Below, piece by piece: positions 1 to 64,000 of a DNA stretch of 64,000 nt. Under the pieces are notes generated by a model, which saw nothing but the letters and a program-made list of their open reading frames with translations, did no database searches and had not been told where the DNA came from. Position 1 is the first letter of the stretch. Each line of letters opens with the position of its first letter. Source of the stretch: Atriophallophorus winterbourni. Taxonomy: Eukaryota > Platyhelminthes > Trematoda > Plagiorchiida > Microphallidae. A program made the position numbers and the translations under genes. The stretch spans positions 1 through 64,000 of the forward strand of contig JACCGJ010001492.1 of the NCBI GenBank assembly GCA_013407085.1, given 5' to 3'.

Positions 1-1436
1 TCCATTTTACAAAGGTGGAAATCGCTCCGATGTTTTCAATTACCGACCCGTTACTCTGTTACCAGTGATTTCAATATTACTTGAGCGACTCATTGTTGAC
101 GATCTAATGAAACATTTCGAGAATAATCAGTTGCTTTCGAGGAACCAGCATGGATTCAGACGAAGTTATTCCGGTTTGTCTAATTTACTGGTAACGCTAG
201 ATGATTGGACAAAATCGGTAGATAAAGGACAAGCAATACACGCGTGCTACTTAGATATTTCAAAAGCATTCGATCGTGTTGACCATTCCCTACTACTGCA
301 GAAGCTTGAAAGGCTTGGTATCACTGGAAAGTTGCTGAATTGGATAAATGACTGCCTAACAAATCGCACTAACCATGTACGTGTTGATGGTGCATTATCC
401 AAACCTATTGCAGCAGCTAGCGGAGTTCCCCAAGTCTCAGTCCTTGGTTCGATTCTCTTTCTGGTTTATGTCATGAAATACCGTAAATTGTTCCGATGTA
501 CATTGCGTATTTGCGGACGACATAAAAGCTTTGGCGCATCATTCGTAGTCCAGAAGACTGTCTGCTTTTACAAAAGGTCTTGATACGCTTCACAGCTGGT
601 CGTTGATGAACAAACTGCTTTTTGAACTTCAAACAATGCAGATCATGAATTGGGAATCGAGTAGATTCACATATCACTAGGTTCGCATGTCTTGAAATTG
701 CCGTGAAAAAAGATTTGGTTTCTGGATATGCTCACAGTTTAAAACATCACTTCAAATAACATGCCTTTAAAAAGCAACACGTGTTCTAAATCTATTCAAA
801 CGTGTATTTGTGAAATTTTCGCTCAAGATATTCCCAAGGATCATGAATACATACTTGAGACCAGTCATGGAATACGGTGTGCAGTCAGGGTCTCCGTGGC
901 TCAAGAGGGATGTGGAACTTATGCAGCGAATCTATCACCGCTCAACGAAACTAGTTCTCATCATCCGAAACAAACCATATAAAGAAAGGATAGCTCAACT
1001 GAATCTGTTTGATTTTCCCTATCGACGAATCAGAGGAGACCTTATCTTACTTTACAAAACATTCCATACCCAGAACCATCCCTTACAGGATTTATTCACG
1101 CGAAGGGATACGAGGAATTATCGGACCCATGAATATGTTCTGGTCGTACCCCATTCCCGCCTGAACTGTAGAAGGTATTTTTACTCTGTCCGTGTCTGTT
1201 TTACTTGGAAGAGTTTACCTTCAACCGTTGCTCACGCCACTAGCTTGCATGACTTTAAAACGAAATTAGACAAATTTTTATTGCATTATTCGTTTCCAGA
1301 ACACTTATATACTGTTTAATCTCGTTCTTAATTGTTTATACACTTAAATTTTAATTTTTACCATCCTATGGTTGTTGTTAAGCTTGTTGCTTTTTAGACC
1401 ATTAAAAACCTTGAATTACCTTGAATTACCTTGAAT
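1..1436 (+). mobile_element. CR1/Jockey-like non-LTR retrotransposon, family A copy 1, 5' end outside window, inactivated
   Basis: Remnant of the ORF2 reverse transcriptase of a LINE. The frame from 65 reads the palm motif YLDISKAFDRVDH (about 248-286) and a GVPQ block near 424. The catalytic FADD lies at 510-521 but one frame over, so a frameshift separates the motifs. A second open stretch (810-1319) gives the C-terminal part, including NTYLRPVMEYGVQS and the PYRRIRGDLILLYK block. The 3' end is marked by TTGAATTACC repeats at 1411-1436. The copy at 35.8-37.9 kb is closely similar along its length and in the same orientation. Family assignment to the CR1/Jockey group rests on these motifs and the short 3' tandem repeat. 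The element is not functional as it stands. Confidence 0.9.
1411..1436 (+). repeat. 3'-terminal short tandem repeat of CR1-like element
   Basis: Two full copies and one partial copy of TTGAATTACC follow ATTAAAAACC. CR1-group LINEs typically end in short tandem repeats rather than poly(A). The copy ending at 37938 has a shorter version of the same end. Confidence 0.8.
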
Positions 1437-4196
1437 GGTTGTGTATGGAGCTCATTTCAACTTAATAATACTCTCATAAAACATTCCCCACACGAGCGTA
1501 CATATACGGCTGTACATGGCGTGTCATCGTTTTAGATTTGAGAATCCCACGCTGAGAAAAACACCCACTTAGAGAGCAAACTTTGCTTTCTTACATTAGG
1601 CATGCTTGAATGCATGAAATCACTACCAAAGTGCCGCACAGTTAGTTAAAGCGCGTGGACTAAAATACTGTCAGGTTGCCCAGGCCTGGAGAGATACAAG
1701 AAATAAGAACGAAATGACAGTGAGATTGCAACGTGTTTTCGCACGGTGTCAGCGGCGCAACACAGATGTACTGCACGCATGCAGATCCGTGCCATTAAAT
1801 AATGATCGTACAACGGGCTACTTGATAGGATAATCACGGAGCAATGCGTAGTCAAGCGATCAAACATTTATGATTCGCCGATGCTGTTTTGTTGCTCGTG
1901 CATCCGGTAGCAACACTCCTGGATTAGATAAACTTCTTCAAACATGGAAATATTTCAACAGTATGAATGTATTGCATTCGCTGCTGGACCGCATTGGCAG
2001 CAAGCGTTATGAGCACATAGTGATACATTTTGAAATCAGTACCTATGGTAAGCTCTTGTCCTTTAAAGGTAAAAACGTTCTACTTTCAGTGCAAACTGTC
2101 ATGAACCACAAGCCAGGGCTAGCTGCAGACCAACATAACTTAACTTGCTGGCGGAGGTTTTCGTTTTCCACTAACATAATTTACACAAGTACTTACTCAC
2201 ATAATTATATCGTTATTGTAATATTTGATATTTATATTTTATCTTAGTAAGTTTAACTGGAAACCTTCACAGTTGCACCGGTAGTGTATATTGCTCAAGT
2301 TATTTTGGAAATTAAGCTGTATCCTCTGACTGAATGCCCACATATTCATATACATGTGTATTTACGGTTGCAGACAATGAACGACAGCATAAACATCACT
2401 GCTGGTGGATGGTATATCCGGAGGACTAGAGCTATATGGCAGAAGAAAATAGATGTGCAGGTTGGACGTTGAGCAGAATAAAGAGTCATGCTTAACATTA
2501 GCATAATCCATTCTGGTCAGAAATTACTGGGAGGAAGTGCCGTCAATCAACTTCAATCCAGCCTCAGGTTGGGATTGGCGTACAAAATTTCACCAATTCC
2601 TCGATCAATTTGTGTGAAATTCAAGTGCTTCATTTGACACATATCAAATCGAAGTGCATAATGTTAGAAAAACGCAACATTTGCAAAACAGTTTAGCTAC
2701 GAAACCTATTAAATATCATGGAAAGCAAATGAATGCATCCGTTTGCATGAAGTTTGGCAGGCAACGTTGACACAGAAGCTTCGGCAGATCAAGTTGGCTT
2801 TTATTTGTAAAGCTATGCCCAAAGAATCGCACGTGAACAAAGGTAGAATCAAGCAGGGTTATACTGCTTTCAGCGATCGTTCTTAACACAGCGCGATCTT
2901 TGTCTATGAAATCCCATTGACAACATCATGATTACTTCACTCGGGTGCCATGGCAACCATGCCAAGTTTTACGCCATGAATCGATTGTGATTGACCTTAG
3001 ATTTACACAATCCACAGCAAAAATTTTGTCGATCAACGCTCACGAACGAGGTCAAGGTCAATCCTCTCAGCTGTCCAGCCCCGTGCGATTGCAATGAATT
3101 GTACTTTCTCCTGAACGATTGCTACATTCCAAGTGGAAATTTATCGCGCGATATATGAAATTCCCTGCTTATTTCTCGTAATTTCCTCAATCTTAATTAA
3201 AATGAATCAATAAAGATGCGTTCCAGTTTTAATGCTTATCAAGCCACTGGGCTGGTGTTTATCCCCGTGTTCTTTTGGACAAAACTCTGCAGGACTGGTC
3301 GGGTGCATTCATTTTTCCAGTTGGTACCAGTTTTGCACCAAAGTACAGCGGATATCTGGGTTGAGCACTTTTCCGGAAATTTGCCGCCGCGTTGGTATTC
3401 GAACCGAGCCAACCGAATGTTTTATCCACTGTATCATTTCATTTATGAATCAAAAATTGCGTCTACACAATTCACGTCATTGTGAAACAGGTAACACCGA
3501 GTCACAGAATGAATGAAGAGCAATGCGAATTTTAGCATTGATCATGCCTAAACGTAACTTCAAATCGAGTTCTACTGTTTGATTGTACCGAATCAATCAA
3601 GCTCAAATTCCCATGGCGTGTTTATCACCTGTGGTTAGCTCGCCAGTGCGTTAGATCGACTGGCAGCCTAATCGTTGGTGAGAAACTGGTCCTAAACCTA
3701 AGGAAAATGCATGGAACTAAGTTTTAGGAATCTACATGATGCTATGCTTTCTGTAGTAATCTTTAGCGATCTAAAGTTAAACCCACAACTCTCACAAGAC
3801 TTTCAATGCAACGCAATGTCCATTTTTTCGAAATTTTTTTTATAGTTTTCCACTTTATTTTCTGCAGATTACATCATCTTCCATAACATCCATCTGTGAC
3901 GCTTCTTGAAATTCCTTCTAATCTTTTTCTTATCTATAATTATTGTACGTTGAATCACGTGCAGTTTTGAATTCGTGTTAGGATAATTGAGGAACTACGT
4001 TTGCATACCGCCTTGTTTCATGTGAGTGACTCATCATTTTTATTGACACGTCTCAACTAGTTTACCAAGATATAGTCAAATGCCGGTCTACATAAAATGC
4101 GGTGTAAACCGCGAATATTAGCCTCTAGGACTTTTCTCGATCAACGTTTATTCATCCTGCTTGACTTTAGGTAGCCCTATTAAGCAATTGAGGTCG
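1437..4196. other. No recognisable gene
   Basis: I see no conserved coding region, RNA gene or clear repeat here. Short open frames at 1870-2247, 3216-3516 and elsewhere have no recognisable motif and are no longer than expected by chance in this composition. Confidence 0.5.
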
Positions 4197-5095
4197 AACT
4201 ATGTTGTTGACCTACATCGGTCGATGTCGACCATTTATGCATATCACAATCGCATGATTTTTTTCATGCTGCATAAATTTTCCAATGACTAAACAGTCCG
4301 AGTGGTGAGTGACAATCTCACCGGAAGCGCTCACAGCGAAAGGCAGTACTCGGCTGATCGGTGTCAGTTGAACGCCAGCGGCGTGATCGGCGTTCAGCAG
4401 CCAAGAGCTGTATCAGCTAGTTCCCAGCATGTAGACGACGCTTTTCGCAATTCCTCCAATGTGAGCGGTAAAGAGCAAGTTCTTTCCAACTCGCGGGGTC
4501 AATGCCGAGATATTTCATATCTCTTTTGCAAACGTCTTTGTACCGCAAGTGCGGTCTGCCCAATGGTCGACTTCCTGATTTCAACTCACCATAGAGTAGA
4601 TCTTTCGGAATACGACCATTTTCCATTCTGTAGACGTGGCCAAGCCACAATTAGCGGCGTTGCCGTAGTAGGGTGAACATTCTGTGTAGACCAACTTTTG
4701 AAATCACTTCAGCATTAGCCTATTTGTCCATCCACAATATGTTCAAAATACGACGGATTCTTCGTAGATGGAAAGCATTCAGTTTCCGTTCGTGTCTTGC
4801 GTGGGTGGCCCAGGTTTCACTGCCGTACAGTAAAGCATTTAGTACGCACGCACTCTATACCATGATCTCTGTCTTTACAGTCAACTTGCGGTGACCCCAA
4901 ATACGAGAGTTCAATCGGGACAAAATGACAGCTGCTCTGTCAACCCCCTTATCAATCTCGGTGTCTAGCGTGAGGTTATCCGAAATGGTTGAATCAAGGT
5001 ATGTGAAATGATGTACAGGTTCAACATCGATGATTGGAGGCGATACAATCCATTGACCGAGGACTTTGGTCTTGCTCTTGCTGATTGTTTCATCG
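4197..5095 (-). mobile_element. RTE-like LINE, C-terminal half of ORF2 plus 3' end, inactivated
   Basis: Read on the minus strand, the region gives the conserved C-terminal part of an RTE-type endonuclease/reverse transcriptase. A block KTKVLGQ near 5080 is followed by SRIWGHRKLTVKTEIMVYR and LLYGSETW. Then comes the WLGHVYRMENGRIPKDLLYG stretch (4417-4650) and GRPHLRYKDVCKRDMK. The end matches other copies here: the sequence coding LAAERRSRR, a putative terminal zinc finger, then a GGTCGACATCGACCGA stretch and a CAACAA-type tail near 4197-4205. Stops and frameshifts break the frame, and the 5' part, including the catalytic palm, is missing. Related copies: 12.9, 29.6, 49.5-51.2, 54.4 and 58.3 kb. 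Confidence 0.85.
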
Positions 5096-6646
5096 CGACG
5101 AAAATCAGTTCATTAATTACTGGAGGTGTGAACTATATTATTTCCCAAATTTTCTTCTCAGCATGTACTATTTGATGAGTTCAAAGATCAAATTTTATAA
5201 ATTTTCTTATACAGCGCTTTAGTTAGTCTCAGACATTCATCTTCGTTCTGTCGGATTTATGCAACTAGATCGCCGCTCGGGTCACACCGTGGTCCATAAT
5301 TGGTTGCCATGACAGTCCGTGAGAATCTCTTTTACTTGTCCGATTGATTTAGGCCATTGATGCGTCCCTGTTTAAAGGCGTTATTCACTCATTAAGGAAG
5401 GCAGCGTCGCAATGGAGATTTGTTATCGGTGACCCTAACTAGCTGTTTCAATCAATGAACTTAAAATGTTACAATAATTTCGGTGAAAGTGTAAACGATA
5501 GAGCACTCAGAACCGGTGGTAAATCCAAATATGTTTTCGGTTATTGTAATTTTAGCTTGACGATCATTCATCCAATGATCGTCAATGTCAACTGTAATTA
5601 AAAACAACTTCCATGTATAAAGTTAATTCCTCAGTTTAACACTGTTTCAAGGCATTTTGAAACTGAGCTTGTCGTTTTCAATTGGTGAGTTAATCGTATG
5701 AACCGCTAGTGGAATGTGAGACTAAAAAACCTGTCTAGATTCCAACTGTTTTCAAATGGCTTGCTTTGAAGTAGACCCATTGTAAATGACGAGTGGAAAG
5801 CTAGTGAAATCCCGTGAGACCGGTCATGGGTGTTTGCGTTGGAACTACATATAAATGAGTATTTTGTTACTAGTAAAATCTATCTCCGTTGATTCGAAGC
5901 TTCGCTGTAAGTGTACCCCAATCTCGACATTCACATTGCTAATGGAGGAAAAAGCATTGCTGATGCCGAAAACAACATCAACACACGTTACAGTTCAATG
6001 TCGTTAAAACTGGTTGAGTTTGATATAAAAATCATAAATATTATCGATGTCGCTTCAAGAGTAAATAATATTTTATTCGTCACCGAAAAGTGGACTTTTG
6101 CAAAATCATTAATCTGTGATTTTGTGCCCTATAGTTTTATCGAATAAGGTGTTTGCTTAGGCAAAAAATGATGAATAGATGACCCAGCTTAACATCCGTG
6201 TGAATCTATCTTTGAATATGGAGGTTGGTTGGTTACTGATGCACTCAAAATTTCATCTTTAACCGTTTTAGCATTATCAAAGGTCATGCACGCTGAGCAT
6301 TTCTCGCCACCCGGATAAGGCAAACAGAGACAAATTAATTCGTAGGTGTTTGTGAATCATACATGAGCACGAGAAATGTTGCTTATTTTAATCATTTTAA
6401 TTGTCATTTAATATCTTCGAGCGCATTAATACTGGCGGAGATAAATTCTGGCGACACAAGGTTGATTGTCATAAGTGATTGCTCTGTTAACACACCACTA
6501 ATTATGAGTAAATTAGGTAGATTCTGAAGAGCGGGTTTCTTTGTTATTCGGGGCATAATTTGCTCCAGTATTACCCTCAACTACGAGCACACAACAGTGA
6601 AATGTCAATAAATTATACATTTAAACAATTTGTCAGTCGACGCATC
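5096..6646. other. No recognisable gene
   Basis: AT-rich sequence without coding motifs or a repeat that I can place. The open frame at 5911-6147 carries no recognisable domain. Confidence 0.5.
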
Positions 6647-6718
6647 GCCGTGGTAGTCTAGTGGTTAGGACATTGCGTTGTGGCCGCAAGAACCCAGGTT
6701 CGAATCCTGGTCACGGCA
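6647..6718 (+). tRNA. tRNA-His (anticodon GTG)
   Basis: The sequence folds as a complete cloverleaf. The acceptor strands 6647-6653 and 6711-6717 pair over 7 bp (one G-T), with discriminator A at 6718. The D arm contains the A-box TAGTCTAGTGG. The anticodon stem 6673-6677/6685-6689 encloses the loop TTGTGGC with anticodon GTG at 6680-6682. The T arm contains the B-box GGTTCGAATCC. There is no intron and no encoded CCA. A T-run follows. It looks like a functional single nuclear gene rather than a SINE head, because no extra sequence or tail is attached. Confidence 0.95.
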
Positions 6719-6721
6719 GCC

Positions 6722-6726
6722 TTTTT
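6722..6726 (+). terminator. RNA polymerase III T-run terminator of tRNA-His
   Basis: Five consecutive T residues begin three bases after the discriminator base. A second T5 run follows within 15 bp as a possible backup. Confidence 0.8.
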
Positions 6727-7239
6727 AAAAATTTTTGTAATTGTGCGTAGTACATTCATTCGCCGCAAATTTCAATAAATGATCACCCATATATCATTAG
6801 CTGATCTTTACATCGTTAATCTGTGTGTTGTTGAAATTCTTGTGAATTGTTCACTGCACTGTTAAGTGCACGTGATGTGAGCAACACATTACTTTAATCA
6901 TTTCAGTTTTTCAATCAACTCACATTCCGGACTAGATGAAACAGAAAAAAGCTTTGTTTCTTTGACCAAATTTTCAGCAAATATTAATTTAACCACACAA
7001 ATATCCAGAATACAATGTTCGAACTGAAGTTAAAATTTATTGTTCTATGGAAATCTTCGCATTGCAAGTCAAATTTTCAATTCCGAAAATGCTTCAAATT
7101 GGTAATAACTTCCATCATCAGTATATGTATCACAAACACTGAGTTTCTTCAACCATGTATCAGTCAGCGGATCATAGCAATCGTCAGCTTCCGCAAACTA
7201 TGAGAATCCTGCTTGGATATTACGTAACGGAACTTCAAC
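6727..7239. other. No recognisable gene
   Basis: AT-rich spacer between the tRNA and a LINE end; nothing identifiable. Confidence 0.5.
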
Positions 7240-7572
7240 TATTCTTTTCGGTATCCACGGTCTCCAGAACTAGAGGTCATTCGTTGAAGTTGCAGAAGCG
7301 CCGAACGGAACACCTGAAGCCATCGTTTACTCTGTCGACCAGAGTGGTCAATATTTGGAATGCACTCTCCGCTGATGCAATCGGGGCAGTCACCGAAGAG
7401 CAGTTTAAACGCATATTGGACGGTGAACTTCCCGCTATCCTGCGCGATTCGCCTACTCTTCCAGCTCAGTAACTCCTCGTGAGGAATCTACGCTGAGATA
7501 GCAGAGACCCGGGGGGTGAAGCGGCTTTCACGGACTGTAGTCCTCCTGCCGTCTATTCAGAAGAAGAAGAAG
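7240..7572 (+). mobile_element. 3' end of a non-LTR retrotransposon (separate family), truncated
   Basis: The frame ending at 7472 reads FTLSTRVVNIWNALSADAIG and EEQFKRILD, the typical C-terminus of a LINE reverse-transcriptase ORF (a WNxLP-like block followed by a FK.LD helix). After the stop comes a short GC-richer 3' untranslated part and an AAG microsatellite at about 7558-7572 that looks like the element's tail. The 5' part is missing. No second copy of this family is evident in the window. Confidence 0.7.
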
Positions 7573-8030
7573 TTCGCGGTACAGCAGTAGTACAGCAGTG
7601 CTGCGGCAGTTCACACTCGAACAACCAAAGTCATTGTCTTATGAGAGCGAGGCATCAACCGTGCGCGCAAGACGCGGAGGTGTTGCGTATGATCAACCTG
7701 CAGTATTATTTGACCATTGCATATTTTGGGAGCTGAAAGTGATCTGTAGGAACTGTTTTCCTTTGAAATAATTCCTTAATACGTAAGTTTTTAGACTTGA
7801 ACGTTTCCCATCGTGATGTTGTGTGTCGTTTTGTTTGAATCAATTTAACACACTCGCGCGAACTTTGACAAATCCACGTGGAGATGTATCACAAATTACA
7901 AGGTTTCGGATTGTTAATCTCGATTCTATCTTCTTTGTAGGTAAACTACATTGCTCTGTTTTATATCGAACGAGCAATGCGAGTGAGAAAAACATACGAT
8001 AGACAAATAGTAATTGTTCAATAGTTCAAT
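7573..8030. other. No recognisable gene
   Basis: No coding motif or repeat seen between two LINE ends. Confidence 0.5.
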
Positions 8031-9300
8031 AATTTATTACGGTATAAGAAGCTAATAGCTTGTACAAACCGCTGGGTAGATTGAGCGGTAGATCGAACAA
8101 GCAAAGAAAGAAGTGTTTGAGGTTCCAAAGACTTATAGCGAGCCGTATTCGCGTTTAGCATGTACCATCAATGGATTTTTGTGGCATTTGGACAGGTAGG
8201 GCGTCAACCCGGGACACAGCTACCCACCACATACTCCGGACTTCCGATACTCGGATCTGGAAGAGCAATAAAATTGGCAAAGAGTTAGCGGGGTTTTGAC
8301 GAAATGCCAATGACACAGAAAGAGAACTTACCGTTGCCACGAGCTAGTGAGTTTGAAAAAATACGGTATGGTTTGTGAAAAAATTGAAATAGTGTTCACG
8401 CGGTACATGTGACTTATGAATGGGAGATATCATGGAGGTGGAAATCGAGGAGAACTTTGAAGGAATCAAAAGAAGCGGCTTCAAAAAGCGTGTCTGGGAG
8501 AGTGTTCCACTGACTGCCAACTCTCACAGAGTAAAAGTTGTGTCGACATTCAAGCCTGCTCTGTTGATGCAACCGTTTGAGCTCATGTCCTCGTATGTTA
8601 GTGCTCGGAGAGGGAACGAATAGGGAGTTGCATGGATGGTAGGGGTCAGTCAAGATCCGGTGGGTAAGTAACATGTCGCCACGGTGAAGACGGTAGGTAA
8701 CGGAGAATATATCTAAACAGCGTAAGCTTTCCTTATAAGACATGTTGTGCATACCACGAACAAGCTTCGTTGCACTTCGTTGGGCTTTTTCGAGAAGGGA
8801 CACATCTTTACATAGCCAAGGCTGCCAAGAATGTATCACGTATTCCAAGTGTGGACGGATGTAGACATTCAGCAGTGTCGGGAAGAGAAACCGGGCGAAC
8901 ATACCTAAAGCGCGGCGAAGTAAGCCAATGTTGCGGTTGACTACAGCTGCGGCTCGTTTGCATTGAGTGGTGCAACCAAGATCATGCTGGCTGATGATAC
9001 CAAGATCCTTTTCTTGTCGAACACTCTGATGTACTGTTGTACCCAAACTGTAAGCCACAGGAGCTGAGTGTCCGATGGTGAGAACTCTGCAGTTCAAGGT
9101 GTTGAATGGGAGATGACTCATGAAAGACCAGCTGTGCAAACGATCTTAGTCATCTTGTAGGACGTGTGAATCCCTTGGCGATTTGAGTGAGCGCCAGATT
9201 TTGACATCGTCCGCAAATAGAAGGAACGGCGATTCAATGTTCTGACGAATATTATTGATTAAAATGATAAAGCAACGCGAATCATTCACAGGAGTAAGTA
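8031..9300 (-). mobile_element. CR1/Jockey-like LINE, family D: RT C-terminal half and 3' UTR, one in-frame stop
   Basis: On the minus strand one frame stays open from about 9298 to 8414 apart from a single TAA at 9146-9148. It reads CFIILINNI, then the catalytic box LLFADDVKIWRSL (FADD at 9206-9217). After the stop it continues for 241 codons through NVYIRPHLEYVIHSWQPWL, YRLHRGDMLLTHRIL, FYSVRVGSQWNTLPD and FDSFKVLLDFH. A roughly 380-base 3' UTR follows, ending near 8031 in CTTCTTATACCGTAATAA. The upstream half (endonuclease, fingers, first palm motifs) is absent. It is the best-preserved reverse-transcriptase segment in the window, so a relatively young 5'-truncated insertion. Confidence 0.88.
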
Positions 9301-9540
9301 AGCCTGTATTTCCTTACAGATTATATATACACGTATTAAATCTACATTCTATGATACTCGAAGTATATACGTAGAATAATTCATGCTTAGCACATCAGCT
9401 TACCACTACTGTCAGCACAGGCCACATATCATTACTGTAGCGGAATCCTGGTTAACAGTTGATTACACTGTCATGGTATGTCCACTCCAATTTTACACGC
9501 CTTTCTGAAGTAACAGAGTAGTTTCTTAGTCTGTGGATTT

Positions 9541-9775
9541 TGCTCAATAGTCCAATCCTATATTACGGTGTAAGAAGCAATAAAGGCTTTTAAAAACTAC
9601 GGGTAGACATGTACAGTGGATCATAAAAGTAAAGTTCAGTGAAGGATGGGATTCCATGGCATTCTAGCGAGTCACATTCGCGTTCAGCCTACACTGCGTT
9701 CACTGGATTTTTGTGGCAAATTAGCAAGGCTACCCACCATATCATCCGGAGCAGGACACATCCGCCAGAGCTGTG
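9541..9775 (-). mobile_element. Family D LINE, 3' UTR-only fragment
   Basis: This segment resembles 8031-8240 in order and orientation. Both share the CTTCTTAC(A)CCGTAATA-type end, a CACTGGATTTTTGTGGCA-like stretch and a GCTACCCACCA stretch ending in TCCGGA. No reverse-transcriptase coding sequence remains, so it is a severely 5'-truncated second insertion just upstream of the longer copy. Confidence 0.7.
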
Positions 9776-10489
9776 TACTTGAGTGATCACCTGGAAAGAT
9801 TTCAACATGCTAGTTGTCGATGCTTCCATTGGCATTCACAATAAAACTTTCGGCGGTGTCCAATTTAAAAGTCTGCGATCGAAAGCGTGAGCCAATTCGG
9901 TAAACTTGTAACGCATCATCCACCGGGGATATCACTACTAACAGCGTTGGCCTTCTGATGATTGTACCCAATAAATCAGAGCACAATTCTCAACCTATAA
10001 TGAGATACAAATCCAACGTAGCCACACAGCAGAACTGTCGTAAAGCAGAACGCGTGAGCGGCGTGAAGAATATACTTAAATGATGTACGCATTTGCATGT
10101 ATGCATTATAACAAAACAACAACGAAGTACATACGATAACGCAAAGAAAATTTACTAGTTTAGCTTAATTTGAATCGAAACTTGACTAAGTGAGAGCTAA
10201 CCCTGAAATAACCCCCACCTATCGACAAATCATTTTTCTGCCTTATTGAACGTGTTACTTAGCAATGGAATCCCATTGAAGTACATGACAATTACAAACG
10301 ACTTATACGCTCATTCATTAAGGAGAATTAGGGCGTACGGCAGCCTTTTAACGCCATTCAACACCACTGTAGGTGTAAGACGGGAGTTGTTTAATGTTCT
10401 CGTTCTTGTTCAGCTTTACCATCAAGGATCTCCCACGGTGCGCTTTTAGTTTTTTCTCCACATTGAGCTCCTTCCAGGTGGACGTGGTA
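9776..10489. other. No recognisable gene
   Basis: Only short open frames without motifs. The last 200 bases may belong to the upstream part of the following LINE copy, but I cannot show it. Confidence 0.45.
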
Positions 10490-11235
10490 TGGGCTGGATC
10501 ATACTTATGAAATCACCTTACTGAGTGAAGACCCAACACTCAACCAACAGAACTGGGATCTGATAGCAACCGAGTCATTCAATTATGGGTTAAATATTTC
10601 ACTGAGTAAGTGTAAAGTGCTCTTTCAGGAATGGCCAGGGGAACAGCCATATTGAAGTGTTAAAGCGACTGTTATGTTTTTACATCTCAGTAGCCTCAGT
10701 GAGTTCATGTGGGTGATTCGGGGTCTAAACGAGTCTACATACCGAATAATCCATACGCCCTCCCATCTACAGAGACACCACTTTGAAATTGGTTCCAATC
10801 TCCCGACCCGCAGTCGCAATCTGACCCTTCAAATCCCACATTCCCTATTTAAATGTAGCCGCAAATATTGCGCAGTTCGTGTATGCTTGTAGTAGAACAG
10901 CTTGCCGCCAGAAATTGTTTTTCCATCAAACGAAATGATCTTCAAACAAACATGAAGATCTTTTATGTTGAATAATAATGTGTTGCCCCCAGTTTGCTGA
11001 AATCCTTTAGTGTTTCCTTCTTACACCACATACTTGGAAAAAACAAATTACTCAAACATATATTTCCTGTCGAAATTCAATCTGTCCATGTCACAGTTGG
11101 AATTATTTTTGCTCCTTCCTTGACGCACACGGACGCAAACATTAAAGTAACGATTTGCTTAACTTTTATACGTATATACTATGGTATTGTACAGCTATTT
11201 GCTTTTTTCACCATAAATCTTGAATCTTGCTGGGA
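10490..11235 (+). mobile_element. CR1-like LINE, family B copy 1, 3' end, heavily mutated
   Basis: A degraded RT C-terminal region (LSEDPTLNQQ and ISLSKCKVL in one frame) is followed by PQSQSDPSNPTFPI and NCFSIKRNDLQTNMKIFYVE in others. This matches, block by block, the minus-strand copy at 32222-33515. The 3' UTR homology continues through AGTGTTTCCTTCTTACACC to the end CACCATAAATCTTGAATCTT near 11211-11235. Many frameshifts; a pseudogene. Confidence 0.8.
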
Positions 11236-11629
11236 GCCAATTGGAACAATTGAGGAATCCAGAACTCAGAACTCAGAATGTTTCACGATAGAAAAGCAAC
11301 AAGCTTAACAAAAACTACAAGATGACGATGTACATGGAACAAAAGCCATAATCTTTTCAGTATCAATAGGGGTAATCGCATACCGTAGGGTTTGTCATCT
11401 ATTGATTGAGCTTTACAGCGAAAATCACAACCGATTCCGAACGTATGTTTTATCCGGGCAAGGTGTTCCAAGTGAAACAAATTCTAACCGAGTAAGGTCC
11501 TGCGGCTTTAGTAAATGTATGAGGGGATGATTTTCTGTGTGCATAATTTTAATGGTAACATAAAATCATGTAATTTTAGTTTTGATGTTCTCTCTTTGAA
11601 AGTCGAATTTTGTAACAGGAGACCAACTT
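11236..11629. other. No recognisable gene
   Basis: Nothing identifiable between two oppositely oriented LINE fragments. Confidence 0.45.
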
Positions 11630-12435
11630 GGTCGCTCGATGATAAACTCACTCAAGTAGTTCAATATTCTTCTTCGGCCATGGTGCCCCGGCTTGGATTG
11701 AATATTCCATAACAGGACGTACATATGTATTAAGTAACCGGGGTAAAATTTCTGGCGTGAAACTCCTCAATATCCATTTTAGCGGACCCAAATTATTGCA
11801 TGCTTTATTATACACTCTATGAAAATACTGTTCTAACTTGTGTTTACGCGGCACCCAAAGACCAAGATTATGTTTTTAAGCGGTAACCCAAACCAGAACT
11901 TGCATGCCAAGCCGATACATACGGTGCAGGGATTTACCAAGACGCAGCACTTTACATTTTGCAGGACAAAAGTGCAAATCTTTTATCCGTGATCAACGGT
12001 ATACAGTGCACTAATCCCGTTGTAATGCAATGCACTCGTGAATGGACCCAAAACGCTTTAAAATTTTAATAACATCGGCAGACAGTATCAAATGACACCT
12101 TCCATTCCATCCTCCACTGCATTATTCATATAGATAAAAAGGAGAGCTTCATACACTGAGCCTTGCGAATTCCACTCGTGAAGTCTCTCCTCCTGGAAAG
12201 TATGCTGTCATAACAAATTTTAACATGTCTCAGTCCCTTATCCAATTCAGCAACATTCTCGTTATTCCATAAGCTTCGAGTTTTGGCTTAAATGCTCATG
12301 GTTGACTCGATCGAAAGACTTGGAAATATCTGAAGTGATTTCAAACACTCACTGGAAGACATAAACTGTGCTTGATTGAGTCCGTGCCTTGGACTCACTA
12401 CTGCGTATGCCGAGTGGTATATGAGCTCTGATATA
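11630..12435 (-). mobile_element. CR1-like LINE, family E, RT domain fragment with many stops
   Basis: Minus-strand translation gives, in order and across several frames: DISKSFDRVNHEHL near 12330, SQGSVYEALLFIYMNN near 12160, LSADVIKILKRFGS near 12075 (a mutated FADD box), FCPAKCKVLRLGK near 11960, and then the open stretch 11648-11854 with LLNTYVRPVMEYSIQAGAPW. These are the ordered palm motifs of a LINE reverse transcriptase. The catalytic aspartates are partly lost and no 3' tail was recognised, so the copy is old and truncated at both ends. Confidence 0.8.
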
Positions 12436-12524
12436 CTAACATTTATTCAGGTAGCTTAAGCCTCGTTTGCACGGCGGGCATTAATGATTAGTAATTTGTC
12501 ATGATTTATTAAGGCCACTATATT

Positions 12525-12692
12525 AGAGGACAAAAATTTGTCCAAATTCGCATGAAAAGTTAACGAACACAACTCGCATTTGCCTTGACGAGATCTCGGT
12601 CTTGACAGTTTGTAGTATTGACTAGCTTCAGCGTCGGATATACTAAGGCTCCCATTGTCGGACATTGCTATATGACCTCGGCGACGAAGGCT
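12525..12692. repeat. Dispersed repeat of about 165 bp, copy 1
   Basis: The segment from TTTGTCCAAATTCGCATG to GACCTCGGCGACGA is nearly identical to 16768-16933 in the same orientation. It is noticeably GC-richer than its surroundings and carries no recognisable motif. In both places it lies beside broken CR1-like sequence, so it may be a 5' or internal part of such an element. Confidence 0.8.
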
Positions 12693-12939
12693 TAGATACG
12701 TTGAATGATATACCAAACGTTCAGATCCGAGAGATGAGTTGGGAAGCAAGTCCGAAAGTATGCGTGCACAAATTGGTGCATCCGCACAGTGAAGTTAATG
12801 GAATCAGCCAATCAAACTAATGTATATTTACGTGTGATTTGTAAAGCATATCATCCACAAATATATAATTATACGAAATTCAAAGCTTGGTGTTCCAAAA
12901 TGGAAGCTAATTGCTATCCATTAGCGTTACATCCCTCCC

Positions 12940-13262
12940 ACCCAGAACATATTGTGGATGGTGGAGTAAGAAATGCAGAAGCGCTTTCTCAAGCTGATCT
13001 ACAGAACATGTTCACTCTACTACGACAGCTCAGCCTACGCTGGTTAGGTGTTATACATATAATGGGAAGCGGTTATAATTCAAATGTTCTACTTTATGGA
13101 GAGTTGAAATCAGGAACCCGGCCTTGGGGCAGGCGGCAAGTTCTACACAAAGATATCTGCAAAAGAGATGTGAAAGCTCTGGACATTACTATTACAAGTT
13201 TCGGCTTACATTGGAGCCACACCCGGAAGGAGCACTATGAGGCTATTTATGATCACGCAACC
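12940..13262 (+). mobile_element. RTE-like LINE, C-terminal fragment
   Basis: The frame reads RNAEALSQADLQNMFTLLRQ, then RWLGVIHIMGSG, LLYGELKSGTRPWGRR and DICKRDVKALDI. These correspond to the end of the RTE ORF2 as in 4417-4700 on the other strand. The 3' UTR and tail are missing and the open frame extends upstream into sequence without homology. Pseudogene. Confidence 0.8.
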
Positions 13263-14999
13263 AGTCGGTGATTAACTTATGATGGGTTATCAAGATATAT
13301 TTCTCGTTATTCCATGTTCAGCAAACAGCCACAAACCGGTGTGAAGGAGATATCAGCACCACAATATGATAGTTACGTATTATAAAAGCGGAAATAGGTA
13401 TTTTGCAACGGCGCTGAAAACGCACACTGCAATTGGCGATTCCCTTTTAAGAAAATGTATTACAAGTTTATTGAAATAGTTGCGTCAAAAAGAATGAGAA
13501 ATTAATGAACAACAATGAGTCAACAACCTCAATACCGATTTCTGCCGAAAACAAAACAATTCGTTAACAACATACCTAACATCCTAATGGCCGCAAAGAA
13601 TGACCATTGGCATACAACATCCTGACAAGTGTCCGCCTCCGAATTCAAAGAATACTTAACCAGAAACCTTAAATCTTTTTCCATTGCCACCGGCCAAATA
13701 GGCTTATTTCGTAGTGATTATTAATCGCTCATATGCTTTCACAACTTTTTACGTTCCACTATGACATTGCCTATGAAGTAGTCCTCTTCTTCGTTCTTAC
13801 ATTTTTAACAGTGCTTCCTCCATCACATGAATCCCACCCACATAAGCAAGAAATTGAATAAAATGACAGATCTTGTGACCACATGATACATGAGCTAGAG
13901 GTCTTGACATCAAACGCCGTGTATCCAACTTCGATTGATAGTGTTGGTGGTCCAAACATTTTCATCTGTCTAAATTGGTGCCATGCAAGCGCAAGTTTCT
14001 TCAAAATTGGCACGCTGTACCGAAAGGTTTAGAAGAAATGTGTATTTCGTACGGATAATACTACGTGGTTAATAACTGGTTATTGATTTTCAAATAGCGC
14101 TATGAAACATTCCACTTGGGATTTCAAATATGAGTTTATTGCTTGACTACTCAGTCCCAAAATGTTCGCGGGCATTCATACTTTGCTGTTCACCTCCGTT
14201 TTGTAGTTGCGGAAAATTGGTGCATACGATTCAAACCACCTTTTGATAATTCTTCTTCCATGCGGTGGACTGAGCGAAATTACAACAAAGATCGGCAACT
14301 TGTTTTTTCAGAACAAATTATCTTCTATCTGTAATTTCGGAAGATGTGAGAAACACATCACTTTGGTTATCTTCTATATCGTTTTAGAGTTTCCCTACAA
14401 CTTATTTTTGCCAATTGATTTACGTTTTTTGAAGTAGCGTACATACACTATGGTTTATCCGAGGCATATTGCTTTGGTGCTCGAGAGTCTTGAGATTGGA
14501 ATTCCGAGTAATTCTATGAAAAATTTAAGCAACATTGTATGATTTCTGCGTTTGCTATTGATAATATATCTCCATCTGTTGTTCAAATGAAAGCAGATCC
14601 AATTATACCTGGATTATCTTCACTAAACCCGAATCAGGGGTCGAGTTCAAACATGCAGTCACTCAATCATTTCCTCAACGAAGTGTCAAGATCAACCTCA
14701 GCGATAATCATCGGATGTCTCTATGAAACTGGACCCAGGAGCGTTCCGCAAGGACCACACGCCTGGCGTTCATATGATCAATTGATAGATAAACACCCTG
14801 GATCATACTCTTGTTGAAGCTGATTGCGGTCAACGTGTATTTTGATAAAAAGAGCTGCGAGTGCATATATTATCGATCGAAAATTCGATTAAAATTAGAA
14901 CCCCTATTTGTTTCAGAACTGTATGAACAGATGATTTTATGATCTAGTTAATTGTAGCCAACATTTTTAACTAAGATACCGAGTAAAGAACCGACACCA
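13263..14999. other. No recognisable gene
   Basis: Short open frames (13771-14013, 14143-14437, 14539-14817) have no recognisable motif. No repeat seen. Confidence 0.45.
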
Positions 15000-15299
15000 A
15001 CATAAACTCAGTAATGATGCATGGTGTTTCGGACCGACAGAGTTGTCCGTTTTGTGTAACACAAACCTGCAGTAAGAAAATATTAGATTCGGCTAGTCGT
15101 AAGTTTTTTGTAGATAATTTGGTAAGCACAATCATTCGTATCTACAGGCTGGAGTGTACTTTACCCCGGTGTACACATATTGTACAGGGGGTGGGCCAAT
15201 CGAGGCCAATCGCCTACGCTGACATAATGTCCATTAACTTGTTTGTACAGGCTTCGATTTTACTCGATGTATCATCGATTACGTCACCCCCGCGTTTCA

Positions 15300-16200
15300 C
15301 AGACACTTGTAGATTTTGTCCCGAATCATATCTGAGGTCAATATTTCTAAAGTTTATCGCGTTCACCCACGAATGGCACAAACCAAGAGAACCCAATTAC
15401 CCAAATTAAAAAGAGCAAATCACACACCAACCTTGTAATGTTGCACATTCACCCAACTAGGATATATTTAAATCGAATTTGGACAATTACATGTTGACCA
15501 ATCCAAACTTTGAACATATATATTTTAAACCATAAAAGCTTTGAACTTTGAAAACAGTTTCCGAAGATGATATCTCTCTAACCGTTCTGATACAATACTT
15601 CCGAAACCTGAATTATTGCTTGTTTGCGATCGATGTCTACTGCAGTTTCAGCGCGTCCTGCTGTATCGGAGAGTGGTGTCCAGCGGATAATCCGAAAGCT
15701 CGTGATTAGCACGCGTCGACAATGCACTTCACATCTCTAGAAAGGGCAGACCACAAAACTTAAAACTTTAATTAGACAATTCGTATTAAACCCTCAGAGT
15801 TTCCAGTCGATTTTCACTTCCATTCAAATTCAACCCCGAGGTCAACCTTGCAAACGTTAATCGCGTTCACACACGAATCCCACAAGACATGGCTCGGAAT
15901 AAACACGCCCATCAATCATTCGCCAATCTCGTCATCACATCATCGTCCTCAGCCTGCCTGTGCTGGTTGTCGCTTTAACCCACGTTAGTCGATTTCAAAC
16001 CAACCGGTTCCATTCGAGCCCTTTCTACGTTGGGCTCATTTGCCCGTCCCTGACGAATTGTGTTGACCTCCTCCATCTGCACCTGTTCTCGAAGATATTG
16101 CTACTCAACCCGTTCTCCGAAACCCGAATTTGTTCTGGCTTGTGATCATTGTCGTCGGTCGTTTCAGCGATTGTTGTTCTCGTGTTATGTCGAAGGGTGG
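15300..16200. repeat. Two related diverged repeat units in direct order
   Basis: Units at about 15300-15725 and 15800-16200 share several blocks in the same order: AAACG/AAAG-TTTATCGCGTTCAC, a CGAAGATGATAT-like block, AACCGTTCT...CCGAAACC and GTTTCAGCG. A third, weaker relative lies at about 28640-28990 (CAATTCAACTCCGAAGTTAA and following). No protein motif is visible. Possibly the untranslated part of an unknown element. Confidence 0.5.
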
Positions 16201-16767
16201 TAATTTAAGTGGTTCAATGTTCTACGAAGCATTAAGCGTAACAATAACCATAGGATGATGAAAATTAAAATATAAATGAAGAAAAACTACGCTGAGCAGT
16301 TGGATTACACAGTATGAAAATAGTCGGAGACGAATAATTGAATAAAAATCGGTCTACTTTAGTTTCAAACTGATGCAATCTAGTGGAGTGAATAATGGTA
16401 GAATGTGAACTGTTCCAAGGAAAACAGACACGGACAGAATAAAAACGCCATCTCCAGTTTAGGCTTTTTGTTCCGAGACGGTAAAGAACTTTGCCTCAAA
16501 GGTCTGCCTTTCTTCTTGCTACGTGTTTAGTTAGTCAATAGTGACTAATAGTACAAAAGTTTTCAGTGTTAAGCTTTCGGGTAATTATTACTTGGGTTTT
16601 GCTCTGTTACAATAATAATATCTGGTTAACCTGGCGTGCGGTTGGATTCCAAGACTTTTGAATATAACTTTCTTACTTTTCATCTGATTAGTGTGATTTT
16701 TGGATATTTATCTGAAAATTTGCTACGACGGATCTACTCGTACAACAATTACCTAGGTCACTGTTTC
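16201..16767. other. No recognisable gene
   Basis: AT-rich spacer, nothing identifiable. Confidence 0.45.
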
Positions 16768-16933
16768 AGAGGCCAAAACTTTGTCCGAATTCGCATGAAA
16801 AGTAAACGAACACAACTCGCATTTGCCTTGACGCGATCTCGCTCTTGACATTTTGTAGTTTTTACTAGCTTCGGCGTCGGATACACTAAGGCTCCCGTTG
16901 CCGGTCATTGCTACATGACCTCGGCGACGAGGT
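16768..16933. repeat. Dispersed repeat of about 165 bp, copy 2
   Basis: Partner of 12525-12692, same strand, only scattered substitutions. It ends at the same ACCTCGGCGACGAGG boundary, after which the two loci differ. Confidence 0.8.
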
Positions 16934-17034
16934 CATTTATCGATCGGTGGCTGTCGGTGGTGTGAAAACAAGCGATGCGATCCAATGAACTACAAGCTGC
17001 CTCGATTGTTTTGATCTGACAGTTGAAAGAACTA

Positions 17035-17250
17035 TCGACCAAATCTTTCCGACGGTATTTCATTAGTCGCGATAGAATTGGGTTCGAATTTGATTCGCAA
17101 GGATTAACGTATTCCATGACTGGTCTCAGGTATTTATTCATGATCCGGGGGACAATCTTAAGCGAACATTTCCCTAATTCCCGTTTTAGTAAATTGAGGA
17201 CACTTGTTGAATTTGTAATGACAGTGCTTGTTTGAAGTAAGGTTTTCAAT
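17035..17250 (-). mobile_element. CR1-like LINE, RT C-terminal scrap
   Basis: The minus frame from 17249 reads TSVLNLLKRELGKCSLKIVP followed by RIMNKYLRPVMEY, matching the same region of family A (for example 780-900 and 37250-37400). Homology stops after the PVMEY block, so the fragment is short and bounded on both sides by unrelated sequence. Confidence 0.75.
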
Positions 17251-17724
17251 CTTTTTGTTCCCTACGCCTTTGAGGGACATGTGAAAATTACTTTTTCCCC
17301 ACATTTATGAGAATGCATTTGTTGAATTTATAAGACAGTTTGTTCTTCCACGACCAAATGTGTATCGTATCAAGAACTTTCTGTTGTAGCAAACAGTTTC
17401 CTGGGCGGTGTTCTGTAAATCAAAGGATTGACTCTGTTCACTGGAGCACTTTCTGCATTTACCACACGAAAAATGGATCTTATCATTTGTTTTCATTCGC
17501 TTGTGAATGGTTCAATAAATCAGATGAAAGTGAGTGGTTACAGACACAAGCGTTTTTAGAATGCTTTTGACGCACTAATTCAATTTCATCATTATTGGAC
17601 TGTTAGTTTTCTGCAGTTTCATTCCCAAGAAACAGTTGACTGATACCAACCACTGCACGATGATTTTTCAAGTTGAAATATTTTGATCATCAGGGGAAAA
17701 TGCCGAATTGATGACCTTTCTCTT
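17251..17724. other. No recognisable gene
   Basis: Spacer between two CR1-like fragments of opposite orientation. Confidence 0.4.
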
Positions 17725-18130
17725 GTTAATCACGTCCTGTTATGGAATATTCTATCCAAGCATGGGCACCATGGCTGAGGAAGGATATCTAACTACTTGA
17801 CTGGATTTATCATCGTGCGACAAAGTTGGTCTTCCGTTTCAGAAATTTGCATTTTAAAAAGCGAATGTTAAAACTAAATCTACACAATTTTACCAAACGA
17901 CGGATACGGAGTGACCTCCTATTGACATTCAAAATATTGCATACTGAAAACCATCCTCTTAAACACTTGCTAAAGCCCAATAGCCTTACTCGAACACGAA
18001 AACATTCAAAGGCCTTAAGCATTCCGCATTCTCGATAGGACATTCAACGTAATTTTTTCTCGGTCAGAATTTGTTTCACTTGAAACATTTTGCTCGAAAT
18101 CTGTTGAGGTTTCCGTTTCTAAACTCGTTG
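17725..18130 (+). mobile_element. CR1-like LINE, RT C-terminal fragment
   Basis: Plus-strand translation gives VMEYSIQAWAPWLRKDI near 17738-17790, then LNLHNFTKRRIRSDLLLTFK (17869-17930), ILHTENHPLKHLL and RKHSKALSIPHSR. These are the usual final blocks of a CR1-like ORF2. Frameshifts and stops separate the blocks. Confidence 0.8.
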
Positions 18131-18169
18131 AGTATATGAGGAACCACGCAGTATGTGACTGTCCCAATT

Positions 18170-19350
18170 TATTTTTGGATGATTTTTTGATTTTTACTCG
18201 ATATACCTAGTCATCCTATAGTTACTGCTTTTTCTACCACAAAACTTTCTGTGTTCTGAACACCACTGAATATTTGTATACGGAAACAAATAAAAATGTG
18301 CCGTTCAAAAGATCGACAGTTTTCGTAGTTAGAAAAAATCGTGCATTGTCTCGGCATGATGGAAAAATAAACGGTAAGATATCCAGGGAAGTTGCAAGTT
18401 ATATAAGCGGGCTGTAGGGCACAATTAATGAGCTCAAATATATCCAATTTTTTTCCTGAACATCCTTTCATTAGATGATTTTACAACGTTTGATGGTAAA
18501 GATTTCCATAAGAAACAACGTGCACCAAATAGAAGAACCGACGGCAGTTCCGGTGAGAATGTGGAATAAGCAATGCCAAGGCGTGACTGCCTGTGCTACG
18601 ACTCTTCCCGAGACGAAATCGATGCCTCAAAGAATGAATACTTGAGTTCGGTATTTTTCTATTTTTGGACTAAATCCAATCGAACTTGTCTTCATGCAAG
18701 TGTTTCCTTATCAAACGCACCAGTCGATCCTCATAAGGGAGGTCAGTGATAAATCCTCTCGATCATCTTGATGTCCTTTAGTTGCCATGGCGCCCAAGTA
18801 ATCAAACATTGGTTTTATATACGTATTTATAGCGGTGGGAATTTTTTGAGTGAAGGACGTCCAGAATTACGTCGAAGCATACCTAGCATGCGGCTAGCTC
18901 GGTTGTACACGGCTTTGCATTGCAAGCTGTTCTTCAGACTTCCATTAATACAAACATCGAGGTTCCTTTCTTCTGTTGTCCATTGCAGTTGTTCGGATCC
19001 AAGCTTGTAAGATAATGAGTTATTTTTACCTATCTGCAACACTTTGCACTTTATGAAATTGAATGGAAGCTTGTTTCGCTCTGACCAGCTGTTCAATATA
19101 TCCAAATCACTTTGTAAGCACAAGCAGTCCACGCTTGACGTGATTCGCATCCAAAGTTTAGCATCATCCGCCAGAAGAACCATTTTTGCTGTGACGAGTT
19201 TCAATAAGTCAGTGATGTACACGATAAAGAGAATCGCACTAAATACTTAACCCTGTGGGACACCGATAGTAGCTTCGATGTCCCTAGGCATCACACTATC
19301 CACACGTACTGGTGCCTTGCGAGCAACGAGGAAGTTGATTCAATGACTAT
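18170..19350 (-). mobile_element. CR1-like LINE, family C copy 1, RT palm to 3' region
   Basis: On the minus strand the frame reads PVRVDSVMPRDIEATIGVPQ, a single TAA at 19247-19249, then FSAILFIVYITDLLKLV and the catalytic box VLLADDAKLWMRI. It continues through NKLPFNFIKCKVLQIGKN to about 18827. Downstream the C-terminal part is present but broken by frameshifts. Two further minus-strand copies of the same family lie at 21637-22060 and 33820-34535. The stop sits exactly within the conserved GVPQGSVLG turn. Confidence 0.85.
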
Positions 19351-19717
19351 TCCTATTGTTTGATCTAGTGCCAAACGTACCCTGAACTGTAACTAAAGTG
19401 CATTAGTACAGAAGCGGATACATTTCAAATTTCTATAGGTGTTCAGATATTTTTTAATCAATTTCATTCAAGGTATTTGTAGCTGATAAATATTAGTTTA
19501 AAATCAAATATAATAAAATTTGGCAAATATTTCACACACAGGTGTCACAAGATACGCCAATCCAAGCAAATCTATTTTAACCGTTTACTGATGAACAGCA
19601 TATTCATGGAACGAACTTAACATACAAGACCTTTGACAGATATATAATTCAGAACTCTACTAATCAATCGATTATGACTGACAGTCTGATGCTGACCACA
19701 TTCTAGCGATAAGACTC
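19351..19717. other. No recognisable gene
   Basis: Spacer with no motif. Confidence 0.4.
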
Positions 19718-19744
19718 ATCTCTCTCTCTCTGTCTCTCTCTCTC
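19718..19744. repeat. (CT)n microsatellite
   Basis: Uninterrupted apart from one TG step in the CT run. A (GT)n tract of about 26 bp lies 165 bp further on (19906-19932). Confidence 0.9.
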
Positions 19745-21636
19745 GAAAATACATCAGCCATTTTTGGACAGCAGCCAGCATCATTCTGTACAACAACCAG
19801 AACTTTGACGTCTTCCCTCTCGTTCGTTTCGCAACGTCGATCTGTCACCAACAGACATTTTGATGGTCTTGTCAAAAGTGACAGGTCATTTCGCGGGCTT
19901 GTGCGCCATTGTTTGTGTGTGCGTGTGTGTGATAGAATGGGTATACGTAAGCCCACGAGCGTTTGACAGTTTTTGGTAGTATGGCACCAAATCACGGATC
20001 ATTCCAATATCTGAACGACGATTTCACTAATGTCAATCATTACTTTCTCTCGAGCACGTTTTCTAGTTGTTGCTAGCATAATCACAATCAATTAAAATCG
20101 ATTAATGTCGTATATAGTTAGCGTTAGAGAATGAAAAAGTTAAATGAGTCCATGTTTTAGTGATGATCGTTATGTTGTTGCCATCAAAGCACAGACCAAG
20201 CCTCAAACAAATGGTGTATTTTTCATGCGGGATTTCCTGTTCCGGGTTGATAAGGTTGGTACTTTTCTCCGGTTGGCATCAATAGTATGCGGTAAAGTTG
20301 AGATTAGATCTGCTTGCTACGTTGCCAGTACTCACTTCACAAATGGATCCAGTAGGGCATAACAATTAAGCAATTCACGACATATGTGTGATTTAACCTA
20401 CGGGGGTCTAGTTCGAATGAGGCACCTGTTGCCACTTTACAAATATGCTACTTTATTGCTCAATTACTCACTTGTTTCATTGTTAAGGAGCTCAAAAATC
20501 ATCAACCGATGAATCTAGGGTAAACAAGACTGATCTAAATGCTGTGCTCTCACAGAGCGATTGAGCAGTCAGGGTAAACTCCCATTGAAATTCATCACCG
20601 CTTTTTTGGGTTGCCTGCAAGAATAGGCTGCAGTCTAATTAACATAAACCATTTAATATCAATCTATATAGTCCTCGGCACCCCAATAGTATTCATTTCA
20701 TATGCAGTCAATAAAATTGTAGCAATTTATCCGTCATTAATATGGCGGTATTGTGAAGGCCTACACAATCTCGCATCCCTGTACAGGAGTGGTACGGTTG
20801 AGTTGAATTCTGTAAAATCGAGTCTATTCCGGGACGAATTCATTTTCAAAGTCGCCTCGTTTAAATCTAGCAGTCGAACGTATGTAGTAATCAAGCATTC
20901 ACACTTACGCCTATGTGTTTTCACATTATTTGCTTAAAAGCTAAAACTTATGACGCGTGCCCCTGAAACAATATTTGAAGGTGATTCTTCGTGAAAATTA
21001 TTTAATTGAGCCTTAAGCGAATTTGATAGCGTTATCACACACCGCAAATTGATGAGTCACAAGCAATGAATTTCTGGATATTCAAACTTAGTTCCTAGCT
21101 GATGCCATACAAAGAAAACCTTTCGGGATTTCTAAAAACCATCCTTTAGATATGCATAGATAAGCTGAGATATCTTTATTTTGATAACAGATCCAATTAT
21201 ATTTCACTTGTGAATTCGTTATTCTAAACCATTTTCATCCATTTGTTATTGAAAAGTCAATAAAATGACTGAATGCTTGGAAACTGGCACAGAACATTTT
21301 TTTATCCTTGATCAGCTCGCTAAAGATACAGAGTTTAATCTAGGACTAAAAGAGGAGGTCAAACGTAGCAGTGTTTGGCGCGATATATTAGAAAGCACAC
21401 GTATTACAGAAAGATACTTATTACTACGCATCCCCGAACACGTTTAATTGATTCCATAAAAACTGATATTTTCGATCAGAATGTCTGAGAGGTTCAAGGC
21501 TTATCACCGTTTAAAGTAACAGTCAATCTTTGGAAGGCATAGGTTTAGGGTGAATAAAGTATTTACGATAATATGTATATAATTGATTTTGATTGCCCAA
21601 CTTGTTTGTAATTAGAACAGATAGTTCAACGCGTCA
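19745..21636. other. No recognisable gene
   Basis: Contains the (GT)n tract at 19906-19932 and unassigned open frames (20144-20362, 20611-20937, 21265-21447). The last starts with a genuine ATG and encodes 60 acidic residues with no recognised domain. Confidence 0.4.
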
Positions 21637-22060
21637 AAGATTCAAGAACTTGTGGTATAAAAAGCTTATAGCTGCGCAACACCATTTGACAGTCGTATTA
21701 GGAAAAAGCTATAAAAATTAAGGCATTTTTATGATCAACATATTTTGTAGTTATGAATACGTCATGTATCGTCTCTGTATGATGAAAAAATATACCTTAG
21801 GAAAAATAACGTGTAAAGTTGCTTAATTTATTTATATAAGCCGACTGTGGAGTGGAATTCCCTAGCATAAATATACCCAGTTTGTTCCTGAAAATACGTT
21901 CACTAGGTGATTGTCCAACGTCTGACAGTAAGGAGTTCCATAAGAAACAAACGTTCATCGAGTAAAAGAATCCGATGAGAATGTGGAATATCATGTACCA
22001 ATGTGTCACTTCGTGAGGTATGGCTTGACCAGAGGCGAAATAGATGCCTCAGTGTATGAA
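21637..22060 (-). mobile_element. CR1-like LINE, family C copy 2, 3' end only
   Basis: The minus frame 22009-21797 reads VCFLWNSLLSDVGQSPSERI and FRNKLGIFM, the LINE ORF2 C-terminus. The 3' UTR matches 18170-18480 and 33880-34130 in order. The end near 21637 reads, on the minus strand, TATACCACAAGTTCTTGAAT, related to the CCATAAATCTTGAAT end of other families here. Confidence 0.75.
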
Positions 22061-23479
22061 GTACGACTGAGTGAGCAACCGAGACATCAGAATGTCAGTT
22101 GAAATGATGATTATCTCCAAATATGAAATTCTTTCTCGGGAAGACATTTTAAGTATATTTTGTTTCCCCAAATTTGTCGCTAGGAGAAATTCAACCCAAT
22201 GTAAAAGTAACAGTGTATTAAAAAAACATGAAGTATCGCTCATGAATATCTAAGCGAAACATTTTTATTATATCTTACTCCTTAACTTACAGCTACCTAA
22301 ATTTCAAGCTTTCAATAGTGCCGCAAAAGTCTCTTCTCGTTCCTGCCTTTAAACCTGTTTTTTACATCATCTCTCCATAACCGATTACATTTACGATTAC
22401 TTTACTGACAATTCTTCCCTTTCTTTGTGAAATATTTCGCGACTACACTTCTCAATCTTTCAGCACATCAATCAAACTAACTGACATGTGTTCAAAGCTC
22501 GTAAACCTCCATTCATCTTTCCATCCATCGCTCCGCAACAATTGTCCATCATTTCACATTTTGTCCACACGCGATTTACTCTCCCACTCCCGTTTCTCCA
22601 CAACTCTCGTCTTGGGGTTGGAACAAAACAGGACGACCACACCCGTCACTCAGGTTCCGGCAAGAAATGACTGTTTATTATGATTCTACGTCATTCGAAA
22701 TTAATGTCGACACAACGCTGCTTCCAACACTCCCACCCCACCACCATCGACAACACATTATGGGTTAAATGCTCGTGGGTTTTCCTATGTGTGTGTGCGC
22801 GCACGGGTGCAGGGGATTTTTCAATCGGAGAGTGTGGGAAAAGTCACGTTTCAGCTCAGTTTTTTCCACAGGGACAACATCAATCATCCTGAGGGTTATC
22901 CACAATTTTGTTTAACTGTCGTTGTTTGATTTTTCGTGATTGACACCCGAAATAGGCCCGGACTGCCATGACAACATACATCTATTCGCAATCACGTAAG
23001 TCTATTGTCCTGCAAAAGAAAATCGATAGCGGTTTTGAGGTGAACAACCTTGAAATTCCAATAAATAATAGCAAATATCCCATATATTCATACTTCATAT
23101 ACATCCAAGAATCTGTTCAAAGCGCACCTGAAAACGTCCATACATACCGCCACAACTTTTGCGTGCTATCCTTTGTCGATCTTGGAAGCTGTTAGCTGAA
23201 TAACTTGCAAACTCGTCAATGGAAACGATGGTGAGGTTGTATCAATTAATTATGTGTGATAAGGTTGAATATCATGATCACTTGCAGAAATGCTTCCGCA
23301 AACAATCATTATTCCACGGTGTGATCTTTATACACTTAGGTTCGAAAATGTTGAAATTTGCATTCCTACGGACAAAACCAATATCTTGTTCTGCTTTGAT
23401 GTATCACATAATCTTGATGAGACGTCAGACGCGTTTTATTGAGCTCCTGATTATCAGGATATACTGTGCTTACACTTAC
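22061..23479. other. No recognisable gene
   Basis: Several short open frames, none with a motif. A pyrimidine-rich stretch lies at about 22490-22640. Confidence 0.4.
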
Positions 23480-24210
23480 ACATCACGCATCACTCACCAG
23501 TACCTCTCCGTGCCGGGTGGCACATGAGCTAAAAACTTCACGCCAGGGGTTCCGGTCTGCCCTGCTTCCGTTTGCCGTCTGCCCACCGTTGAAGCCTGTG
23601 CATGTAGTTTTATTTTGTTGGTTTTTGTTCGCCGTTCCAACTTCTGCGCCAAGTTTCCTTGGGCCGTCCCCTTTGTTCAGTTGACCTTGCGGACGCCAGT
23701 GAATGGCTACCTGTCCGTATGCGAAACTGGATTCCATCCTGCAGACAGACCGAACCATCTCCACCGTCCGCTTTTGACTACGGTAGATACACCTCCGACC
23801 GTTTTTCTCAGAAGCTCTTCTTCGAAATGGTGTTGCCAGAAAAATTCGAAGAATCCTTCTCAAGACTTAGTTTGAAACACGTCATTCTGCCGCTCATAGC
23901 AGTAGTCAGTCTCCCAGCATTCCCGATGCTACAGCAACACACACAGAACGTTGCTCTTGAGAGTCTGATCTCGGGTTAATCGACGGAGAGCGGAGATTTC
24001 CAAATGGAAGTCAGCAAGGCGGATGCTTGGTTCGCCTTCCCGGTCCTTCTCCTGACCTCAATCTTCACAGTCACCATTTACAGTCGTTTGCTCCCAGGTA
24101 GACTGTTTTTCTGTAAAACCTCACTGAGCGGTTACCGTCCACTAACACTGGTGGTTGCCTCCGGAACATTCTTCCGCATTACCCTCCGATTTGGCCAGCG
24201 TTAATTATCT
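23480..24210 (-). mobile_element. Endonuclease/RT LINE of a further, RTE-like family, C-terminal fragment
   Basis: Minus-strand translation in three frames gives RRRTGKANQASALLTSIWKS near 24030, NVLSVLLYGCETW-equivalent sequence much altered near 23960, then KLSLEKDSSNF, MRRILRIFLATPFR (23863) and a GRPKETWRRSWNGEQK block near 23640. It closes with MCHPARRGTGE near 23500. This ordered set is typical of a common metazoan LINE ORF2 C-terminus. Several frameshifts; non-functional. It differs from the RTE family at 4.2 kb. Confidence 0.7.
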
Positions 24211-24570
24211 AAACCCACCGGCGTGCCCAATTTCGGATAGTCGATCGCTCTTGCTCGGATGTCACTGATCTTGCACGCCAAGAAGGGCAAAAACTTACAC
24301 ATAAGTGGAATATTAATCCATTTTTGAGTCCCTTCGAAGTCTGTTTTCTGGATATCCCACTCTCGTAGCGGTATTCGATAATACGAGCAAATTCGGATTT
24401 CTCGTGATTTTCCCATATTGGATTACGTGTGCAACGAGGTTAATACCATCAAGCGCTCGAAGGGATTAACGTCATCGGAAAGATCTTATTATTCGACATC
24501 TACCGGTTATATTTTCAACATCTTGCGAACAACTACCCAAGCGTAACGCCGGATTCTAATTTTCTTGTTA
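24211..24570. other. No confident feature
   Basis: May be the upstream continuation of the adjoining LINE fragment, but no motif is clear. Confidence 0.35.
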
Positions 24571-24656
24571 CACTCAAATCTCGGTACTATGCCACTCTCG
24601 CTACTATGCCACTCTTGCTCGGTCCCAACGGGTGGCATAGTACTGAGATTTGAGTG
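24571..24656. repeat. 27-bp inverted repeat (hairpin)
   Basis: Arms 24571-24597 and 24630-24656 are reverse complements except for two positions. The 32-nt spacer repeats part of the left arm (CTACTATGCCACTCT-like). It could be a terminal hairpin of a small DNA element or a fold-back; no transposase is nearby. Confidence 0.75.
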
Positions 24657-25140
24657 CATTAGTGAACACCACTTTTGTCGCGCTCACGATCTTCATTATT
24701 GATCGCTCGACTGAACCACTGATTGTACACACACCATTGAACAGTGATGCTCACAACCATGACCGGATGACCCCGAAACAAAACAAAGTTCATCGGGCTG
24801 CGTGTGCAGTTTGCCGAAAGTCGGCAAGTCCAAAGGCGAAGTCTCTCACGTGTTGCGCTTGTTTGTTGAAAGTGTATGCAAAATGCGACAAATCGATGAC
24901 CTCGGATTTGGTATCGATTAGTAATGGAGATAATTGTCCCGGTGTTTCTATGGGCAGTTTAGCGGTAAGGTCAAATAAGTGGTGGTGGGTTAACTACTAC
25001 TTAACCATGTTCCCTGTCCTGACTATCACCCTTGGTTTGACGAAGCCGATAGAAAGTCCATCATACTCGAACAGGCCAACATTTACCAAGATAACCGCGC
25101 AGGTGGTGACTATGACGGTGTAAGTGTTCGCCGGGATCAG
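24657..25140 (+). pseudogene. PHD-finger-like ORF1 remnant of a CR1-type LINE, interrupted by a PLE end
   Basis: The open frame 24650-25123 contains CAVCRKSASPKAKSLTCCAC followed by LLKVYAKC. This is a cysteine pattern (Cx2C...Cx2C...C) like the PHD finger found in ORF1 of many CR1 elements, with Tyr where His is usual. After NGDNCPGV the reading continues into sequence that matches the PLE terminal region (24945-25060). From about 25070 ORF1-like sequence may resume. The frame stays open across the insertion by chance. No AUG-initiated host gene is suggested. Confidence 0.5.
24945..25060 (+). mobile_element. PLE terminal-region fragment with decayed hammerhead core
   Basis: The segment from GGCAGTTTAGCGGTAAGGTC to GGTTTGACGAAGCC matches 27340-27435 in the 3' region of the plus-strand PLE copy. 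The hammerhead core is mutated (TTGACGA) and the GAAA half is not intact. Confidence 0.7.
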
Positions 25141-25363
25141 TGACTCCACAACTTAATGGAAAAGAGAAAGAACTCAACAAAACAATTTCTAAAAAGCCCG
25201 ACTCAAATTACAATCCAAAATCCTCGGGTTAAAACCTTAGTGTTATATGTACGAACATGACCGAGACAAGTAAAACGCAAAACATGACTTAGTTGAGTAG
25301 TAAAAACTCTGTAGTCAGATAAGACTAGCCGTAGTTACTCCATCATCAATAGATCGACTGAAA

Positions 25364-25410
25364 CGTTGGTAACGCTTCACTTCTGACAACGAAGCCTCGT
25401 CAGACCAACG
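25364..25410 (-). ncRNA. Hammerhead ribozyme motif, PLE type
   Basis: On the minus strand: stem I CGTTGGT (25410-25404) pairs perfectly with ACCAACG (25370-25364). The core CTGACGA is at 25403-25397. Stem II GCTTC/GAAGT has a 7-nt loop. GAAG replaces GAAA at 25378-25375. CGTT at 25374-25371 gives a minimal stem III with predicted cleavage after T 25371. PLE terminal repeats are known to carry hammerheads with very short stem III; the fit here is visual. Confidence 0.75.
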
Positions 25411-26640
25411 GTTATAGTCAGGACAAGGAACATGATTAAGTAGTAGTTAACCCCCACCACTGATTTGACGTTACTGCTAAACAGCCTATAATACGCCTAC
25501 AGTGTGTCACGTCTCGTGGGAATGACCAGAATCAATGGTCGATTTTCATAGTAGTGTGTTCAGATAAAATTAATACAACTGAACACGGTCAAGGTCGGTT
25601 GACACAGCGGCCCACATACGGAAAAGTACATAACTAACGGGGATGCGGTTAAGCTATTTTCGAAGAAAAACAAAAATCTAATTAACTAGTAGGTATAATG
25701 TGAATAACAACTATTTACCTACGCATCAGTGCCGATCGCCAGATTGTGGAGATTTCTGCCCCATCCACCTTATTGACCGCTTGTCGACGTGCCTTACCAA
25801 TTTCGACCGCCTCTGCATGTAGGCGTTCGCTATACGGTTTAATACCGCGTCTCAATATTTCCACGTTGTCTAGATCGACGCTGTGACCCTTATCTAAAAC
25901 TTGCTCCGCCAAGGCGGAATCACGAATAAGGGATTGATATTCCCTCGCATCCCGGGGATGTCTCCGGACACGCTTTCGGTGTTCTTCGATTCTAGTGTGA
26001 ATTTCCCTGGAAGTCTGGCCTATGTAAACACACGAACAGTCCTTACAGTTGATTCTGTAGATGCTGTACGTGACGCTAGATAAAGGCGTCTTATCCTTGA
26101 GGTGCATCAGAACCGAACGTATAGTTTTCTCTTTCTTATAAGTTACGCGTATGGCCGCCTGGTTCAAGATTCTACGTATCGCTTCACATATGCATTTTAC
26201 ATACTGTATACAAACTGTATCCCGCAAATTTTTCTCCGATTTTTGTGAGGGGTATTTGATCTTCATCAATTGGCGTTTACAAAACTTTTTTATTAACCGT
26301 CGTCTATGAGACTTTGGCTCGGTTCCCGGTACGGCTGTTTTCGGTATGTTTCGTCGGTGCAGAAGTGCTCTATCATATGGAAAATGGATCAGCAATGGAC
26401 CTGAGAACATGTATTGGATGAGCTGAAGTGTATCTCAGTAGCATCTGTATCGATAGGTTTCCGTTAGACATAAGCTTTCATTTTCCCGTCTACATTTTGT
26501 GCTGAACAGTCCAAAATTGTAGAGTGCCTGTGCAAGATTCCACTCCGATTTGTGATCGAAATATGTTGGTCTATTTCATTTCTAAGAAAGAACTACTTCG
26601 TATTTAATGCGCAATTACATAAAAATAAGAAGTGTTGGCC
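25364..26640 (-). mobile_element. Penelope-like element copy 1: RT C-terminus, GIY-YIG domain, 3' region with ribozyme
   Basis: The minus-strand frame 26410-25715 (231 codons) contains TYSIYRINCKDCSCVYIGQT followed by SREIHTRIEEHR. This is the GIY-YIG endonuclease fold that canonical PLEs carry C-terminal to the RT. The Tyr and Gly of the YIG half, the Arg of TRIEEH and the downstream Glu region are visible. It ends in VDGAEISTIWRSALMRR. Upstream of 26410 the RT-to-linker part (ILDCSAQNVDGKMKAYV, then RKPIDTD) is readable but stops interrupt it. The 3' untranslated region runs to a hammerhead motif at 25364-25410. The remainder of the RT is missing. Confidence 0.92.
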
Positions 26641-27462
26641 ATATTTAACCGATATCTCCAGTACATGCGAACATGTATATGGAGTATTTCGAAAAGAAAG
26701 CCCTTAACAATGAAGGGCTTACGCCAAAATTATAATGGCGCTATGTTGATGACACATTTGTTATCTTCAAGCGAGATCAGTTTATGGCCATCTTCAACTG
26801 TTTAAATGAAATAGACTCGCGTATTACGGTCACAAATGAACTTGAATCATGCACTGGCAATCTTCCATTTTTGGACTGTATAGCTTTAAGAACAGCATAT
26901 GCAGAATCAATTGTAAGGACTGTTCAGGTGTTTACATAGATACGGGCCACATCGTTGATCTAGATAATGTGGAAATATTGAGACGTGGTATTAAACCGTA
27001 TAGCGAACGCCTACATACGGAGGCGGTCGAAATTGGAAGGGCATGTCGACAAGCGGTCAATAAGGGGAATTGGACAGAAGTCTCCACAATCTGGCGCTCG
27101 GCACTGATGCGTAGGTAAATAGTTGTTATTTACATTGTACCTACTAGTTAATTAGATTTTTGTTTTTCTTCAGAAATAGCTTAACCGCAGCCCCGTTAGT
27201 TATGTACTTTTCCGCATGTGGGCCGCTGTGTCAACCGACCTTGACCGTGTTCACTTGTATTAGTTTTATCTGGACACACTACTAGGAAAATCGACGATTG
27301 ATCCTGGTCATTCCCACGAGACGTGACACTGTAGCGTATTATTGGCTGTTTAGCGGCAAGGTCTAATCATTGGTGGGGGTTGACTACTACTTAATCATGT
27401 TCCTTGTCCTATCACCCTTGGTCTGACGAAGTTTGTGTCAAAAGTGAAACGTTACCCAAAAA
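26641..27462 (+). mobile_element. Penelope-like element copy 2, head-to-head with copy 1, two internal deletions
   Basis: Plus-strand translation starts with NMYMEYFEKKALNNEGLTPK and the catalytic WRYVDDTFVIF (YVDD codons at 26742-26753). It continues to LESCTGNLPFLDC near 26880. Then an internal deletion joins directly to YAESIVRTVQ / CRINCKDCSGVYI of the GIY-YIG domain. A second deletion removes the catalytic-Arg helix (VYIDTGHIVDLDN). The end EVSTIWRSALMRR and the 3' region match copy 1 closely, ending with the ribozyme at 27418-27459. The two copies form a large imperfect inverted repeat (arms about 25364-25900 and 26940-27460). Confidence 0.9.
27418..27459 (+). ncRNA. Hammerhead ribozyme motif, PLE type
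   Basis: TTGGT (27418-27422), core CTGACGA (27423-27429), a partly disrupted stem II (GTTTG-TGT-CAAAAGT), GAAAC (27446-27450), GTT with predicted cleavage after 27453, then ACCCAA closing stem I. Stem II has lost one base relative to the copy at 53.96 kb. Confidence 0.7.
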
Positions 27463-27663
27463 CCTCCTGTAACCGATTGCACTCTAATTTCTTTGTAAAG
27501 TTTTATTTCAAATCCATCACGATCGATTGTGAAATACCCATTTTACAAAAATTAAATTCTGCGACGATTGGCAAAATTCGAAGTTGCTCCGCAGTCAATC
27601 GACTTGACCTTCGATTATATTATATAAACTTATTATAAACTTACAGAAACGGTTCCGGTGTAT

Positions 27664-27967
27664 TGCATGCAATAACGTGATTAAAAACGGTAAATGCTTT
27701 CACGCTGGATTCTTAATCCTGATATAATAATTCACGATATAGTTAGAATCTGCTCAGCGAAAAATCATTGTTAATCGAACTGGTGAGATCGCATGTGTGC
27801 GAAAGGTAGTATCCGCGCAATATCTGTAAGCAGTTGGTTTGGTCTTTGACCTAACCAAATTATGTGATCGACGCATGCGGATCGTAAACTTACTGTCCCT
27901 ACCTAATGAGAGCAAACAGCACGAAACCGGTCGTAAGGTGTATGTGAAGGAACTGCATGCAATAACG
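27664..27967 (+). repeat. Hammerhead repeat R2, one full monomer (about 290 bp) with duplicated ends
   Basis: TGCATGCAATAACG occurs at 27664 and again at 27954, so the segment is one monomer plus a 14-bp overlap. Order inside: hairpin H2 GGATT/AATCC (27707-27719), hairpin H1 TTGGTT..GGTC/GACC..AACCAA (about 27835-27859), then a hammerhead (27897-27938). The same order is found in the R1 and other R2 copies. Location: 200 bp beyond the ribozyme of PLE copy 2. Confidence 0.7.
27897..27938 (+). ncRNA. Hammerhead ribozyme motif, R2 type (slightly decayed)
   Basis: Stem I CCCTAC/GTAAGG with one mismatch; core CTAATGA (G5 to A); stem II GAGC-AAACA-GCAC with one mismatch; GAAA at 27923-27926; ACCGGT; predicted cleavage after C 27932 (GUC). 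The G5 change would abolish activity in this copy. Confidence 0.6.
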
Positions 27968-28560
27968 AATTTTGAGTGATGATGATGTTATGACAGATGA
28001 CGATTTAATGAGATCATCCAAACCGTTAAAAGAATACGATTTATTGTATTGCTTTGATCAGCTAGCGAAATCTGGCATAAAAAGTTGCAAAATGTTGGAG
28101 AGTACATTTGATAAGACAAGTTATAGTTACATTGAGTGCATAATAAAACACAACAGGACTAACGGGTTTGAAGTCGAATGGTTACGCTGAGCTGGAATAT
28201 CGATGGTCCGGTTTGGTTATTTGATACTTTTGCGCGATATGATTTCAACGTGGCTCCATGTCGGTTGGCCGAATATAACGCTTTTCAATTTGTTCCTGGT
28301 AGCCATCACAGACCAAGGATCTGAACAATAATTGAACAGCTGGGGATGAAAATTGAGATTGCGCAGCTCGAGTGATTTCATTTCCTAAATCAATTGGGTT
28401 AACGCCTATAGGAGCAAAGAAACTCTAGATTTGGCTCGAAAACTCTCACACGTAGTCTTATACCAGGTGAACTAATTATCACCCACAATCTATTTTATTC
28501 AGAATTCCACATCCAAAATTATCAATAATCGACCAGTCTTCAACACATGGTTGTACTGTA
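27968..28560. other. No recognisable gene
   Basis: An acidic open frame ends at 28190 (first ATG near 27990, about 66 codons) without a known domain. Confidence 0.4.
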
Positions 28561-28639
28561 AGAGGGTTATTTTTATGTCAGATCACAGGAGGAAACATTC
28601 CACTCCAGTCCGAAGGTCGACGTTGTTGACCAACAGCCC

Positions 28640-28990
28640 GAAGCCACTCGATCTAACGGGATCAAGCCGTCTCCGTTTCCTGTCTACTTGCGATTGTTCC
28701 ACAATTCAACTCCGAAGTTAAAATTGCAAATGCTTATCACATTCCCGCCCGAATATCAAAACGGTAATTGGGCGTGTCTATGACAAAGAACAGAATACAC
28801 GCCTGCTTTAATAAGCAAATCTTGTAACCACGACAATGTTCTCAGCTTGTCGTTGCGCTGATTTTTTAGGCAATTTGGTGTCAACCGGTTTCTCTGAAGC
28901 CCTCGTTACATTGTGCTTGTTCGATCAAGCTTGACGAAATCCATATCGTTCAAATTCTTTTGACATTGTCTATCTGTCTCTAGACTGGTT
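28640..28990. repeat. Weak third member of the 15-16 kb repeat
   Basis: Blocks CAATTCAACTCCGAAGTTAA, TTGCAAATGCTTATCACATT and GCGTGTCTATG follow the order seen at 15800-15910. Divergence is high. Confidence 0.4.
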
Positions 28991-29619
28991 GCCACTTGAA
29001 ACATCCTCACGCAATTATTCGGAAGCACCGATTCCTCGGGATTTCGATAATTTTAATAGGACTTTTCAGCGTTTTCTGCCATTAGGTTTCGCTAGATGAC
29101 AGTGTTCCGCATATCATGATCTTCACCATGGCACTTCACGTTTGTAAAATATACTCACTGCCGAAGTACCACAATTTCACCTGAAGTGCAAGGAGAATAT
29201 CAATCACTTCGGGCCTGTTTTCTTTAGAATTTTTGATTAATGGAAATGTTGTCATAACACACTGAACCGATTATTATACCAAAAATGGAAGGGCTCGTAT
29301 CGAATAATTCCTGGTTGTTATCTAGTTGCTTGTACCGTTCACGTGATACAAAGTTCCACAATCTTTCGTTTTATAGATAGCCTATAACTAATTTTAGCAA
29401 CAGCTTTTAGACCAATGAATTAGGTTTTCTCCTACCGGGTTAAGGTTCATTTTTGATAAATGGAGTCGGCCACAATAGGTCAAGGCGACGTGGCCAAGTA
29501 AATCGTGATCAAAACTTTTATGACATGGACGATCCACACTTCGAGGGCAACCGAATTAAAGTTACCCACGTTCACCCCGAATACTACAACGCAATGGAAC
29601 ACCATTTTGTTAAAGTTTA
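28991..29619. other. No recognisable gene
   Basis: Spacer without motif. Confidence 0.4.
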
Positions 29620-29872
29620 TTAGACGTAGAATAAGGATACAGCAGATACAGCTCTTGGCTGATGAACGCAGATCACACGACCGGCGTGCAACTGACGCCC
29701 TACAACCGAGTTCTGACTATCGTTTCAAGCGCTGCGGGAGCGATTGTTCCTCCGAATCGGACAGTTTAGTAATTCGAAAAGCTGTAGAACATGAAAATCC
29801 ATGCGATTGTGATGTACATCCATGGTCGACATCGACCGAAGGTGGCCAACAACAACAACAACAACAACAATA
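29620..29872 (+). mobile_element. RTE-like LINE 3' end with (CAA)n tail
   Basis: The frame reads QLLADERRSHDRRATDALQP, then YRFKRCGSDCSSESDS, a decayed C-terminal Cys finger. The tail is CATGGTCGACATCGACCGAA, then GGTGGCC and (CAA)8. It matches the ends at 4197-4430, 49545-49600 and 58500-58735. The apparent poly-Gln at the end of the open frame is simply the translated CAA tail. Confidence 0.85.
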
Positions 29873-30925
29873 AGGATGCACTCTATGTGATGTAAGCAGA
29901 CTTCCTTTATAATGGGGAATCCGCTGTGCGTCCTCGGTGGTTGTCGTGAGTAAAAATATCGCGGAAGATTTCATGCCCCCGGAATTATTTCGCCTCATGA
30001 GTCTTCTTCTAATAGTCTTTCCAAATTGCATACCGTTCACTAGCCCTCCAACAGCCCTTGTTTCCGACAAGTTCTCATGAATGATTCTCTTTCGCTACGT
30101 TGATGAAGTAGCTTTTATCTGGCACTCTACAAAAGAGAGCTTCACATTCCTCCCTGACTACCTCTTAAACCTGTCTCGGTTAAAATTTTGAAACTCCGGA
30201 TTATTGAAATTTTATAATTATATCATAGGCCATGGAAGATGATTATGTTTTTACCGCCAACTCCTTAATCTATGATCATTTTGTTTTGCGATCATCCTTA
30301 TGTAGGTGACCGCTCGATCTGATGAGACGTCAACGTATTTTTAAATGTAGCCATAGTTTCCTATATAAAAGCAACATTTTTTACTGAGCTGTTCCCTCAG
30401 AACTCTCTTGTATATGCATGCACAAAGTTGCGGGAAAAAAGTTTATTCACTACATTTTTTCTTCTCAGCATTAAAATATCATTTCTAGCTGGGCATCAGA
30501 GAAATTCCAAAACAAATTATTTATTCAAAAAAATTTAACGCATCAGCAAAAAATGCACGTCGTTTCTCGTTTCGATTGACACATCACTACCCGAAGCGGA
30601 ATAACCAATGTGTCTTAAGGCTACCCTGAGAAGCCGTTTAAAACATTTTTACAACAGTTTCACGCAAATTAGATGCATATGTGAATAATAACAATAATCT
30701 CGACGTTGCGTCGAAATACCGACACTCTGACAACTGAATTAGCGCCGCGAAAATTCCAATGATAATCTTGGAGCTTGAATATTGAATCTGCCGTTTACTC
30801 TGAATGTTTTTTTCATTTTGCTGAAAATTCGTGAACACGAATAAAGTCATTCTTCTTCTTCTTCTATCGTCCAGAGTCTATAGTATTTTCAAAAACAAAG
30901 CTTGAAGAAAATAACAGCATACAAC
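29873..30925. other. No recognisable gene
   Basis: Contains a (TTC)n run at 30851-30865. No coding motif. Confidence 0.4.
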
Positions 30926-30964
30926 CATGGTCGGCTTCGTGCTGTTTTCACTCATCACGTAGGG
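30926..30964 (-). ncRNA. Decayed hammerhead motif, R2 type
   Basis: Minus strand: CCCTAC, core GTGATGA (C3 lost), stem II GTG-AAAACA-GCAC-like, GAAG and GCCGAC in place of GAAA and ACCGGT. Clearly related to 48951-48992 but inactive by inspection. Confidence 0.5.
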
Positions 30965-32221
30965 ACTGTATGACCACGGTCCATGTTCGTTGAACATTAC
31001 AGCGTCCGTCGCCTGAGTTAACACTAAAGGTGTAGCATCTCATGTTACAGTGAGAATTGTTTGAACCAATAGAATCAATGCCCCTTTTCCGTGTATTTGC
31101 TTATTAAAATCTGATTCTGTTAGACCATTATTAAGTTTATAACAATGCTTCGCGTAAATACAGTGAATATTAAAAACGTCAGCTGAGATCAGTTTGTTTT
31201 ACGTAACCGTGCATAGTGTAATCGCAACATAACACCAAACGCATTAACATGATAAAACTGGTTTAATCACAAACAAATTAATCTCTCAACAATTTTACCG
31301 CCAACCAGCGCAAAAGATCAAAGCCAAATCAGTGAAATTCATTCAATGAAAACAATAGCTACTTCAGTCTGGGAGTTACATCAATTTATTGCCCATAATC
31401 TTGCGCCGATTCCATTAGTCGTAGTTGCACGAGGTCATAAATACCATCAACCATTTGCCAGAAATGGCTAATTAGCTCGTTCCATATCCATAACATATTC
31501 ATTCATATTCATGCGGTATACAATGTTGTTTGTTTGATGTTTGCCGCCATTTTCAAATTATACAACCCTGTATGAACGCAAATGACCACTACTGGTAACA
31601 TTAAACAACGCGTTTCCAAGTTGACCGTAATAAATCAATGTAGAATTTAAATCTACACCTAGCAGGAATCGCAGTCTGTATCAAATGTCCGATCGATTAA
31701 TCATATGGGCGTCATTAGTTAACCGAAGTTGAACCAGGCGCTGTTGCGATCTCCATGGCTATAAGGAAAAGAGGTAGAGATAAACTGGCGCCAAACGTAA
31801 CGAGGCCCATTTTAATCAACTCTTTTATCGTCCACATTGTTTTTGAATGTCTCAGTTACAGGACGAAGAAGCGGGTGATTATATACAACTATCACAAACT
31901 GCACAAGAAACTACGTGACGTATAGTGGAACTAATGTGAGAGGACGCAGAATTCACCACCGTGGCTCTAGTAATATCTTACCTCGTTACTACAAAGATTA
32001 TCTCCATGATTTATGGCTGGCAGGCAGAATGAAATACCACTGAAAGATCAAACGCATTCCGCGATACGAAGGTGGATGTCTGTGGTAGACCGAGAAAAAA
32101 TGACAGCTGATAGAAGATGGCCAGATGTGTTTTTCTTCCACAGCATGTCAGATTAGCTTATCTCCAATTGTTTGAAACCACCGTACGAGACTGGTAAACG
32201 GAATCACCATAAAAACGATTG
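30965..32221. other. No recognisable gene
   Basis: AT-rich; nothing identified. Confidence 0.4.
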
Positions 32222-33515
32222 TGATAACAAGATTCAAGATTTATGGTGAAAAAAGAAAATAGCTGTACAATACCGTAGGATATATGTATAAAATTTAACA
32301 ACTCGTTACTTTAATGTTTGCGTCCATGTGCATCAAGTGAGGAGCAAAAGTAATTCAAATTTTGATATGGAAGGAGTAAATTTCGTAAATTTCGACCGGC
32401 AATATACGTTTGAATAATTTGTTTTTTATTTATGTGGTGTAAGAAGAAAACACTGGGATCCACACAGTATTATTCAACATAAAAGATCTTCACGTTTGCT
32501 TGAAAATCATTTCGTTTGATGAGGAAACCATTTCTGGTTGCAAGCTGTTCCACAAAACGCATACACAATCTGCGTAAAAATTGCGGGTAGAGTTCAATCG
32601 GGAATGTGGGATTTGAAGGGTCAGGTTGTGACTGCCGGTCGGGAGATTGAGGCCAATTGTATATAGGTGTCTGAGTGAGTGGGCTGGCGTATGGATTATT
32701 CGGCATGTCAGAATTAGGTCAACTGGGATGCGCCTGCGCTTGAGGGTGCACAATCTAAGTCTAATCAGTCGTTGCTCAAAGAGCAGATTATGTAATCGAT
32801 TAACCCTTTTAGTTGCCTTATGATAATTCCTTTCGAGGAGCGAGGTGTCTTTTTCTATCCATGTTGTCCAAGCTTTTGCTGTATAGTCCACAATTGGATG
32901 TATGTATGTATTGAGTGTCTTTGACAATTGAGTATTGTGTGAAACGTCCGAAAAATCGTCTGAGGAGTTAAGTATGCTGCATTCACGCTTATAGACAACC
33001 TCACTTTGCAGACTGTTTTTCAAATTTCACCCACCCAGATACTGAGATCTTTCTGCGATATACTCCACTCAAGCTTGTGACTGCTAAGTTCGTAGGAGAA
33101 AAAGAAAGGTTTCGCCAAATTGAAACATTTCGCTCTTGCGGAAGTTGAAGGCTGCTTGTTTTGAATTGACCACTGCTGCAGCTGATTTAAGTCTGCTTGT
33201 ATAACATTGCAATCCTCAACATAGTCAACCTTCGTCCAAATTTTTATTTCGTCGGCGGAAAGAACAAGTTTACATCGTACCAGTTTCGATAGATCATTTA
33301 TGAGTATTAGGAACAGTATTGGACCAAGTACTGAACCTTGTGGTACATCGCTCGTGGCCTCAATACTTTGAGAAATTTTGCCAACAGAAAAAGTGAGAAA
33401 AAATTCATAAGTCATTACGATTTGCAGGATTGAGTGTTTGCACTGTTTTTTTGCTGAAAGATATTTGCTAATCATTGTTGAGTTAAACAACGTTATATTA
33501 ACAAGACGCTTAAAG
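32222..33515 (-). mobile_element. CR1-like LINE, family B copy 2, RT and complete 3' end
   Basis: The minus frame 33490-33020 reads SDVPQGSVLGPILFLILIND, then the degenerate catalytic box VLSADEIKIWTKV. The next frame (33023-32490) gives KNSLQSEVVYKRECS, LNTYIHPIVDYTAKAWTTWI, LKRRRIPVDLILTCRI and NFYADCVCVLWNSLQPEM. The 3' UTR ends in CACCATAAATCTTGAATCTT (32226-32245). It aligns with 10490-11235 up to the same end. A frameshift at about 33020 and loss of the second catalytic Asp (ADE) mean it is inactive. Confidence 0.9.
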
Positions 33516-33819
33516 ATGGAGCGAGCACCACAATGCAGTGGTCAATAATGAGTTAGTTAATCTATGAGGTAAGTAAGCCAGAATAATTGGAATAATTATT
33601 TTGTGTCCGTGGCATACCGCATCAAGCAGGGAATAAAAAGGAAATTGAAACACTGAATTAAAAGTAATTTTGATCAAGAATGTAATCAGTTTCTTGAGCT
33701 TGGCCGGGTGGACATAGCTACAGCATGATAATAAGTGGAGTTTACCAGGGTTTTACTTTGAAACCACATTTCAATACAGTATCATAGAGATATTCCCGAT
33801 CAAGCAATAGAGGCGCTTC

Positions 33820-34535
33820 AAATTCGAAATTCAAGAATTTATGGTTGAAATCTTACAACTCCAAAGGTTATTCGTATAATGACTAAAAATATCTCAATTG
33901 ATGTATTGAGAAAATCGACAGGTTTATAGGTAAAATAGTGTCATGTATTATCTTAGTAAGATAAAAAGTATTCGTAAGCATATCGTGTGAATTTGCACTA
34001 TTCAAGTTATTTAATCGGGTTATAAAGTGGTGTTACTGAGAAAAAGTGCATCCAGTTTCTTCCCGAAAATCTTTTTACTAGATGAGTGTATAACGTCTGA
34101 CATTAAGGAGTTTCATACGAAACAAACGCGCATAGAAAATGAGAAGCGACAGCAGTTCCGGTGAGAATGTACTATATACAAAGCCAAACTATGACTGCGT
34201 GTGGTGTGGCTTGACCGGAGACTAAATAAATACATCAAATGATGAAACTTTGAGTTCAGTATTTCGTGTTTTGTGATTTCGGACAAAATCTCGTCTGTGA
34301 GCCAAATTATCCAAAGTAAGATTCACTAGTCGTTCCTTATAAAGTAGGCTTCGAAGACCGCACAACATTTTAGTTGCTCTGCGATATTTCCGTTTGCGCA
34401 GCTTGATGCCGTTTTGTAGTCATAGTTCCAAATCTTTCATGTTGTAAGCAAACACTGTTTTATAAATGTATTTAAGTGCAGGGGATGAGTCGAGTGAAAA
34501 AATTTCAAATATACGTCGAAGCATACCAGATTAAT
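33820..34535 (-). mobile_element. CR1-like LINE, family C copy 3, 3' part
   Basis: Matches 18170-18830 and 21637-22060 over blocks such as CATTAAGGAGTTTCATACGA, GCAGTTCCGGTGAGAATG and CGTCGAAGCATACC. It ends near 33826 in the minus-strand TTCAACCATAAATTCTTGAA. Reading frames are destroyed. Upstream it runs toward the assembly gap. Confidence 0.75.
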
Positions 34536-34592
34536 TAATGTAGATTGATCTCATATCCAACACGCCCTTACACTTTGAACATCATTGTTCGT

Positions 34593-35592
34593 NNNNNNNN
34601 NNNNNNNNNNNNNNNNNNNNNNNNNNNNNNNNNNNNNNNNNNNNNNNNNNNNNNNNNNNNNNNNNNNNNNNNNNNNNNNNNNNNNNNNNNNNNNNNNNNN
34701 NNNNNNNNNNNNNNNNNNNNNNNNNNNNNNNNNNNNNNNNNNNNNNNNNNNNNNNNNNNNNNNNNNNNNNNNNNNNNNNNNNNNNNNNNNNNNNNNNNNN
34801 NNNNNNNNNNNNNNNNNNNNNNNNNNNNNNNNNNNNNNNNNNNNNNNNNNNNNNNNNNNNNNNNNNNNNNNNNNNNNNNNNNNNNNNNNNNNNNNNNNNN
34901 NNNNNNNNNNNNNNNNNNNNNNNNNNNNNNNNNNNNNNNNNNNNNNNNNNNNNNNNNNNNNNNNNNNNNNNNNNNNNNNNNNNNNNNNNNNNNNNNNNNN
35001 NNNNNNNNNNNNNNNNNNNNNNNNNNNNNNNNNNNNNNNNNNNNNNNNNNNNNNNNNNNNNNNNNNNNNNNNNNNNNNNNNNNNNNNNNNNNNNNNNNNN
35101 NNNNNNNNNNNNNNNNNNNNNNNNNNNNNNNNNNNNNNNNNNNNNNNNNNNNNNNNNNNNNNNNNNNNNNNNNNNNNNNNNNNNNNNNNNNNNNNNNNNN
35201 NNNNNNNNNNNNNNNNNNNNNNNNNNNNNNNNNNNNNNNNNNNNNNNNNNNNNNNNNNNNNNNNNNNNNNNNNNNNNNNNNNNNNNNNNNNNNNNNNNNN
35301 NNNNNNNNNNNNNNNNNNNNNNNNNNNNNNNNNNNNNNNNNNNNNNNNNNNNNNNNNNNNNNNNNNNNNNNNNNNNNNNNNNNNNNNNNNNNNNNNNNNN
35401 NNNNNNNNNNNNNNNNNNNNNNNNNNNNNNNNNNNNNNNNNNNNNNNNNNNNNNNNNNNNNNNNNNNNNNNNNNNNNNNNNNNNNNNNNNNNNNNNNNNN
35501 NNNNNNNNNNNNNNNNNNNNNNNNNNNNNNNNNNNNNNNNNNNNNNNNNNNNNNNNNNNNNNNNNNNNNNNNNNNNNNNNNNNNNNNNNNNN
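34593..35592. other. Assembly gap of exactly 1000 N
   Basis: A run of 1000 undetermined bases, a round figure typical of a placeholder gap. Open frames reported across it are meaningless. Confidence 0.99.
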
Positions 35593-37938
35593 CGTCAAAT
35601 CAGTGTACTCTCAAAGACTTTATGACTTGTGTACTCGCTTGAGTTCATGATGTGATCTTAACGATCCTTCAAACGTAAATATTGAAAAGCAAATCAATTC
35701 TTTCATAGGACTTTCATTGAATACATTAGTATACAAATGAAAATCATTATTTTTCCAAATCATTTATTATAGTATCACAACTAGTTTCCAACGAGTTAGT
35801 ATGGATGTTCAAACATTTTTTTCACTCGAGCAGATGAAGCTAGTTACACCTAAACTATTTGTTGCTGGAGCGAAAAGTTTATGCGGTCCGCGCAAACTGC
35901 TAATTGCGCCCGTGAAACGGTTCGGCGAATCAACATTCCGGCATTCAATGATGCTCTTCACAACGCGACTAACTACCCAAGGGGAAAACAAGAACCTTTA
36001 TGAGTTTTTGGGTATGATTAATATCTCATCGCAAGAATTCAATTGAAGAGGGCTCCACATTTGTCCTCAAGAACTCAAAAAACCTCAAATTTAAACTAAG
36101 AAGGCGAACTCGTAAGTTGTTAAATGTACGAAACATTGTTTGGCAAAACCCTTCATCAGAGGCTTGGGAAACAGTCCATCTACTGCAGAACAAAGTAAAC
36201 AAATTTGTCATCCAAGACAAGTTGTACTTCCAAGAACAGATAACACGCATGATGGAGTTCAACCCCAAAATACTTTATCGTACGGTTAACGATCAAGCTA
36301 AGGTGAAACCTGGAGTAGCGTCCGTGAACACATCAGCTGGACCAACAACAACTGGTTCAGAAATTACTGTAACTTTAGCCACGTTTTATTCATCTGTATT
36401 CAGCCCGAGAGAACATGCAATTTACATCCCAAATCAAACCACTTCAATCACGGTAGCTTTGAGTAAAATATGTCGGTCGAACGCGTCAATCATGATAATT
36501 CAATCTAAAAAAAACCGTCGAATAATTACTCTTATTTATAAATGAGGAAATCGCTCCGATGTTTCTAATTACCGACCCGTTATTTGGTTACCTGTGATAC
36601 TTGAGCACCTCGTTGTTGATTATCTAAAGAAACATTTTGAAAACATTCGGTTGCTCTCGAGAAAACAACATGGATTTAGACGGAATTATTCACGTTGATC
36701 TAATTTACTGATAACGCTGGATGATTGGACACAAGCGGTAGACTAAGGGCAAGCAATACACGCTTGCAACCTAGATATCACCAAAGCATTTGATCGTGTT
36801 AACCATAGACTACTACTGCATAAGCTTCAAAGGCTTGGTATCACCGGAAAGTTGTTGAATTGGCTAACAAATCGCATTACCCAGGTACGTGTTGACAGTG
36901 CATCATCAAAACCAATCGCAGAAAATAGCGTAGTTCATCAAGATTCAGTCCTCGGTGCGATCCTCTTTCTGGTTTATGTCAATAAAGTATCGAAAATTGT
37001 TCGATGTAACATTTCTTTATTTGCGGACGACATATAGATATCGCGTTGCATCCATAGCCCAGAAGACTGTATGCTATTACAAAAAGTTCTTGATACGCTT
37101 CACAGCTGGTCGTTGAAGAACAAACTGCCGTTTAACTTCAACAAATGCATGCTCATGAATGTGGGGAATCGAGTAGAGTTCACATATCATATAGGTTCGC
37201 ATGTCCTTGAAAATTGCAGTGAAGAAAAAGATTTGGGTGTATGGATATGCTCCAGTTTAAAAACCTCACTTCAAACTACCACTGCCTTTATAAAAGCAAC
37301 ACGTATCCTAAATCTACTCAAATGGGTGTTTGTGAAATTATTACCCAAGGTATTCCCAAGGGTCATGAATACATACTTAAGACCAGTCATAGAATACGGT
37401 GTGCAGTCATGGTCTCCGTGGCTCAAGAAGGATGTTGAACTTATACAGCGACTCTATTACCGCTCAAAAAAATCTAGTTCCCAGCATCCGAAACAAGCCT
37501 TATAAAGAAAGGATAACTCAACTGAATCTGTTCGACTTTCCCTATCGACGAATCAGAGGAGACCCTATCCTACTTTACAAAATATTCCATACCACAAACC
37601 ATCTTTTACAGAACCTATTCACGAGAAGGGATACACAAATTTATCGGACCCATGAATATATGATGGTGTTATCCAGCTGCGAACGTTATTTAAATTTTGT
37701 TCGTGTTTGTTTTACTTGGAACAGTTTACCTTTGACCGTCGCTCACTCCACTAGCTTGCATGACTTTAAATCAAAATCAGAGGAATTTTTATTGAATTAT
37801 TCGTTTTCGAATACTTATATACATTTTAATCTAACTGCTCATCTTTGTTTATACATGTACATGTTAATTTTAACCATCCATGGTTATTGTTAAGCTTGCT
37901 GCTTTTTAAAGCATTAAAAACCTTGAATTAACTTGAAT
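35593..37938 (+). mobile_element. CR1/Jockey-like LINE, family A copy 2: EN-RT linker, RT, C-terminus, 3' end
   Basis: The longest LINE copy. The 36117-36545 frame gives the linker between endonuclease and RT, ending in LATFYSSVFSPRE. Then come LLSRKQHGFRRNYS, LDITKAFDRVNH, a VVHQDSVLGAILFLVYVN block and the catalytic SLFADDI at about 37018. The 37071-37505 frame covers NKLPFNFNKCMLM to NTYLRPVIEYGVQSWSPWLK, and 37399-37893 the last part. The 3' end is ATTAAAAACCTTGAATTA (37914-37931). At least six stops or shifts. The homologous start beyond 35800 suggests the 5' part continues into the gap. Confidence 0.9.
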
Positions 37939-37940
37939 CG

Positions 37941-38711
37941 CACTCAAACTGGGAAAGAGCAGGTTGCGTTGAACGAAGAACGCGAATAAACAAAGCCAAC
38001 GCGACTGATTTTTATCCCCAAATCAAGCTGTATATGCATTCTGGATGTCGTTGATTTTATAGCAATCAGGCAACAACCATATTTAATCGCTACAAATTTG
38101 CATCCCATGATTTTAAAAAGGAAGCCTTAATTTTATATTTTTCTCAATAAAATAATGAAATCGAGGGCTCGATCTTGCTTTCTACTGTTATGGATAAAAT
38201 GAACTGTTCAAGATGCTAGCAAATTAATATGTGTTACAAAAATGATCCTAGAACTTCCAGATGCCATCTCATCGGAACAAAGTGATTCCTCCTGAATTCT
38301 GATTTTCAAGTACCTTAACGAGAATATTGCGATTTGAATTTGTGAAAAATTCTATTCAAGCTAATTGGATTCTAATGAGTTGAGGTTTACTCCTGGATCT
38401 ACGCGAAACACCCAAATTCCTACGCATAACAAAACTCGACATATCCTGAAGAAAACCTTACCACAATTCAGTCTCGTTAAATGATAAATCGTACGCAAAA
38501 AATCGATATATTTTCCACCATTATTCGCGCATTGCAGATTTCCAGATAATTTATACAGAAGGAATGAGAAATGAACTTTGCTCGTTCACTGAAAGACCCA
38601 AAACTGTAGCACAACATGACGCGTATGAATTACAGAGATGAACAAGACAAAATCATATACACCCGGGCAACCGCATTGCGAATCACAGTCGGGGTTTCCG
38701 AGCAATCCCCG
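37941..38711. other. No recognisable gene; putative 3' flank of the NET-family gene
   Basis: No protein motif. No AATAAA on the minus strand close to the stop at 38712, so the 3' end of the gene above cannot be fixed. Confidence 0.4.
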
Positions 38712-40373
38712 TCACACCTTCGGGAATGCAGTCAGATTGGGTGAGCTGGCATTCAAAGCGGGAATAACAAAAGAGGTCCAGGATAAATCGTTGGTCACTG
38801 GGGTAGTCCGTAAATTTCCGAAAATTTGTGCAGCTTGGTTTTTATCATACCCATTGCTATGACTAACATTTTGTAGAAGCTGCATCCAATATGACTGAAG
38901 ATTGTTATTCTTATCGAGCTGTCGTGAATCTTGAATCTGTGTTGTATGTTGATTCATCTCCCGGATATGCTCGTTATTCGAGGTGGGGACTGAACTGTCT
39001 GTCGAAGGAATGTCTTTGAATCGATTTAAAAGATGAGCCAAATAGGAATTAATTTGGTGTAACCCACTAAAATCAGGCAGTTTGTATGAGATATGACCAA
39101 AGTCCCTTTGAGTGGGATTCGGAACGTGTAGCGAGGGGAACAACTGACATGGATCTTGCAGATTAAATCGTTGTTCGTTGCTTTTGAAATGAGAGTACAA
39201 ATGCATGCACAACTCGGTCTGCGTCGTACAAGAATAGGCGCACAAGGAACATTGTTTCGGTGAAGGCGCTTCGATATTCTCGGCTGTGGACAATGGAAAC
39301 GGATTCGCGTCTCCCTGGAGTCTTGGTGGAACTTGCACATCAGGTATGGAAACATGGCTTGCGGTAGAAGGGGGTTGGGTGGGACCGTTTAGTTTGGAGT
39401 AGAAAAAATCCAAGAATCCCCTGGCTAATTGGTAGGAAAATGCATCTTGTGAACGCAACCTCGATTGTTCGTCATTTTTTCTGAATATATGTTGCAACAA
39501 CTGGTACATAATAGACCACAGGTCTGCTTGTGATACCTGATCTTGTACCGGAGTTGGAATCGTTTCTCGAAACTCGTTAGCTACTGTGCTTGAAGGATAA
39601 GGTTGTACGGGATTGTAATTGGTGTCAATAAATACAGCCTTCTCGTCTTTGCGAATTTTACGAGGAATGTTGGAAATAGAGTTGGCTTGGTGAAACATCC
39701 TGGATCCACTGTTCCTTCTGGCTCGTTTAGATCCCGTGTGAACATGCAAAGTATCGGACCAGCCATATCGACCTTTGTTTAAATTTCCGTCGAGTAAGCT
39801 TGTAACGGAACGAGGTGGTTCGGCGAGCGTTAGACTCGAGGAAAGTCGAGCCAATTGAGCCAAGGCATTTGAGGTGGTGTGTTGACTAAGGGGAGAGGTG
39901 GTGGAATCTCTGTTGAATCTACTCGTTGGTTCTTCCATTCGATGACACTGCTGAGATAGATTAAGACTCCCGAAAGATGGTGAAGTAGAATGGAGTTGAG
40001 TTGACGTTGTAGGTGATAACCTCGACGGCTCCGTCCTCATTGGGCCCCTGGATAGATGATCGACCAGAGACGTGTCGATGCGATTGAGAGGTGACGCACA
40101 GTTTCTATTCACCGAAGATAAATCACCATCATTCCAGTTTATGCAAGCAAACGATGGTCTTTTACCATTTAGAGTAGTTCTCTGATCGCTGACGGGAGGA
40201 TGTTTTGCACGTGTGGACTTCATGTTTTGTAATATAGAGTTCGTAGTGTCCAGCGTGGTATGTTGATGCGGGCGTGATATTTTGTTTGGCTGAGAGCCCG
40301 TTTCGAGCATCTGGCCGATATTTTGACAGGTTTTCGCAAGCATTGCGAGTGGACTCGGACAAACGGGTTCCAT
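38712..40373 (-). CDS. NET-family (Noc/Elbow/Nlz, ZNF503/703-like) zinc-finger protein, exon 2
   Basis: 553 codons, by far the longest intact frame. The exon begins at an ATG directly after a splice acceptor (TTTCTTATCTTCAG), in phase 0 with the donor of the exon at 47108. Residues 7-20 are SPLAMLAKTCQNIG, the SP motif of NET proteins. A basic stretch KRARR (216-220) and RKIRK (238-242) could be nuclear-localisation signals. A single C2H2 finger has C375, C378, H391 and H395. The rest is Ser/Thr/Pro/Gln-rich and low in complexity. The spliced product (67 plus 553 residues) is close to the size of ZNF503/703. NET proteins act in the nucleus as transcriptional repressors in patterning. The finger is a plain Cx2C type rather than the usual NET spacing, and FKPY was not found. 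AAG/GTGTGA at the end could be a donor to another exon. Confidence 0.8.
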   Translation of the reverse strand: MEPVCPSPLAMLAKTCQNIGQMLETGSQPNKISRPHQHTTLDTTNSILQNMKSTRAKHPPVSDQRTTLNGKRPSFACINWNDGDLSSVNRNCASPLNRIDTSLVDHLSRGPMRTEPSRLSPTTSTQLHSTSPSFGSLNLSQQCHRMEEPTSRFNRDSTTSPLSQHTTSNALAQLARLSSSLTLAEPPRSVTSLLDGNLNKGRYGWSDTLHVHTGSKRARRNSGSRMFHQANSISNIPRKIRKDEKAVFIDTNYNPVQPYPSSTVANEFRETIPTPVQDQVSQADLWSIMYQLLQHIFRKNDEQSRLRSQDAFSYQLARGFLDFFYSKLNGPTQPPSTASHVSIPDVQVPPRLQGDANPFPLSTAENIEAPSPKQCSLCAYSCTTQTELCMHLYSHFKSNEQRFNLQDPCQLFPSLHVPNPTQRDFGHISYKLPDFSGLHQINSYLAHLLNRFKDIPSTDSSVPTSNNEHIREMNQHTTQIQDSRQLDKNNNLQSYWMQLLQNVSHSNGYDKNQAAQIFGNLRTTPVTNDLSWTSFVIPALNASSPNLTAFPKV

Positions 40374-40566
40374 CTGAAGATAAGAAAGTAGTGATGAAAC
40401 TTTAGACAGGAATCATGAGACAATACAAGGATTCATATTTATTGAAAATCATACTGTCGTGAAACTTTGTTGGTACAAACACATTCTATCTCGCAAGTAT
40501 AATCAAAAACTCTAATAATTGGAATAAATTATATGAAAACTGATATAAGATGAGTAATTCAGGCAT

Positions 40567-40567
<1 letters not shown>

Positions 40568-40615
<48 letters not shown>

Positions 40616-40650
40616 GATCGATCTATCTATCTCACTATCTATCAATCTAT
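40568..40650. repeat. (TATC)n tetranucleotide microsatellite
   Basis: About a dozen uninterrupted TATC units, then a few variant units (GATCGATC, CTCACTATC). Inside the intron, 200 bp from the acceptor. Confidence 0.95.
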
Positions 40651-42400
40651 TTTGCAATATCTGTTCACGAAATTTGAAATTGATTTAAAGCAAGCTATTA
40701 AATAGGTTATTTATCAGTACAAATTAATCTTTTGGAACTTAATTTCTACATTTCTCTAACGAATATTGCGTAAGGTTCAGGAACCTAAAATTAGCATCCT
40801 GAATTTTCTAAATTTTTTTTACGTTTACTTCGGTGTATATTTTCTATTCGTTTCTTTGTTACCAATTAGTTGAGAACACGCTGTGTTGGACCAAATTCAA
40901 CGCAACATTTGACTGACAGTCTGATTACGTACGCGTGAATACAGTTAACACAATCCGACTGACATGTCAAGTGCTGGCCACCGTCTCCAGACATACGAAC
41001 AAACTCATTTGTTCAACTCAGAACCACGGCATCAGAGGACACGAAACATTCAAGATCGGACCTGAAAGGCACTTTCCGATCGGGTGAAGCCGCTTGTCAA
41101 ATCGTTATCACTGTCAATGATTCACAGTGCGAGAGGTTAAAGTCTGCACATGGTCCACAATTCTCGTGCGTCCGTTCGATATGACACGTGGTTTGTATTT
41201 AAATAGAGCGGGCCTGCCCACGCTCACACACAAGCCACCTGTTCCGTATTTGTAGCGTTGCAGCTAGTATTTGGTGCATATATACACACACACACGTGCA
41301 CACATCAAAAGACGGCTGTCAATCTGTGGCGGTATCTAGACGCGTCGTCCCTGTTTAACCGATCGGAGAAAAAATGACAGGCATCAATCAGCCTCTCTCT
41401 CTTCTGGTCAGATGGAGGCCGAAAAGTTTACCGAAACAGATGCAAAGAGCTTGAGAAAACACACTGAGCACACTTGTTTGATGAGTAAGCGAGACCAAGC
41501 GTCGGTTCTGCGACAAATGAATAGAATTTGGATACATGCATCTCTGTGATGTGCGATTTAACATGTTTAAACTAACTTGGGTTCATTTAGCAAACTCAAC
41601 TCACTATTCAGATGCGAAGTAATCGAATCTAGTTAAACTGTCAAAAAGTAATTTTCCGCACACTGCAATGCAGTTGATTAAACTACACGGGAATCGCCTG
41701 TATCCAACAAACAATCTGCTGGCTATTGTTCCCTCTTCTAAATTTAGTCCGGCTCTTCAATTTTCCACGAAAACTTTTAGCTTGAATTCTTGTTTTGTAG
41801 CTTAAACTTGTGTGTAAAGTGACAAAAAATAACTCGCCAAGAAACTTACAGTAATTTTCGACGATAAATTAGTGGTAATCTGTTTATTTTCTCCTAACGG
41901 GGCTAGTATGATTGTGTATACTGTGGTATGACATGGGCAGGTTAATCAGTAACAGCATCTATCAGTTTCCAATTTTAAACAGGAATGATGAACCATTTCG
42001 ATTCAGCATATTTTACCGAATGTGTCTCACTGATCCGAACAGGATTTTGCGAAGTATCGGTACAGCAACGTTATGATGCCACGTCAATTACATATCAAGT
42101 ATCGAGAAATACATAAATTTGTTTATCAACCCGTTCATCGCAAAATTCTCGTGTCTCCTGTAGAGCATCTTGTGGATTTACGGACGATACTTCGCTATGC
42201 GTACGAGTGATTAGACAAGAGGCAGCGGTCAAGTCCACTAACCATCATCTTCGCAGTGAACCTAGAAATTGTACTACTGTTGAGGCTGAATCTACGATAA
42301 AAAGCAGTTAGTACAAATTAGGGGAACTGTCTGTCCGTGAACAAGAAAATAGTATGACATAAAGCTATAGTATTTACATATAATAACAGTTATTGCTAAG
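40651..42400. other. Intron sequence without recognisable elements
   Basis: A short (AC)n tract occurs near 41283-41297. No coding motif. Confidence 0.4.
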
Positions 42401-42632
42401 TAAGTTGTTGCTCATATCCCCCGCAGTTACACACCACTACCGGTTTATGGCTGCCATCAGATGGACACAGTGAGATTAGGTACAATGAGCCTTGGAAGCA
42501 TGACAAAGTGGTAAACAAAGTTATATTTGAATGCCACTGTTACATAGGGTTCGTATAACGAACCACAGTGTTCTAACACAAAATCACAAAGTGATTCTTG
42601 GTCAAGCACTCGGGGTGTTTATATATGATCGA
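42401..42632 (-). repeat. Hammerhead repeat R1, single monomer, permuted ends
   Basis: Minus-strand order: GAGTGCTTGACC, hairpin H2 (AATCAC-TTT-GTGATT), hairpin H1 (GGTTCGT-TAT-ACGAACC), CAGTGGCATTC, then the hammerhead (about 42466-42434) and GAGCAACAACTTACTT. Length is about one monomer, but it begins before H2 and ends after the ribozyme, unlike the copy at 46.3 kb. The ribozyme core is decayed (GAAA to TAAA, shortened stem II), while stem I/III sequences ACCGGT and GTGG remain. Confidence 0.75.
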
Positions 42633-44142
42633 AGCAAGGTGTAGTTCACATTCCACTGACTTAAAAAGTTATTCCTGTTGTAGGATATTAATGGGATATT
42701 AATTAGGCCAGATGAAGAGTTCTTATTGGCCATAGAAGTAGAAGATGATAAATTTATTTTAGAAAATATTCGTGATTCCAGTTTAAGAATATTGTTGGAA
42801 CCCAAAAATATGCTTTTTATCGGCGAAAATTTTGCGCAATATTGCTACAGTAAATTTGATCACATTTGTGTACCAGTGGACATTAAAAAAAGAATGCAGC
42901 AATGTGCATAATTGTCTCGCGTAATATCAACAGTAAGTTTAATAAAGAAAAACGAAAGGGGGGAAACATATTTAAGTTGATTTATATATACTGAATGGGA
43001 AGCCTTTTTCTTCGAAAATCGTTTTGTTTTATAATTTATTCATTTAAAAGTGCAACTTTTAACATTGAACAAACAACACATAGCACCATTTCCCTATTTC
43101 TAATTCGAAGATACGGATAATTTGGTTGAGTATGATTATGATCCGTTTTGATTTTGATTTTTAATAGGCTCCCATCAATGCAATTCGAAAATATCAACCA
43201 TTGATTTGAAAACAAAGCGCATGGTTCGACATAGTTGTGAACTACAGCTACCAATTCTTCATTGCCTCCGAAGATGTGCTTGATCCTGATCCATTCGAAC
43301 AATACGGAGACCCAGCTCATTTTTACATGTTGCTTTTAAACGTGTAAGATGTCGATTCGATTGTGGATTTCAACGCACAACCCATACGTCTTGAGCAATC
43401 AACTCTTTCTCTCTTTGGGGGAATGCAACACCACCTATTTTAATGCAGGTCTTATTACCAGATTATTCGACAATACATTCTTCATCAAAACGGACACGAG
43501 CTCGCGTCTTTTGTCTTGTTCGTGCAAACATTTCATTTGAAAGTAAATGTGTTAAAAAAATATTTTAAGCCCACTGTGTTGATACTACCTGCGATCAATC
43601 TTTGGCTGTGCTACACCGGTGCCCAAGATCAGCGATTGTTCCCTTTACATTTATTGCCACAAAAATATATGGAAACTTATATTGTTACAATAGACTTTTA
43701 GATACAGTCTTGGTTGAACAGAGAAGATTATATCACAAAGAAAGCAATTTGTTTAAGTTTGCATCGGATATGTGCAGAGATAGTCTAAAAAATGATTTTC
43801 TGCACGGTCAAAACCTAAACACTAAAGCGGGTATGAGAACATGGATGTCAGAATTTCGCATTTTTGTTCCCTCTATATGTCCGCAAAAACTCATTATTTT
43901 TAGCCTCAGATACCAAGCGACAGTAAACAATTACATGCTATGAATGAAACGTGACTTTTAAGTTTAAATTAAAGTCAGCAGCCTGAAGATAGGCAAAATA
44001 TAGTACATTCAAATACCACACAAAATGGCCGACATTATGTCAATAAAAATATGAATTTGTTTCGAATTCTAAGGTGGTTTGCAGCTCATTGATTCCATGC
44101 ATTGACAACAAAGTAAAACGGAATAACGGACGACTCTCGTTG
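42633..44142. other. Intron sequence, no recognisable gene
   Basis: Open frames at 42726-42911 and 43602-43943 lack an ATG at the listed start and have no domain I recognise. Confidence 0.4.
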
Positions 44143-44535
44143 AGCTCAATTCAATTCAATTTTGATATTACAAAAACATTTAACATGGGAATTAAGAATA
44201 ATATCACAAGCAAAAACGGGATATGATTCCATATTGAGCAGTTCAAGAATCAGCTAAAAAACCAGATCTCAGAAATTGAATTCGTTTACACAGTGGGGTG
44301 AGACGTAAATCCACGGGGTCAGGATGTATCGTTTTATTCGACGCACGGGTTAAGGGTCAAAGAGGCATCAAGGCTTCTCTTAAACATGTGCTGATTTAGG
44401 GAGTTCACAACAAACTCGGGTAGATTAATCCAAGTAAAATAAACGCGCACGGTATGTGATTGGTTATACGTAGAATAACCACAAACACATGCATTGGAAT
44501 CACACATCCGTCTACGAAATTCTGCAATCATGACA
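44143..44535 (-). mobile_element. CR1-like LINE, 3' end with (TTGAA)n tail
   Basis: The minus frame 44531-44334 reads HTVRVYFTWINLPEFVVNSL and MFKRSLDASL, a LINE ORF2 C-terminus. The tail on the minus strand is TCAAAATTGAATTGAATTGA, ending near 44143. Confidence 0.75.
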
Positions 44536-45351
44536 TCCCGGTGACAATTCTATGCACGTGTGATAATAAAATTGCTAAATAATATACATAATCATCGATA
44601 TATGACAGGAAGTGCCAGATGTGACAAGTTTGATTAAGCTTTCAGTGTTGATGATGTTTCTCGTTTTTGGAGCTCTGTGTTGTCACTGATGCGTCTACAA
44701 GTGACGGGAAGTTGATGTTGCATTTGAGAGAGAAAAAAACGAAATTGTCATTCAAACGTATTTGTGAGTTTCTATCGATTTTATCTCGGAAACAATTCTT
44801 GTATGAAAATGATGAGCAGTTAAAGATGTACCATCATGGTTAGCGTGTGTACACACTTGAAGCAATAAATTCTGTTTCTGCTGATTATAACCGAATCTGA
44901 ACTTTAGTTGAAGCCTGGTCATTTTCTACCTGGAGACAATCCTTGTGATTCATTTTGGCGGTTCTCAGAATTCATATCTCGATTAATATGAAGCGATGGT
45001 TATTAAATTATTGGTTACATCTGAAGCGTACAAAATTGTCCAGACCATATTCCAAGTAACGATGTTGTTATACAGCTTCAAATGATGCAACAATCAAAGA
45101 ATCATCATTATAAAGCATTGGATTTCTGTGAGGTACATATGCTTGGTACCAATAGAAAAGGAAATTAGGATCGCTATATATAAAAAGCGAGGAATAATTG
45201 TATGCTGATGTGTGAATCGGTAAATCGACATCGGTAAGTAATCAAGAAAATTGAAAATTGTAATAACGTTGTTAAAAGAATATCACTATTTGTACGATTC
45301 TCGTTTTCAACTGAACGAGTAATCAACTAAGCTAAAATAATGGCGTGTAGA

Positions 45352-45456
45352 TGTGAGCATCTGCGAGTATTGATCCTTTTACGTGTAATGAGTGTTTGAT
45401 CGGGGATCCCTATGTGATCCAGTATATGAATACTGTGGTTCGTGTACATAAATCTA
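45352..45456 (+). repeat. Hammerhead repeat R1, partial monomer without the ribozyme
   Basis: Aligns with 62488-62590: TGAGTGTTTGATC, hairpin H2 now GGATC...GATCC, then TGTGGTTCGTGTAC of H1. Only the H2-H1 half is left. Confidence 0.55.
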
Positions 45457-45898
45457 TTTAAATTAAATTTTGTTGGAAATTAACTGAGTTGATCGATTCC
45501 CCCGGTGCTTGCGAGCTATTCTGAAAATGATTGAAAATGGTTTTATTTTCAACAAAAGAAGAAATGAAGTCTAGTTCAGGTAGTTTATCTGTGGCACTTT
45601 TAAACCTTGAGTTGTTGACAGCCTTTGCGCAAGAGCTGAAGTGGAAAATTTCTTTTTATTTTAACCAAACCTTCATAAATAATAGGTAGAGATGTATTCA
45701 TGTACATAGATTTTGCTGCCTCGTTCAAGACTTGTGTTTTATCTTGAATAATGCGTATTTTGGGGTTTGTCCTAATATAATCAGGTAATTGTACTAGAAA
45801 GGAAACCTGTCGAGTGAATCTTATACTAGCATCCACTTGAACGCGCCAATTCCCAGTTCACTCGTTACTTGAAGGAATCAAGGTAATTTCACACAACG

Positions 45899-46261
45899 GT
45901 GGATTATCGCGCACATATATCATTCAGCAAGAAATCGTTCGCGAGAAATCGCGACATTGGAAAGCTTATTGATCGATCCAAGTGGTTGACTCGAAGGATA
46001 AGTCCTTTGTTCCGAAATAACAACGTTCGGCTTGTTCACGATAAACATAGGCTAATATGCGACGTGCGATGTCAGAAGGGAATAGTAACTAAATTGTGCC
46101 GGAATATTTTTGTCATCGGACATTTAAATGATAAATGGTGGGAAAACAAACTGACCAAATGTATTGATTGGTGTAATCGCGTCATAAACTTAGGCAACTT
46201 TGTGAATGGAATACTAGAGAAAGAGAAATGGGACTTTCAATTCGGATATCGAGTCGAATAG
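45899..46261 (+). other. Unassigned open frame, 120 codons, no ATG
   Basis: Opens with GTG and contains no methionine. The peptide is basic with Trp and Cys residues (DKWWENKLTKCIDWCNRV). It lies antisense inside the intron. No family recognised; could be a remnant of an unknown element. Confidence 0.25.
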
Positions 46262-46318
46262 ATATTTATCCCTATCCATAGATGCAGATATGTTAGCCTG
46301 GATAAATTAAATGAAAAC

Positions 46319-46552
46319 AGAGAAGCATAAACAAGGTAATACTTGAATGCCACTGTTGCATAGGGTTCGTACAACGAACCACGATGTCCAAACACAGAAT
46401 CACATAGTGATTCTTGGTCAAGCACTCAAAGCGCTTATGGATGACCAAAGTAATGTGTTGCTCACATCCCCATCTCTTACACACCACTATCGGTTTCTGG
46501 CTGTTTGCCATCCTCAGGTGGAGACAGTAAGATCGTGTGAGAGAAGCATAAA
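46319..46552 (-). repeat. Hammerhead repeat R1, single monomer flanked by a 13-bp direct repeat
   Basis: Minus-strand order: hammerhead (46521-46484), GAGCAACACATTACTTTGG, H2 (GAATCAC-TAT-GTGATTC), H1 (GGTTCGT-TGT-ACGAACC), CAGTGGCATTCAAG. AGAGAAGCATAAA occurs at both ends (46319-46331 and 46540-46552), like a target-site duplication or a monomer overlap. Confidence 0.8.
46484..46521 (-). ncRNA. Hammerhead ribozyme motif, R1 type
   Basis: Stem I CCAC (46521-46518) with GTGG (46487-46484); core CTGAGGA (46517-46511, fits CUGANGA); stem II TGGC-AAACA-GCCA, perfect 4 bp; GAAA (46497-46494); ACCGAT as a slightly broken stem III; predicted cleavage after A 46488. Nearly intact, and in the sense strand of the NET-gene intron. 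Confidence 0.7.
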
Positions 46553-47063
46553 ATTACCAAATTTAAAAAAAATATTTGTGATGTATCTGTTTTCGGTGTT
46601 TGATAAAGTTTTCATTAAAAACGGATTATTCCATGTATATTATGATTTGTAAAATTCTGCATCATTTCATATGTGCATTGACGCTTGTGCATTCGACAGT
46701 CAAAAGGTTATTTTACCGACTTTTCTGAGAAATTATAAAATTTGCTGGAAGTATTAATCAGCAGGGGAATATAGAAGGGTTTGTAGAATCTGTTTAACAT
46801 CTTTTGGTCATAGCACTGTATATATTTTTGATACTAGTTAGCGAATTTCCTTAGAAGATTGTTAGATATTCACATCAGAGCCAAGCATTTTGAATAAATA
46901 ATGATGCTGATATTTTTTCATTCAAATGATAATAAATAGTTTTAACGTGATTATTAACTCAATACAAATATTCGTTATGCTCATTATCAAATATAAAACT
47001 GGGCACCTAATAATATTCTATTGACTTTCATATTATATAGCAATTAGTGCGATACATTTCGAT

Positions 47064-47081
47064 ATATATATATATATATAG
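47064..47081. repeat. (TA)n microsatellite
   Basis: About nine TA units, 20 bp inside the intron from the exon 1 donor. Confidence 0.9.
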
Positions 47082-47107
47082 TAGTTTCAAGATAATCAGT
47101 TACTCAC

Positions 47108-47308
47108 TTTCACAACTCCTAGCGGATCGAGATATTCCGGTTTTGCGTTGAACGATGCTTTTACATCGGAGGCTTCTGGTAGACAAGGCGATAGCACCTG
47201 GCTAGGCGACGAACTATGAGAGAGCGGTTGGGAAGAGGATGTTGTTGATTTTGTTTCACGCGGCTCGTATTGTAGCTTCGTGGTGCCGTTTGTTGAACTG
47301 TCCGGCAT
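47108..47308 (-). CDS. NET-family zinc-finger protein, first coding exon
   Basis: 67 codons from the first in-frame ATG (47308-47306) to a strong donor AAA|GTGAGT. The frame is open upstream to a TGA at 47443 with no earlier ATG, so this start is preferred. A Ser-rich N-terminus leads to KPEYLDPLGVVK at the end. PEYL(D/Q)PL followed a short distance later by the SP motif of exon 2 is the N-terminal signature of NET proteins (as in the ZNF503/703 HPEYLQPL region). Both splice sites are phase 0, so the joined frame is continuous. Confidence 0.75.
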
Positions 47309-47436
47309 TTGGTACGCGTATCTAAGTGTATTCCGCTGGCTTTCCGGTACACGTAATTTCACAAGCTGGCACAACACACACGACGACGCCAATATGTGAA
47401 AACTATCAGGCGAATGATCAAAAGCAATGCCGAAAG

Positions 47437-47567
47437 CCAATCAGCCCACATGCATGTTGCTAGAATTTGATTGGCTATATTTTCATCCAATCATAGTTGC
47501 ACGAGCTGATGTGTGATTGGGGAACGTGAACGGTTCACGTGGCCATTTGAGCCTTGGTCCCAATTGG
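47437..47567 (-). promoter_or_regulatory. CCAAT-box cluster, likely promoter of the NET-family gene
   Basis: CCAAT or ATTGG occurs at 47437, 47470, 47487, 47516 and 47560-47567 (the last as palindromic CCAATTGG), 130-260 bp upstream of the chosen ATG. Between them is an inverted repeat ACGTGAAC-G-GTTCACGT (47524-47540) containing the E-box CACGTG. This matches an NF-Y-type promoter. The transcription start itself is not visible. Confidence 0.6.
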
Positions 47568-47581
47568 AAAGTAGGAGAAAA

Positions 47582-48920
47582 TGCAAACAAACGATGTGCA
47601 TGAATGGATTCACCATATTAGCTCACGAATGCATAACTTTACTTTTAAAATCACAATAAAGCACTTTGGTGTTTTTAGGTAAATGATATGTGGCGAACTA
47701 GGAATAGTTGCACGTAATTATGACTTCAATTTACTCAAATAATATAAAGAATATAAGTACGTTAAACATTTGATTACGAGAATGGTAATTTTGACTGATA
47801 TGTAAGTAAAACAAAAAGTTTAAAATACCCGCGATTCGAAACGTTTACGCTAGGAAGCCAGAGTAATGTTTTGGACACTAAACCACTTTGATAAATCCAT
47901 AGTAGTGATAGAAAATCGTCTTCTTATTCTGTGAATAACTCTAGCTCACACGGAGCTGCCATACAAACATGAACAGTCAGCGTATGAATCGTCCTTAATT
48001 TTTTGTCGATTTCTATTTTACGAAACTCAGTGTATGAAGGTTATCGTAACCACTATAGTGGTTTCTTCGTTGTTGCTACTTATCAGCTATGAGTATCCGC
48101 CACCCTGATTTCGACCTGTAAGAAACCCATGTGAGACAACATAAAAGTTGTCCCGATAACAAGTTGCCATGCTGCTGCGTCAGATAGATGGACCATGGAA
48201 CAAAGAACAAATAATTTAATTTTAAATTCATATAGATTCGGATATTGCGTTATGGATACATTCCACATAAAGGCTAAATCAGTCAGCTTTGTTTTGGTCC
48301 GGGTACTTCGAGGTATGAATAACTAATACATGGAATTATATAACAATAGTGGTTGCGCTTCATACTCAAGCACCAAGTTTACCCCTATGACGAAAACTTT
48401 TATCGGTTTCAACCAATAGATAACCATATATCTAATTAGAAGTGCTTATACAATAATAATAAAATACGTAATTCGTTGGTACTTATCTGATAAACTTTGA
48501 TAAGTCAAACTCATTTGCTAACATTTCTCTCAAATTCATAATAAACAAGCAATTATTTGTGATACACATCGCATAGATTTCCTCATCATAAAATGCATGA
48601 TTGAACAACTGCAAGAATAATTTTAGAGTAATAGCGTTCATACCGATTGATTTTCTATTCTTCTGCCTAAACGTTAGTAGATCATAGGTTTCAGATAAAA
48701 GCAAGGCGATTTCATTTCCACCCAATATTTCCTAAGCCCTCGTCACAAATGCAAGGTGACCATGTATCCATTTACATTACTTAATCGAAATCTTCAAATT
48801 AACTTGCAAGACTTTGCGAACCATCTTGGTTTTCAATCTAAATTGTTATTTCGGACTCTGAAACATTCAGCAAATGTTCTGCAATATCTCTTTTTAATAA
48901 TTTCGGTCCATACGAAACAT
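47582..48920. other. No recognisable gene
   Basis: Upstream flank of the NET gene. Open frame 48483-48725 (minus) has no recognised domain. Confidence 0.4.
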
Positions 48921-48950
48921 CCTTATTTGCATGTACTTCCATCGCGTACA

Positions 48951-48992
48951 CCCCAAGACCGGTTTCGTACTGTTTGCACTCATCAGTTAGGG
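48951..48992 (-). ncRNA. Hammerhead ribozyme, R2 type, complete core
   Basis: Minus strand: stem I CCCTAA (48992-48987) with TTGGGG (48956-48951), 6 bp with one G-T; core CTGATGA (48986-48980); stem II GTGC-AAACA-GTAC (48979-48967), 4 bp with one G-T; GAAA (48966-48963); ACCGGT (48963-48958), a self-complementary stem III; cleavage site GTC, after C 48957. All conserved core positions are present. The zero-loop stem III suggests it acts as a dimer, as known for minimal hammerheads. Confidence 0.85.
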
Positions 48993-49190
48993 ACAGTCAG
49001 ATCAGAATCCGCATGTGCTTGAAACAGTGGAGGAATGGTGAGCAAGTTGTGCTTGTATACAGCTGTTGTATAAGGTTGGTATGACCAACCTGTTCAATCG
49101 TAGTTGCCCGTGGGTTTAACCCATCTAAATGTGTGTTGGCACATGTGAAATGAGCATAAACATGTATTTGCATGTATTTCTATCACACAT

Positions 49191-49232
49191 ATTGCACGGC
49201 CGGATATGCGCTGTTTGCACTCTCTGTCTATA
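49191..49232 (-). ncRNA. Decayed hammerhead motif, R2 type, second tandem unit
   Basis: Aligns base for base with 48951-48992 at +241, keeping GTGC-AAACA-GCGC (stem II) but losing CTGATGA (now AGAGA) and GAAA. Confidence 0.6.
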
Positions 49233-49544
49233 CTTAATGTGCCCCATAATAACGCAAAAAAGTCATTTTCAAATATTTTGATATGGAACAAGGATAACAT
49301 TCTTGTGAATATATGATATTTCTCATGGCTAACGTCTGCTAATTGTTGAAAGAAATTTGACCGTTTTGGATAAACCATCTCCAACACGCATAAAATGTGC
49401 CCGTTTATGAAAACGTATAACCTTCGGTATACAATCCAACATACGGACGAAAACGCAATTCCATGTAATCGCTGGCTTGCAAGCAATTATGTAACCAATC
49501 TGATAGTGTTTCATTGAATCGTTTATAAACACTAAATTATGTTG

Positions 49545-51200
49545 GCCTCCTTCGGTCGATGTCCACCATGAATGTACATCACTAATGAACATACAAAGTT
49601 TGGTTTGGTGAAACATTTTGTATATCGAGAATCGGAGAAACCATCGTAGAATTTTCCCAATTTTACTAAATACCAAAATTTAACTGGTATTCCATCCATG
49701 AGCTCCAAATCATGCCAAACTAGATTTTCTGATGGAAATCGCTTCGATTGTCGCGGGTGAATACACGAAATGTCGGTGAATGTCGACCACGAATACACAT
49801 CACCATCACAAGATGATCTCGTGATCCACTGCTAATCACGTGATTATACAGAATAGCAATATCTCTCTCAGCGTCCATTGCAATAGGCGGTACGCATTCA
49901 ATCAATGGCATTTGCACACTTTAGGTGTGAAATACGTTCATCTGCGGCGACCAATATCTATTCTTCCTTATTCTGAGGATGTCTTCACACTATGCATGCA
50001 AACGGAGAGGTCAAGAGCTTTTGCATCTATTTTGCAAATGTATTTTTCGAGCAAGATTGGCATACCCACAGGTCCTATTCCAGTTTTTAATTCTCCATAC
50101 GGCTGTTTGTCATTCTAAACATGACCTAGCCAAAGTATTAAGCGTGTTTGGGGTAGACAGACCTTGCTCTATAGACCAGCATCTTTCACTCTGTCCGTCC
50201 ATGAGATATTTCCTGAAATAAAGAGCATTCAACTTCCGCTAACGTATATTGCATTTGGCAAGCAACCACTGTAAATAAACATTGTTTTCTCTTCACGTTC
50301 AAATTACGGTTACCTAAACAGGCGAGTTTAAACAGGACAACATGACAGTTGCTCTGCTGATCGGTTCATCAATCTCCATATCCGCAAAAGTTGTAGCAAA
50401 ATATCGGAAGTGCTGTACTGCTTCAACCTGACTGTTTGATAGTAACTAGGAGAGGTGATACACTCCATTGACTAAGAATGTAACTGTCTACTTGGTGATC
50501 GCCAGCTCATAGTATTTTCCTTTTTCTCAAGTAAAGCAGTCTATTATCTACTGAAGATGCTGATAAGAGTGATTAATGACAAATAGCAGGGCATGGATAA
50601 ACATTGGTCTGTTCAGATTCACTCCTCAGTTATCGCATTGAGTGCTTAAGTATCTCCACTATGTTCTCACTCTGAATCTGTGATTCAGCAGCAGAGCAGA
50701 GAAAATGTCGAACAGCGTTGGACACAAAACAATTTCAAGAAACATTGCAGGACATAATAAGCGTTTGAGCTTTATGACATGCACATATAGTTCAACACTC
50801 TTTCAAACAATTATCTTGTAATTGTGAATGGGCGAAAGAGTAAATCTATGGTTGATTTTCCTTTGCGAAATGAATCTGTAATTCCTGTAGACGCAAGTAA
50901 AATAACTTTAACGAACAATTTAATTAGGATTTTTAGAATGGCAATCGCTCGTTAATTGTTACAATCGCCAGTTTCACACTTATAAACTGGAATGTTGTTA
51001 TTATTTTGGTATCCCGGATGTTTTGTGTGAGAGAATCCTCCTGTCAGCATTGAAGATGCATTCTGAAATGCGGCTGTGTTAAGGCCATTCTACAACACGG
51101 GTAGGATTCTGTCTCAGCAAAGAGGCTTCTTTTTCGATAGGCGGTCGATCAATCTAATGTAATAATCAAGAATAGAACGTTTGTTGATTAATAAACCTTC
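49545..51200 (-). mobile_element. RTE-like LINE, old copy from RT fingers to 3' end
   Basis: Minus-strand translation over several frames gives GITDSFRKGKSTIDLLF near 50850 (the conserved GFRKGRSTID block of RTE reverse transcriptases). Then comes SNAVRHFLCS near 50720 and VEAVQHFRYFATTFADMEID near 50430. RKLNALYFRKY lies near 50230. Two successive 3' ends are visible: GATGTGTATTCGTGGTCGAC near 49797-49775 and GACATCGACCGAAGGAGGCC at 49569-49550. The frame is destroyed throughout; the oldest-looking RTE copy here. Two nested or tandem 3' ends may mean two insertions. Confidence 0.65.
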
Positions 51201-53888
51201 AAGAGTCTCATGTAAACGCAGATATCCGTGCTTTTGAATAGATTTACATGACCCATAATTTTACTTGCTGCTTTTCGTCGAAAATTGGGTAACTGGGAGC
51301 TGCTTTGAAATTATTTAGGCTAGTGGTTATCTCAATGCCATCAATACAGCTTGATATTTTCCAAATATCCGCTGGGTTTTGGATACTGAGGTGGATTTCT
51401 GTCCAATAGCTATTTGCGCATAGCTTGAGAATCTACCATAACTTGATTGGTGAATAGTGAATGCCAGTTAGGCCTTAGCACTTCTGGACGTGATTTCCTT
51501 CTCTATCTGACCCCAGCATCCACCATACTTCCCAGGTAGTTGAACAGCTCAGCATAGTCGTGAACAAGTTTATCTATAGCAAAATTTGTCAGTTCACCTG
51601 ACCAGTCCTGAATGAGCACTTTACAATCGATGACATTGTCGTACGTCCACAAAAGTTGAGCAACTTAACGAAAGCAGTAGTGAATTTCAGATTTAGATCT
51701 CTAATCCGCTCGCTTCCACTGCTGCTTGTTTATGCTATTTTTGGTCTGATTTTCCGCCCTGCGAGTAAAACTCCTTGCAGTCCAGCTTGATCACAGTCAC
51801 TCACTGCCTAAAACAACGTGTAAAGATTTTTATTTTACTCAACAATATCTATTAATCGCGTCTCTTCCTAATTTTAGCGATGATCTCATTATGTTTGTGA
51901 TGTGTTTAATTGGTACAGAAAAAATCAGCTTTATGGTCGGTTTCCAATCATCATGCACTCAATGAGGATAGCAGAAAGCCATAAGATGTAAACTTATTGG
52001 CTGGTAGTAATCACATTAAGACAAACGGTGGCCGTCAAATGAGATCAGATCAGGGACGATGAGTATCAATCTAGTCTAGCCGCAGATTTTAGCTTTTAAC
52101 TGCTGCTTTCGATGTCACGTTCCAAAGATAGGGATAAACCACACACGATCTTGGTCCGCTGTGATATACGCCTGGGCAGTGCAATATGGCGAACTTGCAG
52201 TTGCACATGTAACATTTGCTTCCCATCGATGATATCCTTGAAAACATAGCAACAGCAGATCTGGTACTTCAAGACAAGGATACAGTCACAAGAATTACCG
52301 GGAAAAGCTTGATTCCAACTAAAAATTTCCCAACGGAACTCCTGTTCAAGATTTTTTCATTGAATTTTACACCCCAAGATTTTCCATGCTTGGAAAAAAC
52401 CCTTAGACAGTGGATGCACAATGTATGTGTTTTCTTCACGCTGGTTGAACCGTCATCATTTTCGAGCTCTAGAAACTTGATTCGCATTGGTTTCGATGGG
52501 CCAATCACCCGCCCTCACCGATTCCTTTATCTGTGGAGGCAGTTTTGCTGGGTCAGATAGGATCATGGATGTTGGTCAGGAGCAGGACTTAGTTGTCATG
52601 TGATATAAAAGACGCCAATCGTTGGAGAATTTTTGTAAATTGAAGTTTATCTGTAAAAAAATCCGGTTATGAGGGCCTTAAAACCATAATTGCGAGGTAA
52701 TTCTACTCACATCTAAGTTGAACGGGAGAGTTGATCGCAAAATGATATAGCAGCTGTCTCAGAAACTCAAATCTGAGAATCCTCAGAGTTTCAGTCAAAG
52801 AAACAAAAAACTTAATATACACTTGCTTTGATTTTGTAGCCTGGTCATTTCGGATGCATGAACAACGAATATTCATATTATTTCAAATTGAAGGTAGAAT
52901 TTTCTGTCACCTAAAGCGTATTCTAACTGAAAGAAGCATAATCTAAATATGCATTGTGTTTGTGCGAAGTGTTGCTATTGTATCGCATCTGTATTATGTG
53001 ATTATGAAAATGCGTGTCAGCTATGAACACTAGGAAAATAAAACTTAAATTTATACCCATTATATCTCGACCCACGTCCTTGAATCAAAGACTCTCACTA
53101 CTGGTGCACCACCAGTAAAATGTAGGAAAATAAACATTCTGAACTTCATCCATAAATCAGTTCAAACTACATTTCACGACAATGTGATTTTAGGCATATT
53201 ATGTTTAAGGACCACATGAAGTATGAATCAATCGTTTAGATGCCACCATTTCCATCTCGTGGGTCAAATTTTGAAACATCTCTGTGGAAGTGTACCGATT
53301 TAGCGAAATCAGCATTTAGACCTATTGGTTTTCGAACCACGCGGAAACGTATGACGGTCTCGGAAGTCTTCCAACGGTACACACGAATCACGAACGAGGA
53401 CCACACATCATGACTCGTGGCAGAACATGAACACTGCCGGGTTCTACAACGTGCATCTGTCTCAACCCGTCGAACGTTACATTTAGAACAAATTGAAATT
53501 GCCAAATGTTACTTTTATTGATTCAAACATCTTAGAAAAACGGTCGTGGAGTAGTCGGTGAATTGCAGGTTCGCTGGATGTAAAGTGTTTCTCACAAAAC
53601 ACTCAAACTCCACTTATCGCACAGTTCAAATTGCATCGAATGTCATTATGTTTGTATAAAAATAACGAGTTCATTCGAATAAAGGAACGCTGCTAGACGC
53701 GTGAAAATTCAAAATCCACTTCAAACAAAAGACTACCGTGTTGAAAATTAAACATAATACAAGGTACATTGATGCTGACAACCAGCTAAGTGTTTACCAA
53801 TTTTATAGCTCCAAGGCGAAGAAAGAAAATTGGGTTAAACGATTAATGTAATGGAAAATGTTTGTGACAGATCGGGGAATCATAATCA
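51201..53888. other. No recognisable gene
   Basis: The first 600 bases may be further upstream RTE sequence (minus strand) but I cannot align it. The 114-codon frame at 52216-52560 and the 79-codon frame opposite it show no known domain. Confidence 0.4.
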
Positions 53889-54037
53889 TGAAAAAATAAA
53901 GTTTGTAATGAATCTGTGAGAGTAGTTTATGGGTAACGTTTCGCTTCTGACCCTTGGTCTGACGAAGCTTCTGTGTCAGAAGCGAAACGTTACCCATAAA
54001 CTACTCTCACAGATTCATTACAAACTTTATTTTTTCA
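53889..54037. repeat. Perfect 63-bp inverted repeat of a PLE end
   Basis: Arms 53889-53951 and 53975-54037 are exact reverse complements, separated by 23 bases. The right arm plus spacer is a PLE 3' region with its hammerhead (53954-53996); the left arm is the mirror image of its distal part. TTTGTAA...CTTTATTTTTT resembles the region after the ribozyme at 27.46 kb. No PLE coding sequence is attached. Confidence 0.95.
53954..53996 (+). ncRNA. Hammerhead ribozyme motif, PLE type, intact stem II
   Basis: TTGGT (53954-53958), core CTGACGA (53959-53965), stem II GCTTCTG-TGT-CAGAAGC (53967-53983, 7 bp perfect), GAAAC (53984-53988), GTT with predicted cleavage after 53991, ACCCA closing stem I with one mismatch. 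One extra A stands between core and stem II. Confidence 0.75.
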
Positions 54038-54429
54038 GGGTTAAACGATTATTATCACCACACCAGATTGTTGAGGAAGTGCTGACACTTGTCGATAGGC
54101 AAACAAACTTTCCCTTGCATGATGAATTGACCATCACGTCTGCGCTGGTGAGATACATCTCGGTATTTGTTGTTGTATAATGAGTGCAAGTATAAATAAA
54201 ATGCATTAAGTGTTGGAAGAACCCAACGTAATGGAGATGAGGCAACAATTCCTAATGAACTACAATAAACGTATCAGGACTACCATTATATTATCATAGT
54301 CATTGTGCCTCTTTCAATTCCGATAAACTCAACCAATCAATTAATGATTCAATCAACATTTCACTTCATTGTGTGATGATAGGCACTTGTTTTTGAAATA
54401 CGACCATTTTATATTTTGTACACGAACGA
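54038..54429. other. No recognisable gene
   Basis: Spacer without motif. Confidence 0.4.
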
Positions 54430-54660
54430 GCCTGCGCAGCGTCACTGTTACTGTTGTAAGATGAACATGCTCTTTAGACCAGCTTTACAAATCACTTCAA
54501 TATTCGTTACTCTGTCCACCCGCGGTATGTTTAAAACGTGACGGATGCTCACTAAATGGATAGCATTCGTTTTCCGTTCATGTCGTGCCTATGGGGTTCA
54601 GGGTCCACTGATCTAAATTGAATCTTTTAGTACGAATGCGCTGTGTAATATCAATTTTGC
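54430..54660 (-). mobile_element. RTE-like LINE, internal fragment
   Basis: Aligns with 4660-4860 in the same orientation (GAACAT..CT.T.TAGACCA, AAATCACTTCA, GGATGCTC...ATGGA.AGCATTC..TTTCCGTTC.TGTC). The reading frame is lost and both ends are truncated. Confidence 0.7.
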
Positions 54661-55849
54661 CTTAATGGTCCTAATCCACATCATAACATCCTAAAATTAT
54701 TCTACGTCGCTCACCTGAGGCAATTTTAGTTAATTTATGTCACTCAACTCCAAAAAGAACCTGTAATGATTACTTTATTTCAATTAATTCGCGAGGTAAC
54801 CTCTTAATCATGGCGTTGATATATTATTATATTATTATATTGATGATATATTACAGCGTCAAACAGGTCAATGCTCCTCACGCTTATTGTCATTGATACC
54901 TGGACGTTTAAATATTTGCTATCAAAGTATTTTACAAAAAAATTACTCATCACTCCTCCATCAGACGCACAACTTTGAAGCATCATTGAGTGTTAAGCTG
55001 CACCAGAACGGACTACTGTTAATGACTCCAACTCTCGACCCGAACTGCTGGTGTGATTCGCTTTGTAAACGAAGCGGTTCGTTGTACAAAAAGGTTTCAA
55101 GAAAAAAACCATGCTCATCAGTTCGATTCATTCTGCTTAGTTTTAAAATGGAATTCCGTGCGTTGGATCGAAAATTCCCTCAACTCGCTTACAAGAAGCC
55201 AACATTTTGTCAAACTTAGATGCAACATTCATCCAAATGTCGACCGAGTCGTAGCATGTCTTCACAATCTGTCATTTTCCAATAAAATTTATCCACCACC
55301 AACTCGGAAATGAGCCAACTTTGAGATGTTGACGTTTTGCTGACAGTTCATTTGAAACGAAACTTATGTCACGTATTTCCTTATCGGGAAACAAAACAAA
55401 TATGCCACGTAAATTTATTTTTTTTAAATTCAGAAAGAAATTATTAGATTGTAAAACCAATTGGTTTGCATGAGGATAATTCCCAAGAATAACTAAGTTG
55501 TGTGTAGATATTTACGAGACGAGGTTTTTTCGGGGAGTTCAAGGTCACAGAGTATAGCTCGCCAGTGGCCTCATAAGAAATAATATATTCTTGTGTCTTG
55601 TCAAATTTAGGCCTTCAAAAATATGATTTCTCTTTGAGCCGGTTCAGTTGTTTCTCTATCAGACATTACATCTTTATACACCGAAGCCTAGATTACGTAA
55701 CCGAATTATAGGAACACGGTGTCTGTTTTTCCCGTAGTTTACAAAATGTTCTACAACGCAAAGCTGTTTACAAATGCGCCTCCAAAATGATGCTTTCCTT
55801 AGTGACCGCTTATATCACCGAGCGTCTAAGTTTGTCGACATGTTTTTCA
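54661..55849. other. No recognised gene; two overlapping open frames
   Basis: Frames 54887-55219 (110 codons) and 55053-55313 (86 codons) overlap in different registers. The second reads DSFCLVLKWNSVRWIENSLN and looks protein-like, but I know no family for it. Possibly an old element fragment. Confidence 0.3.
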
Positions 55850-56160
55850 TGTGCCATACGTTGAGGATTATATACGACTGGATCTGATGACACTTGCATA
55901 AAGGAAAATGCGAGGTGATTTTATTCTATCATATAATGTCCTTACAATTGTTTCCCACAACCTGAATAACTTATTCCAACTTCGAACTGTTAGCAACACC
56001 TGTGGACATGGTTGCATGCTGGAAATACCACACTCGAAACGGAAATGCCGGAGCTATTTTTATTCGGTGCGTGTGTTTTGTTTGGGGTACCCTACCCGCC
56101 AATGTGGTAAATTCCACTAGTTTAGCTATATTCACATAGAAACTTGATAATTATATGCGA
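55850..56160 (+). mobile_element. CR1-like LINE, C-terminal fragment
   Basis: The frame from 55908 reads MRGDFILSYNVL, LEIPHSKRKCRSYFYSVRV; after a frameshift FVWGTLPANVVNSTSLAIF follows, the standard end of a CR1-like ORF2. No tail identified. Confidence 0.75.
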
Positions 56161-58254
56161 GCTAACACTGATATCACCCAAACCTATAAACAAGTTAGCT
56201 CAATCATAAGGACCGATTTCTACCATGTGGTTATATTGAATCTTAAATCTTCTCTCTACCGCGAAATTGAAAGATCTTAGTCATCTTTTCAGGTAGACTG
56301 TTGCTTGAAAAAAGACGTTGGGCAGACACCACGCTCAACATAAACTTTTCCTATCTGTGTGTGACATGATATGCATTATTTTATTACATTTTTCCATAGT
56401 AAAATTTTCGTAGGTTAATATATGAATTTATCAAAGTATAATCAAATATTTTATCCGATTCTGATATCAGAGTTATAATATATTTAATTATCAAAATTCA
56501 AATCAAAGCTATCAATCTTCTGAGATTTAGTCCATGGAATTCGAGTGTTTATCATCAAGGCCCGAATTATAAAAGTTTGAAATTTGCCCTGGTTTTCTCT
56601 AACCGATGAGCACAAATGGCGCGAACAGGGTTTGTGTTGTGTTGTAAGAAGCATGAACGCATCATACTTGTTTGCGAGTAGGATGTAGCTCGCTTTGTTT
56701 TCACATAATTTCCTATAATTGATTTTATTCATATGACCTTCAAATAATTTTCACGCGAAGACATTGAACTAGTGGAAGGCGACAATCCTTCAAACTTGTT
56801 ATCTTGCTACGGAATACTTTCAATGATGTATTCATATCGCGTGATCAGACGGGGTGTAATTCGTTTTACATGAATATATCATATTTACACATAAAAACGG
56901 TGCTTTTCATCTTATGACCAAAGCGGCATTTGATGGTTTTTGGTGTGTTTCAATATAATTGAATAATAATCGATGTCACAAAGTAGTATCACACGCATAA
57001 CGTAACAACAAATCAAGTATCCACCGACGGCCCACGCATGGAATTGGTTAATAACAAGGTTGTCACAACGTCACTCGATGCGTTATGCTTCGTGTGGAAC
57101 AATGCGGGTGTATTTCTCACGTAGTGGATGTTAATCGTATCACGAGAAACTATTTGAAAACCCATAAACGAATAGAATTCATGACAATCCAACGAATGTC
57201 ACGACCTAGAGGTACGCGCGGGGACATATTCAACTTTTATATTTGGTAACATATAGGATATGTCGTATGCACTAGATTATTTAAGATGTAAACTTCAAAT
57301 TCTAATTTTCGAGCCGAAGATAAGCTCCGTGGTTTCGGCATGCGTCACATGAAGGCCGTTGGATTATATTTCAGGATGCAGGGAAGCATGACTGTTTTTA
57401 TACTTTAAGCATTCATAGATTGATATGGGACATTGGATGGCCTTTAAAAGTTTGAGTATTGCCCTGTGGTTATTGACCAGTTCGTTTCAAAATCATGATT
57501 CTAAAAGAACAAATCCCCGAGAAAGTCTGCAAATTTTGGGCGGTTAAAAGTTTGAATCAAATTTATAGTATGAATTTACTGTCAACACCACGAATATTTA
57601 TGAAAATGCGTCATCATCAGTGCTCTCAATGTTTGAATGAAGGTTGTGATAATTTAAAGATTGCCAAATTTTCCAACACACGCGACGACAATGGACAGAA
57701 CATCATCAAAACAACTAGTGAAGCATTTCTCGTTGCAGATATTGATCAGGATTAACTATAAACGGGAATATTGTGAATAGCATTGATGAATTACGAGTTT
57801 ATTTGCATTGAAATATTTATCACTGAATCATTTTGGGTGCTAAAGTCACATTTGATCATATTCAATTGCGACTTCCAATTAGATGTTTGGAACTCACAGC
57901 CATTTAAAGTAACAGATGAGAGAGTTCCCAAAATATGTAAATCTATTGAAGTGTATCTACAGTGGTACTCAAAATGGAAGGGCATTGCTCGGACTTGAAG
58001 TAAATTCGATACCACTTTGGAAATATCTCGTGCGGAATATACTAATTAGTTAACGAATCAATACAATATTTTATTGCTTTACTCACAAATTAAAAGCTAT
58101 TAGATGATGAATTTAAGACTGTCTCGATTTATCAACTATGAAACTTTATGAGTGGAAATAGTATGTGATAGATTTACGTATTGCAGGATTATGTACTCAT
58201 CGTAAAATGGAAGGACAAAGTAACAACTGCTACAGTTCTGATCTATAGAGAATG
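56161..58254. other. No recognisable gene
   Basis: The open frame 57495-57755 (86 codons, genuine ATG) contains HHQCSQCLNEGCDNLK, a Cys/His cluster without clear zinc-finger spacing. The frame at 57783-57998 has no known motif. Confidence 0.35.
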
Positions 58255-58735
58255 TTGATCCAACTACGACAGCACCGCCTATACTGATTGGGTCAGATGT
58301 ACAGAATGCAACTTGGTGGTATTTCTATGGTGAATTTAAATCTATAAGTAGATCATTATGCATACCTCACTTGCGATTCAAAATCGCTCGCAAAAGAGAT
58401 GCTAACTCTACTGCCATTGAACGTACGAGTTGGGAGTGAGTGAGTGCAAAATGAGTTGACTACTCACTTTGAATGCACTACGTGAAGTGTCATTTCCAAT
58501 CTGAGGATGAGCAGATATTGATCTCGACTGATGAACGCAGATCACGCCGTCAGCGTTCAACAGCCGACGATCAGCCGAGTATATACGATCACTTTGAGTG
58601 TGGTGGGAGAGATAGTTCCAACCCGAACTGGAATGTTAAGTCATCTGACACGCTGTCGCACATGACAACGTCATACGCTTGTGAGGATCATCCATGGTCG
58701 ACATTAACAGAAGGAGGCAAACAACAACATGTAAT
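58255..58735 (+). mobile_element. RTE-like LINE, C-terminal fragment and 3' end
   Basis: Nucleotide blocks for LRQHRLYWLGQMYRMQLG (58263-58315) and CTTGCGATTCAAAATCGCT are followed by a frame reading STDERRSRRQRSTADDQPS and YDHFECGGRDSS. The end is TCCATGGTCGACATTAACAG, AAGGAGGC and AAACAACAAC. Same end as the other RTE copies. Confidence 0.8.
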
Positions 58736-59582
58736 ACTAAACTCAACTGTATTTGTAATTACTATTGTTTTTTAAATGAAATGATATCGATTTTTTATCT
58801 GTCGCAATATATCACCGTAATTGGAAGTCAAACTCTTCAATATTTGATAGTCTTTGAATACCACATGGCGCCGAATGATAACGGACTGCTGCCATTCATT
58901 CGCGTTACGGCTTTGCAAAAAGTTGCTGGTGAACATAAATTGTCCCTGGAATACGGAAGCTACGCGGAGTCAATGAAATTTTAGACAAATGGCAAAACCT
59001 GAATATCAAGTCCACATTGTGGTCAAAAATTTGCGTAATACAACCTGGAGTTGTATATCAGAAATACGTTTTTGTCCAATCATCAAAAATTGTAAACAAC
59101 GTACGGAAACTTAAAAGTGTGACACGATATACTCATGTTCAAGTTGAATTAGTGATAATAAAGCGAAATCATTTGAGATTAACTATTTATTTACACTTCT
59201 TAATGACGATAGATTAAGTTGACCGGGTGATGACCATCTGCTTTAAATGCCGCTAAGATAAACGAGCATTTACTCATTCATATGTACATTGTCAGTACTG
59301 AGCCCGTTTAAGGATTGCCCTGATGCCCAATGCAAGAAAAAATGCGGAGGTTGTCTTCAAACATTTCAAAGTTTCTGTTTCATTTGCTCGACGAGGTCGG
59401 ATTCCGTGAGGGGACTGAAGTGCTCTAAGTCAACAGTTGTGATAAAATCGATTAGATGGCCGGGTGGACCACTCATGCGAACACGAAAGGATTTTGCCGA
59501 TTTCATCAAAAATATTATATTGGCAAACACTATAAAATATTATAAAGTGAACTGAAAATCATGTCCCACCTGGTGTATCCAA
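58736..59582. other. No recognisable gene
   Basis: The frame ending at 58981 (NDNGLLPFIRVTALQKVAGE) and that at 59289-59555 look mildly protein-like but match nothing I know. Confidence 0.35.
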
Positions 59583-60396
59583 GATTGATGCAAGTCAGCC
59601 ATTATCTTCAATATTTTTTGACACCTGTTACAAATTTATGAGAGTTAAGACCAAGTTGATGCCATTTAACGCACGCTATTGTGAGAGAGTGTTGAGTGAA
59701 TTAGCGACGGGTGCTATTCATGATCTTTATGGTGATCTGCAAAACATCATTCCCCAGCACAACATGAGGGCAGGAAGCAACGAAATAGCTGGTGAGATGA
59801 AGCAAAATTTTGGGTTTTGGAAGAATTCCACGTGAAAGGTATGTGTGACACCATAGTCTTACACATGTGCAGTTGGACAACTCTAGTCGCTGTTAAATGA
59901 TACGGTCAGTCAAAATAAGCCTTACATGATAATGGCATGGACAGAAATAGTTGTCACGAAAGCGATTGATATATCAGATCAAAGTAACAACCAGTGCAGA
60001 CACGCCGGGGACAGTGTTGTGATAACGGGATTTACCTGTAGGTATGTTTTGTATTGTTTGACATGTACGTGAAAAACGCGTTTGACCGATTGGGGTTCTA
60101 TTGCTTTGTGGGATTTCTTCGGTGAACTTGAGGAAAGTTGGAAAGATTGACCGCAGAGATGAATTGGGTCACAATCGAAGTGGGTGCGATATACGGGAGG
60201 GAGGGAGTTAATGTGACATCAGGTGTCATTAAAGCGTAACAGATGCTAGGACAGGAAAGGTCTCGATTGAGTGGAAACAATCCTTCTTCTCTAAGAGACG
60301 ACATTCAAGTCAACCAATATCTCCAAAGTGTTTGACACCAGTTAGAAACTTATGGGAGTCACTACCGAGGTACTGCCCTTTGACGCATGATGCGAT
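59583..60396. repeat. Two direct repeats of about 100 bp, 714 bp apart
   Basis: 59583-59683 and 60298-60396 share ATTCAAGTCA-CCA-TATCT-CAA and TTTGACACC-GTTA-AAA-TTATG-GAGT, with TGCC-TTT-ACGCA further on. Identity about 70 percent by eye. Origin unknown. Confidence 0.5.
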
Positions 60397-61611
60397 ATCG
60401 CGGATGTTTCGATTATAATCGACCACTGGAATATAGTGAGGTGCACTGTTTCTATACCTTAATTCATACAACAGTTTAGGTTAATAGCCATGATTTCGCT
60501 AATGTTGCAGTTCCAGATTGGTAGAAAGAATAAAGTTACTAGGCTTTATGGAATCAACACTGGAAACTTTAATAAATGTGCGCCAACATTACGCTACCGT
60601 GCGTGTGAACAGAATAAACACGATCTCTGTAATCTGGACCATGGCAGAAAATACTCTACATATCGTGTGCTAACGCAGTCTGCCGATGAAAAAGATCGTG
60701 TCGCTATAAAAACTTGTTTTGAAACATTTGCCGAATGTTCCGCAAAGTCAGTGTAAACAGCAGTGAACTCGCAAAATTGAATAGGAAGTGATGATCGGTA
60801 GATTCGAAATATCACAGAAATTAGAAAATCGGTAAATTCATTTGACTGCGTTAAATGTTGTCACTACTACTACTAGTGAAAACGAACAGTTTTCCTAACT
60901 CGTCAAAAAGAAAGTTTTCGAACTTGAACGGATAAATCTACCCGTATATAACGAAAACTAAATCTTAGTTGCTACCAGCATGTGGGAAATCCGTAGTAAA
61001 TTTATGGGTTGGACGTGTTAAATGAGCTACAACGTAATAACATTAGTTTTGAAATGAAGTACAAAGATTTCAATTTGTTTGAATATTGTGGTAACCTCGG
61101 CTTCAATGACAAATACTGACCGCGTAGCACGAATTAAATAGTAAGCGGTATATCTCCTAAGAGGCAAGTGGTCTCGAACAAAAATTACTGAAGTGGTCCA
61201 ATGAGAAATATCAGAAACTTGTTTGTCAAATACATAGGTATATATACATTACATTTTATCAGAATAATTAGTGCATATGTTTCAAAACGTTTACCTGTTT
61301 ATTAGTTCTAAATATACGCCAATTTTATACAAGGTTTCAAACGATCCATTTTTAAGCAATTCAATCAATTAAACGTAATATATCATGCTCATTAACGTTT
61401 TTCACTGATGTAGTTTCAGTTAAATTAGTAAATATTAGTTATCTAATTCGAGATATCGATTGAAACACTCAGTGCTTGTTTGAGAATATCATATACCGTT
61501 TAGCTAGACACGAGCATTTTTCATGAAAATGGCCAAAAATTGGAATCCACGTGCTGTGTCCTATCACACCAAACGTTTTGTAAATTAAGCATGATTGGGT
61601 CAGAGCAGATT
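60397..61611. other. No recognisable gene
   Basis: The open frame 60490-60756 (88 codons, true ATG) carries several Cys but no recognised domain. Confidence 0.35.
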
Positions 61612-61658
61612 TTGGGTAACGTTTATCCTTTGACTCAAAAGCTTCATCAAATCAAGGG
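61612..61658 (-). ncRNA. Decayed hammerhead motif, PLE type
   Basis: Minus strand: CCCTTGAT, core TTGATGA (C3 to T), stem II GCTTTTGAGTCAAAGG, ATAAACGTT in place of GAAACGTT, then ACCCAA. Related to 27418-27459; inactive by inspection. Confidence 0.6.
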
Positions 61659-62100
61659 TCCCAGTACGAACAGGGTTCAGGTTTAAGTATCATTTACTGG
61701 ATCAATCCTAAGAAACAAAAGAGAGAGCCGAGATCAATGCAAATTGATCCTCCACCTACATGGTGATGTCAATCCCTTGAATGCCCTTATTTGGTATGCA
61801 GGTGCGAACAGCGGCCGAAGACCGACTGTTTATGCAATCCGTGTGGACTATAGTGTCCTGCAAGTTAATCCTAGTCGGCTTCATAACCGAACGCCAGATT
61901 GCTGAGATATGCGTCCCGTCCACCTTGTTAATCGATTCATTGCAAACTTTCTTTTTTATGAATATGGATTTACGATCGGTCTCAAATACATTCGAATACC
62001 TGGTCAATTTGATTGTTTTTGATTGTAGACAGCAGGTGGTTGACGGATGCAAACAAAATTTCGCCAATCGAAACTTCAGTACTATTCTAAACACAACTTA
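61612..62100 (-). mobile_element. Penelope-like element, C-terminal fragment and 3' region
   Basis: The minus frame 62094-61756 contains VCNESINKVDGTHISAIWRS, which matches the C-terminus of the PLE protein at 25.7 kb (AVNKVDGAEISTIWRS). Downstream lies an altered hammerhead motif (61658-61612). The GIY-YIG domain is missing. Confidence 0.75.
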
Positions 62101-62190
62101 CCATGCTAAGTCACGGTCAATTGTATAGCACTGCAGTTTTGTGGTATTTTCGGGCGTCAAAATGAGTAGAATTACCTGATCTTACTGTCT

Positions 62191-62228
62191 CCACCAGATG
62201 ACGACAAACAACGAGAAACCGGTAGTGG
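62191..62228 (+). ncRNA. Hammerhead motif, R1 unit 1
   Basis: Stem I CCAC/GTGG (62191-62194, 62225-62228); core CAGATGA (U4 to A); weak stem II; GAAA (62215-62218); ACCGGT; predicted site after A 62224. One core change. Confidence 0.6.
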
Positions 62229-62674
62229 TGTGTGAGTAAAGAAGACGTAAGCATCATAATATATTGGTCGGTTAAAAGTGCCTCTGGCGCTTGTCGGGGA
62301 ATCACTTTGTGGTTCCCTATTTGAACATCGTGGTTTTTTATTAAAACCTTATTTGACAGTGCCATACATGTTTACCTTTGTTTAGCACTTCCCCCTTCTG
62401 TTTCAAAGCTCACTAAAACTAATCTTACTTTATTCTCTTGATGACAGCAAATAACCATAATCAGGTTGCGCTGTGTAAGAGCATGGTATGTGAGCAACAC
62501 CATACGTTGGTCGTTTTAAAGTGTCTTGAGTGCTTGACCAGGAATCACTATGTGATTCTGTGTTTGAACACCGTGGTTCGTTGTACGAACCCTATACAAC
62601 AGTGGCATTCAAGTATAACCTTGTTTACCATTTATTCACTGTTTCAATGCTCATTGAACCTAATCTTACTGTCT

Positions 62675-62715
62675 CCAACTGATGACGGCAAACAGTCAGA
62701 AACCGGTCATGATGT
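62675..62715 (+). ncRNA. Hammerhead motif, R1 unit 3
   Basis: Core CTGATGA (62679-62685), stem II CGGC-AAACA-GTCA weak, GAAA (62699-62702), ACCGGT (62702-62707), GTC site after C 62708. Core complete, but stem I is poorly paired. Unit 2 (62430-62480) retains only TTGATGA and is otherwise lost. Confidence 0.6.
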
Positions 62716-62760
62716 GTAAGGGATGCCTATGTGAGCACCATATTAAATCGAGTTGAATTA

Positions 62761-63450
62761 TGTTGAGCGAAATTTGACCAAAGATCCCAGCAGTATACTA
62801 ATGTGACGCTTATTTTTGTCATTTTGCTTAATAAGGCTGTGATCCAGCGCATACGTCTGTTTCACAAGAAATTATGTCTCCCGCAATATACGCGATTTCG
62901 CAATGCAATCTTTATACCATGAATTTCAAATTAAACATTAACAATGATCGATCGTCTGCCAGTTTGAATAACGTGGGAAGGATAACATCAAATTTATGTC
63001 AAAACTGTCAATGAACTGCCGGAGTAGATTTGACAGTGTAAACAAACGAATAAAGTTGAACTACGCGCAAATTGATTGTGCGCGCGAAATAGTGAAATTT
63101 GTTTACTCAGAAGCAGTTTCCGCTATTTATAGAGATTTTAAGCAACGTGGGACATATGTAATCTTTAATTTCGGAGTGTGGGACAGTATGTTTCGTAATG
63201 TTGAACGTTTCAACACTTCATGCGGATTCATAAAACATTCTGTATTTAACGGCTCAATATAGTCCACCATATTCAACAATGGATAAAAGTTTTTAACTAC
63301 ACTCATAATAGTATTTGGTTAATAAAATGCATGAAAACATTAAATATTTATAAGAGAACATAGTATTCACTTTACTGGACACCTAATTTACTTTAAACAA
63401 AATTTGCAAGGTGACCTGCACTATACTGACAACGGGGGGTCTGCATTAGA
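62761..63450. other. No recognisable gene
   Basis: The open frame 62996-63262 (88 codons from a true ATG) has no recognised domain. Confidence 0.35.
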
Positions 63451-63483
63451 TTCAAGATTTATGGTTGAAAAAGCAATTAACTT

Positions 63484-63522
<39 letters not shown>

Positions 63523-64000
63523 CAATGGGACCCATAAATGGAATACTTTATTAATAGTTTGGGGCTAAATTAGAATTAGCTCTCATCTATTCGACAAGTT
63601 CAGATTTGAACATAGCTAAACTGTTTGAGTTTACCAAATCGGCAGGTAGGGAATTCCAAATTAACTGCGGCAGTTCCGTTTGGAGTGTGGTATTTCTAAA
63701 TTTCAACCATGACCACGGATGGTGGGAACCAGTATTAAGGATTTTTTATGCAAGGATAAGATCGCTTCGCATTCTCCTTTCTACAAGTGTTCTCAGGTCT
63801 ATTCGTCTGAGTCGCTCGACATATTGTGAATTTTCAAAACCATTGACAAGCTCAGGAGCTCTGTGATATAAACTGTCCAGAACTAAAATATCTTTCTGGA
63901 GACATTGTGTCCAGGATTGAGCAGAATAGTCTAGAACCGGGTGTCTATAAGTGTTCATCATGAGAGGAAATCGACCCGGGGAAAAACTTTGATGCTGGAG
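63451..64000 (-). mobile_element. CR1-like LINE, 3' part, continues beyond the window
   Basis: The minus frame 63961-63746 reads MMNTYRHPVLDYSAQSWTQC, LVERRMRSDLILA; then in another frame LIWNSLPADLVNSNSLAMFK near 63650. The 3' end is TTTTTCAACCATAAATCTTG (minus strand, near 63455-63475). A TA microsatellite lies inside its 3' UTR. Confidence 0.85.
63487..63520. repeat. (TA)17 microsatellite
   Basis: Perfect TA run of 34 bases within the 3' UTR of the CR1-like copy. Confidence 0.95.

What the first reader, a model, noticed from the sequence alone, without database searches (positions are those of the whole stretch)
48951..48992. Complete hammerhead ribozyme core in a short tandem repeat
On the minus strand every conserved element is present: stem I CCCTAA/TTGGGG, CTGATGA, stem II GTGC-AAACA-GTAC, GAAA, a self-complementary ACCGGT and a GTC cleavage site. 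It is the least decayed of about seven related copies. The hammerhead class is established; this repeat family is not one I recognise.
Basis: partly seen in the sequence, partly recalled or inferred. Interest (0 to 1): 0.9.

Follow-up and report, generated by a model that had tools for sequence, protein, structure and literature searches.

The report
Hammerhead-ribozyme retroelement of a flatworm
The hammerhead ribozyme is real and sits in one decayed copy of a tiny, abundant, non-coding jumping RNA element (a retrozyme) of a parasitic flatworm, whose insertions look as if they were made by Penelope-type retrotransposons.

Summary
Minus strand 48992-48951 is a complete type I hammerhead core with a newt-like palindromic helix III (ACCGGT); Rfam Hammerhead_1 gives 30.0 bits, E 0.0023, under the gathering score of 34. 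A decayed second copy lies 241 nt upstream. The DNA is from a trematode. In its 537-Mb assembly a core pattern occurs 7,573 times, reversed-pattern control 0, in repeats of about 233 or 241 bp.

This is a metazoan non-LTR retrozyme: small, non-coding, hammerhead-bearing, dispersed with target-site duplications. What goes beyond the known kind is the insertion anatomy in 100 distinct loci. Elements tend to end at two internal sites; 29 of 98 carry an abutting inverted 5' piece, whose outer end lies at the same two sites in 15 of 29 (2.5 expected); duplications flank whole composites; the target is near-symmetric, AAAA-[~13 bp]-GTTTT. Such structure is the reported hallmark of Penelope-like elements, which abound here; 5 of 150 scored matches lie in stop-free frames over 800 codons. 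So Penelope-type enzymes probably mobilise this retrozyme. Self-cleavage, circular RNA and the enzyme were not tested, and two sequence tests of the Penelope link were negative or inconclusive.

The parts
48951..48992 (-). Complete type I hammerhead motif; predicted cleavage after C 48957 (GUC)
   Evidence: Rfam Hammerhead_1 30.0 bits, E 0.0023
48925..49097 (-). Retrozyme piece (sub2) carrying that hammerhead; unit positions 92 to 31, 85% identical to the L044 unit
49177..49239 (-). Decayed upstream hammerhead (core GACAGAGA); its C17 is 49198, 241 nt from 48957
   Evidence: 38.5 bits, a training sequence
62174..62748 (+). Retrozyme array (sub1), three decayed hammerheads at 62195, 62438, 62679; units 243 and 241 nt; outer limits approximate
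62164..62174 (+). Candidate target-site duplication of the array GAGTAGAATTA / GAGTTGAATTA (second copy 62750-62760); weak, score >=8 in 52 of 2829 random placements
46332..46539 (-). Single sub1 insertion with hammerhead (core CTGAGGA), 3' end at internal site B
46540..46552 (-). Target-site duplication TTTATGCTTCTCT, left copy; right copy 46319-46331
   Evidence: 13-bp match in 1 of 2829 random placements
42398..42687 (-). Retrozyme copy (sub1), stem II partly deleted, 3' end at site A (unit position 39)
27868..27962 (+). Retrozyme piece (sub2), core CTAATGA; by eye an internally deleted remnant at about 27636-27676 lies upstream
30909..30978 (-). Decayed hammerhead (sub2), core GTGATGA, GAAG
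56588..56650 (+). Further decayed hammerhead, not used to build the model
   Evidence: E 3e-4
13319..13340 (+). Probable hammerhead remnant
   Evidence: E 0.03
6874..6901 (+). 3'-end stub of sub1 ending at unit position 46 (site A)
14330..14371 (+). 3'-end stub of sub1 ending at unit position 47 (site A)
45350..45445 (+). Unit fragment without hammerhead
   Evidence: nhmmer E 6e-8
25368..26581 (-). Penelope-like element fragment with GIY-YIG domain; 5' limit approximate
26649..27495 (+). Second Penelope-like fragment, head to head with the first; downstream part 90% identical over 529 bp; outer limit read by eye

Best explanation
The finding is one decayed copy of a non-autonomous, non-coding retroelement of the metazoan non-LTR retrozyme kind in a trematode. 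A unit of about 233 nt (sub2) or 241 nt (sub1) carries a type I hammerhead. Inferred from the literature: tandem transcripts cleave at the hammerhead, probably as dimers because helix III is only the palindrome ACCGGU, and monomers are closed to circles. Shown from anatomy: new copies arise by reverse transcription that mostly starts at two internal sites (A about 41 nt past the cleavage site, B about 150-160 nt past it), can run past a whole unit, and is often primed from both target strands, giving head-to-head composites with target-site duplications of about 13 bp at AAAA-N13-GTTTT. Inferred: the enzyme is that of a Penelope-like element with a GIY-YIG endonuclease, of which this genome holds many copies, some with long open frames.
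For: Hammerhead; stems paired in 79.2% of cells (0 of 500 shuffles; slid versions at most 38.7%), two-sided changes in 6 of 15 pairs (24 of 500 shuffles). Abundance: 7,573 core matches, control 0; sub2 exact core 3,450. Unit: spacings 232-234 in 24 of 37 neighbouring pairs. Insertions, 100 distinct loci of 109 (9 dropped as sharing flanks): forward 3' ends at A or B in 57 of 96 (expected 8.4); outer ends of inverted 5' pieces in 15 of 29 (expected 2.5, P 3e-9); controls: forward 5' ends 5 of 69 (expected 6.1), inner ends 3 of 29, forward ends at the junction 3 of 29 (expected 2.5 each). In the 40 loci fetched after the pattern was noticed: 8 of 12 inverted outer ends, 19 of 40 forward 3' ends (counted by hand). 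Duplications score >=10 in 24 of 98 (expected 0.1), >=8 in 36 of 98 (1.5); 14 of 29 composites have one of >=8 around the whole composite. L024: flanks joined with one duplication align through both Penelope copies of the window, 86% and 84%. Target: A 17-20 of 29 at -5 to -1, T 15-22 of 29 at +2 to +6; GTTTT-like in 28 of 46 right flanks of site-A ends at +8 to +17 against 7 and 10 of 46 further out. Inverted pieces abut the 5' end in 29 of 98 but the 3' end in 3 of 99. Penelope parallels: both strands cleaved and extended, two internal start sites (PMC11167929); direct plus inverted head-to-head pLTR, 8-10-bp duplications, optional tail on one side (PMC3846280 passages). Penelope ORF in this genome: 14,397 first-look candidates, 150 scored, 5 of the 150 matches stop-free in frames of over 800 codons.
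Against: No shared sequence between retrozyme 3' ends and the Penelope tail (1,434 and 1,875 of 5,000 shuffles as good). The GTTTT motif beside Penelope copies is inconclusive: 7 of 17 against 5 and 3 of 17. Penelope 3' ends fall at other words (14 and 4 of 20 at two words, 2 elsewhere). 39 of 96 forward 3' ends and 14 of 29 inverted outer ends lie outside the two windows, and 62 of 98 loci have no duplication of score >=8. LINEs also occur and can give 5' inversions. Windows A and B were fixed after seeing the ends, so the P values are not fully independent. Circles are not shown: a multimeric transcript would give the same insertions, and in PMC11167929 hammerhead mutants still inserted. Sub1 has a C.A mismatch at the base of stem II, may cleave poorly, and the sub1 locus scanned has no Rfam match. 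Single window hammerheads do not fold better than shuffles in 4 of 7 (best 9 of 200); units fold modestly better (z -2.4 and -1.3).
Confidence: 0.8

Rival explanations
1. Retrozyme mobilised by a LINE: target-primed reverse transcription with twin priming, as for SINEs.
For: LINE-type reverse transcriptase pieces in the window; 5' inversions and 10-15-bp duplications also occur with LINEs (recalled).
Against: Outer ends on both sides prefer the same two internal sites; in the 6 of 29 composites with both ends inside the windows, one is at A and the other at B each time. No A-tail in the junctions printed. The A-run lies outside the duplication and is mirrored by GTTTT on the other side, unlike the TTTT/AA nick of L1-type nucleases (recalled).
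Confidence: 0.15
2. The hammerheads belong to the Penelope-like elements themselves (minimal pLTR hammerheads); the repeats are solo or tandem pLTRs.
For: Penelope elements carry type I hammerheads in other animals (PMC7761336, passages); retrozyme pieces abut Penelope 3' ends, inverted, in 2 of 20 (L137, L124).
Against: The Penelope 3' region was read in 20 copies; the model hits found there (in 4 of 20) lie beyond the Penelope end. Outer stem I is kept in 87.5% of cells, unlike minimal variants; units stand alone in 233- or 241-bp arrays. Penelope 5' ends were not read.
Confidence: 0.1
3. Plain satellite DNA spread by unequal exchange, the hammerhead being incidental.
For: Long arrays exist (17 exact cores in 6.6 kb of contig C129).
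Against: Dispersed one- to few-unit copies with target-site duplications and an empty site.
Confidence: 0.03
4. Chance or degenerate hammerhead-like sequence without function.
For: Rfam score below gathering; in the window the other copies aligned are decayed.
Against: 7,573 core matches against 0 in the control; paired positions kept.
Confidence: 0.02

Closest known systems
Metazoan non-LTR retrozymes (Cervera and de la Pena 2020, PMC7229834)
   Same: Type I hammerhead in short tandem repeats of 150-450 bp, GC under 50%, dimers to multimers, non-coding, duplications longer than 4 bp
   Different: Helix III is the amphibian kind (1 bp plus palindromic tetraloop), whereas that group reports most invertebrate ones as active monomers; the passages and sections I read describe no preferred internal ends or head-to-head insertions
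Newt and axolotl satellite retrozymes (HHR_Amex1, same paper, section read)
   Same: Very weak palindromic helix III, extended stem I
   Different: 330-350-bp units, amphibian; no sequence compared here
Schistosoma SM-alpha / W-elements (PMC8490949, passages and one section)
   Same: Trematode, type I hammerhead, SINE-like
   Different: No sequence compared here
Penelope-like elements (PMC11167929 parts 1-2 of 4, PMC3846280 passages)
   Same: Tandem plus head-to-head insertions, internal initiation at two sites, both strands used, short duplications
   Different: The retrozyme unit is too short for the Penelope ORF and shares no detectable sequence with the Penelope tail of this genome

Membership tests
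Type I hammerhead ribozyme | CUGANGA and GAAA core with three stems, stem I open | tested here: met
Type I hammerhead ribozyme | NUH cleavage site | tested here: met
   GUC at 48957; mostly GUC in sub2 and GUA in sub1 among listed places
Type I hammerhead ribozyme | Rfam Hammerhead_1 gathering score of 34 | tested here: not met
   30.0 bits here; 25.2-32.9 in relatives, none for sub1 locus L050; E-values significant where matched
Type I hammerhead ribozyme | Self-cleavage | not testable with these tools
   needs in vitro transcription
Type I hammerhead ribozyme | Loop 1 - loop 2 tertiary contact | not testable with these tools
   outer stem I and an internal loop are kept, which makes it possible
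Metazoan non-LTR retrozyme | Hammerheads in tandem repeats of 150-450 bp | tested here: met
   241/243 in window; 232-234 in 24 of 37 spacings
Metazoan non-LTR retrozyme | GC under 50% | tested here: met
   0.38-0.43 in window units, 0.45 in the reference units
Metazoan non-LTR retrozyme | Dispersed copies with target-site duplications | tested here: met
   24 of 98 at score >=10, 0.1 expected; empty site
Metazoan non-LTR retrozyme | No LTR, primer binding site or polypurine tract | not tested
   no scan made
Metazoan non-LTR retrozyme | Accumulates as circular RNA | not testable with these tools
   no RNA data at hand
Penelope-type insertion (works like) | Internal initiation at preferred sites | tested here: met
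   57 of 96 forward 3' ends at two sites, 8.4 expected
Penelope-type insertion (works like) | Head-to-head inverted piece inside one duplication | tested here: met
   29 of 98 loci inverted; 14 of 29 with duplication around the composite
Penelope-like element (is a) | Encodes telomerase-like RT and GIY-YIG endonuclease | tested here: not met
   units of 232-243 nt are too short to encode them
Penelope-like element mobilises it | Shared 3' tail sequence | tested here: not met
Penelope-like element mobilises it | Same target motif at Penelope insertions | tested here: inconclusive
   7 of 17 against 5 and 3 of 17

The most novel reading that the evidence does not exclude
Animal retrozymes are parasites of Penelope-like elements: the Penelope reverse transcriptase/endonuclease cuts a near-symmetric AAAA-N13-GTTTT target on both strands and from both ends starts copying a hammerhead-made circular RNA at two internal sites, running round the circle, which explains tandem arrays, head-to-head composites and preferred ends at once. 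This would answer which enzyme moves metazoan retrozymes.
Probability: 0.55. Interest if true: 0.8.

Novelty: new member of a known kind. Interest (0 to 1): 0.6.

Why it matters
PMC7229834 (discussion read) names LINEs or Penelope elements only as candidates for moving animal retrozymes, and infers that circles are the templates. Here thousands of hammerhead units and many Penelope copies share one genome, and the insertions record where and from which strands copying began. That makes the question testable with one enzyme assay. The copies scanned also fall below Rfam's threshold, so routine annotation would miss them.

Tried and rejected
A loose pattern CTGATGA-gap-GAAA-gap-GTC did not hit the finding, because its last gap was set too long, and its 2 matches are at chance level. 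Pattern scans of viral and prokaryotic collections for the core: 0 hits each. Minimum-free-energy folds of single hammerheads: 4 of 7 weaker than the shuffle mean, best 9 of 200; monomer energies with a 1-bp helix III are poor, consistent with dimer use but no proof. Retrozyme/Penelope tail mimicry by shuffles: negative. Tree of the neighbouring C2H2-like protein to place the species: unresolved, long branch. A cluster of 5' ends at unit positions 90-94 looked like a boundary, but several flanks continue with what looks like a divergent hairpin (by eye); I treat it as no true end. ABAB variation among four units of L044 (3 of 7 variable columns) could mean a dimeric template; one locus only, not used.

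Literature: searches. The one search that joined retrozyme with inversion, reverse transcription and circRNA found 0 papers. The two original reports on Penelope hammerheads are not held and were not read, so novelty is judged only within these searches.

Full report
OBSERVATION. The minus strand of 48992-48951 reads CCCTAA CTGATGA GTGC AAACA GTAC GAAA CCGGT C TTGGGG. This is a full type I hammerhead: stem I of six pairs (one G-U), the CUGAUGA core, stem II of four pairs (one G-U) with loop AAACA, GAA, then ACCGGU as helix III, and C17 at 48957. The whole-window scan against all Rfam families puts Hammerhead_1 on exactly these bases with 30.0 bits and E 0.0023, below the gathering score of 34.

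COPIES IN THE WINDOW. Nine copies were aligned. Pairing over four helices is 79.2% of cells against 71.9% in shuffles (0 of 500 as high) and at most 38.7% when the partner is slid; six of fifteen pairs have a change on both sides (24 of 500 shuffles as high). The structure was drawn from these sequences, which favours the unslid version. Two subfamilies are seen: stem II GTGC/GCAC with site GTC (sub2, the finding) and CGGC or TGGC/GCCA with site GTA (sub1). The second stem II pair changes from U-A to G-C between them; the first goes from G-C to a C.A mismatch or U-A. A covariance model of the nine re-finds them and adds 56588-56650 (E 3e-4) and, weakly, 13319-13340. Unit lengths from cleavage site to cleavage site are 243, 241 and 241, so the finding is itself the downstream half of a decayed tandem. 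One copy, 46539-46332, is flanked by a perfect 13-bp duplication, a match reached in 1 of 2,829 random placements.

HOST. The neighbouring 566-codon frame matches proteins of Fasciola, Opisthorchis, Clonorchis, Paragonimus, Calicophoron and Dicrocoelium at 25-31% identity, and a Schistosoma protein over 8% of its length; a GIY-YIG frame matches a Clonorchis record (annotated as calmodulin) at 51%. The host is a trematode; the species is not identified and a tree did not place it.

WHOLE GENOME. The window is contig C1315 of a 537-Mb assembly. The pattern CTGATGANNGCAAACAGNNNGAAACCGGTH occurs 3,670 + 3,903 times, its reversed control 0 + 0; the exact sub2 core 1,654 + 1,796 times. Among 76 hammerheads in 39 loci found by similarity, 55 keep CUGANGA, GAAA and a UH site, and 65 keep ACCGGT; these loci come from the 40 best of 3,692 candidates for a query containing the motif, so this is not an unbiased rate. 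Neighbouring hammerheads lie 232-234 nt apart in 24 of 37 cases. Sub2-length units within a locus differ by 3.2% on average, between loci by 11.9% (28 and 300 pairs). Rfam gathering is reached in 0 of 13 loci scanned; in a laxer scan of four loci 11 matches of 25.2-32.9 bits appear in three, none in the sub1 locus L050.

INSERTION ANATOMY. 109 loci were mapped on one natural unit of each subfamily: 39 from the similarity search and 70 covering part of the first 100 listed places of the 7,573. Nine sharing flanks were dropped, leaving 100. Unit position 0 is the first base after the cleavage site. Forward 3' ends fall at site A (38-49) in 46 of 96 and at site B (146-153 in sub2, 153-162 in sub1) in 11 of 96, against 8.4 expected in all; 39 of 96 lie elsewhere. 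Inverted pieces abut the 5' end in 29 of 98 loci and the 3' end in 3 of 99. Their outer ends are at A or B in 15 of 29 (expected 2.5, P 3e-9). Controls stay at expectation: forward 5' ends 5 of 69 (6.1), inner ends 3 of 29 and forward ends at the junction 3 of 29 (2.5 each). The windows were set after looking; the 40 loci fetched after the pattern had been noted give 8 of 12 and 19 of 40 by hand count with the windows.

DUPLICATIONS AND TARGET. Scored against left and right flanks of different loci, duplications of score >=8 occur in 36 of 98 (1.5 expected) and >=10 in 24 of 98 (0.1 expected). 14 of 29 composites have one of score >=8 around the inverted and forward parts together, so these are single events; L094 holds an inverted 427-nt piece and about 970 nt forward within 14 bp. 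Six of 29 composites have both outer ends inside the windows, and in each of the six one end is at A and the other at B. L024 lies in a Penelope 3' region, and its joined flanks with one duplication align to both window Penelope copies, with a 5-nt gap at the duplication, giving an empty site. In the 29 cases of score >=9, A-rich sequence precedes the left copy (17-20 of 29 at -5 to -1) and GTTTT-like sequence follows the right copy (T in 15-22 of 29 at +2 to +6; G in 13 of 29 at +1). The motif is near-symmetric, as if both strands were nicked before GTTTT, leaving 3' overhangs of about 13 nt.

MECHANISM. Because insertions tend to start inside the RNA, can run on past a unit, and begin at the same sites from both sides, the template is best seen as a circle or a multimer without a used 3' end. 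PMC11167929 (parts 1 and 2 of 4 read) shows for the Anolis Penelope protein cleavage and extension of both strands and initiation at two internal sites not homologous to the target. PMC3846280 (passages) describes animal Penelope insertions as direct plus head-to-head inverted pLTRs with 8-10-bp duplications and an optional tail on one side. The retrozyme anatomy matches this. The genome has 14,397 first-look Penelope candidates, of which 150 were scored; 5 of the 150 matches are stop-free in frames of 819-825 codons. The window's two Penelope fragments are themselves head to head, and of 20 Penelope 3' ends 14 and 4 stop at two words. Against a direct link: no shared tail sequence and an inconclusive motif test at Penelope flanks. 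Hammerhead cleavage, circles and the enzyme are inferred, not shown.

COMPARISON. By unit size, GC content, tandem form, non-coding nature and duplications it is a metazoan non-LTR retrozyme (PMC7229834: abstract, passages, and the axolotl and discussion sections in full). It differs from most invertebrate ones as described by that group (PMC7761336, passages) by an amphibian-like helix III. Schistosome W-element hammerheads (PMC8490949, passages and one section) are the nearest by host; their sequences were not compared.

VERDICT. The observation and its class are right; the element is a new member of a known kind. The added value is the insertion record, which makes the question of the mobilising enzyme testable.

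Noticed in passing
L137 396-605 and L124 441-606 (turned with the Penelope ORF forward): Retrozyme copies lie inverted with their 3' part against a Penelope 3' end (2 of 20 Penelope ends read; retrozyme unit positions 43 and 28 at the junction), perhaps insertion next to Penelope ends or linked events.
   Followed up: partly
contig C129 5683-12264 of the assembly: A long array with 17 listed exact sub2 cores at near multiples of 233 nt.
   Followed up: no
L044: Four units alternate in three of seven variable columns (ABAB), which could reflect a dimeric template.
   Followed up: partly
window 38712-40412 (-): A 566-codon C2H2-like frame whose named relatives in the search are all trematode proteins, at 25-31% identity apart from a short Schistosoma match.
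   Followed up: partly
window 53930-54015: A Penelope 3'-end piece preceded by a short inverted copy of its own end.
   Followed up: partly
sub1 copies, genome-wide: Many listed sub1 cores have a C.A mismatch at the base of stem II (CGGC/GCCA) and a GUA site, unusual for an active hammerhead (recalled).
   Followed up: no
window 6647-6718 (+): A canonical tRNA gene.
   Followed up: no
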